Assembly (NCBI RefSeq): GCF_023910635.1
Contig: NZ_JAAVVZ010000011.1
Coordinates: forward strand, 28,866 to 92,865
DNA: 64,000 nt
Direction: 5' to 3'
From: Sphingorhabdus sp.
Lineage (GTDB): Bacteria; Pseudomonadota; Alphaproteobacteria; Sphingomonadales; Sphingomonadaceae
Positions 1-64,000 of the stretch are shown piece by piece. Each line of letters opens with the position of its first letter. Position 1 is the first letter of the stretch. The notes beneath the pieces were generated by a model, which was given only the letters and a program-made list of their open reading frames with translations, made no database searches and had not been told where the DNA came from. Made by a program: the position numbers and the translations under genes.

Positions 1-437
1 GATGGTCAATAACGACGCGATAATGGCACGCCAAAGCCAGCTCAAGCCCGCCGCCCAGGGCAAGTCCATTCAGCGCGCAAGCCACTGGCTTGGCCGAAAC
101 TTTGCCGGAACTCAGGTCCTTGGCCGACTGACCGCCCGTTTCCATTTTGCGCAGTAATGCGTTCAACGCAAATGCCTGGTCAAAAGCTTCTTTGGTGCTG
201 TTCGCCTTCGCGCCGCCCAGCATAGTCAGGTCAGCGCCCGCCAAGAAACCGGATTTCTTGCCCGAGGTGATGACCGCGCCTTTAACGGCGTCGTTGGTCG
301 TGAAATCATCAACCCATTTGGCGAATTCTTCAATCAACGCGCCATTCCACACATTCATGGAGGCGTCGGGAAGATCGATGGTCAAAAGTGCAATGCCATC
401 GGCGTCGATTTCGACGGAGAAAGTTTTGTAAGTCATA
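1..437 (-). CDS. Enoyl-CoA hydratase / 3-hydroxyacyl-CoA dehydrogenase (fatty oxidation complex alpha subunit), N-terminal part, truncated by window edge
   Basis: Reverse translation MTYKTFSVEIDADGIALLTIDLPDASMNVWNG...SGFLAGADLTML...ALNGLALGGGLELALACHYRV: crotonase-fold motifs; next to a thiolase. Confidence 0.85.
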
Positions 438-581
438 TCTTCGTTCCTTGTTCGCGCGTTTTCGCGCCAATCTAAAACTTTGTCACCCCCGGCTTGATCG
501 GCGGTCCATGGCCATATCCGTCGGTTTACGCTGACGTGCCGGACTATGGATCCCCGCGTTCGCGAGGATGACAAAACTAGG

Positions 582-1796
582 TTAATTCACGCGTTCGATG
601 ATGGTTGCGGTGCCCATGCCTGCGCCGATGCACAAGGTTGTGAGCGCAGTCGACTTGCCCGACCGCTCCAGCTCATCCAATACAGTCCCTAGGATCATCG
701 CACCCGTTGCACCCAAAGGATGGCCCATGGCGATTGCGCCGCCGTTCACGTTGATGTCCGAATGATCGATGTTCATCGCTTCCATGAAACGCAGGACAAC
801 CGAAGCAAAAGCTTCATTCAATTCCCACACGTCAATGTCGCCTTTGTTCATGCCTGCGCGCGCCAGCGCCTTTTGCGCAGCAAATTCGGGGCCGGTAAGC
901 ATGATGGCAGGTTCCGAACCGATAGATGCCATCGATACGATCCGCGCACGCGCCTTAAGGCCGTATTTTTCGCCAGCTTCCTTGGTTCCGATAAGGACAG
1001 CCGCCGAGCCATCGACGATACCCGAACTGTTGCCAGCATGGTGAACATGATTGATCTTTTCGACGTCGGGATAGCGCATGATGGCAATGTCATCAAAACC
1101 GGGCATCATCGTGCCCATCATCTGGAATGCGGGGGCCAACGCGCCCAAGGACTGCATATCGGTTTGCGGGCGCATCAATTCGTCATGGTCCAGCACGACC
1201 TCACCAATGACGTCCTTGATGGGCAGAATCGAACGCGCAAAGCGCTTCTCGGCCCATGCGCGGCCAGCGCGCTTCTGGCTTTCAACAGCATAGGCATCAA
1301 CATCATCGCGGCTGTAGCCATATTTGGTGGCAATAAGATCAGCAGAAATGCCTTGCGGGATGAAGTAATTGGCAATCGCCGAACGCGGATCGATGGGCCA
1401 TGCGCCGCCGTCTGAACCCATGGGCACGCGGCTCATTGATTCAATGCCCCCGCCAACCGCTAGGTCGCATTCGCCCGACTTCACTTTTGCCGCAGCGATG
1501 TTCGACGCTTCAAGGCCGGAACCACAGAAACGGTTCACCTGAATCCCTGACGTCGTGTGCGGATATCCCGCGGCAAGAATTGCCGTTCGCGTGATAACTG
1601 CGCCTTGTTCACCCACAGGGGAGACACAGCCAAAGGCCACATCCTCAATCTCTTCGCCCGACAGACCATTGCGGTCGCGGATCGCGGCCAAGACCTGCGA
1701 TGCCAGATCGATAGGCGTAATTTCATGCAGCGCGCCATCAGGGCGCCCCTTGCCACGCGGGCTACGCACCGCATCATAAATATAGGCTTCGGTCAT
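582..1796 (-). CDS. Acetyl-CoA acetyltransferase (thiolase family)
   Basis: 404 aa ORF with [41 protein letters not shown] and CIGAGMGTA thiolase signatures. Confidence 0.93.
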
Positions 1797-1798
1797 AT

Positions 1799-2956
1799 TT
1801 AATCCTTGGTTACGACCACGGCGCCTGCCGCGATCAGTTGGGAGATTTCTTGATCACCGAGTCCAGCCTCGGTCAATATGTCGGCATAATCGCCGCCTTT
1901 TGTTGCGATATCGAAATGGGTAGCCAGTGGCTGCGTTGCAAGTCGCGGCGCAACCTGCGGATGTAACCAACGACCGTCCTGCACAAAGGCCTGCCGCGCG
2001 GCGTTTGCGGGATGGGATGCGGCTTCGACATAATCCAGCACGGGCGTAACACAGGCGTCGGTTCCGGCAAAAATCGCTTCCCATTCGTCGCGCGTTTTGG
2101 TCGCGAACACATCTTCAAGCATTTCATGCTGCTTTGCCCAAGCCGTTCGGTCATGCTGACCGCCATATACGCCCTTGTCGACGGGCAAACGCTCCATCAT
2201 CGCGGCGAAAAACTGCGGTTCAATGCAGCCAACGGCCATAAACTTGCCGTCAGACGTCATAAAACAACGGTAGAATGGCATCGCCCCGTCGAGCAAATTT
2301 GCCGCACGCTGCGTGCGCCATTGGCCAAGCCCTGCCATGCCATGCACAAAGCTCATCAGGCTATTGGTGCCATCAACAATCGCCGCATCCACTATATTGC
2401 CTTTACCCGTCCGTGCGCGTTCGACCAAAGCGGCAAGGATACCGTTGACGAGAAACATCGACCCGCCGCCAAAATCGCCCACCATGTTGAGCGGCGGAAC
2501 CGGTGGCTGCCCGTCCTTGCCAATCGCGTTCAAAACACCTGTCATGCCGATATAATTAATGTCATGCCCGGCCATTTGGTTCCACGGACCCGTTTGGCCC
2601 CAGCCAGTCATCCGGCCATAAATAAGACCAGGATTGACCGTGTGACAGACATCGGGGCCAACCCCCATCCGTTCCGTCACACCAGGCCGCAGTCCTTCAA
2701 TCAAGACATCCGCGGACTCAACCAGCTTCAACAATGCGGCAACCGCTTCGGGTTTCTTCAAATCAAGGATCATGGATTTTTTACCGCGCGCATCAATGGC
2801 CTTGGGCACGATTGCGCCACCCGGCCTGTCGATGACAATCACATCCGCACCCATGTCCGCCAGCAACTGGCCAGCATAAGGCCCCGGCCCAATACCAGCA
2901 AGTTCGACAATCTTTATGCCGCTTAACGGACCGGATTTGGCGGAAGAATCGGTCAT
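1799..2956 (-). CDS. CaiB/BaiF-type CoA transferase / alpha-methylacyl-CoA racemase-like
   Basis: MTDSSAKSGPLSGIKIVELAGIGPGPYAGQLLADMGADVIVIDRPGG...; start placed at the internal Met (ORF is open to 3043). Confidence 0.9.
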   Translation of the reverse strand: MTDSSAKSGPLSGIKIVELAGIGPGPYAGQLLADMGADVIVIDRPGGAIVPKAIDARGKKSMILDLKKPEAVAALLKLVESADVLIEGLRPGVTERMGVGPDVCHTVNPGLIYGRMTGWGQTGPWNQMAGHDINYIGMTGVLNAIGKDGQPPVPPLNMVGDFGGGSMFLVNGILAALVERARTGKGNIVDAAIVDGTNSLMSFVHGMAGLGQWRTQRAANLLDGAMPFYRCFMTSDGKFMAVGCIEPQFFAAMMERLPVDKGVYGGQHDRTAWAKQHEMLEDVFATKTRDEWEAIFAGTDACVTPVLDYVEAASHPANAARQAFVQDGRWLHPQVAPRLATQPLATHFDIATKGGDYADILTEAGLGDQEISQLIAAGAVVVTKD

Positions 2957-3080
2957 GAAGTGGGCTCCGTTACGATAGGCATTTAATCGTATGATTAAGG
3001 TGCCCACGCACTTGACGCAAGCGTCAACTAAGTTTTTTAGCATGGTTTATTTGCCAGGCGGAGCTTTGTGCGCATATCTG

Positions 3081-3225
3081 TTAGGGTCAGGACCACTTAA
3101 ATCCACCTTCGCGGTTTGAGGCCATACTGTTCAGTGCAAGGCGGTAAGCGCAGGACTTAGTGGTTCTAAGTCTAGCTTTGCCATTTTGACGCCGCGAAGG
3201 TGCATTTACGTGGTCCTGACCCTAA
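3081..3225. repeat. MITE/REPIN-like element copy A (deletion derivative, opposite orientation to copies B and C)
   Basis: TTAGGGTCAGGACCACTTAAATCCACCTTCGCGG ... CCGCGAAGGTGCATTTACGTGGTCCTGACCCTAA; its two halves match the reverse complements of the right and left ends of the 268-bp copies, with the middle missing. Confidence 0.9.
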
Positions 3226-3227
3226 TT

Positions 3228-4084
3228 GGTGTTTACATTCATGCTTCCCAATCGTGTAATTTTCTGATTCAAGCTGCTTGCTGTATGGAGGTCAGCATGA
3301 ATGGATCGACAGGAACTGAGTGACGCGGTTTGGGAGCGGATATCCCCGCATTTGCCGGGCAAGGTGACAGACCCTGGATGCAGTGGGCGAGAAAAATGGG
3401 CAATTTGTGGAAGCTATTCTGTGGCTGGCCCGGTCGGGTGCGCATTGGCGGGTTCTACCGAAGGAGTTTGGTCGGTGGCACACCGTTTACCAGCGCTTTA
3501 ACTGCTGGTGTCGTCGCGGCGTTTGGGAGAGTCTTTTCAAGGTGTTGAGCCAAGACGCCGACTTTGAATACATCCTCGTCGACAGCACGATCGTGCGTGC
3601 CCACCAGCACAGTGCCGGTGCCCAAAAAAAGCGATCAATCCGAAGACCGGTTTGAAGCTCACGCGCTGGGACGGTCAAAAGGCGGCCTGAGCACCAAGGT
3701 TCATGCCGCCACCGATGCGCTTGGCAATCCCGTCCGCTTTATCCTGACGGGCGGCGAACGCAATGACATCACCCAGATCGAAGGCTTGCTCGATGGCCTG
3801 AGGGCAGGTCATGTGCTGGCCGACAAGGGTTATGATGGCCAGCGTGCCATGGACGCTATCGCTGCCACCGGAGCAAAACCCGTCGTCCCACGCAGAACCA
3901 CGACAGCACAGTGGCGCACCTTTGATGCCACGATCTACAAGGATCGCAATCTGATCGAGCGCTTCTTTAGCAAGATCAAACACTTCCGACGCATCGCCAC
4001 ACGATACGACAAGCTCGCCAGAAACTATGCTGGCTTCCTCAATCTCGTCGCAGCACTCAAATGTTGCCGATGAATGTAAACACC
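3228..4084 (+). mobile_element. IS5-family insertion sequence
   Basis: Terminal inverted repeat GGTGTTTACATTCAT (3228-3242) / ATGAATGTAAACACC (4070-4084) flanking IS5-type transposase reading frames. Confidence 0.88.
3301..4073 (+). pseudogene. IS5-family transposase spread over three reading frames (3301.., 3383-3655, 3564-4073)
   Basis: MDRQELSDAVWERISPHLPGKVTDPG / GEKNGQFVEAILWLARSGAHWRVLPKEFGRWHTVYQRF / GRSKGGLSTKVHAATDALGNPVRF...ADKGYD...RNLIERFFSKIKHFRRIATRYDK; two apparent +1 shifts, one at an A7 run (3624-3630). Confidence 0.8.
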
Positions 4085-4254
4085 ACCTAGCTCTGGGCGT
4101 GCTGCGCGATAGACCCTGGAACGACAGTCACCGAAGGTGAAACAAGTTCAGGGTGACGGATAATTTTTTAGAACCTTGCTCCACGGCGCGCCCAGACCCC
4201 AACCCGACAAATCATTTGAGTCTCACCCAAATTCCCATTAAGGGCATATCTTTA

Positions 4255-5250
4255 ATGACATGGACAAAACCCTTCGCCGCCGACAGCTTTCCAAGCGGGT
4301 CGGATGCCTTTCCGCACAAACATTTGCTTGGCATCGCCGGACTTCAGACGTGGGAAATTCTCTACATCCTCAAAGAGGCGGAGCAATGGGTTGCGCTAAA
4401 CCGCGCTGGCGCTGCAAAACATGCTGACACGCTTTCCGGCCTGACAATCATCAACGCCTTTTTTGAAAATTCAACGCGCACCTTATTATCGTTCGAAATC
4501 GCCGGAAAGCGGCTCGGCGCGGACGTCGTGAATATGCACGCGGCGCAGTCGAGCGTGAAAAAGGGCGAAACGCTCATCGACACGGCAATGACGCTTAACG
4601 CCATGCGCGCGGACGCCATTGTGATTCGCCATGGCAGTTCAGGCGCCGTGCAGCTCATCTCCAGCAAAGTCGACTGTCCCGTGCTGAACGCCGGTGACGG
4701 CAGCCACGAACACCCGACTCAAGCCTTGCTCGATGCGCTGACCATCATGCGCCGCAAGGGCAAGGTCGAAGGTCAAACTGTCGTCATTTGCGGCGACGTT
4801 CTGCACAGCCGTGTGGCAAGATCCAATCTGTTTTGCCTAAAATCGCTGGGCGCAGACGTGCGCGTGGTTGCCCCCCCTGCCCTCATGCCAAGCGGCATTG
4901 AAGGCTTTGGCGCCGTTCCCTTTAGCAATTTCGATGCCGCATTGAACGGGGCCGATGTCATTATGATGCTGCGTCTGCAAAGCGAACGGATGCAGGGCGA
5001 TTTCATCCCGTCGCCGCGTGAATATTTCCATCTTTATGGCCTCGACGAACGGCGGTTGGCCTTGGCCAAGCCGGATGCGCTTGTCATGCACCCCGGTCCC
5101 ATGAACCGCGGCGTGGAAATTGCCAGCAGCGTCGCTGATCATGTCGAGCGATCGGCCATTACCGAGCAGGTCGAAATGGGCGTTGCGGTGCGGATGGCTT
5201 GCCTCGACATATTGACCCGCAAGGCGCGTGGTCAGGAGGGGTGGGTATGA
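4255..5250 (+). CDS. pyrB: Aspartate carbamoyltransferase catalytic subunit
   Basis: [47 protein letters not shown]; overlaps the downstream dihydroorotase by ATGA. Confidence 0.95.
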
Positions 5251-6464
5251 CCGGCGTGAACATCATTCAAGGCCATATCATCCTACCCGGCGCGGATAAG
5301 GCAGAGCCGTTGCATCTGCATATCGAGGACGGCAAAATTGCCTCGGTTGGCAAGGCAGCCCCGATTGCCGAACATATCGACGCCAGCGGGTTGATCGTTG
5401 CGCCGGGCATAATTGATTTGGGTGTTTTCAAAACCGATAAACCTGCATTCAGATTTGGCGGGATAACCCGCGCGGCATTGATGCCCGATCAGTCACCTGT
5501 GCATGACGATCCAGCGACCGTCCGCTTTGCCGCATTAAAGGGTAAGCCCGATTTGTGGGTTCACCCCCTTGCCGCCGCAACTCAAGGCCTTGACGGGCTT
5601 CGTATGGCGGAAATTGCGCTAATGAAAGAGGCAGGCGCTGTGGGTGTGGCGACTGGCCGCAAATGGATATCCGATAGCGGCGTCATGCTCCGCATCATGC
5701 ATTATTGCGCAGCTTTAGACCTTCCCGTCATCCTGCATAATGAGGATTCAGGGGTAACCGGCCATGCCGTAGCAACGGCGGGTGAAACGGCCACTTTGCT
5801 TGGCCTTTCAAGCGCGCCAAGCGTTGCCGAAACACTCGCGATCGCCCGCGACCTCATGTTGGCGGAAGAAAGCGGCGCGCATGTGCATTTCCGGCAAGTC
5901 ACCACCGCACGCGGCCTTGACCTGATCCGTACGGCAAAGGCGAAGGGCCTTCGCGTTACCTGCGGAATCACGCCAGCGCATCTGTTCCTGTCGGACAACG
6001 CCATTTCGGATTTCCGCACCTTTGCGCGGCTGTCACCGCCGTTGCGCTCCGAAAGCGACCGGCTGGCGTGCATCGCCGCAATTGCCGATGGCACGATTGA
6101 CGTCATCGCATCGGGCCACGACCCGCGCGGGCCAGAAGACAAGCGCCTGCCTTTTTCCGAAAGCGCGCCTGGCATGGCGGGGGCAGAAACATTGCTGGCG
6201 CTGGCGCTCAACCTCGTGCGCGATAATGTCATCTCAACCGGCCGCATGTTTGAATTGCTCGCGTCGAACCCGGCAAAGATATTAGGATTAAATGCAGGCC
6301 AAATTGTTGAAGGACAAGAGGCCGACTTGATCTTGATCGACCCTGATGCGCCGTGGCAGGTCGATGGTGACCGCATGGCTGCGTTGGCAGGCAACACACC
6401 CTTTGACCGCTTGCCCGTTCAGGGCCGCGTTCGGCAGATGTTAAAAGGCGGCAAGCTTATTTAG
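5247..6464 (+). CDS. pyrC: Dihydroorotase (PyrC/PyrX type)
   Basis: [18 protein letters not shown]...[16 protein letters not shown]...; amidohydrolase-type protein directly after pyrB; lacks the canonical DxHxH metal motif, so it may be the PyrX-like form. Confidence 0.85.
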
Positions 6465-6728
6465 GGTCAGGACCTATTAAATCCACCTTCGCGGCGTCAA
6501 AATGGCAAAGATATCGAAGTAAAATGTCCGCCGCAGGCAGTTATTCTGCCTGCAAGGGCATTTTGTTTCGATATCGAAGCCATTTTGGCGTCCTTCGGAT
6601 TTGACCCATACTGTCCATTGCTACGTTGGCAAGCTTGGACTTAGAACCACTAAGCCCTGCGCTTGCCGCCTTGCACTGAACAGTATGGCCTCAAACCGCG
6701 AAGGTGGATTTAAGTGGTCCTGACCCTA
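6461..6728. repeat. MITE/REPIN-like element copy B (268 bp)
   Basis: TIRs TTAGGGTCAGGACCTATTAAATCCACCTTCGCGG / CCGCGAAGGTGGATTTAAGTGGTCCTGACCCTAG with internal nested inverted repeats; near-identical to 47821-48088. Confidence 0.93.
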
Positions 6729-6749
6729 GCGACATCTCGTTGCGTTTTG

Positions 6750-8027
6750 TTATCGTACTGCGATTTTTAATCTTCCGCCTTGTGCCAACCGCACAGACTG
6801 CGATCCTGTGATTGGAACAACGAAACACGCGCCCCCTTGCGATTTGATTTGCCTGCAGGTTGCGCTGGCACGCGCCGCATCGCCCAACGCCATAGCCGCA
6901 ATACGTGTCAATTTCCGTCCGTTTACAGTGACGGTCGAACTGACCGATTTTAACCCGCGCAATGCGCCATATCGCGCCGCATATCTCTTCCACGCCGCTT
7001 GCGCGCTGGCCGCCGAAGAAAAAGCCCCAAGCTGGATGAGGTAGCTCTTGCCCACAAATGCTGGTCGAGACGCTGGGACTTCTGCCAAACCAAGCTTTGC
7101 AGGCCTATTCGAAACCTTGATCATCGGCTTTTCAACCGCTGCAAAGCCGGCGCTTTGGGCAACTACAGTCGGCGCGATCGCCGCAAGCTCGGTTGCGGGG
7201 TCGGGCGACAATGCGTCAAACGCGGGCGCGGCTGGTACATTATCGGCCACGGCTAATGCAGGGGCGGCGGCATGGTTCAGCGCCAAATGCGCGGGTTGAC
7301 CCAAGTCGGACATGTCCGGCCGAATCTTCAGCAGACCCGCCACGCGCAGGGTGTAGGCGCCAGGTTGCGCAAACTGCGCCCATTCCGCAATATGTTCGTT
7401 TACGGCGTCCTGCGCCATATCTTGCGACGCCATGACGCGGGCATCGCGCCAACGACCGTCCAATGCATATGCCAAAGCCAGATTCTGCCGGGTACGTGAA
7501 GACGCGCTATCATTGCGGACGGCGTCGATCAGAATGCGGATCGCCTCACCGGACCGCCCCGCCAATGCCAAGGTCAGGCCATAATCGCTGACGGGAAGGA
7601 TGGATCGCTGCGAATCGATGAGCGCCACGGCAGATTCGGTGTTGCCTTGGGCAATCCGGCTGAGCGCGAGACTAATGACCGTACGGGGGTCGACTTTCCC
7701 TAGTTCAATCACGTCCATCAACGTCCGTTCGGCGGAGGCAAAACGGCCTTTGGCCATATAGATACGGGCCAAAAGCGCGCGGTAATCTGGGCTTTGCGGT
7801 TCGGCCTCCACAACAAGTTCGGCAAATTGCAGCGCGCGGTCATTCTTGTTTTTGGCAATCGCCTGCTCGGCTTTTTTCGCCCATTGTAACGCCTTCTCGG
7901 GGCTTGCCTGCTTTGCAGATTCCTTGCTTGTTCTAATTGCCCCCGTCGCCGACGCCGTCGGCGTCATAGCCAGTACCGCCACAAAGGCGGTCGACAAGGC
8001 AAGCTTTACGATAAAATTGCTCTTCAT
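6750..8027 (-). CDS. TPR-repeat and SPOR-domain secreted protein
   Basis: Signal peptide MKSNFIVKLALSTAFVAVLAMTPTASA, TPR-like region, C-terminal SYLIQLGAFSSAASAQAAWKRYAARYG...ACFVVPI SPOR domain; an upstream Met at 8057 is possible. Confidence 0.85.
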   Translation of the reverse strand: MKSNFIVKLALSTAFVAVLAMTPTASATGAIRTSKESAKQASPEKALQWAKKAEQAIAKNKNDRALQFAELVVEAEPQSPDYRALLARIYMAKGRFASAERTLMDVIELGKVDPRTVISLALSRIAQGNTESAVALIDSQRSILPVSDYGLTLALAGRSGEAIRILIDAVRNDSASSRTRQNLALAYALDGRWRDARVMASQDMAQDAVNEHIAEWAQFAQPGAYTLRVAGLLKIRPDMSDLGQPAHLALNHAAAPALAVADNVPAAPAFDALSPDPATELAAIAPTVVAQSAGFAAVEKPMIKVSNRPAKLGLAEVPASRPAFVGKSYLIQLGAFSSAASAQAAWKRYAARYGALRGLKSVSSTVTVNGRKLTRIAAMALGDAARASATCRQIKSQGGACFVVPITGSQSVRLAQGGRLKIAVR

Positions 8028-8060
8028 GACATCACCTCTGATATGGTCCAAATTCAAATA

Positions 8061-8684
8061 TCAATGTCTCTTGTCCGGAATTTGGGACGCAAGGAGACCA
8101 ATTTCGGGCATCGATTCGATCAAAGCGTCGAGCGCGGCGGTAACTAACTGCTGCGCCGATTCGTGCTGAACCGCACAAGCCAGCCGGAGCTTCAAATGGC
8201 GCTCACTATCGAGGCGGAGCGTGAATGCAGCTTTGTCTTTCGAGCCGGACTTGGACCGCGCGCGCGACCGCGGTGCATCGGTTTTTCCAAAACGCGAGAT
8301 TGGCCGTGTCACGGGCTCTGGCGTCACAGTGACAATGGTCAAAGCATCGGTCACCAATGCGGGTTCCATCGCAAAGCTGTCAAAGCCAGCTTCTACTTCG
8401 TTATTGGCTTCCATAGCTTGTTCCAAACGGTCTTGCTGATGCTTGACCTCGGGCACCGCGCCCGCCAGCATGTTTGCTCCATGGAAATTGTGATCATAAT
8501 CCATCGGTGTCGACGGATCAGGATCAACATCAAATCCCATATCATTCCATCCCAAGTCATCCTGCGCAATGGAAGCACTCATGTTGCCATTGAACATCGA
8601 AGGACGCCGCATGGCAGGCCGTGCCAGGCCCTTGCGCGCTAGCAAGATGCCGGAAAGAGAAGCGATCGGTTTCAGTTCACCCAT
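8061..8684 (-). CDS. Hypothetical protein with C-terminal RHH-like segment
   Basis: 207 aa ORF; C-term KDKAAFTLRLDSERHLKLRLACAVQHESAQQLVTAALDALIE resembles a ribbon-helix-helix domain; adjacent to a ParA gene. Confidence 0.65.
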   Translation of the reverse strand: MGELKPIASLSGILLARKGLARPAMRRPSMFNGNMSASIAQDDLGWNDMGFDVDPDPSTPMDYDHNFHGANMLAGAVPEVKHQQDRLEQAMEANNEVEAGFDSFAMEPALVTDALTIVTVTPEPVTRPISRFGKTDAPRSRARSKSGSKDKAAFTLRLDSERHLKLRLACAVQHESAQQLVTAALDALIESMPEIGLLASQIPDKRH

Positions 8685-8701
8685 TTTCTTGCCCTCTCCG
8701 G

Positions 8702-9436
8702 TTAGCCAACGACCCGGCGACCGAAGCCACCGTTAGGACGGGCGACAGATACCTGCTGACTGGTTGCGGCGGGCGCGCTGAAAACAGTACGGCGAAAATT
8801 CTTCTCCAAACGGTCGGAAATATAGGACCATAATTGAACAACTTCCTGTGAAGACCGCCCCTTGGGATCGATCTCCATAACCGTGCGGCCATCAATCATC
8901 GACGCTGCAAAATCAATACGTTGATGCAGGGTGATCGGCGCAACTGTACCATGCTGAGAAAGCGCAACAGCGGCCTCAGAGGTAATCCTGGCCTTTGGCG
9001 TTGCGGCATTGACGACGAAGATGAGCGGCTTTCCAGCGCGTTCACACAGGTCGACCGTTGCACCAACGGCCCGCAGGTCATGCGGGCTTGGACGCGTTGG
9101 CACGACAATGATTTCAGCAACTGATATGACGCTTTGGATCGCCATGGTGATCGCCGGTGGCGTATCAATGACCGCAAGCTTAAAGCCCTGTTCTCGCAAA
9201 ATAGCGAGATCAGCGGTCAATCGGGCTACCGTAGTCTGCGCAAAAGCAGGCAAGTCGGCTTCACGTTCGTTCCACCAGTCGGAGAGCGACCCTTGCGGAT
9301 CGATATCGATAAGCACAACGGGCCCGGCGCCTGCCAGTTGCGCCTGAACCGCCAAATGGCCAGATAGGGTTGTTTTACCCGATCCGCCTTTCTGTGATGC
9401 CAATGCGAGAACTCTCACATCATTCCCCTTTTGCAA
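8702..9436 (-). CDS. ParA/MinD-family ATPase
   Basis: VRVLALASQKGGSGKTTLSGHLAVQAQLAGAGPVVLIDIDPQGSLSDWW: deviant Walker A and DxDPQ motifs. Confidence 0.93.
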   Translation of the reverse strand: MQKGNDVRVLALASQKGGSGKTTLSGHLAVQAQLAGAGPVVLIDIDPQGSLSDWWNEREADLPAFAQTTVARLTADLAILREQGFKLAVIDTPPAITMAIQSVISVAEIIVVPTRPSPHDLRAVGATVDLCERAGKPLIFVVNAATPKARITSEAAVALSQHGTVAPITLHQRIDFAASMIDGRTVMEIDPKGRSSQEVVQLWSYISDRLEKNFRRTVFSAPAATSQQVSVARPNGGFGRRVVG

Positions 9437-10024
9437 ATGTTACAAATGGGGGTGTGACAGAACGGGGCTAAAAATATGTTAACGCCGCCTGCAATGGCGC
9501 AATCGGGTTTTATATCGTCATATTGAAATTCCTTAAAAGAAAATCCAAAGGAATTGAACAGTTCTTGAAAGTTTCTTGCTTAAGATATTAATCCAAAACA
9601 TTTACCGAATATATGTTTTTGCATGATAAATTGAGAAACGATATGAGATGTTGTCAATTTGGAGTGCAAAAAATGGGCAGGCGTTCGGATATTGTCAAAC
9701 TGGTAATTGGCTTGTTTGCGTTGATATCCGGCGCAGTCGCGGCAAAGGCGGATACAAAGGCGGGAACCGATGCCTGGTCGCGCGGCGATTATGTGGTTGC
9801 GGTGGAAGAGTGGCGCCAACCGGCACTTGAAGGCGACGCCGAAGCCCAGTTTCATCTTGGTCAGGCCTATAGACTTGGCCGTGGCGTAAAAACCGACCTA
9901 AATACTGCGTTGGATTGGTATCGCAAGGCAGCCGCACAAGGTCATATACAGGCGGGGGACAATTGCGGCCATTTGTTGCATTACCAAAAAAAGGGGAATT
10001 ATATACGAAACTAGACAAAATCGC

Positions 10025-10053
10025 TTGCACTCAACGTCTAATTAAAATATATA
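10025..10053 (+). promoter_or_regulatory. Putative sigma70-like promoter inside the transposon left end
   Basis: TTGCAC - 17 bp - TATATA immediately inside the left TIR and upstream of the transposase ATG at 10080. Confidence 0.5.
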
Positions 10054-10079
10054 ACTAGATAGTAATTGGAGTGAGTTGA

Positions 10080-11027
10080 ATGTCTAAGAAAGCACCCGGC
10101 AAGAGCGAACGGACAGGCCTAACGGTCCTCCAACTTTTCCAGATGTTCCCAGATGAAGCGGCAAGTCGCAAATGGCTTGAAGATATTCGATGGTCGGATG
10201 GTGAGCGGTTTTGCCCACACTGCGGCTCGCTCAAAACAACAGCCGTAAAAAACGAAATTCCGATGCCTTATCACTGTGGCGAATGCCGCCAGTATTTCAG
10301 CGTCAAAACCGGCACGGTGATGCAGTCCAGCAAAGTTGCCCTGCAGAAGTGGGTGATTGCGATGTATCTCATGTCCACCAGCCTCAAGGGCGTATCGAGC
10401 ATGAAGCTGCACCGTGATTTGGGCGTCACGCAAAAGACCGCTTGGATGCTTGCACAGAAAATCCGGCAGGGCTGGATTGACGGCAGCGATCAGCTGACGG
10501 GCAAAGTTGAAGTTGACGAAACCTACGTTGGCGGCAAAGAGCGTAACAAGCACCGGAACAAGCGACTGAATGCTGGTCGCGGCGCAGTCGGTAAAACGGC
10601 TGTTATTGGTGCGAAAGAGCGCAACGGGAAAGTAAAAGTCGCCGTAATCGAGAAAACCGATGCTGCGACGTTGGAGGGTTTTATCTTGAACAGCGTGCAA
10701 ACAGGCGCGACGGTATTTACTGACGAGCATCGGGGCTATAGCGGCCTGTCGAAATCATTCAGCCATCAATCGGTCAAGCACAGCGTCGGTGAATACGTCA
10801 ACGGCATGGCGCACACCAATGGCATTGAAAGTTTCTGGGCGATGCTCAAGCGCGGATATAAAGGCACCTATCACCAGATGAGCGCCAAGCACATCGAGCG
10901 CTACGTCACGGAATTTGCTGGTCGGCATAACGTCAGAGGCTGCGATACCATCGTTCAAATGACGATGCTGGCAAAAGGACTGGATGGTAAACGGTTGCGC
11001 TATGACGATCTGGTAGCGGTGCGATGA
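10080..11027 (+). CDS. IS1595-family (DDE) transposase with N-terminal zinc ribbon
   Basis: CPHCGS...YHCGECRQYFSVKTGTVMQSSKVALQKWVIAMYLMSTSLKGVSSMKLHRDLGVTQKTAWMLAQKIRQGW...VDETYVGGKE...TDEHRGY...HTNGIESFWAMLKRGYKGTYH. Confidence 0.95.
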   Translation: MSKKAPGKSERTGLTVLQLFQMFPDEAASRKWLEDIRWSDGERFCPHCGSLKTTAVKNEIPMPYHCGECRQYFSVKTGTVMQSSKVALQKWVIAMYLMSTSLKGVSSMKLHRDLGVTQKTAWMLAQKIRQGWIDGSDQLTGKVEVDETYVGGKERNKHRNKRLNAGRGAVGKTAVIGAKERNGKVKVAVIEKTDAATLEGFILNSVQTGATVFTDEHRGYSGLSKSFSHQSVKHSVGEYVNGMAHTNGIESFWAMLKRGYKGTYHQMSAKHIERYVTEFAGRHNVRGCDTIVQMTMLAKGLDGKRLRYDDLVAVR

Positions 11028-12898
11028 AAAACGAACGCATCACCGAAGATTTTGTCCGCGACCATTTCAAGAATGACCCGCTGTTCGGGGCCGTTCGGTT
11101 TGATGAACAAAAAACGTCGATTACCAAGGCAAAGTCCTGCCTGTCGAAAGCGTCGAAAAGCATGACGGGCAAATCTGGTTTTCCCGAATTTATCGTTAGT
11201 TTTCCAGCGCTTCCGGATGATATTATCGTTATTGAGTGCAAAGCAGACGCAAAGGCGCATCGAAGCAAATTGGGTGATGATCCTTGCGGATACGCCGTTG
11301 ACGGCGCGCTACACTATTCCGCTTTTCTGGCACAGGAATACAATGTCATATCTATTGCCGTAAGTGGCAGCGATCCGAAAAATCTAAAAATCTCGTCATT
11401 CTATCAAAAGCAGAATGAAACTGAAGTAACAGAAGAAGATGAAAAGCTAATAGGTATATTTTCCTATATCGAACGTCTCGGGGGAGGGGCGCAAGCGCAT
11501 AATATAGAGAGTACAGAAATAACTAAAACTGCGATTGATCTGAACAATGATTTTGACGATTACTCAATAGCCGAATATGAGAGATGCACTATAGTTAGCG
11601 CAATTTTGTTGGCGCTTCACAACCCCGCCTTTAAGAGCTCATACAAGAAAATGGCGTCATCAAAGGAGATGACGCCTACCCCCGAGCGTGTGGCAAAGTT
11701 GATTATTACTGGTATTGGCAACGTGCTTGAGGACAACGAGATTGATGCCGAGCGCGTAAAATCCATGCTTGGGGAATTTCAGAAAATCCGCAACCATGAC
11801 ATCGCCAAATCCGAAAAGATAAAACGCAAAAAAGCCGCAGCAGAGGATGATAACTATGTCCTGCGCAACCTCATCGAACGGCTCGAAAAATCAATTCTAC
11901 CCCTGATTTCAATGGGCGAAAAAGGGTATGATGTTCTCGGTCGCTTCTATCGGGAATTTATCCGTTACGCAGGCTCTGACAAGAAAACGGGGCTAGTGCT
12001 GACGCCGCAGCATATCACCGAGTTTTGCGGGGATTTGGTGAATCTAAACGTCAATGATGTTGTATATGACAGTTGCTGCGGAACGGGCGGCTTTCTGATC
12101 GCGTCAATGAAGCGGCTTATTGGCCTTGCCGGTAACGATGAGATAAAGAAGGGTGAGATCAAAAAGAACCAGCTTATCGGGATTGAAAAGCGAACGGATA
12201 TGTTCACCTTCGCTTGTTCCAATATGATGATGAGCGGTGATGGCAAATCTCATATATATCGTGGTGATTCATTCTCGCCCGACAACACCACGATAATTAA
12301 GGCGCTCAAGCCAACAGTGGCCTTCCTCAATCCGCCTTATAATGTGGGTGAGGATGGACAATTGGCGTTTATCGAGAGCGCGCTGTCATGTCTCCAACCC
12401 GGGGGAAGGTGTGCCGCAATCGTTCAGATGAGCTGCGCAACGTCAACTGGGGCTGCTGCAATACTTGTTCGCGAGCGCTTGCTCAAAGCGCATAAACTGA
12501 CGGGCGTTTTCTCAATGCCAGACGATCTATTTCATCCGGTCGGCGTCATTACTTGCATAATGGTTTTTGAGGCGCATAGCCCGCATCCAGTGGGTTACAA
12601 GACTTTCTTTGGCTACTACAAAGATGATGGGTTTAGGAAAACCAAGCATATTGGCCGCGTAAACAAGGGCCAGTGGGACGCTATAAGGGCAGGCTGGCTA
12701 AGCACATACATCAACCGCGAAACTCAAGCCGGGCTTAGTGTCATGAAGGTAGTTTCCGCATCGGATGAGTGGTGCGCGGAAGCGTATATGGCAACAGATT
12801 ACTCCAAGATCGATCAAACTGACTTTGAAAAGGCGGTTCGAGATTATGCTGTTTACCGGCTGCTAAATCTGGGCACGATAGAGGGTGCTGCACAATGA
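11024..12898 (+). CDS. Fused restriction nuclease / N6-adenine methyltransferase (BcgI-A-like type IIB/IIG RM subunit)
   Basis: N-terminal PE-X15-ECK (PD-(D/E)XK-like), MTase motif I VVYDSCCGTGGFLIAS and motif IV NPPY; ATGA overlap with the transposase stop. Confidence 0.8.
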   Translation: MKNERITEDFVRDHFKNDPLFGAVRFDEQKTSITKAKSCLSKASKSMTGKSGFPEFIVSFPALPDDIIVIECKADAKAHRSKLGDDPCGYAVDGALHYSAFLAQEYNVISIAVSGSDPKNLKISSFYQKQNETEVTEEDEKLIGIFSYIERLGGGAQAHNIESTEITKTAIDLNNDFDDYSIAEYERCTIVSAILLALHNPAFKSSYKKMASSKEMTPTPERVAKLIITGIGNVLEDNEIDAERVKSMLGEFQKIRNHDIAKSEKIKRKKAAAEDDNYVLRNLIERLEKSILPLISMGEKGYDVLGRFYREFIRYAGSDKKTGLVLTPQHITEFCGDLVNLNVNDVVYDSCCGTGGFLIASMKRLIGLAGNDEIKKGEIKKNQLIGIEKRTDMFTFACSNMMMSGDGKSHIYRGDSFSPDNTTIIKALKPTVAFLNPPYNVGEDGQLAFIESALSCLQPGGRCAAIVQMSCATSTGAAAILVRERLLKAHKLTGVFSMPDDLFHPVGVITCIMVFEAHSPHPVGYKTFFGYYKDDGFRKTKHIGRVNKGQWDAIRAGWLSTYINRETQAGLSVMKVVSASDEWCAEAYMATDYSKIDQTDFEKAVRDYAVYRLLNLGTIEGAAQ

Positions 12899-13851
12899 CG
12901 GCCATTGTCTCTGAAATTTTTGATATTCGTTACGGACATTCGCTAGAATTGAATGGCCTTGTCCAGACATCTCTTGATAACGGGATAGCCTTCATTTCTC
13001 GAAAAGCTGGCGACAATGGAATTTCAGCATATGTGGAGGCAGTTGATGACCTTGAACCAGCAAAAGCGGGGGAAATTTCCTGTGCGCTTAGTGGGAATGG
13101 TGTCTTAACAACCTGCCTGCAAGAGCGCCCGTTTTACACAGGTTATCACGTTGCGATATTGCGACCGAAGCAAACAATGTCGAAAGCTGAAATACTATTC
13201 TACTGTCTTTGCATCAAGTCCAACCGTTACCGATACAGCTATGGGCGGCAGGCGAACAAAACCCTTGGCCGCTTGATCGTGCCGTCACCAAACGAATTGC
13301 CCGAATGGGTAAATTCATCAAATTTGGAGCCATTTGAAGATGCTAAATCCGCAATTTCCGCAGGAATGCCGGAAACAGCGCCCCATGAAATATGGTCGGA
13401 TTTTAGATATGATGAAATCTTTGATATCGAGCGAGGGAAAGGGCCAAGAAAGGCTACTTTGACAAGCCACGGCGCCACACCGTTTATTTCGTCCACCGAT
13501 AGCAACAATGGCCTGACAGGTTACACCTCCGAAAAACCACGGCACAGTGGAAATGTTATCACGGTAAATCGCAACGGCAGTGTTGGAGAAGCATTTTACC
13601 AACCCATACCTTTTTCCTCCACCGAGGATGTTCATGTTTTTAAGCCAAAATTCGACATGAACAAATACATCGGAATCTTTTTAGCAACACTTATCCGGCA
13701 AGAAAAGTATCGCTTCAACTATGGGAGAAAATGGGGGTTAGGTCGCATGAATGAATCCATCATCAGGCTACCGGTCACGACGGACGGGCAACCTGATTGG
13801 GATTTTATGGAAAGATATGTTAAAGCGCTACCATATAGCGTTAGTTTGTAA
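12895..13851 (+). CDS. Type I/IIB specificity subunit (HsdS/BcgI-B-like), two target-recognition halves
   Basis: Two HsdS-like repeats: SEIFDIRYGHSLELN...YRYSYGRQANKTLGRLIVPSP..LPEWV and DEIFDIERGKGPRK...YRFNYGRKWGLGRMNESIIRLPV..QPDW; ATGA overlap with the RM subunit stop. Confidence 0.85.
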   Translation: MTAIVSEIFDIRYGHSLELNGLVQTSLDNGIAFISRKAGDNGISAYVEAVDDLEPAKAGEISCALSGNGVLTTCLQERPFYTGYHVAILRPKQTMSKAEILFYCLCIKSNRYRYSYGRQANKTLGRLIVPSPNELPEWVNSSNLEPFEDAKSAISAGMPETAPHEIWSDFRYDEIFDIERGKGPRKATLTSHGATPFISSTDSNNGLTGYTSEKPRHSGNVITVNRNGSVGEAFYQPIPFSSTEDVHVFKPKFDMNKYIGIFLATLIRQEKYRFNYGRKWGLGRMNESIIRLPVTTDGQPDWDFMERYVKALPYSVSL

Positions 13852-13860
13852 GGCAAGAGA

Positions 13861-14004
13861 ATGACCGATAAGCCACCCGCCCAAAAAGGCCGTCCAGTCA
13901 CGAACAAACTGGATCAAATTCCAGCCTCGCCAGAGGACATCGCCAAAGCTATTTTTCGGTCTGCCGACAAGAAAATCAAAAAGCCGAAACCGAAGCCGAA
14001 TTAA
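13861..14004 (+). CDS. Small basic 47-aa protein at the right end of the transposon
   Basis: MTDKPPAQKGRPVTNKLDQIPASPEDIAKAIFRSADKKIKKPKPKPN, 10 bp after the S-subunit stop, same strand; below the ORF-track length cutoff. Confidence 0.6.
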   Translation: MTDKPPAQKGRPVTNKLDQIPASPEDIAKAIFRSADKKIKKPKPKPN

Positions 14005-14556
14005 ATGGCTTGTCTAGTTTCGTATATAATTCCCAAAAAAAGTATAATGAAGCACTTCCGTTTCTAATCGCATCCTCGGACCGCGGCGAACCGCGCGCGC
14101 AATATCTGTTGGCAACCGAATTGTTCAACGGCGTCAACATCGAAAAGGACTGGATCCGTGCCTATGCAATGATGACGCGCGCTGCATCGGCGGGCATAGC
14201 ACCTGCGTCACGCAGCTTAGCGCTCATGGACCAATATATCCCGGCTGAACAAAGGCAGGCGGGAATCTTGCGCGCGCGTGCACTGGATCAAAGCGCCGAC
14301 GGTGCACGCGGGGCGCAGGTCGATGGTCTTGCGTTGGACAGTCGCTCGCGTGAATCGGTTACGCTTGCTCCCGTATCAATGGGAGTGGCGGTTTCGGCAA
14401 AGCGCGCATCGGACTCAGTCGCTGACGAAAAATGGCGCATTCAGCTTGGCGCGTTCAGCCATGCCGCCAATGCAAAAAAGCTTTGGACGAAAATTGCCAA
14501 GGATATACCCAGGCTGGCGACGATGAAGCCAATCCTGAAAAGCGACGGCGCGCTTA

Positions 14557-15727
14557 TACCAACCTGCAATGATCATAACCCACTGGCCCATTTGCGGTGC
14601 CCGATGGTCATAATGCGCCAAGGCTGATCTATGAGTTTGTTCCACGCCTCGCAGCAGAGGTCGACGATATTGTCGTGGGAAGTGAACACCCGGTTGGAGA
14701 GCCAGTTGTCGCGCATGAACTGCCAGATATTCTCAACCGGGTTGAGTTCAGGACATTTGGCCGGAAGCGCGATGATGCTGATATTGCCGGGAACATCCAG
14801 CTTGTCAGTCATATGCCAACCGGCTTGATCCATCAGTATAACAGCGTGAGCGCCAGGAGCGACGGCGAGCGCTATTTCTGTCAGATGGAGTGTCATGGTT
14901 TCGGTATTGCAGAACGGCAGCACCAGCCCCGCGCCCTTGCCGTGCTCCGGGCAGATTGCGCCGAAGATATAGGCCGATTTGGTCCGCTGGTCTTTGGGTG
15001 CCGATGGCCGCGTCCCGCGTCTGGCCCAACGCCGCGTGATCTTGTTCTTCTGGCCAATCCGCGCTTCGTCCTGGAACCAAATCTCTATCGGCGTGCCCTT
15101 CGGGAGAGTTGCTCTGACCTTTGCAAGCTCGGCGGCAAAGCCCCCTTTTTAAAGGCCTCCATCGCAAGCTCGTTCTGGGCGTAGTGGCGAGGCCGCGCCG
15201 TCAGCTTGACATAGCCCAGTCTCTTTAGCTCACGCCCCACGGTCGTTGCATCAAGCGAGACAGCAAATTCGTAATGAAGCCACTGGACCAAGTCGACCAG
15301 CCGCCAGCGAACGACGCCATGGATCGCCGGGATCGGGCCGCACTCGACCATTTCGACAAGCGCGCGGCGCTGGGCATCATTGAGCAGCGACTGTCTTCCC
15401 GGGGCCTTGCCATCGAGCAGCCCATCGGGACCTCGGGCGTTGAACCTCACCACCCAGTCACGCACGATCTGTAAGCCCACCCCGCCGATCCGCGCCGCCC
15501 TTGTCCGGCTGCCACCGTCGTAGATCTCGGCCAATGCCAAAAGCCGGCGGGCCTGGTTCGCACTTTTCGACTTCCGCGCCAGTCGCCTCAAGGCAGTGCC
15601 GTCAAAATCATCCCGCAAGCTAATCGCTGATCCCATGTCACGTCCTCCAAATGAAGAACAACATAGAATCAGACTTTCCACCGTTTGGGAATCCCAAATC
15701 TGAGTCAGCCTCACCGCAGCTTGGTAT
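14557..15727 (-). mobile_element. IS630-family insertion sequence
   Basis: IS630-type transposase; imperfect end repeats TACCAACCTGCAATGA (left) vs TACCAAGCTGCGGTGA (reverse complement of right end); flanked by TA/TTA consistent with TA-target insertion. Confidence 0.85.
14573..15636 (-). CDS. IS630-family transposase, two overlapping frames with a putative -1 frameshift
   Basis: ORF1 MGSAISLRDDFDGTALRRLARKSKSANQARRLLALAEIYDG...AMEAFKKG; -1 frame continues GFAAELAKVRATLPKGTPIEIWFQDEARIGQKNKITRRW...MDQAGWH...PELNPVENIW. Confidence 0.88.
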
Positions 15728-15815
15728 TACCCGGCTACAAGCAGGGCCATTCGCCAGCAAAGCGGACGCCGAGGCAATCTGTAAAAAGTTGAAGGCAAGC
15801 GGGCAGCCATGCCTC

Positions 15816-15872
15816 ACCCTATCCGCGTCTTAGGGTCAGGACCCTATCCGCATCTTAGGGTCAGGACCCTAG
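15816..15872. repeat. 2.3 tandem copies of a 25-bp unit containing the MITE end motif
   Basis: ACCCTATCCGCGTCTTAGGGTCAGG | ACCCTATCCGCATCTTAGGGTCAGG | ACCCTAG. Confidence 0.9.
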
Positions 15873-16489
15873 CGGCACAATCTTTCGATGCCTCGGCCAA
15901 GCGTGTCACGTGCGGCAGCGCTGCCAGTTTCAATCATGAAATACTGCGTGCCGGAAAAACTTACCCGGTCCGTGCAATATTGCGCGCAACCGCTGTCGAG
16001 CGCTGCGGGGAAACGCAGTTCAAAACCATCATAGCGCGCGGTGAACTTGCAAGACCCTTGCCCGCTGAGGCTGATTTCCACATTTTCGCCGTTTAATTTC
16101 GCTGTGCCTATGCCCTCGCATTTGCTTTCAGAGCCGATGGTGGAGAGAAAGCCGATGGCAAAGTTGTTTTCAGTCCTTTCGACCGCGCAAAACCTATCGA
16201 CCCCAAGGTCGCCGTGCGTTTCGTATCGCCCGGCAAGGCCACTGTTCTTTGGATCAGGCAGAATGCCTGCTTCTATGGCCTTTGCATCCAGAGCCGGGCC
16301 TGCATTGTCGCTGCCCCCCAGCAAAAATGGCAATCCGTCTCCGCAAGCCATTAACAGGCAACAAAAGGGTACACAGAAAAAAGCCGACGCTTTCAAACGG
16401 GTTCCAACCCGCCATCGGTCACCTTGCGATAAAAACAGCTTCTTGCGCCGGTATGGCAGGTCGGACCTTGCGGCCGTGCGATGATCCAT
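15869..16489 (-). CDS. Putative lipoprotein, hypothetical (true start uncertain, probably near 16400)
   Basis: LKASAFFCVPFCCLLMACGDG lipobox-like leader; upstream part of the ORF overlaps hisI. Confidence 0.65.
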   Translation of the reverse strand: MDHRTAARSDLPYRRKKLFLSQGDRWRVGTRLKASAFFCVPFCCLLMACGDGLPFLLGGSDNAGPALDAKAIEAGILPDPKNSGLAGRYETHGDLGVDRFCAVERTENNFAIGFLSTIGSESKCEGIGTAKLNGENVEISLSGQGSCKFTARYDGFELRFPAALDSGCAQYCTDRVSFSGTQYFMIETGSAAARDTLGRGIERLCR

Positions 16490-16752
16490 ATTGCGTCTTG
16501 ATCGCAGTCGATGCGCATTTCAACGATATGCAAGACATTGCCGCTGCTTTCGCCCTTTTGCCAAAGCCGCTGGCGGCTGCGCGAAAAAAATGTGGCACAG
16601 CGGCTTTCGATGCTTTTCGCAAGCGCCTCTGCATTCATATGCCCCACCATTAACACGGTGCCATCGGCTTCATCCGTGATGACGGCAGTCACCAATCCAT
16701 TGGCGTCATATTTGGGGTCAAGCACCCATCCGCTTTCTCGTTCGTCGGTCAT
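16393..16752 (-). CDS. hisI: Phosphoribosyl-AMP cyclohydrolase
   Basis: MTDERESGWVLDPKYDANGLVTAVITDEADGTVLMVGHMNAEAL...WQKGESSGN...DCDQDAIW...CHTGARSCFYR. Confidence 0.93.
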   Translation of the reverse strand: MTDERESGWVLDPKYDANGLVTAVITDEADGTVLMVGHMNAEALAKSIESRCATFFSRSRQRLWQKGESSGNVLHIVEMRIDCDQDAIWIIARPQGPTCHTGARSCFYRKVTDGGLEPV

Positions 16753-16880
16753 GCGGGTTGCGTAACCCAACCATCTTTGCCCCGCCAACATTTTCTTTCT
16801 GATAATCATACGACAAGGGGGAGACAATTGTAACAGCCATGCCTATAGGCGACGCAGCGAAGCGCAGCGGGATTCGATAT

Positions 16881-18338
16881 ATGCTGACCACCGACCCTTT
16901 TGATGACGACAAACTTCGCGAGGAGTGCGGGATTTTCGGTGTCTACGACACGGAAGGCGCTTCTGCGATGGTGGCACTTGGACTCCACGCCCTCCAACAT
17001 CGCGGGCAAGAGGCCGCAGGCATCACCAGCTTTGACGATCATGATTTCCACACGCACCGCGCGATGGGCCATGTCGCGGGCAATTTTGACCGTGAAGAAA
17101 TCATTGGCGGCTTGGTCGGACGATGCGCCATTGGCCATGTGCGTTATTCGACCACTGGCGAAACATCCCTGCGCAATGTGCAGCCTTTATATGCCGATCT
17201 TGCCACAGGCGGGTTCGCTATTGCGCACAACGGCAATATCTCGAACGCGATGACCGTGCGCCGTGACCTTGTGCGCCGCGGGTCGATTTTCCAGTCCACA
17301 TCCGACACCGAAGTGATCATCCATCTGGTCGCGACCTCCGGCTACCGGACGTTGCTCGACCGTTTGATTGACGCGTTGAAGCGCGTTGAGGGTGCCTATT
17401 CGCTCCTGTGCCTGACAACAGAGGGCATGATTGCCTGCCGCGACCCGTTGGGCATTCGGCCATTGGTCATGGGCAAGCTGGGCGACACCATCATCTTTGC
17501 CTCGGAAACCGTTGCGCTTGATATTGTGGGTGCCGAATATATCCGGTCGGTCGAGCCCGGCGAATTGGTTGTGGTGCGCGGAACGGATATCCAGTCGCAC
17601 AAGCCGTTCATTCCCATTTCGCAACGGCCCTGCATTTTTGAGCATGTCTATTTCTCACGACCCGACTCAATCGTCGAAGGCATCAGCGTTTATTCGGTGC
17701 GCAAGGCGATTGGTGCCGAACTTGCGCGCGAAAATGGCGTCGATGTCGATTATGTCATTCCAGTGCCCGATAGCGGCACGCCTGCGGCCATCGGTTATGC
17801 CGAAGCCGCCAAAATCCCGTTTGAACTTGGCATCATCCGTTCGCATTATGTCGGCCGCACCTTCATTCAACCCGGCGACGGAGTCCGCCATCTGGGGGTG
17901 AAGTTAAAGCATAATGCAAACAGAAACCTGGTTGCAGGCAAACGCATCGTCCTTATCGACGATTCCATCGTCCGTGGCACAACTTCGCTCAAAATCGTGC
18001 AGATGATGCGCGAAGCTGGCGCTGCCGAAGTGCATATGCGCATTGCAAGCCCGCCCACCATGAACAGTTGCTTTTACGGCGTGGATACGCCCGAACGCTC
18101 TAAGCTGCTCGCCAGCCGCATGGATATCGAAGAAATGCGACAGTTTATTCAGGCCGACAGCCTTGCGTTCCTGTCGATTGACGGCCTCTATCGCGCGCTG
18201 GGCGAAGATTCGCGCCATGCGGACAAGCCGCAATATTGCGACGCATGCTTCACAGGCGATTATCCCACCACCCTGACCGACCATGAAGAGCATGAGGCAA
18301 GTGACCTCATGATGCTTGGCGGCCAAAAACGGGCATAA
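16881..18338 (+). CDS. purF: Amidophosphoribosyltransferase
   Basis: EECGIFGVY...LHALQHRGQEAAGI...GHVRYSTTG...VLIDDSIVRGTTS. Confidence 0.96.
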   Translation: MLTTDPFDDDKLREECGIFGVYDTEGASAMVALGLHALQHRGQEAAGITSFDDHDFHTHRAMGHVAGNFDREEIIGGLVGRCAIGHVRYSTTGETSLRNVQPLYADLATGGFAIAHNGNISNAMTVRRDLVRRGSIFQSTSDTEVIIHLVATSGYRTLLDRLIDALKRVEGAYSLLCLTTEGMIACRDPLGIRPLVMGKLGDTIIFASETVALDIVGAEYIRSVEPGELVVVRGTDIQSHKPFIPISQRPCIFEHVYFSRPDSIVEGISVYSVRKAIGAELARENGVDVDYVIPVPDSGTPAAIGYAEAAKIPFELGIIRSHYVGRTFIQPGDGVRHLGVKLKHNANRNLVAGKRIVLIDDSIVRGTTSLKIVQMMREAGAAEVHMRIASPPTMNSCFYGVDTPERSKLLASRMDIEEMRQFIQADSLAFLSIDGLYRALGEDSRHADKPQYCDACFTGDYPTTLTDHEEHEASDLMMLGGQKRA

Positions 18339-18340
18339 CC

Positions 18341-19051
18341 ATGGCGAACGCATTTGCAGGCAAGATTGCGCTGGTAACCGGTGCAAGTCGCGGGATTGGC
18401 GCGGCGACGGCGACGGCACTGGCGGCGCAAGGCGCACATGTGATTTTGACCGCACGGACGGCAAAAGACCTTGAGGCTGTCGAAGACGTTATTTTTGACG
18501 CCGGCGGTAATGCGACCATCGCCCCACTTGATTTGACCGATGGCGACAGCATATCGCGCCTCGCTATTGCCGTGACGGAGCGTTGGGGCAAGCTCGATAT
18601 CCTTGTCTTGAACGCCGCAATGCTTGGGACGTTAAGCCCGGTGCCCGCGATTGATGGCGCGGAATTTGCGCGATTGTTCACATTGAATGTAACGGCACAG
18701 CAAGTGATGATCGCATCATTTGATGCCTTGTTACGCAAAAGTGACGCAGGCCGATTATTGGCGCTCACATCCTCCGTGGGCGCAACCCCGCGTGCATTTT
18801 GGGGCGCATATGGCGCATCAAAGGCCGCGTTGGAAAATCTGGTCGAATGCTATGGCGATGAGGTCAAGAACCTGTCGCAAGTGCGCACTGTTATCGTCGA
18901 CCCCGGCCGCACACGCACCGCAATGCGGGCGAAGGCTTATCCGGGCGAGGACCCGTCAACGGTCAAAGAGCCATCGGTTGTTGCAGATGCAATCGTGCAG
19001 ATGCTCAAAACCGAGTTCGCGACCGGGCACCGGTTGGTGGTTGAGGGATAG
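18341..19051 (+). CDS. SDR-family oxidoreductase
   Basis: KIALVTGASRGIGAATATALAAQGAHVILTART; YGASKAA. Confidence 0.93.
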   Translation: MANAFAGKIALVTGASRGIGAATATALAAQGAHVILTARTAKDLEAVEDVIFDAGGNATIAPLDLTDGDSISRLAIAVTERWGKLDILVLNAAMLGTLSPVPAIDGAEFARLFTLNVTAQQVMIASFDALLRKSDAGRLLALTSSVGATPRAFWGAYGASKAALENLVECYGDEVKNLSQVRTVIVDPGRTRTAMRAKAYPGEDPSTVKEPSVVADAIVQMLKTEFATGHRLVVEG

Positions 19052-19070
19052 CGTTACCAATCCAAAATTT

Positions 19071-19180
19071 GTCATTACCGCGAAAGCGGGAATCCATGGG
19101 CTGACGATCCAGTTTAGACCAAGGGTGCCGTTTTCGCGAACAGCTTCGGCCATGGATTCCCGCCTTCGCGAGAATGACAA
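19071..19180. repeat. Intergenic palindromic (REP-like) repeat
   Basis: GTCATTACCGCGAAAGCGGGAATCCATGG ... CCATGGATTCCCGCCTTCGCGAGAATGAC; related end fragment near 545-575. Confidence 0.75.
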
Positions 19181-19194
19181 TCGTTGTTGGTCGA

Positions 19195-20592
19195 TTAATC
19201 TTTCGTTACAGCGAAAGCCGCCAACGCCCGTTCACGCGCGGCTTTGTGACCAATGATCTTGCGTGGATAGCTTTTCGGGCGCGCGCCATATTCATCTGGG
19301 TCGTGGATATAAGGCTCCTGCAACGCCGCAAGTTCGGGCACCCAAGTGCGAATATAACGTGCGGCATCGAATTTCTCCGATTGCGACAATGGCGCCATGA
19401 TGCGCACGAACATGTTGCTGTCAACACCCGTGCCAGCGGTCCACTGCCAATTGACGGCATTGCTGCCATAATCGGCATCGACCAACGTATCCCAAAACCA
19501 CTTCTCGCCTTCGCGCCAGTCAATCAGCAGATGTTTGACCAGGAACGACGCCGTTATCATGCGCACGCGGTTGTGCATCCACCCCGTCGCCCATAATTGC
19601 CGCATGCCGGCATCGACGATGGGATAGCCCGTCTGTCCCTTGGTCCAAGCAACAAAATCCGCCTTCACCGCCGGATCGGACAGGTCGCGCCAAGGGAGCT
19701 TATCGAAGGCATCGCGCGCATTTTTTGCGCCATATTCCGGCATCTGGACAATGACATTTTGCGCATAATCCCGCCAGACCAGTTCTTTCAGGAACACATC
19801 CACCGAACCACCCGCCTGCATCGTTGCATGCCAGCACGCAGCGGGCGAAATCTCTCCAAAGTGCAAATGCGCCGACAGAAAGGATGAACCTTCTACAGAC
19901 GGCAGGTTGCGTTTTTCATCGTAAAATCGGGCCTTATCAACAAACGCCTCGATCCGATCTTTTGCGCCCGCCGCACCCGGCGTCCACATGCGCACCATAT
20001 CGCTCGACCAATCAGGCTTAGTTGGTAGCAAGCTCCATGCAACGATATCCTCGCTCGCTGGCCAGTTCTCTGGCGTATCGACATGCGTGGGTGGTGCCAA
20101 TGGCGCTGGCGGCGGCATATGCTGCCACAAGGCGCGCATGAAGGGCGTGTAGATTTTATACTGCCCGCCGCTACCGGTTGTCACGGCCCCTGCGGGCAGC
20201 AAATAATTACCATCATGACAGATGAGAGAACAGCCTTCGCCCAATCCGTTCGCGACCGCTTTTTCGGCATTACGCCACCAAGGTTCATAATGGCGGATGC
20301 AATGAATGGCCGACGCATTGGTCTCAGCGGCCAATGCGCACAAAATCTCGTCGGATTTGCCCGCCCGCAGGATTAACCTTGAACCCAATTTCTGCAAATC
20401 CTGATCCAGCGCCTTCAGGCTATGGTGCAGCCACCAGCGTGAAGCAGCGCCCATTTTGCGATGTTTTGGCGTGTCGTCATCAAGAATATAGAGCGGAATG
20501 ATCGGCGCGCCACTTGCCAGCGCAGCCGCCAATGCGGGCTGATCCGATAGGCGTAAATCACGACGGAACCAGAGAATCACGGGTGCGGTCAT
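19195..20592 (-). CDS. phr: Deoxyribodipyrimidine photolyase (cryptochrome/photolyase family)
   Basis: VILWFRRDLRLSDQPAL..., FLKELVWRDYAQN, TGYPIVDAGMRQLWATGWMHNRVRMITASFLVKHLLIDWREGEKWFWDTLVDAD. Confidence 0.95.
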   Translation of the reverse strand: MTAPVILWFRRDLRLSDQPALAAALASGAPIIPLYILDDDTPKHRKMGAASRWWLHHSLKALDQDLQKLGSRLILRAGKSDEILCALAAETNASAIHCIRHYEPWWRNAEKAVANGLGEGCSLICHDGNYLLPAGAVTTGSGGQYKIYTPFMRALWQHMPPPAPLAPPTHVDTPENWPASEDIVAWSLLPTKPDWSSDMVRMWTPGAAGAKDRIEAFVDKARFYDEKRNLPSVEGSSFLSAHLHFGEISPAACWHATMQAGGSVDVFLKELVWRDYAQNVIVQMPEYGAKNARDAFDKLPWRDLSDPAVKADFVAWTKGQTGYPIVDAGMRQLWATGWMHNRVRMITASFLVKHLLIDWREGEKWFWDTLVDADYGSNAVNWQWTAGTGVDSNMFVRIMAPLSQSEKFDAARYIRTWVPELAALQEPYIHDPDEYGARPKSYPRKIIGHKAARERALAAFAVTKD

Positions 20593-21548
20593 TTGCCCTC
20601 ATCTCCGATCGGAAAGAACACAGAAAACCGGTCACCAACCATCGGGTCGACAAAGCGTTGGTCGGACACTTTCAGCGTCTTTTTATCGCCCTCGCCAACA
20701 ATCTGCGCAACGGGCATGCGGGACCAGAACAGCAACGGTGACTGCTCAACGACATTTGCTGCAAACGCCCTCTTATCCTCCACGCCCATATAATGCGCGC
20801 GCGCGCTATCATCGACGCGTACATCATCGAACGCGCTGTAGCTGCCCTGCCCATAATATCTGTCGTCGCGCCACAGCATTTCCCGTTTCCAGAATATCAC
20901 CGGAACCGGGTTTGCGACCACCAAAGCGGGAACAAGATCATGCTTTTGCCGCACCGCCTCCGCCGTCAATTGCTCCGCGCGGTCGGTTATCAGGCCATTA
21001 GCCAGAATATACGCGCAGATGGCCGTGAAGCTCACCAACGCCGGCATGCGCCAGTTTTTACCATGAAGTTCACGACGTTGCGAAACCCAGACACCAGCGA
21101 TCAGCGCAGCCCATAGCCAGATATCAATAATGAACAAGGTATCACCGTAGAACCACTGGCTGGAAAAGGGCTCCAACAACCGAATGCCATAGCTGTTGAA
21201 CCAATCAAACAACGGATGGCTGAGGCAGCCAATATAGGCGAGCGCCAGCAACCAGCCTTTATGCACTGGCAACCGCTTTTCCGGCCGCTTGCCGCGCTGT
21301 GTCTGCCAGCGGTCAAACGCAAGCATGATGCCCCACAGCAACAACGGCAAGACCAACATCGCAATCGGCCCATGCGTTAGCCCGCGCCGCAACGCGAGAT
21401 GCTGTTGTCCGCCAAGCAAAGTCGCCACGGCGTCAATATCTGGGATGTTCGCCGCGATAATCAGCGTCGGCATCGCAAGGCCAGTTTTTCGTTTCAAACC
21501 CATCTGCCCAATAAGCGCGCCGACGAGGCTGTGTGTGAGATTATCCAT
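20589..21548 (-). CDS. Membrane-bound metal-dependent hydrolase family protein (YdjM-like)
   Basis: MDNLTHSLVGALIGQMGLKRKTGLA...NIPDIDAVATLLG...LRRGLTHG...LSHPLFDW. Confidence 0.85.
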   Translation of the reverse strand: MDNLTHSLVGALIGQMGLKRKTGLAMPTLIIAANIPDIDAVATLLGGQQHLALRRGLTHGPIAMLVLPLLLWGIMLAFDRWQTQRGKRPEKRLPVHKGWLLALAYIGCLSHPLFDWFNSYGIRLLEPFSSQWFYGDTLFIIDIWLWAALIAGVWVSQRRELHGKNWRMPALVSFTAICAYILANGLITDRAEQLTAEAVRQKHDLVPALVVANPVPVIFWKREMLWRDDRYYGQGSYSAFDDVRVDDSARAHYMGVEDKRAFAANVVEQSPLLFWSRMPVAQIVGEGDKKTLKVSDQRFVDPMVGDRFSVFFPIGDEGK

Positions 21549-21773
21549 GAAGCAACTGCTGACGGATTAGGGCCGGAATGGCAATACGGCGTTATCGCGA
21601 TGCGGACTTTGTTCATGCAAAGTGACGGAGAACGTGCAACGGGGAGCCCGGGTTCAAACAGCCGGTAATGTCTACCGCTTTCGTGTCTTTGTGCGCACCA
21701 AATCGCCGCACGACCCAATATGCTGGACCTACCTCGCCAGCCGACCTATGAGCCTTTGAACATGGAGATACAA

Positions 21774-22733
21774 ATGACTGAAACCACGCCCTTTGTCCGC
21801 CCTGATGTGGCCTTGTTCCTGCAATTTTTGAATGCCGTTCCCGGCCCTAAATTTTGGGAAGTTTCCGCCGATGAAGCGCGCGCGATAACGACTGCCATGC
21901 GTGATGTTGCCGATGCGCCAGTGGGTGAACTTGCCGTCATTCGCGATATAGACATTCCCGGCCCCGCAGGAACAATCCCGGCACGGATTTATGACAACCG
22001 CGCCGATCGTGGCCCTGGCCCTGTTATGGTGTTTTACCATGGCGGCGGCTTTGTGATCGGCAGCCTGTATACGTATGAGCCTTATTGCGCCGAAGTCGCG
22101 CGATTGCTCGACCTGCCGGTTATCTCCATAGATTATCGTCTATCGCCGGAATATCCCTTCCCCGCGCCTGCGGAAGATTGCGAAGCCGCAACGCGGTGGA
22201 TCGCGTCTAGCCCGGCGGAATTGGGCCTAAAGGTAACTGGTCTCATCACATCGGGCGATAGCGCGGGCGGCAACCTGACCATTGTGACCAGTATGGCACT
22301 GCGCGACAAGCCCGCTGCCGTTCCAGTGCTATTGCAGTTTCCCATTTACCCTGTCGTCACACTTGACCCCGATTGGCCAAGCATGCGCGAATTTTCCAAT
22401 GGCTATTTGCTGACCGAAGAAGCCATGACCTATTTCGGCCAAGGCCATGCAGCGGTGCCGGGTGACTATCGCTCGGAACCACTTAACTTCCCACAGGAAG
22501 GCATGCCGCCCAGCCTGGTGACTACCGCCAGCTTGGACCCCTTGCGTGATCAGGGCCTTGCCTATGTGGAAAAGCTGGAACAAGCAGGCGTTCATGTTCA
22601 ACATATCAGCGCCGATGGCAATATCCACGGCCATATCAACATTCGCCAAGCCATTCCGTCGGTTCAGGCCGATATCGAAGGCTATGTTAAGGCTCTCAAA
22701 AATATGCTCGCCGAAGTGATGCCATCTGTATGA
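21774..22733 (+). CDS. Alpha/beta hydrolase (HSL-like esterase/lipase)
   Basis: VFYHGGGFVIGS (HGGG) and GDSAGGNL motifs. Confidence 0.93.
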   Translation: MTETTPFVRPDVALFLQFLNAVPGPKFWEVSADEARAITTAMRDVADAPVGELAVIRDIDIPGPAGTIPARIYDNRADRGPGPVMVFYHGGGFVIGSLYTYEPYCAEVARLLDLPVISIDYRLSPEYPFPAPAEDCEAATRWIASSPAELGLKVTGLITSGDSAGGNLTIVTSMALRDKPAAVPVLLQFPIYPVVTLDPDWPSMREFSNGYLLTEEAMTYFGQGHAAVPGDYRSEPLNFPQEGMPPSLVTTASLDPLRDQGLAYVEKLEQAGVHVQHISADGNIHGHINIRQAIPSVQADIEGYVKALKNMLAEVMPSV

Positions 22734-23215
22734 CCGCTCCATTGGACGAACTGCCTTACCGCCCCTGCGCCGGCATCATGCTTGCCAATATGCAAGGCAA
22801 GATATTCGTGGGGCAGCGCATGGACAGGCCCGAAGGCACCGACGCATGGCAGATGCCGCAGGGTGGAATTGACGACGGCGAAGAGGCAGAGACCGCTGCT
22901 TTACGTGAATTGTTCGAAGAAACCGGCGTCCGCGCTGACCTCGTGAACATTCTCGCCCGCAGCAAGGAAGAGCATTTCTACGATTTACCCGACGATATGA
23001 TTGGGCAGATATGGAAGGGCAAATATCGCGGTCAGCGGCAAATGTGGTTTCTCATGCGGTTCAAAGGTACAGACGCCGATATCAACATTGAAACCGAGCA
23101 TCAGGAGTTTAGTAGTTGGCAATGGGTGGACGCCCCCCGATTGCCGCAGCTTATCGTGCCGTTCAAAAAGCGGCTATATGAAAATATTCTCTCTGAATTT
23201 GCCGACCTGATTTAG
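22730..23215 (+). CDS. rppH: RNA pyrophosphohydrolase (Nudix)
   Basis: YRPCAGIMLAN...WQMPQGGIDDGEEAETAALRELFEETGV Nudix box. Confidence 0.92.
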   Translation: MTAPLDELPYRPCAGIMLANMQGKIFVGQRMDRPEGTDAWQMPQGGIDDGEEAETAALRELFEETGVRADLVNILARSKEEHFYDLPDDMIGQIWKGKYRGQRQMWFLMRFKGTDADINIETEHQEFSSWQWVDAPRLPQLIVPFKKRLYENILSEFADLI

Positions 23216-23239
23216 GGCCCCGACCCTAAGCCTAAGCGG

Positions 23240-23806
23240 TCAATTCGCCTTAGGCTCTGGCGTTGCGCCCAATGTCGCTTTCAGGTCAACCGCACTGGCC
23301 TGCGCCTGTTCTTTGCGTGACGCCGCGTCAATGGCGCGTGAAAGCCGGGTGACGGAGGCGCAATCGGCGCGGCACACATTGGTCAGACGGGCCATATTCT
23401 TGCGTGCCTGTTCCAGCGCGCCTTTTGCAATAAAGGCATCGGCTTGCTCGGCCAAAGCGATCTGGTCGTTAGGATCAATCTCAAGCGCTTCTGTGTAGAG
23501 ACCAATAGCCTTACCGTTCAACCCTTGGGACTTTACGGCGCGCGCCATCGCGACATAAGCGGCGCGGTTGCGCGGGTCGACCGCGAGCGCGGTCTCATAC
23601 CAGCCAATTGCGCTATCGACGCGACCAGCGCTGACTTCTTCGTCGCCGGTTTTAACCAAAGCGATTGAGCGCGCATCAACATCATCGTCCGCCCGCCCGC
23701 TAATGCTGGCGCTCGACATAATGGCGAACGTAAGTGACAGGGCAATAGTTGCGGGAGAAAAACGCATAATCAGTATCCAAATATTTTTGCCTCGCGACGC
23801 TATCAC
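23240..23806 (-). CDS. TPR-repeat secreted protein
   Basis: Signal-like N-term MRFSPATIALSLTFAIMSSASISGRA, TPR pattern AIGWYETALAVDPRNRAAYVAMARAVKSQGLNGKAIGLYTEALEIDPNDQ. Confidence 0.75.
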   Translation of the reverse strand: MIASRGKNIWILIMRFSPATIALSLTFAIMSSASISGRADDDVDARSIALVKTGDEEVSAGRVDSAIGWYETALAVDPRNRAAYVAMARAVKSQGLNGKAIGLYTEALEIDPNDQIALAEQADAFIAKGALEQARKNMARLTNVCRADCASVTRLSRAIDAASRKEQAQASAVDLKATLGATPEPKAN

Positions 23807-24984
23807 AGCTTTTGGAGCCTCGCGAAGAAAAATCCATCGCTATTATCATGTAACGGTGTCAGCAGCACACCATCGCCATCGGCACGGCCCATAGAAACGC
23901 CGGTTTGCACCGTGCGCCAGCCATTATGCGATTTCAAAAACGCTGCCACTTGCCCCTTGCCCTCATTTTCAATGAGCGAGCATACGGCATATACCAAATG
24001 CCCGCCACGCGCGACCATTTCCGAACCAATGTCTAACAGCTTGGCCTGTTCATCGACCACACGCTTCAACCGTGCAGCGTCCAAGCGCCAGCGCGTTTCG
24101 GGGTTCCGCCGCCACGTCCCACTGCCAGAGCAAGGTGCATCGATCAGCACAAGGTCGCAGCCGCCCTTAAGGTCAGACAGCATGTCCTTCTCTTTATTTG
24201 GGTTGAGCAACCGTGTTTCGATATTTGTCGCCCCTGCCCGTGCTGCGCGCGGTTTTAGCTGGTCAAGCCGGTTCCGGTTAGTGTCGGTGGCAATTAAGCG
24301 TCCAGCGTTGCGCATCGCAGCGGCCAAAGCAAGCGTCTTGCCGCCCGCACCAGCGCACAGGTCAAGCACAGTGCCAAGCCCCTTGGCCTGACAGGCCTCG
24401 ACGATGAGCTGGCTACCCAAATCCTGAATTTCAACCTGGCCATTTTCAACCGCAACATGGCTGTCGATCGCAGTGCCGCCAGGCAAGCGCAGCGCAAAGT
24501 CGAGCGCTGGCAATATTTCCGCCTCTGGCAGCAACGCGGCAACTTCGTCCCGGCGGGCCTTTAACGCATTGACGCGCAGGTCCATCGGCGCGCGGTCCAG
24601 CAAGGATGCCTGCTCCGTTTCATCGACAAGTGCGGAGAATAAAGCCTTTATCCATTTGGGCAAGGCACCCCCCGTCGACCGGGCCTCCGCCGGGTCAATG
24701 ACTGCTGGGCCATAATCGCTGCCGTCGAATAAAGCGGCCAATTCCGGATCCGCATCCGCCATCGCGGCGAAGGCCGAACGCGCGGTTGCCGGTCGTTTAC
24801 CAAAACGCCGGATAACACCCCACGCCAAATCACGCACCGCGCGGCGGTCCTTTGACCCCGCATAGCGACGCTCGGCAAAAAAGCGTTTGGCAATCTGATC
24901 TGCGGATGCTCCGCCATCGCGGGCCGCAAGGATGATGTGGTCAACCAGCTCAATGGCCGATTGCAGGCGCGCAGCGGGCCTCAT
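23803..24984 (-). CDS. RsmB-family 16S rRNA m5C methyltransferase
   Basis: LDLCAGAGGKTLALAA, LIDAPCSGSGTWRRNPETRWR. Confidence 0.92.
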   Translation of the reverse strand: MRPAARLQSAIELVDHIILAARDGGASADQIAKRFFAERRYAGSKDRRAVRDLAWGVIRRFGKRPATARSAFAAMADADPELAALFDGSDYGPAVIDPAEARSTGGALPKWIKALFSALVDETEQASLLDRAPMDLRVNALKARRDEVAALLPEAEILPALDFALRLPGGTAIDSHVAVENGQVEIQDLGSQLIVEACQAKGLGTVLDLCAGAGGKTLALAAAMRNAGRLIATDTNRNRLDQLKPRAARAGATNIETRLLNPNKEKDMLSDLKGGCDLVLIDAPCSGSGTWRRNPETRWRLDAARLKRVVDEQAKLLDIGSEMVARGGHLVYAVCSLIENEGKGQVAAFLKSHNGWRTVQTGVSMGRADGDGVLLTPLHDNSDGFFFARLQKL

Positions 24985-24987
24985 GCC

Positions 24988-26460
<1,473 letters not shown>

Positions 26461-26502
26461 TTAAGCTTTGATTCGTGGCGGCCCATGTAAACAGTAACCC
26501 TT

Positions 26503-27987
26503 TTATTCGCCAGCCTTCTTCGATTTATATTTTCGCGTGTCGGCAAAATGGCGGCCAAGCGCAATGTGCAGATCGGTATCTTCGGCTGCACCGCCCAATT
26601 CGGTGCTGTCGGTCAACTCATCATTTGGACCATGATAATCACTACCCAAAAATTTCTGCAAGAGGTTCAGGTCGGCGAATGAACCGCCCACCATCAACGC
26701 AGGAACACCCTTTTGCGCCAGCGCCCACCCGTCCTGCCGTTGAATGAAGGCATTGGCGTCGTTTGATTCTTCAATTGCACGGCCCGTCTTCTTTGCCACG
26801 GTTTCAACCACGGCATCTAACGGCGTTGTTCCCCGACCAATAATCGCCACCTTTGACCCGCGCGGTGCAATCGCAATCGTGTCGACATTTAACGACAATA
26901 TGATCTGGTCCAAAGGCAGCACAGGTTTATCGGCAAAGGCATAAGCGCCCAGCAAACCGCTTTCCTCTGCTGTGGTCGCCAGAAAATAAATATCGCGGTC
27001 ATGTTTCTTCTTTGCCAAGGCTTCGGCAACTTCGTTCATCATCGCAATGCCGCTGGCGTTATCAACGGCGCCATTACAAATACGGTCGGGCGCGCCTTCT
27101 GGCGCACAAATGCCCAGATGGTCCCAGTGCCCCATGAACAACAACGCGCCGCTATTTTTCTTGCGCCCAGCGATCTTGCCGATGACATTTGAACTGTTGA
27201 AACGATAAAGGTCTGTTTTTACGTCAAAATCTGCATCAATGCTAAGCGCTTCGCCCGCATAATCCGCCTGCTTTGCGTTGGCGCGCAACGTGTCCCAATC
27301 TTGCCCAGCCGCCGTGACCAGCCCGACAACGAACTCCGTGCTGATGGCGCCCTCCAACGCTGCGCGCTTTTCCCGGGCCTCAAGCGCGATGGGTCGCGAC
27401 AAAAGCTGACGGCGCAATGTTAGCCAATTGCCTTGGCTATCCCCTACAAAAATCACCGCCTCTGCACCCGCCGCGATTAAGGCTTCGCGCCGCGCTCGGG
27501 GTGATTTCATGTTATCGGGCACATTTTCGGCTTCAAATAGAACAATCGCCGCCTTACCTTTGACATCAGCGGCGACCTGACCATTTGCTGTCACGCCTGA
27601 TCCGGTGAACATCAATGGCAAATTGCTGCGCGCATAGTCCGCTTGCTTACCGATTAGAACAATATCGTCCGAAACGATCCGCAATTTGCGTCCCTTTGCC
27701 GTAAAAGCATAAGTAGAACTGCCCTGCCCGCGTTGAATGAGGGGCACCGGGTCAAACCAGCTACCGTCGGCAGCCGCAGGTTTCAGTCCGGCCTTGGCCC
27801 ATGCTTCGGCAATATATTTTACCGTCTTTGCCTCGCCCGCAGTGCCAGGCTTGCGGCCTTCAAATTCATCGCTGGCGAGTATCTCGATATGATCGCGCAA
27901 ATCGGCTTCTGTCACCGCCTTGGAAAAAGATGGGCTTGCCGCCAAGGCGACCAGACCGAGGAAAATTGACGAATGGACAAGACGCAT
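26503..27987 (-). CDS. M28-family metallopeptidase
   Basis: Signal peptide MRLVHSSIFLGLVALAASPSFSKA, LLFMGHWDHLG, GAVDNASGIAMMNEVAEAL, TAEESGLLGA. Confidence 0.9.
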   Translation of the reverse strand: MRLVHSSIFLGLVALAASPSFSKAVTEADLRDHIEILASDEFEGRKPGTAGEAKTVKYIAEAWAKAGLKPAAADGSWFDPVPLIQRGQGSSTYAFTAKGRKLRIVSDDIVLIGKQADYARSNLPLMFTGSGVTANGQVAADVKGKAAIVLFEAENVPDNMKSPRARREALIAAGAEAVIFVGDSQGNWLTLRRQLLSRPIALEAREKRAALEGAISTEFVVGLVTAAGQDWDTLRANAKQADYAGEALSIDADFDVKTDLYRFNSSNVIGKIAGRKKNSGALLFMGHWDHLGICAPEGAPDRICNGAVDNASGIAMMNEVAEALAKKKHDRDIYFLATTAEESGLLGAYAFADKPVLPLDQIILSLNVDTIAIAPRGSKVAIIGRGTTPLDAVVETVAKKTGRAIEESNDANAFIQRQDGWALAQKGVPALMVGGSFADLNLLQKFLGSDYHGPNDELTDSTELGGAAEDTDLHIALGRHFADTRKYKSKKAGE

Positions 27988-28307
27988 GAGGGTTCGCTCC
28001 AGACGAAGACACGACGTCACCCGTCGCATGTCGGGCACGTTCTGTCGTCAATTGAACGCCCTACATCCATCAATTCATTCATGCGACCTTTAATTGATCA
28101 TCGCGCGCCTCAACTCGCCGCAATTTTTGCGACCGCTTTTAGGCATGCGCCAACCCGTCGCCTTGGGCGACAGATTTTGTGACTCGGTCGAGCGTGGCAG
28201 CATTAGATATTGTAAAATGAGGTAAATGCTCCCGCCAATATCCGATTTTGCTTGCAACGTCCGCATAATCCAACACAATCTGTGATCCAGCAAACGGGAG
28301 GATTTTC

Positions 28308-29222
28308 ATGGAATATTTCTTCGGCCTACTGGCCTTGATCGTCATCATCTTTGTGATGATGGGCGTAACTGTGGTGCAACAAGGTTTTGTTTACACCATC
28401 GAACGGTTCGGTCGCTACACTTATGCGGCGCAGCCGGGTCTCACCATCATCATCCCGTTCTTCGACCGTGTCGGCCGCAAGGTGAATGTTATGGAGCAAG
28501 TGCTCGACATTCCGGGGCAGGAGATCATTACCAAGGACAACGCCATGGTCGGCGTCGATGCGGTTGTGTTTTTCCAAGTGCTCGATGCCGCTAAGGCCGC
28601 TTATGAGGTATCTGACCTGTATAACGCGATCATGCAGATTACGACGACCAACCTGCGGACCGTGATGGGCAGCATGGACCTTGACGAGACCCTGTCGAAA
28701 CGCGACGACATCAACGGCCGCCTGCTCTCGGTGGTTGACCATGCCACCAGCATGTGGGGCGTGAAGATCACCCGTGTTGAGGTGAAGGACATTCGCCCGC
28801 CAGCCGACATCTCCAACGCCATGGCGCGTCAGATGAAGGCGGAGCGCGAAAAGCGTGCGCAAATATTGGAGGCCGAGGGCCTGCGCGCCGCCGAAATCCT
28901 GCGCGCAGAGGGTGAAAAGCAAAGCCAGATTCTACAGGCGGAAGGCCGAAAAGAAGCCGCCTTTCGCGATGCCGAAGCCCGCGAACGTGAAGCAGAGGCC
29001 GAAGCCAAAGCCACCGTGATGGTGTCCGAATCCATCGCGTCATCAGGCACGCAGGCGCTGAATTACTTCATTGCCCAAAAATATACCGAAGCGATCAGTC
29101 AGTTTGCGACATCGCCCAATGCCAAGACCATATTGTTCCCGGTTGAGGCGACGCAATTGATTGGCACGCTTGGCGGCATTGGGGAATTGGCGAGAGAGGC
29201 GCTGGCTCCAAAGGACCAATGA
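28308..29222 (+). CDS. SPFH/Band 7 (stomatin-like, QmcA) protein
   Basis: VVQQGFVYTIERFGRYTYAAQPGLTIIIPFFDRVGRKVNVMEQVLDIPGQEIITKDNAMVGVDAVVFF. Confidence 0.94.
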   Translation: MEYFFGLLALIVIIFVMMGVTVVQQGFVYTIERFGRYTYAAQPGLTIIIPFFDRVGRKVNVMEQVLDIPGQEIITKDNAMVGVDAVVFFQVLDAAKAAYEVSDLYNAIMQITTTNLRTVMGSMDLDETLSKRDDINGRLLSVVDHATSMWGVKITRVEVKDIRPPADISNAMARQMKAEREKRAQILEAEGLRAAEILRAEGEKQSQILQAEGRKEAAFRDAEAREREAEAEAKATVMVSESIASSGTQALNYFIAQKYTEAISQFATSPNAKTILFPVEATQLIGTLGGIGELAREALAPKDQ

Positions 29223-29324
29223 GCGCATAGGGGGCGGCAATATGGACCGCCGTTCCCTATTTTGTCATTCCCGCAGGCGTGACAAACGGTTATGAAGATT
29301 CACCGAAGGCGCAGGAGTGATAAA

Positions 29325-29771
29325 ATGGCAGAATGGCTCGACACAATATCAACGCACTGGTTCTGGCTATCGCTTGGGCTGATCTTGGGTGTGGCCGAAA
29401 TGGTTGCGCCGGGTTTCTTCCTGATGTGGCTTGGCCTTGCCGCGTTGATTGTCGGCATATTGGATTATTTCCTACCGATCACCCTTGCCTATCAAGTCGC
29501 GATGTTCGCCACATTGTCGGTCCTTACTGTCTTTGCAGGTAAGAAATTTCTGCAGAAAAATCCCATTGAATCCGACGACGTCAATCTGAATGATCGCGGC
29601 GCGCGCATGACCGGCGAAATCGTCACCGTGGTTGAACCTATCGCCAACGGCCATGGCCGCGTGAAAGTCGGAGACAGCGTATGGAACGCGCGCGGCCTGG
29701 ATGCAGCTATGGGGGCCAATGTGCGAGTCATCGGGTCGGACGGCGCGGTGTTGTTGGTTGAGGGCACCTGA
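29325..29771 (+). CDS. NfeD-family membrane protein
   Basis: MAEWLDTISTHWFWLSLGLILGVAEMVAPGFFLMWLGLAALIVGIL; directly after an SPFH gene. Confidence 0.88.
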   Translation: MAEWLDTISTHWFWLSLGLILGVAEMVAPGFFLMWLGLAALIVGILDYFLPITLAYQVAMFATLSVLTVFAGKKFLQKNPIESDDVNLNDRGARMTGEIVTVVEPIANGHGRVKVGDSVWNARGLDAAMGANVRVIGSDGAVLLVEGT

Positions 29772-30020
29772 GCGGATATTGCCACGCTTGCAATGTAGGA
29801 TTTGTTTTGAGAGAGTCGGCCGCGTCAGCGCTTTTTGGCGTGGACGCGGTTCTTTGACATCGTGATCTGGTTCTTGTTCAAAGCAAATTGCACCGCTAAA
29901 TTCATTGGCCTGCGGTTACCTCTTGATGCCGCAACCCGGCCCGTGCGTACAGCCGTTTAGGTGAGACCTTAGTGTGACCTTTGACGCTTTTCTGGGGGTT
30001 TCCACGGCCTTCGGTATTAT

Positions 30021-30476
30021 TTACATTTGATCGAGGCCAACAAGGTCAGGCGCAACAAATGTCCGCCTGGCCTGCGCTGAAAATAATAGTTCTTTTGAAT
30101 AAAAGCGAAGCGGCAAATCTCGCGTTCCCCGCGGGGACAGCAACAATCTGTTGACCGCCTCATAAAGCGGCAGGTCGGTCGCGACTTCTGCCAAATACGC
30201 CCCCACCCCCGCAATATACACCTGCGTAATCGTTTCATGATAGCCTTGCGTGTCGTCATTCACGCCGCCGCTGGCGACGTTGTAAGCCGAAATAATTGCG
30301 GGCAGTTCGCGCTCTATATCGATATTGGCCCGATGACGCAGTAGCCAGCAGCACGCCGCCAAATGCGCCTCATGCGTCCATGCCGCACGCGGCAAAGTGG
30401 CGGCCAACAAACCCTCGCCAATGGCGACGATGGATGCATCGTCGTGAAACAAGCGAATGTCAAAACTGGTCATTTT
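30021..30476 (-). CDS. Hypothetical protein
   Basis: MTSFDIRLFHDDASIVAIGEGLLAATLPRAAWTHEAHLAACCWLLRH...; no family recognised with certainty. Confidence 0.6.
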   Translation of the reverse strand, partial: KMTSFDIRLFHDDASIVAIGEGLLAATLPRAAWTHEAHLAACCWLLRHRANIDIERELPAIISAYNVASGGVNDDTQGYHETITQVYIAGVGAYLAEVATDLPLYEAVNRLLLSPRGTRDLPLRFYSKELLFSAQARRTFVAPDLVGLDQM

Positions 30477-30511
30477 CCGGACTTCCAACTGGTCCGGCAT
30501 ATCCGGACGCG

Positions 30512-32113
30512 TTAAGCGGCTTTAGGTGCCGACTGCCTTACGCCTTCATCAACATGATCGGCAAATTGCGCGAAATTATCAATGAATTGTTGCGTCAGCT
30601 TTTGCGCGGTCACATCATATTCCGCGCCGTCGGACCATGCCGCACGAGGGTCAAGAATGCCGCTGTCGACGCCTGGCACGGCAACCGGAAATTCAAAGCC
30701 AAAGTTTGGATCCTTACGGAATTCGGCATTGTTCAGGCTGCCATCCAACGCTGCGTTCAAAAGCGCGCGCGTGGCCTTGATCGGCATGCGGCTGATGCCG
30801 GGCATCGTTGCCTTGCCACCGGTCCAGCCGGTGTTGACCAACCAGCATTGGACGTTGCCCTTGGCAATGCGCTCTTTCAACAAATTGCCATAGACGCTCG
30901 GGTGACGCGGCATGAATGGCGCGCCAAAGCAGGTGGAGAATGTCGCCTCCGGCTCCGTCACGCCAATTTCGGTCCCGGCAACACGCGCAGTATAGCCCGA
31001 AAGAAAGTGATACATCGCCTGATCAGGCGTTAACCGCGCGATGGGCGGCAACACGCCATAGGCATCAGCGGTCAGGAAAATGATCGTCTTGGGCACGGGA
31101 CCCATATTCTTTTCCGACGTGTTCGGAATAAATTCGATGGGGTACGAACCACGGCTGTTTTCGGCGAGGCTATTGTCGTCGAAATCCAATTCCCGCGTTT
31201 CCGGGTCAATGACCACATTTTCGAGCACAGTACCAAAACGCTTGGTTGTGGCGAAAATCTCCGGCTCGGCCTCTGCCGACAGGCGAATCATTTTGGCGTA
31301 GCAACCACCTTCAAAGTTGAATATAGCGGTGTCGGACCAGCCATGTTCATCATCGCCAATCAAGGTGCGGCTGGCGTCGGCAGACAAGGTAGTCTTACCG
31401 GTGCCTGACAAGCCAAAAAATACCGCAGTATGACCGTCCGCACCAATATTCGCCGAGCAATGCATCGGCATAACACCCTTTACCGGCAACAAATAATTGA
31501 GGATGCCGAACACCGACTTCTTCATTTCGCCCGCATAAGCGGTGCCGCCAATCAGGATCAGCTTTTCGGTAAAGTTGACCGCAATCACCGTCTCGCTGCG
31601 GCAACCATGGCGCGCCGGGTCCGCGCGGAAGCTTGGCAAATCGATGATGGTGTATTCGGGTTCGAAACTTGCCAATTCATGCGGCGTCGGGCGCACCAGC
31701 AGCGTCCGGATGAACAGGTTATGCCACGCAAATTCGTTGATGACGCGGACATTGACGCGATGCTCAGGCTGCGACCCGCCGAACAGGTCCGCGACGTATA
31801 ATTTGTCTTTACCGCCAAGCGCCGCAATGAAATCTGCCTTCAACGCTGCGAAATGCGCAGGATCCATGGCTACGTTGGATTTGCCCCACCAGATGCTGTT
31901 TTCGGTCTCGGCATCGCGAACGATATATTTATCCTTCGCCGAGCGGCCAGTATGCGTGCCGGTTTTGACAACAAGCGGGCCATCCTTGGCCAATATGCCT
32001 TCTGAATTGGCCAAAGCGGCCTCTACCAACGGCGCCGTGCCGAGGTTGCAAAACAGTGTCGCATCCGTGCCAAAACCCTGTTGCGAAAGTGAGATATTCA
32101 GTGGTGTCGACAT
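30512..32113 (-). CDS. pckA: Phosphoenolpyruvate carboxykinase (ATP)
   Basis: [39 protein letters not shown]. Confidence 0.96.
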
Positions 32114-32302
32114 TAAATGCTCCGGCAAAAGTGCGAATCTAGGGCATACGTATGCACTGTGAAGACGCCGCCGGTATACGATGCATCATCGAAGGTCAAA
32201 TAGGGGACGTATCAATTTACAGGACAAAGGTTATCCACGACAGACTTCGCATAGCATGAGCAATAGATTGAACCCCTGACGTTGCCACCCTATAGTCAGA
32301 GG

Positions 32303-33010
32303 ATGAGCGCCAATATCGCCTTGGTTGATGACGACCGGAACATCCTGACCTCTGTATCTATTGCGATGCAGGCCGAAGGATATGTGACGCGGATATATTC
32401 GGACGGCGAAACTGCGTTAAAGGCGTTGATCGAAAATCCCGCAGACCTTGGTATTTTCGACATTAAAATGCCGCGCATGGACGGGCTTGAACTGCTGCGT
32501 CGGCTGCGCGAAAAAAGCGATATGCCCGTCATCTTCCTAACGTCAAAGGATGAGGAGCTGGACGAGGCACTTGGCCTCGCCATGGGCGCCGATGACTATA
32601 TAACCAAGCCATTTTCGCAACGGCTTTTGATTGCGCGGGTGAAAGCCATATTGCGACGCGCAACCTATGACAAAGTCGCTGGCAATGGCGAGGCGGAGCC
32701 CGAACCAGAACCCATGGTGCGTGGCAAGCTAGAAATGGACCCGGCACGGCACCACGTCAAATGGGACGGGAGGTCGCTTACACTTACGGTGACAGAGTTT
32801 ATGATCCTTGAGGCGCTGGCCAATCGACCGGGCGTCGTGCGCACCCGCGATCAACTCATGGACGCGGCGTATCAGGACGACGTCTATGTGGACGACCGAA
32901 CCATTGACAGCCATATCAAAAGGCTCCGGCGCAAATTCCGTGAAATTGACCCTGAATTCACCGCTATTGATACGCTTTATGGGGCCGGATATCGCTTCGC
33001 AGACAGCTGA
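32303..33010 (+). CDS. chvI: OmpR-family response regulator (ChvI)
   Basis: [37 protein letters not shown], winged-helix C-term; followed by chvG-hprK-rapZ-PTS genes. Confidence 0.9.
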
Positions 33011-34559
33011 GCCCGCTGATCTGCAGCTGGGATGGAGCCGGGGGTTATCGCTGACCACCCGTATACTTGCCGTCAACCTCTTCGTGCTTGCTCTGCTGGG
33101 TGCCGGTCTGTTCTTCCTCGACAGCTATCGCGTCCGGTTAATTGCAGAGCGCGAAAACGCAGCCCGCGTTCAGGCCAGCTTCCTGGTATCCAGCCTGCCC
33201 CTTATCACCACGCAAAAGCGGGACGACTATATCGCCAGATTTGGTCAATTGAACCTGTCGCGGATCCGCGTTTACGACCAAGACGGAACGAAAATATTAG
33301 ACAGCTTTGCTGGCCGACAACCCACTTATGTCTTTCGCGACCCAGACAGCGAACCTTGGCCCAAAATTGCAGCACGCTGGATGGATGTCCTATTCGATTT
33401 CCTCGTCGGCGCGGCCAAGCTGGAACGCTTTGTTGAGCCTGTAGAAGATATCCCTTCCGCATGGCCAGAAATTCGCGCGGCAACGCCTTCCAAAGCCGCC
33501 TCGATGGTGCGCTTTGCGCCCGACCTGACGCACATGATTAGCGCAGCCTCAACTGCGCGCGACCGAAGCTTTACTGTGCTGACCACCGCCAATGAACGCG
33601 ACATCCGCTTGTTCGTCCGGGCAGAGCGGTTCAACGTCGGCATGTTCTTCCTTTTTGCGCTTGGCATCGGCGTTATGCTTTCCATATTTCTTGCCCGCAC
33701 CATCGTCCGTCCGTTGCGCCATCTGGCCCGCGCCGCCATAAAGGTTCGGCTTGGTCGCGCACAAGAGGTTACCGTTCCCCGCCTGCCCTCGCGCCGCGAC
33801 GAAATTGGTATGTTGGCACGTGCGCTTTCGGATATGAGCATAGCGCTTCGCCAACGGATCGACGCCACCGAAGCCTTTGCCGCCGATGTCGCGCATGAAA
33901 TTAAAAATCCGCTTGCTTCTCTGCGCTCCGCACTTGATGGCGCAGAGCGGATTGAAGACCCAAAATTGCGTAAACAATTGATGGATGTCGCAAAAGCCGA
34001 CGTACTTCGAATGGACCGCCTTATAAGCGATATTTCGGACGCCAGCCGGGTGGATTCCCAACTGGCCAAAGCGAAGTTTGAACCTATCGACCTTGGCGAC
34101 ATGATCGAGCAATTGCTTCAGGCACGCGAAGACCGGGGCAGCGACAAAGATGTCGACATTGCCTTTGCACGACCACGCCGGAAAATCGCGACAGTGATGG
34201 GTGAGGATGTCCGTCTTGAACGCATGTTGACCAACTTGATCGATAATGCGGTTTCCTTCTCACCGCCCGGAGCAGTCGTCGAAATATCCGCGACGGTTGC
34301 CGATGAAGACGTCATCATTCGGATCAGCGATGAAGGCCCGGGTGTGCCACCACAAGAGCGGGAGGCCATTTTCCGACGCTTCCACAGCGAACGGCCAGCG
34401 ACCGAGAATTTTGGTAAGCATAGCGGGCTTGGCCTCGCCATTGCGCGGACAATTATAGAGGGGCATCATGGACGCATTGCAGTACGCGACCGGGTCGATG
34501 GCAAAGGCGGGGCATGCTTCGAAATCGCCCTACCCTGCGCTGCTGCGGCAACGCTTTAA
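32979..34559 (+). CDS. chvG: Sensor histidine kinase (ChvG)
   Basis: TM segments, [26 protein letters not shown]-box, HATPase [18 protein letters not shown]. Confidence 0.9.
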
Positions 34560-35032
34560 TGTCGGACATGGTGCATGGTAGCGCAGTCGCCATTGACGGG
34601 AACGGGTTGCTGTTGCTTGGGCCGTCCGGCAGCGGAAAATCAGACTTGGCGCTTCGCCTGATTGACCGCGGAGCAAAGCTGATCTGCGACGATATATTAC
34701 ACATCGAAAGCTGCAATGGTTTGCCACAACTGACCATTGCGCCAAATATAGCCGGAAAAATAGAAGTGCGTGGCATTGGGATATGTCCCATTGATTTCGT
34801 CGATTGCGCACCACTGCGCCTCATCGTACAATTCACGCAGGACGTGGACCGCATGCCGCCAGAGCATCAGAGCATAACCATAGCCGGTTACTCCGTGCCC
34901 ATGTTCAAGCTGGACCCATTTCAGGCGAGCAGCGCATTAAAGGTGGAATGGGCGCTCCGGTCGGTCATTGACGCTGGGTTGCACCCGGTGGCAAACGCCG
35001 ATGCCACGTCGAATGAAAGCGTAACAATGTGA
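34559..35032 (+). CDS. hprK: HPr kinase/phosphorylase-like protein (short alphaproteobacterial form)
   Basis: LLLGPSGSGKSDLALRLIDRGAKLICDD; stop/start overlap with chvG. Confidence 0.9.
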   Translation: MSDMVHGSAVAIDGNGLLLLGPSGSGKSDLALRLIDRGAKLICDDILHIESCNGLPQLTIAPNIAGKIEVRGIGICPIDFVDCAPLRLIVQFTQDVDRMPPEHQSITIAGYSVPMFKLDPFQASSALKVEWALRSVIDAGLHPVANADATSNESVTM

Positions 35033-35994
35033 CCCAGAACACAGCCCCCGAACCGCAGAAAATCCTGTTGATTACCGGTGTGTCCGGCGCAGGTAAGACA
35101 ACCGCGCTTAAAACGCTGGAAGACCTGGGTTGGGAAACGGTCGACAATTTCCCGATTAAGCTGGCAGGCCAGTTGCTTAAAATTCCCGCATCGGGCGGTG
35201 AAAATGGACCAAATATTCCGCTGGCGCTGGGCTTTGATAGCCGGACACGCGGTTTTGATGCCGAGGCGTTGATTCGGCAAATCAGGAAACTGCAGGCGCA
35301 AGCTAACCTTGAAATAATGACGCTGTTTTTGGATTGCGCAGGCGTCGAGATCGAGCGCCGCTACGCGGAAACCCGCCGCCGTCACCCGATGGCGCAAGAC
35401 CGGCCTGCGATGGACGGCATCGCCATTGACCGGGCCGTGATGGAGCCATTTCGCCGATGGGCGGAGGCCGTCATTGATACAAGCAAGCTGTCGGCGCATG
35501 ATTTGCAAGTCGTCATCCGCGAAAGGTTCAGCAGCGATACGTCTCTGCACTCAAATATCACGGTATCAAGCTTTGGCTTTTCGCGCGGAGTCCCGCACAA
35601 TGCCGACCTGGTATTCGACTTGCGTTTTTTACGGAACCCGCACTGGGACGGCAATTTGCGACCCCTGACGGGGTTGGATGGGGCGGTTGCCGATTATGTT
35701 GCCGCCGACCCGAAATATGATGAAGCCATGCATAAAATCCGTGACCTTCTGCGGTTCCTGCTGCCGCTCTATGACACGCAGGGTAAGGCTTATATAAATA
35801 TCGCCTTTGGGTGCACGGGTGGACGGCACCGGTCTGTCCATGTTGCCGAAACTTTTGGCGCTTGGTTGCGTGAGGATGGCTTTGCCTTGAAGGTGGCACA
35901 TCGCGATCTGACATTAAGACCGATTGACGCGCTGGAAGAGCCTGCTAACGGCGCAGACAGATTAACGTCGCGACAAGGCAGCAACATCACATGA
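35029..35994 (+). CDS. rapZ: RNase adapter RapZ / YvcJ-family nucleotide-binding protein
   Basis: ITGVSGAGKTTALKTLEDLGWETVDNFP...FGCTGGRHRSVHVAE. Confidence 0.94.
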   Translation: MTQNTAPEPQKILLITGVSGAGKTTALKTLEDLGWETVDNFPIKLAGQLLKIPASGGENGPNIPLALGFDSRTRGFDAEALIRQIRKLQAQANLEIMTLFLDCAGVEIERRYAETRRRHPMAQDRPAMDGIAIDRAVMEPFRRWAEAVIDTSKLSAHDLQVVIRERFSSDTSLHSNITVSSFGFSRGVPHNADLVFDLRFLRNPHWDGNLRPLTGLDGAVADYVAADPKYDEAMHKIRDLLRFLLPLYDTQGKAYINIAFGCTGGRHRSVHVAETFGAWLREDGFALKVAHRDLTLRPIDALEEPANGADRLTSRQGSNIT

Positions 35995-36395
35995 TCGGTT
36001 TGATTTTAGTCACGCATGGGAAACTGGCGAACGAGTTTCTTGTCGCGCTTGAACATGTTGTGGGGCCACAAAAGGACGTTGCGACCATCTGCATCGGCCC
36101 GCATGATGATATGGAAGCGCGACGCAATGAAATCGCGGCTGCTATCAAAAAAGTCGATACAGGCAAGGGCGTCATCATCCTATCCGATCTGTTCGGCGGA
36201 ACGCCTTCAAATCTCTCCATTTCCTTGCTCGATAGCGGACGCGTTGAAGTCATCGCTGGCGTGAACCTGCCCATGCTCATCCGCCTGGATAGCGCGCGCA
36301 AAAACCTGGACGTGAAAGACGCGGTCGCTGCCGCACGTGAAGCGGGACGCAAATATATCAGCGTCGCTTCTGAAGTGCTTGAAGCTTCACGATGA
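35991..36395 (+). CDS. PTS system EIIA component, mannose/fructose family
   Basis: MIGLILVTHGKLANEFLVALEHVVG...ILSDLFGGTPSN. Confidence 0.92.
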   Translation: MIGLILVTHGKLANEFLVALEHVVGPQKDVATICIGPHDDMEARRNEIAAAIKKVDTGKGVIILSDLFGGTPSNLSISLLDSGRVEVIAGVNLPMLIRLDSARKNLDVKDAVAAAREAGRKYISVASEVLEASR

Positions 36396-36670
36396 CGCGG
36401 ATTAGCCGCCCGGTCACTATCGTTAACGTAAAAGGCCTCCACGCCCGCGCCAGCGCCAAATTTGTGACGTTCGTGTCCCGCTTCCCCGAAGGGATCAGCG
36501 TTGAGGTCGAAAAGGATGGTCAATCCGTGACTGGCACGTCCATCATGGGCTTAATGATGCTGGGCGCGGCGAAGGGTAGTGAAATTATCATTCATGTCCA
36601 AGGTGAACAGGCCGAACTCGCCATTGAAAAGCTGGTTGGGTTGGTTGTCGACGGTTTTGGCGAAGATTGA
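36392..36670 (+). CDS. HPr-family phosphocarrier protein
   Basis: VTIVNVKGLHARASAKFV...SIMGLMMLGAAKGSEIII. Confidence 0.94.
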   Translation: MTRISRPVTIVNVKGLHARASAKFVTFVSRFPEGISVEVEKDGQSVTGTSIMGLMMLGAAKGSEIIIHVQGEQAELAIEKLVGLVVDGFGED

Positions 36671-37482
36671 TGCGTCGTGAAATTACCGGATTTTCCAATC
36701 CGCTATTAAAGGAAATACGCGGGCTTCGTGAAAAGAAGCTCCGTAAACGCGCTGGGCTTTTCCTTGCCGAAGGGCTGCGCATTATGACCGAAGCGCGCGA
36801 GGCGGGATTTCTTCCCGAAATGCTGTTTCGCGTTAAAGACCGACCCGTACATGACCTTGAGGTGGCTTTAGAGGCCGATGTTCTGGCCAATAAGGGCGAC
36901 GTAATTGAAACCAGCGCCGAGATCATGGCGAAACTGTCGGGCAAGGACAACGCCCAGGCCGTGGTTGGCGTCTATCGGGACCATGGGACTGCTTTGGGGG
37001 ATATAGACCGGAGCAGCGCGCCAATCTGGCTTGTGGCACAATCGATGCGTGATCCGGGTAATCTTGGCACGATGCTGCGCACGGGCGATGCCGTGGGGGC
37101 TGGCGGACTAATCCTGATCGATGATTGCACGGACCCATTTTCTGTTGAGTCCGTCCGCGCCAGCATGGGCGCAATTTTCACGCAAAAGGTCGTGCAATGC
37201 CGGTGGGAAGAATTCACCGCTTGGTTGCGGGCGGGCGCAGGCCAATTGGTCGGCACCAGCCTGCAAACCGACACCGACTATCAAGCTGCCCGCTACCACG
37301 CGCCATGCTTCATCCTGACGGGTAATGAGGCGCAGGGCCTGCCGGACGATTATGAAACCGAGTGCGACCTGCGCGTCAAAATGCCGATGCGTGGCAAGGC
37401 GGACAGCTTAAACGCGGCGGTCGCGACCGCAGTGATGGCCTATGAGGTTCTGAACCAGTTTCGGCATTCAGAAGCCGGCTAG
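36670..37482 (+). CDS. TrmH/SpoU-family RNA methyltransferase
   Basis: REITGFSNPLLKEIRGLREKKLRKRAGLFLAEG...RDPGNLGTMLRTGDAVGAGGLILID...LTGNEAQGL. Confidence 0.92.
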   Translation: MRREITGFSNPLLKEIRGLREKKLRKRAGLFLAEGLRIMTEAREAGFLPEMLFRVKDRPVHDLEVALEADVLANKGDVIETSAEIMAKLSGKDNAQAVVGVYRDHGTALGDIDRSSAPIWLVAQSMRDPGNLGTMLRTGDAVGAGGLILIDDCTDPFSVESVRASMGAIFTQKVVQCRWEEFTAWLRAGAGQLVGTSLQTDTDYQAARYHAPCFILTGNEAQGLPDDYETECDLRVKMPMRGKADSLNAAVATAVMAYEVLNQFRHSEAG

Positions 37483-37484
37483 CC

Positions 37485-38831
37485 TCAGACATTAGCTTCG
37501 CGTTGGTCCTCAATCGGTGGCGACGAAGGCGTTTCGCCATCGCCATAACGTGGCAAAGCCTCGACCATAGGAATATCTTCCAATTCACGCTTACCGGTTT
37601 CGATGTTCAAATCGGCAAATTTTCGGCCCGTTGAAATGACATTGCGTTCGAAGCTGCCGACGAATTTATTGTAGTTATTCACCGCCGACGACAGCCCGCT
37701 GCCAACCGATTTCAGATGCTGTGCGGCCACCGCAATACGGTCATACATTTCCTTACCAAGTGCCCCGATTTGCTTCGCCTCGCGCGCTAGCCCCTCTTGC
37801 TGCCAGACGCTGGCCACAGTGCGGGCAATTGCGACCAAGTTTGTTGGCGTCGCCAGCAGCACTTTCTTATCAAAGGCAAAATCCCACAATTGCGGCTCAT
37901 GCTCCAGCGCGGCCGCAAGGAAATGCTCACCGGGGACAAACATGATGACATAATCAGGCGCTTCGGAAAATTGATCCCAATAGGCCTTGCGCGATAACCC
38001 ATCGATATGGTTCTTCATCGATTGGGTGTGGCGCTTCATGGCCACAGCGCGGACATCATCGTCCACCGAATCAAATGCGTCCTGATAGTCGTTCAACGAT
38101 ACCTTGGCATCAATCACCAAGGTGCGCCCACCGGGGACATGGACGATAGCATCGGGCCGCAGTCGCAAACCATCGCCAACATCAATGCTGGTTTCGAGAT
38201 TAAAATCGACATGCTCAGACAGGCCGCAGCTTTCAAGCACATTTTTCAACTGCTGCTCACCCCAACGCCCCCGTGCCTTGGGCGCATTACGCAAAGAGTT
38301 CATCAGCCCCGACGCGACGCTCGATACGCGTTCCTGACCCAATCGCATTTCGCTGATTAACCCCTTCAGGTCGCCATAGGCTTCGGTCCGGTCCTTCTCG
38401 ATTCTGCCGACCTGCTCTTCATAAGCCTTCAGCTTCTCGCCTACCGGGCCAAGCAATTGCTTCAGCCGCTCCTCATTCTTCTCGCCGGCTTGATGGAAAC
38501 GTTCATCGGCACGTTGCAGGAACGCCGCCTGCGCTTCGCCCAATAACTTCTGCCCAATCTCGCCAAATTGGGCGGACAGGTTTTCCTTCGCATCCCCCAA
38601 CGCCGCGATCTGTTCTGCAAAGCTCCGCTCGCGTTCTTCCAAACTGGTTTCAAGCCGCGCCAAGCGGTCCTTGGCGCTATCACGTTCGACTACCACCTGA
38701 TCGAGCATAGCCCGCAACTGCGTGGTGGTTTCCTGCCCTGCTTTGCCCGTGCGGTTACCCGCAAACCAGCCAAGCAACAGTCCGCCCAACAAGGCAAAAA
38801 TCACCGCTACAATGACAATCAACGGCTCCAA
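37485..38831 (-). CDS. rmuC: DNA recombination protein RmuC
   Basis: ARGRWGEQQLKNVLESCGLSEHVDF...VIDAKVSLNDY...MFVPGEHFL. Confidence 0.92.
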   Translation of the reverse strand: MEPLIVIVAVIFALLGGLLLGWFAGNRTGKAGQETTTQLRAMLDQVVVERDSAKDRLARLETSLEERERSFAEQIAALGDAKENLSAQFGEIGQKLLGEAQAAFLQRADERFHQAGEKNEERLKQLLGPVGEKLKAYEEQVGRIEKDRTEAYGDLKGLISEMRLGQERVSSVASGLMNSLRNAPKARGRWGEQQLKNVLESCGLSEHVDFNLETSIDVGDGLRLRPDAIVHVPGGRTLVIDAKVSLNDYQDAFDSVDDDVRAVAMKRHTQSMKNHIDGLSRKAYWDQFSEAPDYVIMFVPGEHFLAAALEHEPQLWDFAFDKKVLLATPTNLVAIARTVASVWQQEGLAREAKQIGALGKEMYDRIAVAAQHLKSVGSGLSSAVNNYNKFVGSFERNVISTGRKFADLNIETGKRELEDIPMVEALPRYGDGETPSSPPIEDQREANV

Positions 38832-38885
38832 CGGCCACCTCCCAAATTAGAACGAAACTGGAACATAGCCCGTGCGGGGCGGAGG

Positions 38886-39656
38886 TCAAGTGGCTTCGGC
38901 AAAGTCCCGTCGCGACTTCTTAACCCGTGCGTAGCTCATCATGCTCAGCGGCAGCAGGGCGACGTAAAAGACGCCGACACCGATGAGCGCAACCCATGGC
39001 GCCGCGACCAAGGTTGCGGTAAACAGACCAACGACCGCCAGCGCCATGAAACGCAGGCTGCGCCGCACCTTAATCGACGACCAGCTATAGGTTGCCACAT
39101 TGGAAATCATCAACAGCGCGCACAGCAGCAACCATGGCGCAATGAAGCGGTAATCGCGCACCCAATCCGCGCCGGTTTCAAACCAGACCATCATAGGCAA
39201 CAAAGCCAGCGCCGCGCCCGGTGGCGACGGCACGCCCGTGTTAAACCCAGCGGACTTGTGCGGTTGGTTCTCGGTATCAATCTGTGCGTTAAACCGTGCC
39301 AGACGTAATGCCGCACACAGCACAAAGAATACCGATATGGTCCAGCCAAAGCGCGGCATATCCTGCATGACCCACATATATATGACCAAAGCAGGCGTGG
39401 CCCCGAAAGCAATCACGTCAGAAAGCGAATCCAGTTCAGCCCCGAAACGGCTTTCCCCCTTCAGCATCCGCGCGATACGGCCATCCATGGCGTCGAGCAC
39501 GCCAGCAATCACGATTGCGGCAACGGCATTTTCCCAACGGCCCTGCATCGCGAACCATGCACCCGACAATCCGGTACAAAGTGCAAGCGCGGTGACCGCG
39601 TTAGGCGCAAGCGCCCGCAAGGATATTCCAGGACGGGAGGACGCTACGTCCATCAA
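38886..39656 (-). CDS. pssA: CDP-diacylglycerol--serine O-phosphatidyltransferase
   Basis: [34 protein letters not shown]-alcohol phosphotransferase motif. Confidence 0.94.
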
Positions 39657-40387
39657 TGCGCGACGGCAATCAGGTCTTGGTCAACACCGATTTCGGCGAG
39701 AACCGTTTCACCGGCAACGCAACGCTGCCCCTTGATGACGCGCGACGACGTGCCATGCGGCAAATACACATCAACGCGGCTGCCAAAACGGATCAGGCCA
39801 ACACGCTGCCCATTGGCAACACTGTCGCCTTCCTTCACAAAAGCAACGATGCGACGCGCGACCAAGCCAGCGATTTGGGTGAAACCGATGCGAACCCCAT
39901 CGCCGCGTTCCACGAGAAAATGTTGGCGTTCATTTTCTTCGCTGGCCTTATCAAGGTCGGCGTTGAGGAATTTGCCCGCGATATACACAACGCGCTTGAT
40001 GGTGCCGCGAATGGGTGTCCGGTTGATGTGAACGTCAAACACGCTCATGAAAATCGACACCCGCGTCATCGGCTGATCACCAAGACCTTCAGGCCCGCGC
40101 AGTTCAACTGGCGGAGGGACTTGTTCGATCAGCGTGACAAGCCCATCGGCGGGTGCCACAATAAACCGCTCGTCGATTGGCGTCGCACGCGCAGGGTCGC
40201 GAAAAAAGGCCAATGTCCACACGGTGACGGCCGCCATCGGCCAAGCCAGCGTTTCCCAGGCCATGAAGGCGAAAAACAGCGTTATGCCCGCGGCGATAAG
40301 TCCGAACTTGCGGCCCTCGGGATGGATGGGTGGAAACGACCATTTCGCAACCCCGGTGCCCCGGTTTGTCAATTCTTGTCTGCTCAT
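39653..40387 (-). CDS. psd: Phosphatidylserine decarboxylase
   Basis: [43 protein letters not shown]; adjacent to pssA. Confidence 0.94.
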
Positions 40388-40539
40388 TTGGCTTAGCTAG
40401 GGGATGCGCCGCCATCTTACAACCTAAGATACAATTTCAGCCATTTTCAGACAATATTGGGGATGCAGTTGAACATATGGCAAACTTTGCTATGGCACCG
40501 CTCAAGTTCCCATCTCCCTAATGGAAAGCGCTTTCTGCC

Positions 40540-41760
40540 ATGGCAAAAATTAAGGTCAAAAATCCAGTCGTTGAGCTTGATGGCGACGAAATGACACGGA
40601 TCATCTGGGAATGGATTCGTGAGCGACTCATTTTGCCATATCTCGATATCGATCTGAAATATTACGACCTTGGTATGGAGTATCGCGACAAGACCAATGA
40701 TAAGGTCACCGTCGATTCCGCCAACGCAATCCGCGAATTCGGCGTCGGCGTAAAGTGCGCCACGATTACGCCAGATGAAGCGCGCGTTGAAGAATTCGGT
40801 CTTCAGAAAATGTGGAAGTCGCCCAATGGCACCATTCGCAATATTTTGGGCGGCGTGGTCTTCCGCGAGCCAATCGTCATTGATAACGTACCGCGCTTGA
40901 TCCCGGGCTGGACTGACCCAATCGTCATTGGTCGTCATGCTTTCGGTGACCAATATCGCGCTACGGATTTCCTGGTTCCCGGTCCTGGAACGCTGCGTCT
41001 TGTATGGGATGGCGATGATGGGCAGAAAATTGACGAGGAGGTTTTCCGTTACCCGTCGCCGGGCGTAGCGCTCGCGATGTACAATCTCGACGATTCCATC
41101 CGCGACTTTGCGCGTGCGTCGTTAAACTATGGCGTGACCCGGCAATGGCCGGTATATCTGTCGACTAAGAACACCATCCTGAAATATTATGATGGTCGCT
41201 TCAAGGATCTATTCCAAGAAGTGTACGAAGCCGAATTCGCGGCAAAGTTCAAGGAACTGGGCATTGTCTATGAGCACCGTTTGATCGACGATATGGTCGC
41301 ATCGGCGCTGAAATGGTCCGGCAAGTTCATCTGGGCATGTAAGAATTATGATGGTGACGTGCAGTCCGATCAAGTTGCGCAAGGTTTCGGCTCGCTTGGC
41401 CTAATGACCTCCATACTGATGACACCAGATGGCAAGACGGTTGAAGCCGAGGCCGCGCACGGCACGGTTACGCGGCATTACCGTCAGCATCAGCAAGGTA
41501 AGGCAACCTCAACCAACCCGATTGCGTCCATTTTCGCATGGACGGGCGGCCTCAAATTCCGTGGCAAGTTCGACGAAACGCCCGAAGTCACGCGCTTTGC
41601 CGAAACGCTTGAAGAAGTCTGCATTCAGACCGTTGAAGATGGCCATATGACAAAGGATCTCGCGATCCTCATCGGCCCGGATCAGGCTTGGATGACCACA
41701 GAGCAGTTTTTTGAGCAGGTACGTGCCAATCTCGAAGTGAAAATGGGCAGTTGGATGTAA
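40540..41760 (+). CDS. icd: Isocitrate dehydrogenase (NADP+)
   Basis: [50 protein letters not shown]... Confidence 0.97.
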
Positions 41761-41784
41761 CTCCAGCGCGTTTGAATAGGTGAG

Positions 41785-41816
41785 AGCGCGGGGGGTAACT
41801 CCCGCGCTTTTTTTTT
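41785..41816 (+). terminator. Rho-independent terminator downstream of icd
   Basis: AGCGCGGG-gggtaact-CCCGCGCT followed by a T9 run. Confidence 0.9.
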
Positions 41817-41852
41817 GCCCTACCCTTTCTTTCTCATGCCCCCTGTGCGTAA

Positions 41853-43622
41853 ATGGCATTTATGGCAGGCGAACTACAAACCGAAGGCATTAGCGATCTG
41901 CTCGTCATATTGGGCGCAGCGGGAATAGTGATCCCCGCTTTTGCCCGGCTTCGCATCACGCCCATCATTGGTTTTATATTGGTCGGGATAATGGTTGGCC
42001 CAATGGGACTTGGATCGTTGGTGCCTCGTTATCCCATGCTCGAATGGGTCACCATCACCAATCCAGAGGCGATTCATCCCATAGGCGAATATGGCATTAT
42101 TTTATTGCTGTTCTCCATTGGTCTTGAACTATCTTTCCGCAGATTATGGAAAATGCGGCGCTTGGTGTTCGGCGTCGGCGCAGCGCAATTATTTGGCGCT
42201 GGCCTGATTATCGCGGCTGGTCTGTATCTGTTCGGATATGGCGCGACCGCCGCCATCGGCATTGGCGTTGCATTAGCGCTTTCTTCCACAGCGTTGGTGC
42301 TTCCAATATCCGGCACGCATTCCGCCGTGGGTAAGTCAGCGCTGGCCATGTTGCTGTTCGAAGATTTGGCCATCGTCCCAATAATATTCGTTTTGGGTGC
42401 ATTGGCGCCACAAGCCGGGGCGGATTCATGGACAGGTCTCGTCACCGTATTGTGGCAGGGGGCGCTGGTTATTATCGGAATGCTTGTGCTTGGCCGCTTT
42501 TTTTTGCCCCGCCTGTTCGGGCAAGCTGCGCGCACAAAAAGCCCTGAATTATTTGTATCGATCAGCTTGCTCGTTGTCATTGTCGCAAGTCTGGCGACGG
42601 GCGCGGTTGGCCTTTCGCCTATCGTCGGCGCAATGATCGCTGGCCTGTTGATTGCCGAAACCGATTACCATAACGAAGTCGAAGTGATGACAGCACCATT
42701 CAAAGGGCTGGCACTGGGCGTGTTCCTGATCAGCATCGGTATGCAGGTTGATCTGCGCTTTGTGGCGGCCAACTGGGTGGCTTTGGTGGGCGCGGTTTCG
42801 GCGGTCGTGCTGATCAAGGCATGTGTCACCGCAGCTTTGTTAAAGCTAAATGGCGCGCGCACGGGCACAGCGACCGAAACCGGCGTCCTTATGGGCAGTC
42901 CGTCGGAAACGACGTTGATCGTGCTGGGTGCCGCCGGTGCCGCTCAGATTATTGACGCTGCCGCAATCAATTTCTGGCAAGTGGCAACTGCGATTGGCCT
43001 GACGATCACCCCCATATTGGCGCGGATCGGTCAAGATATGGCCCGCCGTCTCGAGCTGCGCGAGAGCGATGATGAGATGCACGAACAAGACCCGACGCAG
43101 GAGCCGCGAACGGTCGTGATCGGCTTTGGCCGGGTCGGACAGCTAGTGGCCGATATGCTGATCACGCACGGGCAGCCTTATGTTGCCGTGGAATCCAATG
43201 TCGACGCGGTAACCGCCGCGCGGCGCGGGGGTTATAAGGTTATTTATGGCGACATTTCACGGCCCGAAACGCTGGATAAATTGGGCTTGGGTCATGCCAA
43301 GGCGCTGATCCTGACAATGGACCAACCGGTATTGGCCGAACATATCGTCAAGCGCGTCCGTCAATGGTTGCCCGATATCACGATTGTCGCGCGCGCCCGT
43401 GATCCGGACCATGCCGCGCGGCTCTATCAGGCAGGCGCGACCGACGCCGTGCCGGAAACGCTGGAAAGCTCGCTTCAGCTATCGGAAGCAGTGCTCGTCG
43501 ATCTGGGCGTTGCCATGGGCCCCGTCATCGCGTCGATCCACGAAAAGCGCGACGAATTCCGGCGTCAGATAAAGGAAGCCGGGGGGCTTGAAGAGACCCC
43601 CAAGCTTAAACTTACCTCTTAA
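41853..43622 (+). CDS. CPA2-family monovalent cation:proton antiporter with RCK/TrkA-N domain (KefB/KefC-like)
   Basis: [18 protein letters not shown]...[11 protein letters not shown]...[16 protein letters not shown]. Confidence 0.92.
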
Positions 43623-46261
43623 CCAGAGATTTTTGCCTTAATCGCATCCAACGCCGCTTGCGCCAATTCAGCGCCCGCAGGACCGCCGCCTTGCGCCATG
43701 TCGGGGCGTCCGCCGCCGCCTTGCGCGCCCATGGCCTGCGTCGCCACACGCACAAGGTCAGGCGCAGTTATGGTGCCATGCAAGGCAGGCGAGACGGCGA
43801 CCACAACCGTATTGCTGTTTTCATTCGCGGCGATGATGGCGACGATGCCCGTGCCAATGGCCTTCATCTGGTCATCCGCAAGGCCGCGCAGCATTTTTGG
43901 TTCAATACCTGCGATAACTTGCCCCATGAAGGTAATATCACCGATGTGTTCGGCCTCTACCTTCGGACCACCGCCACCGGACAAAGCGAGCGCAGTTTTG
44001 GCTTCGGACAGTTCCTTCTCCATCCGCTTGCGTTCGTTCATGAGCGTTTCGATGCGCGCGCCCACTTCGTCCGGCGCAGTTTTCAGCATCGCAGCGACAT
44101 TCTTCAACTGCGTCTCACGGCCAACAAGCCATAAGCGCGCCGCTTCGCCCGTCAGCGCCTCAATGCGGCGAATGCCGCTTGCAACTGCGCCTTCGGAGAT
44201 GATCGTGAACAAGGCGATGTCGCCCAAGGCGTTGACATGGGTGCCGCCGCACAGTTCCAACGAATAATGCGCGTCCTCGCTCTTGCCCATCGTCAAAACG
44301 CGGACTTCTTCGCCATATTTTTCGCCGAACAAGGCCAGCGCGCCAGCGGCGACGGCGTCATCGGGGGTCATCAACCGCGTCGTCACCGCGTCATTGCCAC
44401 GGATTTGCGCGTTCACGTCGGCCTCGATCATCGCAATTTCTTGCGGCGTCACTGCTTGGTTATGCGAAAAGTCGAACCGCAAGCGATCCGGTGCCACCAT
44501 GCTGCCCTTTTGGCTGACATGGTCGCCCAAGCGATGGCGCAATGATGCATGCAGTAAATGTGTGGCGCTGTGGTTGGCGCGCAATGCGTCGCGGCGCGCA
44601 GTATCGATTTTCAGCGTCACAAAATCGCCGACTTTGATCTCGCCTGTGCCAATCGTTACCTGATGCGCATGCAGTCGGCCCAAGGGCTTTGCCGTGTCCG
44701 TCACTTCGCCGCGCATATTGCTGCTGGAAATAACGCCAGCGTCACCCATCTGGCCGCCGCTCTCGCCGTAAAATGGAGTCTGATTCGTAATGACCGTGAC
44801 CGTGTCATTGGCGAGGGCCGATTGCACCTCAATGCCGTCGTTGACGAGAGCCACAACCTGTCCCTCGCCTTCGCTTGCGGCATAGCCGGTAAACTCGGTG
44901 CTGCCGACGCGTTCGGCGATATCGAACCAGACATCGTCCGACGCCTTCGCGCCGGAACCCTTCCACGCAGCCCGCGCCATGGCTTTTTGACTATTCATCG
45001 CGGTTTCAAAACCCGCCTGATCAATACCAAAGCCTTGCGCACGCAAAGCGTCTTCGGTCAGGTCATAAGGAAAACCATAAGTGTCATACAGCTTGAACGC
45101 TGTGTCGCCTGCCAAGATATCGCCCGGCGTCATGCCAGCGGTCGCTTCGTCGAGTAGCTTAATGCCCTTATCAAGCGTCCGGCGGAACTGCGTTTCCTCT
45201 TGCTTCAACGTCGCCTCAATCATGGGCTGCGCGCGCAATAGTTCGGGGTAGGCCGCACCCATTTCGGCGGCAAGGCTTCCGACCAGACGGTGCATCAATG
45301 GCTCTTTGGCACCAAGAATATGCGCATGGCGCATGGCGCGGCGCATGATCCGCCGCAAGACATAGCCGCGCCCTTCATTGGACGGCATCACGCCATCGGC
45401 GAGCAGGAAGCTGGTCGAGCGCAAATGGTCCGCGATGACGCGATGGCTGGCCTTTTGATCGCCAACCGCCTTTGTGCCCGTGAGCTCCTCAGACGCGTTG
45501 ATCAATGCCTTGAACGTATCCGTGTCGTAATTGTCCGGCACGCCTTGCATGACCGCCGCGATCCGCTCAAGGCCCATGCCCGTATCAATAGACGGCTTGG
45601 GCAATGGCACGTCGGTGCCGTCGTCCTGCCGTTCAAACTGCATGAACACGAGGTTCCAGATTTCGACAAAACGGTCGCCATCTTCATCCGGGCTTCCCGG
45701 TGGGCCACCGAAAATATGGTCGCCATGGTCGTAGAATATCTCGCTGCATGGTCCGCAGGGCCCAGTGTCGCCCATCGACCAAAAATTGTCCGTCGTGGCG
45801 ATACGGATGATCCGTTCTTCAGGCAGGCCGGCAATCTTGCGCCACAGGTCGAACGCCTCATCATCGGTGTGATAGACGGTGGTCGTCAACCGTGCTGGGT
45901 TAAGCCCCCATTCCTTGGTCAACAATGTCCATGCATGGGTAATCGCCTGCTCTTTGAAATAATCGCCGAAGGAAAAATTGCCGAGCATTTCAAAAAACGT
46001 GTGATGCCGCGCAGTATAGCCAACATTATCGAGGTCGTTATGCTTGCCCCCTGCCCGCACGCATTTCTGGCTTGAGGCGGCACGCGGCGTTTCGCGACTT
46101 TCAAGGCCCGTAAACACGTTTTTGAACGGCACCATCCCGGCATTGACGAACATCAATGTCGGGTCATTATAGGGCACGAGCGGTGCAGACTGCACTATGT
46201 CATGATTGGCACCACCGAAATAATCGAGGAAGCCGCGGCGAATGTCATTGGTCGATGTCAT
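43619..46261 (-). CDS. alaS: Alanyl-tRNA synthetase
   Basis: [52 protein letters not shown]... Confidence 0.98.
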
Positions 46262-46325
46262 AATGACTGCGACTTAGGGAACGACTCGCCGCGCTGCAAG
46301 CCGGATATGCAGTTTGCGACCGCCA

Positions 46326-46952
46326 TCACGCATAGGCATAAGGTCCGCCCTTTTGCAGGGCGGTCTGATACGCCGGACGGGCGTGGATTTTTTCGACGAA
46401 AGCAGTGAGGTTTGGCAGGTTTGCAGCCCGGCCCATTTTAACCGCTGCTTCGGCCGGAAAACTCATCATAATGTCAGCGCCAGTGAAGGTATCGCCAACA
46501 AACCAGCCCGTCGCTTTCAAATTGTCGTCCATAAACGCAAAATGGCTTTCAAGCTGCTGACTAATGCGCGAATGCAAGGGTGCCGCAGCATCGCCCAAAC
46601 GCGCAGTATACAGGTTTAGCAAGATCGGCGTCATCGCCGAGCCTTCGGCAAAATGCATGAATTCAAGATAGCGGACATGCGCGTCGGTTCCACGTGCCGG
46701 CACAAGATGCGCACCATTATGACGTTCACACAGATATTCGACGATTGCGCCGGATTCGAAAATCACATTGCCGTCATCTTCAATCAACGGCGATTTACCC
46801 AAAGGATGGACGTTCAAAAGCGCTTCGGGCGCAAGATTGGTCACAGCATCACGGGCATGATGGCGGATTTCATAAGGAAGGTTCAGTTCTTCCAGCAACC
46901 ACAAGATACGTTGCGAACGCGAATTGTTGAGATGGTGTACGATGATAGTCAT
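46326..46952 (-). CDS. Glutathione S-transferase family protein
   Basis: VHHLNNSRSQRILWLLEELNLPYEI...GKSPLIEDDGNVIFESGAIVEYL. Confidence 0.92.
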   Translation of the reverse strand: MTIIVHHLNNSRSQRILWLLEELNLPYEIRHHARDAVTNLAPEALLNVHPLGKSPLIEDDGNVIFESGAIVEYLCERHNGAHLVPARGTDAHVRYLEFMHFAEGSAMTPILLNLYTARLGDAAAPLHSRISQQLESHFAFMDDNLKATGWFVGDTFTGADIMMSFPAEAAVKMGRAANLPNLTAFVEKIHARPAYQTALQKGGPYAYA

Positions 46953-46962
46953 AGCTGCTTCC

Positions 46963-47781
46963 TTATATATGGTCGTAATTTTGATGCATTTGCGCGGCGA
47001 TTTCGCGCACCAGCTTGGCGGCGACTATGGCGGTAATGTCGTTCACGTCACGCGCGGGGTTAAGTTCGACGATGTCCGCGCCCACGATCCGCGCGCGTTG
47101 TTTGGCGATAATGGACAGGACTTCGCGGACCGTTAAGCCGCCGGGCTCTGGATGTGCCACGCCGGGCGCTTCGGACGGGTCGATGCCGTCAAGGTCAACG
47201 CTGATATATAATGGGCCGTCAAGGATGGGCACCATATTGGCGTCGAAGTTCAACATCGGCAGAATTTCGACATCGTAACGGTCCGCTTGTGCGCGGCAGT
47301 GCGTATTCAACGTGCGAATACCGACCTGCACGATATGTTTTGCATGGCCCCCTTCCATTATGCGCGCAAAAGGCGAGGCATGGCTGCGCGGATTGCCTTC
47401 GAAATCGGCATATAGATCGGGATGCGCATCAAAATGCAGGATGTTTAGCGGTCCATGCCGCGCCGCTAGCGCCGCAACGATGGGGTACGTCACCGCATGA
47501 TCACCGCCAAGCAACAGCGGGATAGCATCTGCCTCCACGCTTTGGGTCACCGCCCGCAGAATTAATGCGTCATCGGCAGCGCAGTCAACGTCCGATAAGG
47601 GCAAATCGCCAAGGTCCTTGAGCATGACGTCCGTACCAATTTCAAGGCCGGATTGCGCGGATAGATTGCCCCGGTCGCTCCATAATGCCGTGCGGATGGC
47701 CGGTGGTGCCAATGCTGCACCGCGCGCGAATGAACTGTTCTGATCAGTCGGCAAGCCGATAAGATGAATGACGGGCCCCAT
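46963..47781 (-). CDS. Agmatinase/ureohydrolase family protein
   Basis: LLGGDHAVTYPI, LHFDAHPDLY, SVDLDGIDPSEAPG: ureohydrolase metal-binding motifs. Confidence 0.9.
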   Translation of the reverse strand: MGPVIHLIGLPTDQNSSFARGAALAPPAIRTALWSDRGNLSAQSGLEIGTDVMLKDLGDLPLSDVDCAADDALILRAVTQSVEADAIPLLLGGDHAVTYPIVAALAARHGPLNILHFDAHPDLYADFEGNPRSHASPFARIMEGGHAKHIVQVGIRTLNTHCRAQADRYDVEILPMLNFDANMVPILDGPLYISVDLDGIDPSEAPGVAHPEPGGLTVREVLSIIAKQRARIVGADIVELNPARDVNDITAIVAAKLVREIAAQMHQNYDHI

Positions 47782-47820
47782 GCCGACCGTTGTGCCCCAG
47801 CCATTGTGCCTGTCAAGAAC

Positions 47821-48088
47821 TTAGGGTCAGGACCACTTAAATCCACCGTCGCGGCGTCAAAATGGCAAAGGTATCGAAGGAAAATGTCCGCCGCAGGCAG
47901 TTATTCTGCCAGCAAGGGCATTTTGCTTTGAGATCGAAGCCATTTTGGCGTCCTTCGGATTTGACCCATACTGTCCATTGCCGCGTTGGCAAGCTTGGAC
48001 TTAGAACCACTAAGCCCTGCGCTTGCCGCCTTGCACTGAACAGTATGGCCTCAAACCGCGAAGGTGGATTTAAGTGGTCCTGACCCTA
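47821..48088. repeat. MITE/REPIN-like element copy C (268 bp)
   Basis: Same length and near-identical sequence to 6461-6728, same TIRs and internal palindromes. Confidence 0.95.
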
Positions 48089-48227
48089 GCGCCCGTGCGT
48101 CCGCCGATGCAGTGAAGGCGGCAAGGGGAAGCATCTATCGACCTTCACACAAATGACCCGCCCCGGGGTGGACCAGGGCGGGCCGAAAGCAGCAGCCTCA
48201 GGCAAGGCCGCGCTTGTTCGTCAATTC

Positions 48228-49307
48228 TTAAACGTCGTCGTCTGCGTCGGGCCCGGTCATCAGGACCTCAGCGACCTCTTCTGTCTTGCCGCGAATGGCG
48301 GCTTCCAACCGGGCCGCAACCTCCGGATTTTCGGTCAGATAGTTTTTGGAATTCTCACGACCTTGGCCAATACGGATCGAATCATAGCTAAACCAACTAC
48401 CCGATTTTTCGACCAATCCCGCCTTCACCCCCAGATCGAGCAGCTCACCCGTTTTGGAAATGCCTTCGCCATACATGATGTCAAATTCGACCTGTTTGAA
48501 TGGCGGCGCGACCTTGTTCTTCACAACCTTCACGCGGGTCGTGTTGCCTACAATATCCTCGCCTGCCTTGATCTGGCCTGTGCGGCGAATGTCCAAACGC
48601 ACCGATGCATAGAATTTCAGCGCATTGCCGCCCGTTGTGGTTTCTGGCGAACCATACATCACCCCGATCTTCATACGAATCTGGTTGATGAAGATGACCA
48701 TGCAGTTCGACCGGCTGATCGAACCTGTAATCTTGCGCAGCGCTTGGCTCATCAACCGCGCCTGCAAACCCACATGGCTGTCGCCCATTTCGCCTTCGAT
48801 TTCCGCGCGCGGGACAAGTGCCGCGACCGAGTCGATGACGATGATGTCCACGGCGTTTGAACGCACCAAAGTGTCGGCAATCTCAAGCGCTTGTTCACCC
48901 GTATCTGGCTGCGACACGATCAAATTGTCCACGTCGACGCCAAGCTTCTTCGCATAGCCGGGATCAAGCGCATGCTCTGCGTCGATAAATGCCGCCGTGC
49001 CGCCTGCTTTTTGCGCCTCTGCAATCACGTGCAGGGTCAATGTCGTCTTACCCGAACTTTCAGGGCCATAAATTTCAATCACGCGTCCCTTGGGCAATCC
49101 ACCAATGCCAAGCGCGATATCCAACCCAAGCGAACCCGTCGACACCGCATCGATACTAATCGCTTCACGACTGCCAAGCTTCATCGCCGAACCCTTGCCG
49201 AATGCGCGATCAATCTGCGCCAAGGCTGCTTCTAGGGCCTTTTCACGTTCCGAATTTTTCATACCGTTTGCCTGATTCCCATCAATTATCTTGAGACTAG
49301 CTGCCAT
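48228..49307 (-). CDS. recA: Recombinase A
   Basis: [23 protein letters not shown]...[17 protein letters not shown]...; start at MAASLKII. Confidence 0.98.
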
Positions 49308-49384
49308 TTTTCCACTCCTTAGCGTCATGCCTATTCCGAAATACTTCGTCGGAACACCACCTATGTACGCCTTCTGTTCCAAAA

Positions 49385-49399
49385 GAACAAGAGTGGAAC
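49385..49399 (-). promoter_or_regulatory. LexA/SOS box (alphaproteobacterial type) upstream of recA
   Basis: GAACAAGAGTGGAAC = GAAC-N7-GAAC (GTTC-N7-GTTC on the recA strand). Confidence 0.85.
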
Positions 49400-49433
49400 A
49401 AATAAATTTACATCTTGTATTTCAATATCTAAT

Positions 49434-51842
49434 CTAATCGTCCTTCGCAAGCGCATCGTGAACCGCTTCGGCAATTTGCTGGACGGAAAACGGCTTAGCC
49501 AAGAAAGCGACATTGTCGAGGCTGATCGTTTCGCGCAATTGCTCCTCTGCATAGCCAGATATGAACAGCAACCGGATATCGCCATAACTTTCGCGCAATC
49601 GCCGTGCCATGGATGGCCCATCCAAATTGGGCATCACGACATCGGATACGACCAAGTCGTAACGCTTCCCGTCGGCGAAGAGTTCAAGTGCTTGTTCACC
49701 ATCATTCGCGGTTTCCACCACATAGCCTTGCCGGACCAGCGCCCGTTCGGCCACGGCGCGCACCATGTCCTCATCCTCAACGATTAATATCCTGCCGCTG
49801 CCCCAAAGGTCCTTTGGCTTGTACAATTCGCGCCTCGTGACTTCAGGCGTTGGAATTTCGCCCCGGTGGACCGGCAGGAAGATGTCAAACCGCGTTCCAT
49901 TTTGCAGTTGGGAGTCTGCAAAAATAAATCCGCCAGATTGTTTGACGATGCCATATACCGTTGACAGGCCAAGCCCTGTGCCTTTGCCCATTTCCTTGGT
50001 CGTAAAAAACGGTTCGAATATCTTCGACAGATTTTCTTTCGGGATGCCAACGCCGCTGTCTTCGACAGACAGTTGGACATAATCACCTATTGGTAAAAAC
50101 TCTCTGCCCATTGCGGCAACTTCGCTTTGGCTGACAGCGACGGTGCTGATGTGTACGACGCCACCCTTGGGCATAGCGTCACGCGCATTCACGCCCAGGT
50201 TGATGATAACTTGTTCAAGCTGCCCCGGGTCAGCCCGCACTGCGCCAACGCCGCGCCCATGATGCACCTCAAGCCGCACGGTTTCGCCCAAAAGTCGCTT
50301 CAACAGGCTGGAGACATCGGCCACCACATTGGCGAGTTGCAGGATTTGCGGACGCAGGGTCTGCTGACGCGAAAAGGCCAGTAACTGGCGCGTCAGGCTG
50401 GCCGCGCGGTTGGAGTTATTCTTAATCTGCTGGATATCGTCATAATCGCTGTCGCCCGGCTGATGTCGCAACAGCATCAGGTCGCAATAGCCAATGATCG
50501 CAGTCAGGATATTGTTAAAGTCATGCGCGACGCCACCTGCAAGCTGGCCAATGGATTCCATCTTGGTCTGCTGCGCGACTTGGCGTTTCAGTGTAATCTC
50601 TTCGCTATTATCCTTCAGCCCGAGCAGCACCGCAGCCTCACCTAGTCCGCGCACGCCAGCGATCGACAAAGCGATCACCTCGTCGGGCCGCTCCTTCAGC
50701 CGAATGGCGATATCGCCTGAAGTTACTGCGCCGCTGCCGTAGCGCCGAATGCTATCAAGGACCGCGCCTTTGTCCTCGTTGATGACAAGATCGCCCGGAT
50801 AAGGCGGCAATTTATCTGCCTGCACATCAAGCACGCGCGCGAAGGCGTCATTGGCAAACAGGAACCGTCCGTCGCGATCAACCAGCGCAAGCCCAAGTGG
50901 AAGCGTCGACAGCAATTGTTCCACATGCGCCAGCGCCAAACCGCGATCAACTTTCACGCCTTCTTCATCGACCGCGAGCAAAAGCGCTGCGCTTTCGGCA
51001 TTTTCTTCGTTCAAAGGCACGTGCAGCAACCGGATCGGCAAACCCCGGCGCCCCTCGCGTTCAAAGTATACGCTACCTTTTTCATCCATTCGGACAAAAT
51101 CGGCAAAGAGCTGACCAAGAATAGGCTCCATATCCGTGCCCGTCGCGCGCAATGCAAAGGCGGCATTGGCCGCACGCACTGCGCCATCCGCGCTAACGGC
51201 GACCGCCATCACGCCGCTGCTGGACATCGCCCGGCCAATGCGCCCCGTAATCACCTCAATCGCGCGGTGTTCAATGGCGATCTCCTCTACCGCCGCCAAA
51301 TGCCACAACAGATATTCATCGGCCATGCCTGCTCGAGCAACCTTTACGCGGAAGGTTCTGCCATCTTGAACGATCGTTGCGATATCCGTGCTTCCGTCGC
51401 GCCATGCGGCACGACCTGCGGCAACAAGCAATGCACGATTGGCGTCATCGACGCCAAGGTCTGGTGGCGCTTTCAATCCCGGAAAGGCTATTGTGTAATG
51501 GTCATTGGCGCAGACCAAACGGCCTGCCCGGTCGCTGATCGCAATGGCAGCATTGCTCATCTGAGTCGCGGCATGGGTTATCGACCAATCAGGCACCGAC
51601 AATTCAGACGCGCTGTCGACAGAAGGCCCGCTGCGGAAAAAATGAATGACGCCGACGGTGGCGATTATCGTTGCAGCGCATGATCCCAACAGGATGATAT
51701 TTTCCGTCGAAAACCACACAATTGTGAGCGACAATATGGTTGCCAGCACCACGACCCCGAGCTTTTGAAAATCCAGCCGCGGATAGGCATCGACATCCCC
51801 GCCAAGCATCTGAAAATCAGTCGGCGACGGTATCTTGTTCAA
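49434..51842 (-). CDS. cckA: Hybrid sensor histidine kinase CckA (cell-cycle phosphorelay)
   Basis: N-terminal TM, PAS, GQLAGGVAHDFNNILTAIIGYCDLML H-box, C-terminal receiver LIVEDEDMVR...DLVVSDVVMPNLDGP. Confidence 0.88.
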   Translation of the reverse strand: MNKIPSPTDFQMLGGDVDAYPRLDFQKLGVVVLATILSLTIVWFSTENIILLGSCAATIIATVGVIHFFRSGPSVDSASELSVPDWSITHAATQMSNAAIAISDRAGRLVCANDHYTIAFPGLKAPPDLGVDDANRALLVAAGRAAWRDGSTDIATIVQDGRTFRVKVARAGMADEYLLWHLAAVEEIAIEHRAIEVITGRIGRAMSSSGVMAVAVSADGAVRAANAAFALRATGTDMEPILGQLFADFVRMDEKGSVYFEREGRRGLPIRLLHVPLNEENAESAALLLAVDEEGVKVDRGLALAHVEQLLSTLPLGLALVDRDGRFLFANDAFARVLDVQADKLPPYPGDLVINEDKGAVLDSIRRYGSGAVTSGDIAIRLKERPDEVIALSIAGVRGLGEAAVLLGLKDNSEEITLKRQVAQQTKMESIGQLAGGVAHDFNNILTAIIGYCDLMLLRHQPGDSDYDDIQQIKNNSNRAASLTRQLLAFSRQQTLRPQILQLANVVADVSSLLKRLLGETVRLEVHHGRGVGAVRADPGQLEQVIINLGVNARDAMPKGGVVHISTVAVSQSEVAAMGREFLPIGDYVQLSVEDSGVGIPKENLSKIFEPFFTTKEMGKGTGLGLSTVYGIVKQSGGFIFADSQLQNGTRFDIFLPVHRGEIPTPEVTRRELYKPKDLWGSGRILIVEDEDMVRAVAERALVRQGYVVETANDGEQALELFADGKRYDLVVSDVVMPNLDGPSMARRLRESYGDIRLLFISGYAEEQLRETISLDNVAFLAKPFSVQQIAEAVHDALAKDD

Positions 51843-51979
51843 AACGGCCCCTTACCCGATAAAATCGCGCGGCGCAGACTTAAAGCACAGTTTACCATAG
51901 CCATGGGCTGGAACGCATCGCACCGTTTGTCAAGATTTCGTGATCGCCATGCAGGTTCTGCCTCGAACTTACCGAAACT

Positions 51980-52546
51980 TCATCTGCCCGACAGAAGTGA
52001 CTTCGACCGACGACGCCATTTGGCACTTATGCGCCAACGCCAAAACCAGGCGGAGATGAAATAGCCAACGGCGGCCATCACAATCGAAATAATTGCCAGC
52101 CCAGCTATCCCCTGAACAAGTGCAAGCGGCGCTTCATTCCAGACATAATCACCCCAAGCGGATAATGGCGCAGCCGTTTCAATGAGTTCATAAAATCGCC
52201 CGGAACCATTGTTTAACCGCAAAACGGATTCACCGACATAGATCGACCCGAAGAGGATAAACGGCGTGGTCGCTGGCATACTGAGAAAAGTCATCGCCGC
52301 GCCGATTGGAATATTGGCACGGAACGGCAGCGCCAATAATGCTACGCCAGCAATTTGGACACCGGGTATCAGCAGGAAAATGCCGACGAGCAGGCCAAGC
52401 GCGACGCCGCGCGGCACCGAACGGCGCGTAAATCGCCACAATGCCGGGTGGAAAACGCGTTGCGCAAAAGGACGCAGAAAACGGCTGCGTTCAAAGCTGT
52501 CGCGAGTCGGCGCTTGCTTATGTAACCAGGCGTTGAATTTGCTCAT
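51980..52546 (-). CDS. DUF2062-family membrane protein
   Basis: [57 protein letters not shown]. Confidence 0.88.
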
Positions 52547-53025
52547 CCGCGATCCCGCATAATTCGTCCTTGTTCGCGCTTCCAGTCACGCTCTTTTTCC
52601 GTCGCACGCTTGTCTGGGGCCTTTTTGCCCTTTGCCAAAGCCAGTTCCACTTTCGCCCGGCCCCGGCCATTGAAGTAAATCGACAGCGGCACGAGCGTCA
52701 TACCTTGACGCATAACCGCTCCATGCAGCTTATTTATTTCACGTTCATTAAGTAGCAACTTGCGCGGGCGCTTCGGTTCGTGATTGAAGCGGTTGCCATG
52801 ACTGAATTCAGGAATATTGGCATTAATCAGCCAAATTTGATCATCACGAACTTCGGCGTAACTCTCGGCAATTGACCCCTCGCCAAAGCGTAACGACTTT
52901 ACCTCCGTACCAGTCAGGACAATGCCAGCTTCATATTTGTCATCGATATGAAAATCATAGCGCGCCCGCCGGTTTTCGGCGACCGTTTTGACCTTGTTAA
53001 ATGCTTCCGGCTTTGGACGAGTCAT
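52543..53025 (-). CDS. smpB: SsrA-binding protein
   Basis: [45 protein letters not shown]. Confidence 0.97.
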
Positions 53026-53900
53026 CAGATCAGACCTGCATTCTCCAAAGCGGCATCAACCTGACGGCGGCTCGTCTCACTCGGCGGTGTCATTGGCAAA
53101 CGCAACTCCGTCGGGAAGCCTTCGATTACCTGAGACAGAGCATATTTGATTGGACCGGGGGACGCATCAGAAAACAATGCCAAATGCAAGGGATAGAGTT
53201 TGTCGTTCAGCTTGCGCGCCAAATCATAGTCACCCGATGCACAAGCCGCCTGAAACTCTGCGCATAGCTTCGGCGCGACATTCGCCGTCACCGAAATACA
53301 GCCTTTGCCACCTGCTGCGTTGAACGCGAGCGACTGTTCATCGACGCCTGACAACAGACAGAAGTCCGGCCCACAGGCCAAACGGTGGTCGGTGACACGC
53401 GGCATGTCGCCACTGGCATCCTTAATGCCGATTATGGTTGGCAACTTTGCCAGACGGGCGACGGTTTCCGGCTTGATATCCGTCACCGTGCGCGCCGGCA
53501 CATTGTAGAGCAGTATCGGCAGATCGTTCTTTTTCGTCATATGTTCGAAATGCGCGTAAATGCCCTCTTGATTTGGCCGGTTGTAATAAGGCGCAACCAC
53601 AAGCCCAGCGGCGGCCCCGCTTTTCTTAGAAAAGTTGAGGTGCAGGACAGCGTTGTTTGTGTCGTTTGAACCGCAACCCGCGATGACAGGCACGCGCCCA
53701 GCGGCTTGCTCGATGCATATCTCAATGACACGATGATGCTCCGCGTTAGACAGTGTCGACGCCTCTCCAGTGGTTCCTGCGGGCACAAGCGCGCTTGAGC
53801 CTTGCTCGATTTGCCAATCGATTATCGCACGAAAATGCTTTTCGCTAAACGCTCCGTCGCAAAAAGGAGTCACTAGAGCCGGTATTGATCCGGAAAACAT
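53025..53900 (-). CDS. dapA: 4-hydroxy-tetrahydrodipicolinate synthase
   Basis: [18 protein letters not shown]...[14 protein letters not shown]...[13 protein letters not shown]...[14 protein letters not shown]. Confidence 0.96.
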
Positions 53901-53987
53901 ATAACAGGACTTCCATTCTGATCCAAATTGAACGCTAAGCTTAATATAGTCGCTTGTTCAGCGATTGATAAGTTTGAGGTCCATAAT

Positions 53988-56015
53988 ATGTCCGGCATGG
54001 TAAAGCACCTTCTTTCAGCATCGGCTCTCATTATTTCATTTGCTGCGCTCGCCTCCGCGCAGCAATCCGATGGTATCATATGGAAACCCGGCACTGGCGG
54101 TGGACAAATGTCCGCGCCATCTGGACAACCACTGTCTACACCCGTCATTTACGACCCAAGCGAGGGCAAAATCCCCGCCGCGCTGCAGCGTTGGAAAATG
54201 TTAAGCGCACCCGGCAATTTCAGCTTTAACGATTATGCATCATTCCTCATGCTTTACCCGGATTGGCCAAATGCGGACGACATGCGCAAAAAGGCGGAAC
54301 AGGCGATAAATCCCCTGTCTTACTCTCCAAACCAAGTAGTGGCTTATTTTGACCGCTTGCCGCCAGTCACCAATGAAGGCCGCGCAAAATTTGCATTGGC
54401 GCTGGATAGCGTTGGCGACAAGGCGCGTGCCGAAACACAAGCGCGCGAAGCTTGGCGCGGTGGCGCGCTGAGCGACGAAGATGAAGGTCGGGTTTTCCGC
54501 ATTGCCAGCGGCACCCTGACATCCGCCGACCATGATGCACGAATCGACCGGCTGCTCTGGTCAGGATCGACGCGCGCCGCCGAACGTTGGATCGCATTCA
54601 CCTCGCCGCAGCGCCGCCCTGCGTTTGTCGCTGCGCTTGCAACGCGGATGAAGGCACAAGATGCCGACTTGAAGGTGCAAGAGGCAGGCGTTTTTGCGAA
54701 TAACGAAGCCAGTCTGCTGGCGGCGCGGGCGGACGCGATGCGTGATGCTGGTAACGGCTTTGCTGTGCGCGAATTGCTTGCAAACCGCGGGAATCTGGTC
54801 GCACCGGTGCCCGTCCCCAAGGATTGGTACCAATTGCTACTCACGCATGCCCGCGCTGCCGAAATGGACGGCCAGTATGACGTGGCATATCGCATCGCCT
54901 CGCGTGTGGACGACGCCATCCCTGCTGGCCTTGTCATGGCGGATCAGGATCTGCCGACGCGTGATCGCTATACCAGCCTTACTTGGCTGGCCGGATCGGT
55001 GGCTATGGACCGTTTGGGCCGCCCGCGTGATGCCGTAAGCATGTTCGAACGCTATGCGACTGCCGCAAAAACCGCACAAACCCGATCAAAGGGTTTTTAT
55101 TGGGCGGGCAAGGCCGCAGCAAAGGCTGGCGACCCGTCAAGCGCGACGCTTTATTATGAACAAGCAGCGGCATATTATGAAAGCTTTTTTGGCCAGTTGT
55201 CTTTGGAGCAGCTGCGTCGTGCCTTACCGCAAGTTCCGCGCGTGGCAGCTACCCCGCCTGTTCTGGCGGACGGGAATCTTCCCCCTGTGCATTTGGCGGC
55301 GGCGCTGGCCGCAAAATATGGTAGCTGGCGTGACCAAAGCAATTTTTTCAGAGCCATTGCCCGCCACGCGGATGACCGTGACGCATATACCGCTGCGATT
55401 GGCCTTTCGCAAGCGCTTGGCCGTCCCGATTTAGCTGTCATGGCGGGTCGTGCAGCGCGCACCGATGGCATCCCCGATTTGCTGGGTAACAGCTACCCCA
55501 CCGTCAATGTTCCAGCGGCGCATAGTCAGACTTGGACGCTCGCCCATGCGATCATGCGTCAGGAAAGCCAGTTTGACCGCGCCGCCGTCAGCCACGCAGG
55601 AGCACGCGGCCTGATGCAATTGATGCCCGGAACCGCGCGGGAGACATCGGGCAAAATCTCAATGGCCTATCGTCCTGATGCGCTGACCGTTGATACCGAT
55701 TACAACATCGCCTTGGGTGCCACCTATATTGAGCGCATGCTCGATTATTATGACGGAAGCTATCCCTTGGCCATTGCCGCATATAATGGCGGTCCGGGTA
55801 ACGTGAACAAATGGCTCCGCGCCTATGGCGACCCACGCACAGGCAGCATCGATATGATGGATTGGATTGAGAAAATCCCGCTCAGCGAAACCCGCGATTA
55901 TGTCTACCGCGTTTTGGAAAATGCGGTGATGTATGACCATCTCCACCCCGAAAAGGCACGGGTGCAGTCATCTACGCCACTTAGCGCCTATTTGGGCAAG
56001 TCTACGCCGGGTTAA
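53988..56015 (+). CDS. Soluble lytic murein transglycosylase
   Basis: C-terminal IMRQESQFDRAAVSHAGARGLMQLMPGTA...NIALGATYIERMLDYYDGSYPLAIAAYNGGPGNVNKW. Confidence 0.94.
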   Translation: MSGMVKHLLSASALIISFAALASAQQSDGIIWKPGTGGGQMSAPSGQPLSTPVIYDPSEGKIPAALQRWKMLSAPGNFSFNDYASFLMLYPDWPNADDMRKKAEQAINPLSYSPNQVVAYFDRLPPVTNEGRAKFALALDSVGDKARAETQAREAWRGGALSDEDEGRVFRIASGTLTSADHDARIDRLLWSGSTRAAERWIAFTSPQRRPAFVAALATRMKAQDADLKVQEAGVFANNEASLLAARADAMRDAGNGFAVRELLANRGNLVAPVPVPKDWYQLLLTHARAAEMDGQYDVAYRIASRVDDAIPAGLVMADQDLPTRDRYTSLTWLAGSVAMDRLGRPRDAVSMFERYATAAKTAQTRSKGFYWAGKAAAKAGDPSSATLYYEQAAAYYESFFGQLSLEQLRRALPQVPRVAATPPVLADGNLPPVHLAAALAAKYGSWRDQSNFFRAIARHADDRDAYTAAIGLSQALGRPDLAVMAGRAARTDGIPDLLGNSYPTVNVPAAHSQTWTLAHAIMRQESQFDRAAVSHAGARGLMQLMPGTARETSGKISMAYRPDALTVDTDYNIALGATYIERMLDYYDGSYPLAIAAYNGGPGNVNKWLRAYGDPRTGSIDMMDWIEKIPLSETRDYVYRVLENAVMYDHLHPEKARVQSSTPLSAYLGKSTPG

Positions 56016-56116
56016 CATCCGCCCTTTCGTGCCGGGCGCAGTCACGGCACCGCAAGGTTGTGCGGCGCGTCTGGGGTCTCTCGACTCTCCTCGACCCGAA
56101 CGGCTAAGGCAGATGT

Positions 56117-56605
56117 ATGGCCGAGCGCACCAACCCGATCACCCCAGCCGGATTCGCGGCCTTGCGCGAACGCTATGAACAACTATTCGCCATCGACCGC
56201 CCAGCAGTCGTCGAAATCGTCCATTGGGCCGCCGGCAATGGCGACCGAAGCGAGAATGGCGATTATATCTATGGCCGCCAGAAACTGCGCGCGATTGACC
56301 GGGAATTGGGTCAGTTGTCCAAAAAGATGAAAGTCGCGCAAATACTCGACCCATCCAAGCAAGAGGACCGAAGCCGCATATTCTTTGGTGCGTGCGTCAC
56401 GATTGCGGATGTCGATGACATGGAACGCACGATCACAATCCTTGGTGATGACGAAGCAGATGCCAGCAACGGACGCATAGGCTGGAACGCGCCGCTTTCC
56501 CGCGCCCTACGCGGGGCGCGCGTGGGTGATGTCAAAACCGTAAATTTGCCCACAGGGCCCAAAGAATGGGAAGTATTACGTATAGACTATCCCTTGGGGG
56601 AATAG
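56117..56605 (+). CDS. greB: Transcription elongation factor GreB-like
   Basis: NPITPAGFAALRERYEQLF...NGDRSENGDYIYGRQKLRAIDRELGQLSKKM. Confidence 0.9.
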   Translation: MAERTNPITPAGFAALRERYEQLFAIDRPAVVEIVHWAAGNGDRSENGDYIYGRQKLRAIDRELGQLSKKMKVAQILDPSKQEDRSRIFFGACVTIADVDDMERTITILGDDEADASNGRIGWNAPLSRALRGARVGDVKTVNLPTGPKEWEVLRIDYPLGE

Positions 56606-57372
56606 CCAATCGTCCGCTGCGCCAACGCCACGACCGCTGGATCGGCGTCCGGAAACTCCTGCGGCACGCTCTTCTCTAATTCTGCGATCACATGCGAAAG
56701 GACCGCTATTCGCGCCGCCTTTTGATTATTGCCGTCAACAACGGTCCAGGGTGCCCAATGCGTATGCGTGCGCTTGAACATATCCTTTAGCGCGTCGAGA
56801 TATTGCTCCCGCTTTTCGCGATTGCGAAAATCTTCTGCAGTGACTTTCCACCTTTTGGTTGGATCATCCAGCCGTTCGATCAGAACCTTGTCTTGTGTTT
56901 CGGCGGTCACATGCAGGAATATCTTGATAATCTTTGTGCCGATTTCGCCTTGGCGCGATTCAAATTCGTTGATTTCGTCATAACCGCGCCGCCATTCGGC
57001 TTCGGTGCAAAATCCCTCCACACGCTCCACAAGCACGCGGCCGTAGTGACTTCTGTCCCAAATGCTGATTTCCTGTTTGCCCGGCAATTTGTTCCAGAAG
57101 CGCCACAGGAAATGCTTGTCCTTTTCTTCTAAAGTCGGCGCAGAAATCGGGAAGACCTGATAAAAACGCGGGTCAAGCAAAGAGGTCATGCGCTTAATTG
57201 CGCCGCCCTTGCCTGCGGCATCCCAGCCTTCGAATATGATTAAAGTGCGCGCCTCATGCAGGATGTGCAGTGCTTGTAGCTCGGACAAGCGATCCTGAAG
57301 GCTTTTCAGGTCCTTGTCATATGAGCCATCATAAATTTTGCCGGCTTCAAACTTGGAAAGGTCAATGGACAT
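56587..57372 (-). CDS. Polyphosphate kinase 2 family protein
   Basis: LIIFEGWDAAGKGGAIKRMTSLLDPRFYQVFPISAPTLEEKDKHFLWRFW...WDRSHYGRVLVERVEGF. Confidence 0.93.
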   Translation of the reverse strand: MSIDLSKFEAGKIYDGSYDKDLKSLQDRLSELQALHILHEARTLIIFEGWDAAGKGGAIKRMTSLLDPRFYQVFPISAPTLEEKDKHFLWRFWNKLPGKQEISIWDRSHYGRVLVERVEGFCTEAEWRRGYDEINEFESRQGEIGTKIIKIFLHVTAETQDKVLIERLDDPTKRWKVTAEDFRNREKREQYLDALKDMFKRTHTHWAPWTVVDGNNQKAARIAVLSHVIAELEKSVPQEFPDADPAVVALAQRTIGYSPKG

Positions 57373-57467
57373 GCCCGCTTTCCAGCATCTATTGCGCGGA
57401 CAAACAAGCAAAAGCGCAGCTCTGTCCCCAAAAGGGACAGATCCTACGCCTAATTTTGTCGCTGACA

Positions 57468-59252
57468 TCAGGCCTTGGGCGGTTGTTCCAATACACGAAT
57501 GTGCAATTCGCGCAACTGCTTAGCCATCGCAGGCGACGGCGCACCCATCAAAAGGTCCTCGGCCCGCTGGTTCATCGGGAAAAGCGTGATTTCGCGCAGA
57601 TTCTGCACGCCGCACAAGAGCATGACCATCCGGTCCACCCCTGCGGCCATGCCGCCATGCGGTGGCGCACCAAATTGGAAAGCGCGATACATGCCGCCAA
57701 AACGCGCCTCAACATCCGCCTGCGTCAAACCCGTGAGTTCAAACGCCTTGACCATCAAATCGGGGTGCTGGTTCCGAATCGAGCCTGACGCAAGCTCATA
57801 GCCGTTACAGACCATGTCATATTGATACGCCTTGATGGTAAGCGGGTCCTGCGTTTCGAGCGCCTGTAGCCCGCCCTGTGGCATGGAGAAGGGGTTGTGG
57901 GCAAAGTCGACCTTTTTGTCTTCCTCGCTCCATTCGTAGAACGGGAAGTCAATGATCCAGCAAAAACGGAACGCGTCCTTTTCAATCAGGTCAAGCTGCT
58001 CGCCCGTCCGCGTGCGGGCCGCGCCAGCCAGCTTTGCCGCTTGCTCTTCCTTGCCAGCGGCGAAGAAGCAACCATCGTCTGGCCCAAGTCCAATAGCTTC
58101 GTACAGCGCGCGCATCCCCTCTTCGCCATGGTTCTTGGCGATTGGGCCGCCAAACTCGCCACCCTTGCGGGTGACATAACCAAGTCCGGCATGACCTTCG
58201 CTGCGCGCCCATTCGTTCATATCGTCGAAGAATTTACGGCTCTTGTCCGCAGTCTTTGGCGCAGGAATGGCGCGGACAACGCCGCCGCCTTCAACAATGC
58301 GTTCAAACAGGCCGAAGCCAGAGGTTTTGAAATGATCGGTAACGTCGTGGATCATCAGCGGATTGCGCAAATCCGGCTTGTCAGTGCCGTAATCTAACAT
58401 CGCCTTTGAATGTGGGATGCGCGGGAACTGTCCTGCTGGTGTCACTTTTTTGCCGTCGGCAAATGCTTCGAACACACCCGCCATCACGGGTTCCATCGTG
58501 TCCCAGATTTCTTCTTGCGTGACAAAGCTCATTTCCAGATCAAGCTGGTAAAATTCGCCCGGCAAACGGTCGGCGCGCGGGTCTTCATCGCGGAAACAGG
58601 GGGCAATCTGAAAATAGCGGTCGAAACCGGCGACCATCAACAACTGCTTATACTGCTGTGGTGCTTGCGGCAGTGCAAAGAATTTGCCTGCGTGGATGCG
58701 GCTTGGCACAAGAAAGTCGCGCGCGCCTTCGGGACTGGATGCGGTCAGGATGGGCGTTGAATATTCGGTGAAGCCGATATCTTCCATCCGGCGGCGCGTT
58801 TCGCGAATGATCTGTGTGCGCTTGACGATATTGGCGTGCAGCGTTTCGCGGCGCAAATCGAGAAAGCGGTATTTCAGACGCGTTTCTTCAGGATATTCTT
58901 GCTCACCGGCAACTGGCAACGGCAGTTCTTCTGACTTGCTCAGCACGGTCACGCTGCGAGCGAAGACTTCAATCTGCCCGGTCGGCAGATGGGCATTGAC
59001 CGTGCTTGCGCTGCGGGCCTTCACCTCGCCATCAATGGTTATGACGCTTTCGAGGCGCAACGCCTCCAATATCGGCAAAGCGGGGCTGTCGGTATCGGCC
59101 ACGATCTGCGTCATGCCATAATGGTCGCGCAGGTCGACGAACAACACACCGCCATGGTCGCGCTTACGGTGGACCCAGCCCGACAGGCGGACGGTTTCGC
59201 CCACATGGGAATCCCGGAGTTCAGCGCATTTGTGCGTACGATAAGCGTGCAT
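57468..59252 (-). CDS. aspS: Aspartyl-tRNA synthetase
   Basis: [51 protein letters not shown]... Confidence 0.97.
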
Positions 59253-59346
59253 TGTTTACTCAATTCAAAAAAGCTGTGGAAAGCGGGCCTGTCAACAGTG
59301 CAGCGGCACTTTGTCAAGTCGTGAATGGGTGCTACGGCGATACCCA

Positions 59347-60543
59347 ATGCAGATTCATCCTCTTATCACCGACAGCAAACGTCTCGCCGAATTATGCGCA
59401 CGCCTTGCACAATCGCCTTTTATTGCGGTCGACACCGAATTTATGCGGGAAAACACTTATTATCCTGACTTATGTTTGGTTCAACTGGCAGACGCCAATG
59501 AGGCTGCGGCAATTGACCCCAAGGCCGAGGGGCTTGACCTCGCGCCAATGCTTGAGCTGCTGTGCGAAAATGAGGATGTGTTGAAGGTTTTCCACGCGGG
59601 CGGGCAGGATATCGAGATATTTTTCAACCTGACCAGCAAAACCCCGTATCCCATGTTCGACACGCAAATTGCCGCCATGGCGCTGGGTCAGGGTGAGCAA
59701 GTCGGTTACTCAAACCTCGTCGACCTGTGGATGGGTATCCAATTGGACAAGGGCGCCCGCTTCACCGATTGGTCACGGCGTCCTCTTGATAAACGCCAAA
59801 TTGATTATGCCATTGCCGATGTGACGCATTTGTCCGTCATTTTTCCGATGATGCTTGAAAAGCTTAAGTCTACGGGTCGCGGTGCGTGGTTGAATGACGA
59901 GATGGAGCGGATTTCCGACGCCGCCAATTATCGCAATGACCCCGAAAACGCGTGGGCACGGATTAAGGTACAATCGCGCAAGCCCGAAGTGCTTGGTCGG
60001 CTTCAAGCCATGGCTGCGTGGCGCGAAAAAGAGGCGCAGCGCAAGAATATCCCGCGTGGACGGATTATGAAGGATGAAACGCTGGCCGATATCGCCGCGC
60101 ATCCACCCAAAAGTCAGGCTGACCTACCCAAAGTGCGCGGTCTTTCGCCCGCATGGCGCGACAATGACATTGGTGCGCGCCTGATCGGGGTGATTGAAGC
60201 GAGCCAGCCTATGGCGCGTGAAAATTTGCCAGACCGTGCCCGATCGTCCCCTGGCGGTGGCAAAGATGGTTCGTTAGTCGCGGATCTGCTGAAGCTATTG
60301 CTCAAAATCCGGTCACGCGAAATTAACGTGGCCCCGCGCTTGATTGTACGGACGGAAGAGCTTGAGCGCTTGGCTGCTGGCGAGCGCGAAGACCTTGAAG
60401 TGTTAACGGGATGGCGTTTTGACCAATTCGGGCGCGATGCTCTTGACCTTGTCGAAGGACGGTTGGCCTTTGCCGTGGTCAATGGCAAGCTCAAGATGAC
60501 CCTAACGCATGAAGAAGACATGGTGCGGGAAACACCGGCTTAG
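59347..60543 (+). CDS. rnd: Ribonuclease D
   Basis: FIAVDTEFMRENTYYPDLCLVQLAD...KVFHAGGQDIEIFF...YAIADVTHLS; HRDC-type C-terminus. Confidence 0.94.
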   Translation: MQIHPLITDSKRLAELCARLAQSPFIAVDTEFMRENTYYPDLCLVQLADANEAAAIDPKAEGLDLAPMLELLCENEDVLKVFHAGGQDIEIFFNLTSKTPYPMFDTQIAAMALGQGEQVGYSNLVDLWMGIQLDKGARFTDWSRRPLDKRQIDYAIADVTHLSVIFPMMLEKLKSTGRGAWLNDEMERISDAANYRNDPENAWARIKVQSRKPEVLGRLQAMAAWREKEAQRKNIPRGRIMKDETLADIAAHPPKSQADLPKVRGLSPAWRDNDIGARLIGVIEASQPMARENLPDRARSSPGGGKDGSLVADLLKLLLKIRSREINVAPRLIVRTEELERLAAGEREDLEVLTGWRFDQFGRDALDLVEGRLAFAVVNGKLKMTLTHEEDMVRETPA

Positions 60544-60557
60544 GGTCAGGACCTAGA

Positions 60558-61142
60558 TCAGCCTTCGAGAACTTTTTTTACCAAGGTCAAATTTACGGGC
60601 GCATTTTCCGAGAGCGCCATGGCGTTTGCGGATCGCGCAAATTTTTCTATGGCAACATAGCTGCGTTCGATACGCCGTTTCACATAGCTTACGGCATCGA
60701 TACTAATCGCTGCGCCCCGGTCGGCGAGTTGTTTTTGCAGTAATTGTTCAATCATCTCGTCATCCGGCGGCGCAATGTCGAGCAACATTGCCGCGCCTAA
60801 TCGCGACTGCAAATCGGGCAATGCAATATTCCATTCCGAAGGTTGCCAACGCGATATCAGCAATAACGGCACGCCGCTCTCTTGCGAACGGTTCCACGCA
60901 TTGAAAATTGTTTCGTCAGAACGCGCCTCGGCTTCATCGATAACAGTGCCATTCCGTCCCGAAAAATAACGCGCCATCAGTGTTTTTCCGGAGCGCGCCG
61001 GCCCTGTAAGAATTGCACAGCCCGTTGCCCAGCCCGCCGCACTGGAAAGCCCGGCAAAGGCCGCTGCGTTCGAATCCGTAATGATGAGGCTGGACGACGC
61101 GCCACTGCGCAACTCATCCAAGGGTAAGGCAATTTGACGCAT
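60558..61142 (-). CDS. DnaA-related regulatory inactivator (HdaA/Hda-like AAA protein)
   Basis: MRQIALPLDE...LTGPARSGKTLMARYF; short DnaA domain-III-like protein. Confidence 0.78.
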   Translation of the reverse strand: MRQIALPLDELRSGASSSLIITDSNAAAFAGLSSAAGWATGCAILTGPARSGKTLMARYFSGRNGTVIDEAEARSDETIFNAWNRSQESGVPLLLISRWQPSEWNIALPDLQSRLGAAMLLDIAPPDDEMIEQLLQKQLADRGAAISIDAVSYVKRRIERSYVAIEKFARSANAMALSENAPVNLTLVKKVLEG

Positions 61143-61159
61143 CGACCCGCTAAATGCGC

Positions 61160-62236
61160 TTATGGCCGGGGTTGAGGCGCGGAAGGGGCCTGCCCCTCTG
61201 GCACAATGGATCTGACGACGTCATCAAGCGATGGCGCGGCGGATTCCTGCACCGTTGCGCCGGTTTGATCCCCGGCCGCAGCGTCTTCGACTGCACCTTC
61301 CAGATCCTCGTCCTCAACCACTTCGGGTTCTAGGACCAGCGAGGCATCCGCCCGCAGGCGCCCTGAGGAGAAGGCCGATTGGAATAATTGATCCATCCGC
61401 AATACAGCTTGATCCATCATCGCAGGAATGCCCGCGCTACTCGATGTGCGCAACGTGAATGCACCCAAAAACTTGTTATCCGGGCCATAACGCGCCGAGA
61501 AACGTCCGATGACTGGACCACCGGGCCATTGCCGTTCAATCCGCGCAATGGGAATGATAACGTCCGCCGCACCAAATTGGTCAAGGATCGTGCGCCACCA
61601 AATGCGGCTGCGGCGTTCCGGTTGGCCGGCATTCAACAAAAGCGACTCGCCGCCTGCCCCGCTTGGGCGGACATAATCGATCGTGCTGTCTGCGGTACGA
61701 AATTTGGCCCAGCTCCGTTGCCATGATGTGCGCTGTTCAAACACTGTGGGTGCACCTGCAGAATAGGTCACGGGCAACAACATCAAAGGCGCAGAACGCC
61801 TTGCAACGCCGCTGACGCCCAGCAACTGACCCGCCCGCGCGCGATCAAACAGGACGCCCAGCTTTGCGACATAACGGCGTGGGCCAATTTGTTCCCGTTC
61901 CACCACAATGGCGGCAGTGATGCCGTCCAATGTCGAATCGGACAGATTAGCCCCTGCTTCATTATGGGTTTTGCGCCACAATGCCGCCCAAGCGATGCGC
62001 TGCGCCTGCTCCCACCCCTTTTTTCGTGCTTCAAAGGCGTTGTCGCCAACCACATTGACCGAAACGCCGGTAACTTCAAAGTCTCCGGCGCTCGCAATCG
62101 GCGCAATACCGCGCTTTGGCCCCTCAATCTGCGCAACAACGATGCCGCCGCCAACCAGCGCCAAAGGCAAGCCGAACGCTGCAATGCGGAACCAATTCTT
62201 GCGCAAATTTGTCATCTCGGCACCTTTAGGCGACAT
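61160..62236 (-). CDS. DUF2066-like secreted/membrane-anchored protein
   Basis: Hydrophobic N-term IAAFGLPLALVGGGIVVAQIEG; FEVTGVSVNVVGDNAFEARKKGWEQAQRIAWAALWRKTH. Confidence 0.7.
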   Translation of the reverse strand: MSPKGAEMTNLRKNWFRIAAFGLPLALVGGGIVVAQIEGPKRGIAPIASAGDFEVTGVSVNVVGDNAFEARKKGWEQAQRIAWAALWRKTHNEAGANLSDSTLDGITAAIVVEREQIGPRRYVAKLGVLFDRARAGQLLGVSGVARRSAPLMLLPVTYSAGAPTVFEQRTSWQRSWAKFRTADSTIDYVRPSGAGGESLLLNAGQPERRSRIWWRTILDQFGAADVIIPIARIERQWPGGPVIGRFSARYGPDNKFLGAFTLRTSSSAGIPAMMDQAVLRMDQLFQSAFSSGRLRADASLVLEPEVVEDEDLEGAVEDAAAGDQTGATVQESAAPSLDDVVRSIVPEGQAPSAPQPRP

Positions 62237-62276
62237 AGACGTGGAATTCCAAGCCTGTTCTCGCTAACGGCGACAA

Positions 62277-63383
62277 ATGGACGCAAAAGATCAAACCCCA
62301 GAATCCTACACTTACGCCAAGGCGGGTGTTTCCATCGAAACCGGCAATGCTCTGGTGCGCGCCATTGCGCCACTGGCCAAAGCAACGCGTCGTGCAGGTG
62401 CCGACGCGGACCTTGGCGGATTTGGCGGGTTCTTCGATTTGAAAGCAGCAGGGTTTCGTGACCCGTTACTGGTCGCGGCCAATGACGGTGTGGGAACAAA
62501 ACTGAAACTGGCGATAGAGTGCGGACGGCACGAAGGCGTCGGTATTGATTTGGTCGCGATGTGCGCAAATGACTTGATCGTGCAAGGCGCAGAGCCGCTG
62601 TTTTTCCTTGATTATTATGCGACCGGCAAGCTGGACAATACTATCGCGACATCGGTCGTGGCCAGCATCGCTAAGGGCTGCAAACTGGCTGGATGCGCGC
62701 TGATCGGCGGCGAAACCGCGGAAATGCCCGGCATGTATTCCGACGGTGATTATGACCTCGCCGGTTTTTGTGTCGGCGCAGTGGAACGCGACCAAGTCCT
62801 GACCGCCGACAAAATTGTGGCCGGTGATGTCATCTTGGGTCTCGCGTCTTCGGGCGTGCACTCCAACGGCTTTTCCTTGGTGCGCCGACTTGCGGCGGAC
62901 AAGGGGTGGAAGCTGGATCGTCCCGCTCTGTTCGACCAGAATGTGATCCTGATCGACGCGCTGATGGCGCCAACCCGGATTTATGTAAAATCGTTGTTGC
63001 CGCTGGTGCGCACGGGCAAAATCCACGCGATGGCGCATATCACCGGCGGCGGTTTGCTCGAAAATATTCCACGTATTTTGCCGGCGGGGCTGCATGCGCA
63101 TGTCAACGCGGACGCTTGGACACAGCCGCGCCTAATGGCGTTTTTGCAGGCCCAAGGAAATATTGAGCCTGAGGAAATGGCGCGCACATTTAACTGTGGT
63201 GTCGGCATGGCTGTTGTTGTGGCACAGGCGGATGTTGCGGATGTGACAACTGCGCTTGAGACCGCTGGTGAGACGGTGTTCAACATCGGTCACATTGCAG
63301 ATGGAAACAAGGGCTGCACCGTCACGGGTTCTGTCGAAACATGGAGCGCGCAATCCGATTGGACTGCGACTTATGGAGGCTAA
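62277..63383 (+). CDS. purM: Phosphoribosylformylglycinamidine cyclo-ligase
   Basis: [21 protein letters not shown]...[42 protein letters not shown]. Confidence 0.97.
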
Positions 63384-63399
63384 ACTGCCTTTATTCCCT

Positions 63400-63502
63400 T
63401 CCCGCAGGCGGGAGGGGCCAGGGGCGGGGCGCACCGAAGGTTCGCTTGCAGCGTTTAATGTGGAGGCCATCCCCCGGCCCATCCCGCCTGCGGGAGGGGA
63501 GA
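63400..63502. repeat. Intergenic GC-rich palindromic repeats between purM and purN
   Basis: TTCCCGCAGGCGGGAGGGG ... ATCCCGCCTGCGGGAGGGG: two CCCGC..GCGGG palindromes in inverted arrangement. Confidence 0.65.
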
Positions 63503-63506
63503 GAAA

Positions 63507-64000
63507 TTGAAAGCCAGAATCGCCGTCCTCATCTCCGGCGCGGGCACCAATATGGCCGCGTTGTTGTATGCCGCAAAACTGCCAAGCTGCCCCTATGAAA
63601 TTGTTCTGGTCGCCAGCAACAATCCAGACGCAGAAGGGCTAAAAATCGCCGCGACAGAAGGCATTCCAACCTTTGCGGTGTCTCATATCGGCCTTGACCG
63701 CGCCGCGCATGACGCGGTCATGCATGACGCGATCGTCGAGGCCGGTGCGGTCTATGTCGCTTTGGCTGGATATATGCGGATATTGTCCACGGAATTCGTC
63801 GCAAAATGGGATGGGCGCATGCTCAATATCCACCCTTCTTTGCTGCCAAAGTATAAGGGCCTGCACACCCATCAAAGAGCTATTGACGCCAAAGACACAG
63901 TCGCGGGAACCAGCGTGCATTTGGTGACGGCGGAGCTGGACGATGGCCCCGTGCTTGGCCAAATCGAAGTCACGATTTTGCCCGGCGACACAGCAGATAC
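63507..64000 (+). CDS. purN: Phosphoribosylglycinamide formyltransferase, 3' truncated by window edge
   Basis: (TTG start) LKARIAVLISGAGTNMAALLYAAKL...LAGYMRILSTEFVAKWDGRMLNIHPSLLPKYKGLHTHQRAIDAKDTVAGTSVHLVTAELDDGPVLGQ. Confidence 0.93.
   Translation, partial: MKARIAVLISGAGTNMAALLYAAKLPSCPYEIVLVASNNPDAEGLKIAATEGIPTFAVSHIGLDRAAHDAVMHDAIVEAGAVYVALAGYMRILSTEFVAKWDGRMLNIHPSLLPKYKGLHTHQRAIDAKDTVAGTSVHLVTAELDDGPVLGQIEVTILPGDTAD

Follow-up and report, generated by a model that had tools for sequence, protein, structure and literature searches.

The window, a 64,000-nucleotide stretch of Sphingorhabdus DNA, very probably contains an autonomous IS1595-family transposon that carries a complete Type IIB (BcgI-like) restriction-modification (R-M) operon as cargo, a reading that draws on sequence comparison and on predicted protein folds. 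Both passenger-carrying IS1595 elements and mobile R-M systems are already known; the interesting part is the family-level pattern of R-M carriage. Specifically, comparison across genomes assigns the window element to a branch of IS1595 transposons with a standard chassis (terminal inverted repeat, transposase, cargo slot, usually a small 3' peptide gene, terminal inverted repeat), into which unrelated kinds of R-M system appear to have been installed many times. The borders of the element and the host gene that it interrupts are as follows.

9673-9993, forward strand: 5' part of the interrupted host gene (Sel1-repeat part; Pfam Sel1 1e-10), whose frame resumes at 14043
9986-9993, no strand: left 8-bp target duplication AAAAAAAG, with an identical copy at 14035-14042
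9994-10018, forward strand: left terminal inverted repeat (TIR), 25 bp, 100% complementary to 14010-14034
14010-14034, reverse strand: right TIR, 25 bp, complementary to the left TIR at 25/25 positions
14035-14042, no strand: right 8-bp target duplication AAAAAAAG, read directly from the sequence
14043-14547, forward strand: 3' part of the interrupted host gene (Sel1 and the start of the SPOR domain; Pfam SPOR and Sel1)

The unit thus delimited spans 4041 bp (9994-14034), and an inverted repeat that is perfect over 25 bp and directly adjoined by an 8-bp duplication far exceeds what chance would produce. These ends had been described in the first-pass annotation, and both they and the listed content of the unit (a transposase, a nuclease-methyltransferase fusion, an S subunit and a 47-aa ORF) held up, with the same coordinates and sizes. 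When the element and one copy of the duplication are removed, a single 328-aa Sel1/SPOR frame runs across the junction, and in relatives from the genus, homologues of the host gene read through the insertion point without interruption (G1032, for example, with 60% identity across query residues 6-273). A composite transposon was considered and rejected, as one transposase gene lies within one TIR pair, not two flanking IS copies. Separately, an IS630-like element (two ORFs with DDE_3 and HTH domains) lies at 14548-15735 within the SPOR part of the same host gene, and SPOR sequence picks up again past it at about 15651, the ends of this element being approximate; the host gene has thus been interrupted twice.

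The genes inside the element all lie on the forward strand and follow one another closely.

10080-11027, forward strand: IS1595-family DDE transposase, 315 aa (Pfam DDE_Tnp_IS1595 8.8e-44 and Zn_ribbon_IS1595; NCBIfam transpos_IS1595)
11024-12898, forward strand: RM subunit, 624 aa, with an N-terminal PD-(D/E)xK-type nuclease and an N6-adenine methyltransferase (Pfam N6_Mtase 8.6e-29; PADLOC REase_MTase_IIG 3e-102; AlphaFold model; Foldseek match to BsaXI)
11183-11242, forward strand: predicted nuclease active-site strip P54-E55-F56 ... E71-C72-K73, from conservation in 49 homologues
12068-12340, forward strand: methyltransferase motifs I (DSCCGTGGF) and IV (NPPY), from residues invariant in 49 homologues
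12895-13851, forward strand: S subunit, 318 aa, with two target-recognition domains (TRDs) (Pfam Methylase_S 7.2e-22; PADLOC Specificity_II; fold)
13861-14004, forward strand: 47-aa ORF with RGRP-like and PEDIAKAIF segments, a probable chassis gene (homologues in relatives; motif in elements with other cargo)

The transposase reaches 196.6 bits against the NCBIfam transpos_IS1595 cut-off of 75, and its DDE_Tnp_IS1595 domain and N-terminal zinc ribbon likewise lie above the curated Pfam and NCBIfam cut-offs, which together with the TIRs and the 8-bp duplication confirms the earlier assignment to the IS1595 type. Relatives of the element also have duplications of 8 bp, and across the elements these duplications are 81% A+T compared with 42% in the flanks, a difference matched in 0/5000 resamplings.

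The cargo, in turn, was filed as a BcgI/BsaXI-like Type IIB system on the strength of its sequence, its catalytic motifs and its predicted fold, in agreement with the initial classification. Nuclease and N6-adenine methyltransferase are joined in one polypeptide and accompanied by a separate S subunit with two TRDs, and the PADLOC models for Type IIG/IIB RM proteins match the 624-aa protein along its entire length. The AlphaFold model of RM (pLDDT 88) finds full-length Foldseek matches that include BsaXI, BpuSI and DrdV, an alignment profile of RM matches the solved BsaXI RM chain (E 1.3e-9), and the model of the S subunit matches HsdS and BsaXI S. A phage phi-42 record titled restriction modification system provides a further comparison, with identities of 31% for RM (4e-70) and 29% for S (3e-29), both halves of the window S aligning to its S subunit. 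The first-pass annotation had singled out the identity of the N-terminal region and the integrity of the methyltransferase as the points on which this reading could fail. At the former, a GxPEF...ECK strip was found in which P54, E71, C72 and K73 are invariant and E55 is conserved in at least 90% of the 49 homologues, with a motif of the same kind in phi-42 RM; in the latter, D349, G353, F357 and N436-P-P-Y439 are invariant in the same set.

Purifying selection on the R-M genes and the transposase is indicated by dN/dS values of about 0.05-0.11 for transposase, RM and S, calculated from unsaturated pairs only, as most pairs that include the window element have reached saturation at synonymous sites. 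Certain fused RM proteins are known to be inactive, and it is conceivable that the R-M genes act as an orphan methyltransferase or epigenetic regulator only, with a silent nuclease and an element that gains by methylation alone. This is very unlikely, given that E71, C72 and K73 are invariant in the homologues, that the predicted nuclease fold is intact and that the entire RM protein is under purifying selection in the measurable pairs.

The data are compatible with a model in which the transposase would bind the TIRs and insert the whole unit at A/T-rich sites. A promoter scan of the element revealed nothing above background and no excess over shuffles. Expression would come from the transposase side; the start of RM overlaps the transposase stop (ATGA), and such ATGA overlaps could couple the translation of RM and S from the transposase transcript. 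Subsequently, RM and S would assemble into an (RM)2S-type complex, which would methylate a bipartite site and, where the DNA is unmethylated, cleave it on either side. Because both activities would reside in one complex, the cargo could become established in a new host with no need for a separate schedule in which the methylase comes first. The element may then be favoured in two ways, as cells that lose the cargo would be killed (post-segregational maintenance) and incoming phage or plasmid DNA would be restricted.

Searching 85,462 species genomes with RM as the query yielded 80 loci, and the order transposase, RM, S, small ORF recurs in L006/L149, L010/L119, L011, L012 and L013, the last with a broken transposase. 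Loci of this kind had been named in advance as a possible weak point, should they lack TIR and duplication boundaries; the relatives proved to be bounded, with TIRs nearly identical to those of the window element (its left 25 bp are identical to the left ends of L010 and L011) and with different 8-bp duplications. Exact duplications are present in L010 (CTTTTTTT), L011 (TTTTTTTA) and the distant L076 (TTTTTTTA), and L149 has TAAATAAA, provided that its left TIR is taken as one G short. More distant IS1595 transposases are coupled to BcgI-like systems in L076, in L015 (candidate duplication CATTGACA, one TIR mismatch) and in L044, which belongs to the IS1595 family by NCBIfam and has a 26-bp perfect TIR and the duplication TTTTTTTT. 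In L044, a masked stretch at about 5743-5995 lies between transposase and RM and is flanked by repeated HSLT-coding sequence.

Neither a second copy of the element nor a second copy of its TIR was found in the 3.05-Mb host genome, and no strain-level pair with and without the element was seen, so that the mobility of the window copy is inferred. The single copy, together with transposases that are frameshifted or truncated in other lineages, would fit a dead relic, that is, a one-off capture fixed in place in which the R-M genes serve as a chromosomal defense system inside an old IS. The ends of the window element are nevertheless still perfect, its transposase has an intact frame and shows purifying selection among relatives, and elements of the same order occur at other sites with other duplications, all of which makes a relic unlikely and argues for the autonomous transposon. 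Spread between cells raises a further alternative, in which the unit would be an integrative mobilizable element comparable to the IS1595-type tISCpe8 and MTnSag1, its transfer origin having escaped detection. Such mobilizable IS1595-type elements are described in PMC5704250, and the near relatives are spread over several orders and classes: L010 is from a Rhizobiales record and L013 from Stagnimonas aquatica, and their RM proteins are 90% identical, which shows transfer between distant hosts. The element has no relaxase-like ORF, however, and little space outside its ORFs, and mobilization is improbable compared with an autonomous transposon. Close RM relatives were found on neither plasmids nor phages, the best RM identities being 40% and 32%, respectively. 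A 4054-bp 'Bacteriophage sp.' record was set aside as a relative of similar size, as its BcgI-like system lies beside toxin-antitoxin-like ORFs and lacks an IS1595 transposase in the expected place.

The RM tree and the transposase tree conflict, most clearly at L015, and vehicle and cargo have thus been re-paired. The closest RM (L009, 75% identity) has no transposase nearby and is nested in a transposase-bearing clade, and is thus cargo that has left its vehicle; since L005/L150, L013 and L014, also among the eight closest RM relatives, have broken transposases, the cargo can evidently outlive the vehicle. The S subunit, for its part, evolves by exchange of recognition domains between elements: L011 S has TRD1 in common with L149 (83%) and TRD2 in common with L010 (80%), the other halves matching at 44-48%. 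Through such exchange, specificity changes and the vehicle is kept.

A cargo-blind search, in which the transposase alone served as query and elements were delimited by TIR plus duplication, returned about 30 elements, 1.7-4.5 kb in size, from genomes other than that of the window; ten of these, by our count, hold a methyltransferase plus a nuclease. These comprise Type IIB cargo (L119), XcyI-like cargo whose methylase match falls below the Pfam cut-off (L121), NotI-like cargo (L122), a GIY-YIG nuclease with a C5-methylase (L127), BglII-like cargo (L131), methylase-HNH fusions (L139, L143, L144 and L188, of which L143 and L144 are closely related and from the same genome) and a single-chain HSDR_N/N6_Mtase/Methylase_S protein of the IIG kind (L180). 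L124 and L146 also carry R-M cargo, with no matching duplication; further elements hold KilA-N, P63C, EamA-like or unknown ORFs. The branch therefore carries at least six unrelated Type II kinds (BglII, NotI, XcyI, GIY-YIG, HNH, methylase-HNH fusions and single-chain IIG), and while the earlier view of R-M genes as transposon cargo stands, such carriage is a recurrent feature of the branch and no one-off event. In the orthodox two-gene systems (L121, L122, L127, L131 and L146), the methylase lies 5' of the nuclease, and the start of the cargo gene overlaps the transposase stop or lies right beside it in the majority of R-M elements (offsets of -4, -8 and -1, in a few cases +2 to +12), the exceptions being L180, L076 and L188.

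R-M cargo does move as a unit, as seen in G597, where a BglII-type element of 2748 bp is present in four copies (L131-L134) that differ by 0-1 base. Two of them have exact duplications (AATTTTAA and TTTTTTTA) and two are mismatched; as one flank of L132 matches the opposite flank of L133, the copies may have recombined with each other. At L083, RM, S and a 64-aa ORF lie between perfect 25-bp IS1595-type TIRs (5870-8984, duplication TTAAAAAT) with no transposase; relatives of the IS1595 transposase are present elsewhere in that genome, broken or in pieces, and the cassette could be mobilized in trans.

The view of R-M systems as selfish mobile units has a long history, although the engine is often unknown. 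Composite or IS-linked movement of R-M genes has been reviewed (PMC3031569), and R-M units bounded by inverted repeats, with short duplications of the target, have been described (Furuta 2010, as cited in PMC3874152). The window element resembles these cases in that R-M genes behave as a mobile unit with a target duplication, and differs from them in having its transposase inside and identified; the L083 cassette suggests that transposases of the IS1595 type could supply the engine that some transposase-free R-M units lack. Passenger genes are likewise known from IS1595 elements (ISsaga paper, PMC3129680), among them the transporter IS (tIS) such as tISCpe8 and MTnSag1/tISSag10, which resemble the window element in combining an IS1595 transposase, inverted-repeat ends and passengers in a single unit. 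Their passengers, according to PMC5704250, are antibiotic resistance with mobilization, whereas the window element carries a complete R-M operon and its branch many unrelated R-M systems. BcgI, BsaXI and the phi-42 system share with the window cargo a fused nuclease-methyltransferase and a separate S subunit with two TRDs, and motifs and fold agree; their genes are described as host or phage genes, whereas the window operon is transposon cargo that overlaps the transposase gene. The open-access papers searched yielded no description of IS1595 units with R-M cargo; ISfinder, REBASE, Siguier 2009 and Furuta 2010, outside this scope, may list individual members. The element group offers a concrete, testable route for the spread of R-M systems: as engine, cargo slot and ends are defined and common to unrelated R-M types, movement, establishment in naive hosts, addiction and phage defense can all be tested in one small unit.

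The 47-aa ORF is probably a chassis gene of the transposon group, as related short peptides accompany other cargoes. Homologues lie at the same place, 3' of S, in six Type IIB relatives (the L150 copy is altered), with dN/dS of 0.09-0.27 in unsaturated pairs, and a short motif from the ORF occurs in 12 elements with other cargo versus 1 match in about twice as much flanking sequence, a count that is not blind, as some ten of the peptides had been inspected before the pattern was drawn up. With a profile made only from the Type IIB elements, the short ORFs of other elements gave no significant match (best E 0.1). As such, the four-ORF content of the first-pass annotation is retained, but the motif count speaks against this ORF being part of the R-M operon. 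A stretch similar to it lies at the N-terminus of the methylase in two elements, L122 (found by pattern) and L131 (found by eye). Its RGRP segment presumably resembles an AT-hook core; alongside the A/T-rich targets, this likeness is a lead only. It is possible, though we hold it with less than even confidence, that the branch is a dedicated R-M vehicle, in which a fixed chassis with a translation-coupled slot behind the transposase would be combined with a conserved peptide that helps the transposase, perhaps in the choice of A/T-run targets or by linking transposition to cargo, and that is fused to the methyltransferase in L122 and L131, and with transposase-free cassettes mobilized in trans.

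Several further ORFs were observed on related elements. L152 (oriented 3804-7726) is an IS1595 element that encodes an 807-aa N6-methylase/IIG-like protein and, after it, a ParE/RelE-like toxin whose C-terminus is extended; an obvious antitoxin gene is lacking. A protein of 141-147 aa follows the transposase in L139 (2978-3400), L144 (5549-5971) and L145 (2987-3427), with no Pfam match and, for L139, no PADLOC match; it precedes the methylase-HNH gene in L139 and L144, and no methylase gene was found in L145. Finally, L170, L171, L172 and L179 have ORFs that begin at the transposase stop with an opening segment resembling the small chassis peptide (P63C in L170, Bro-N in L179).
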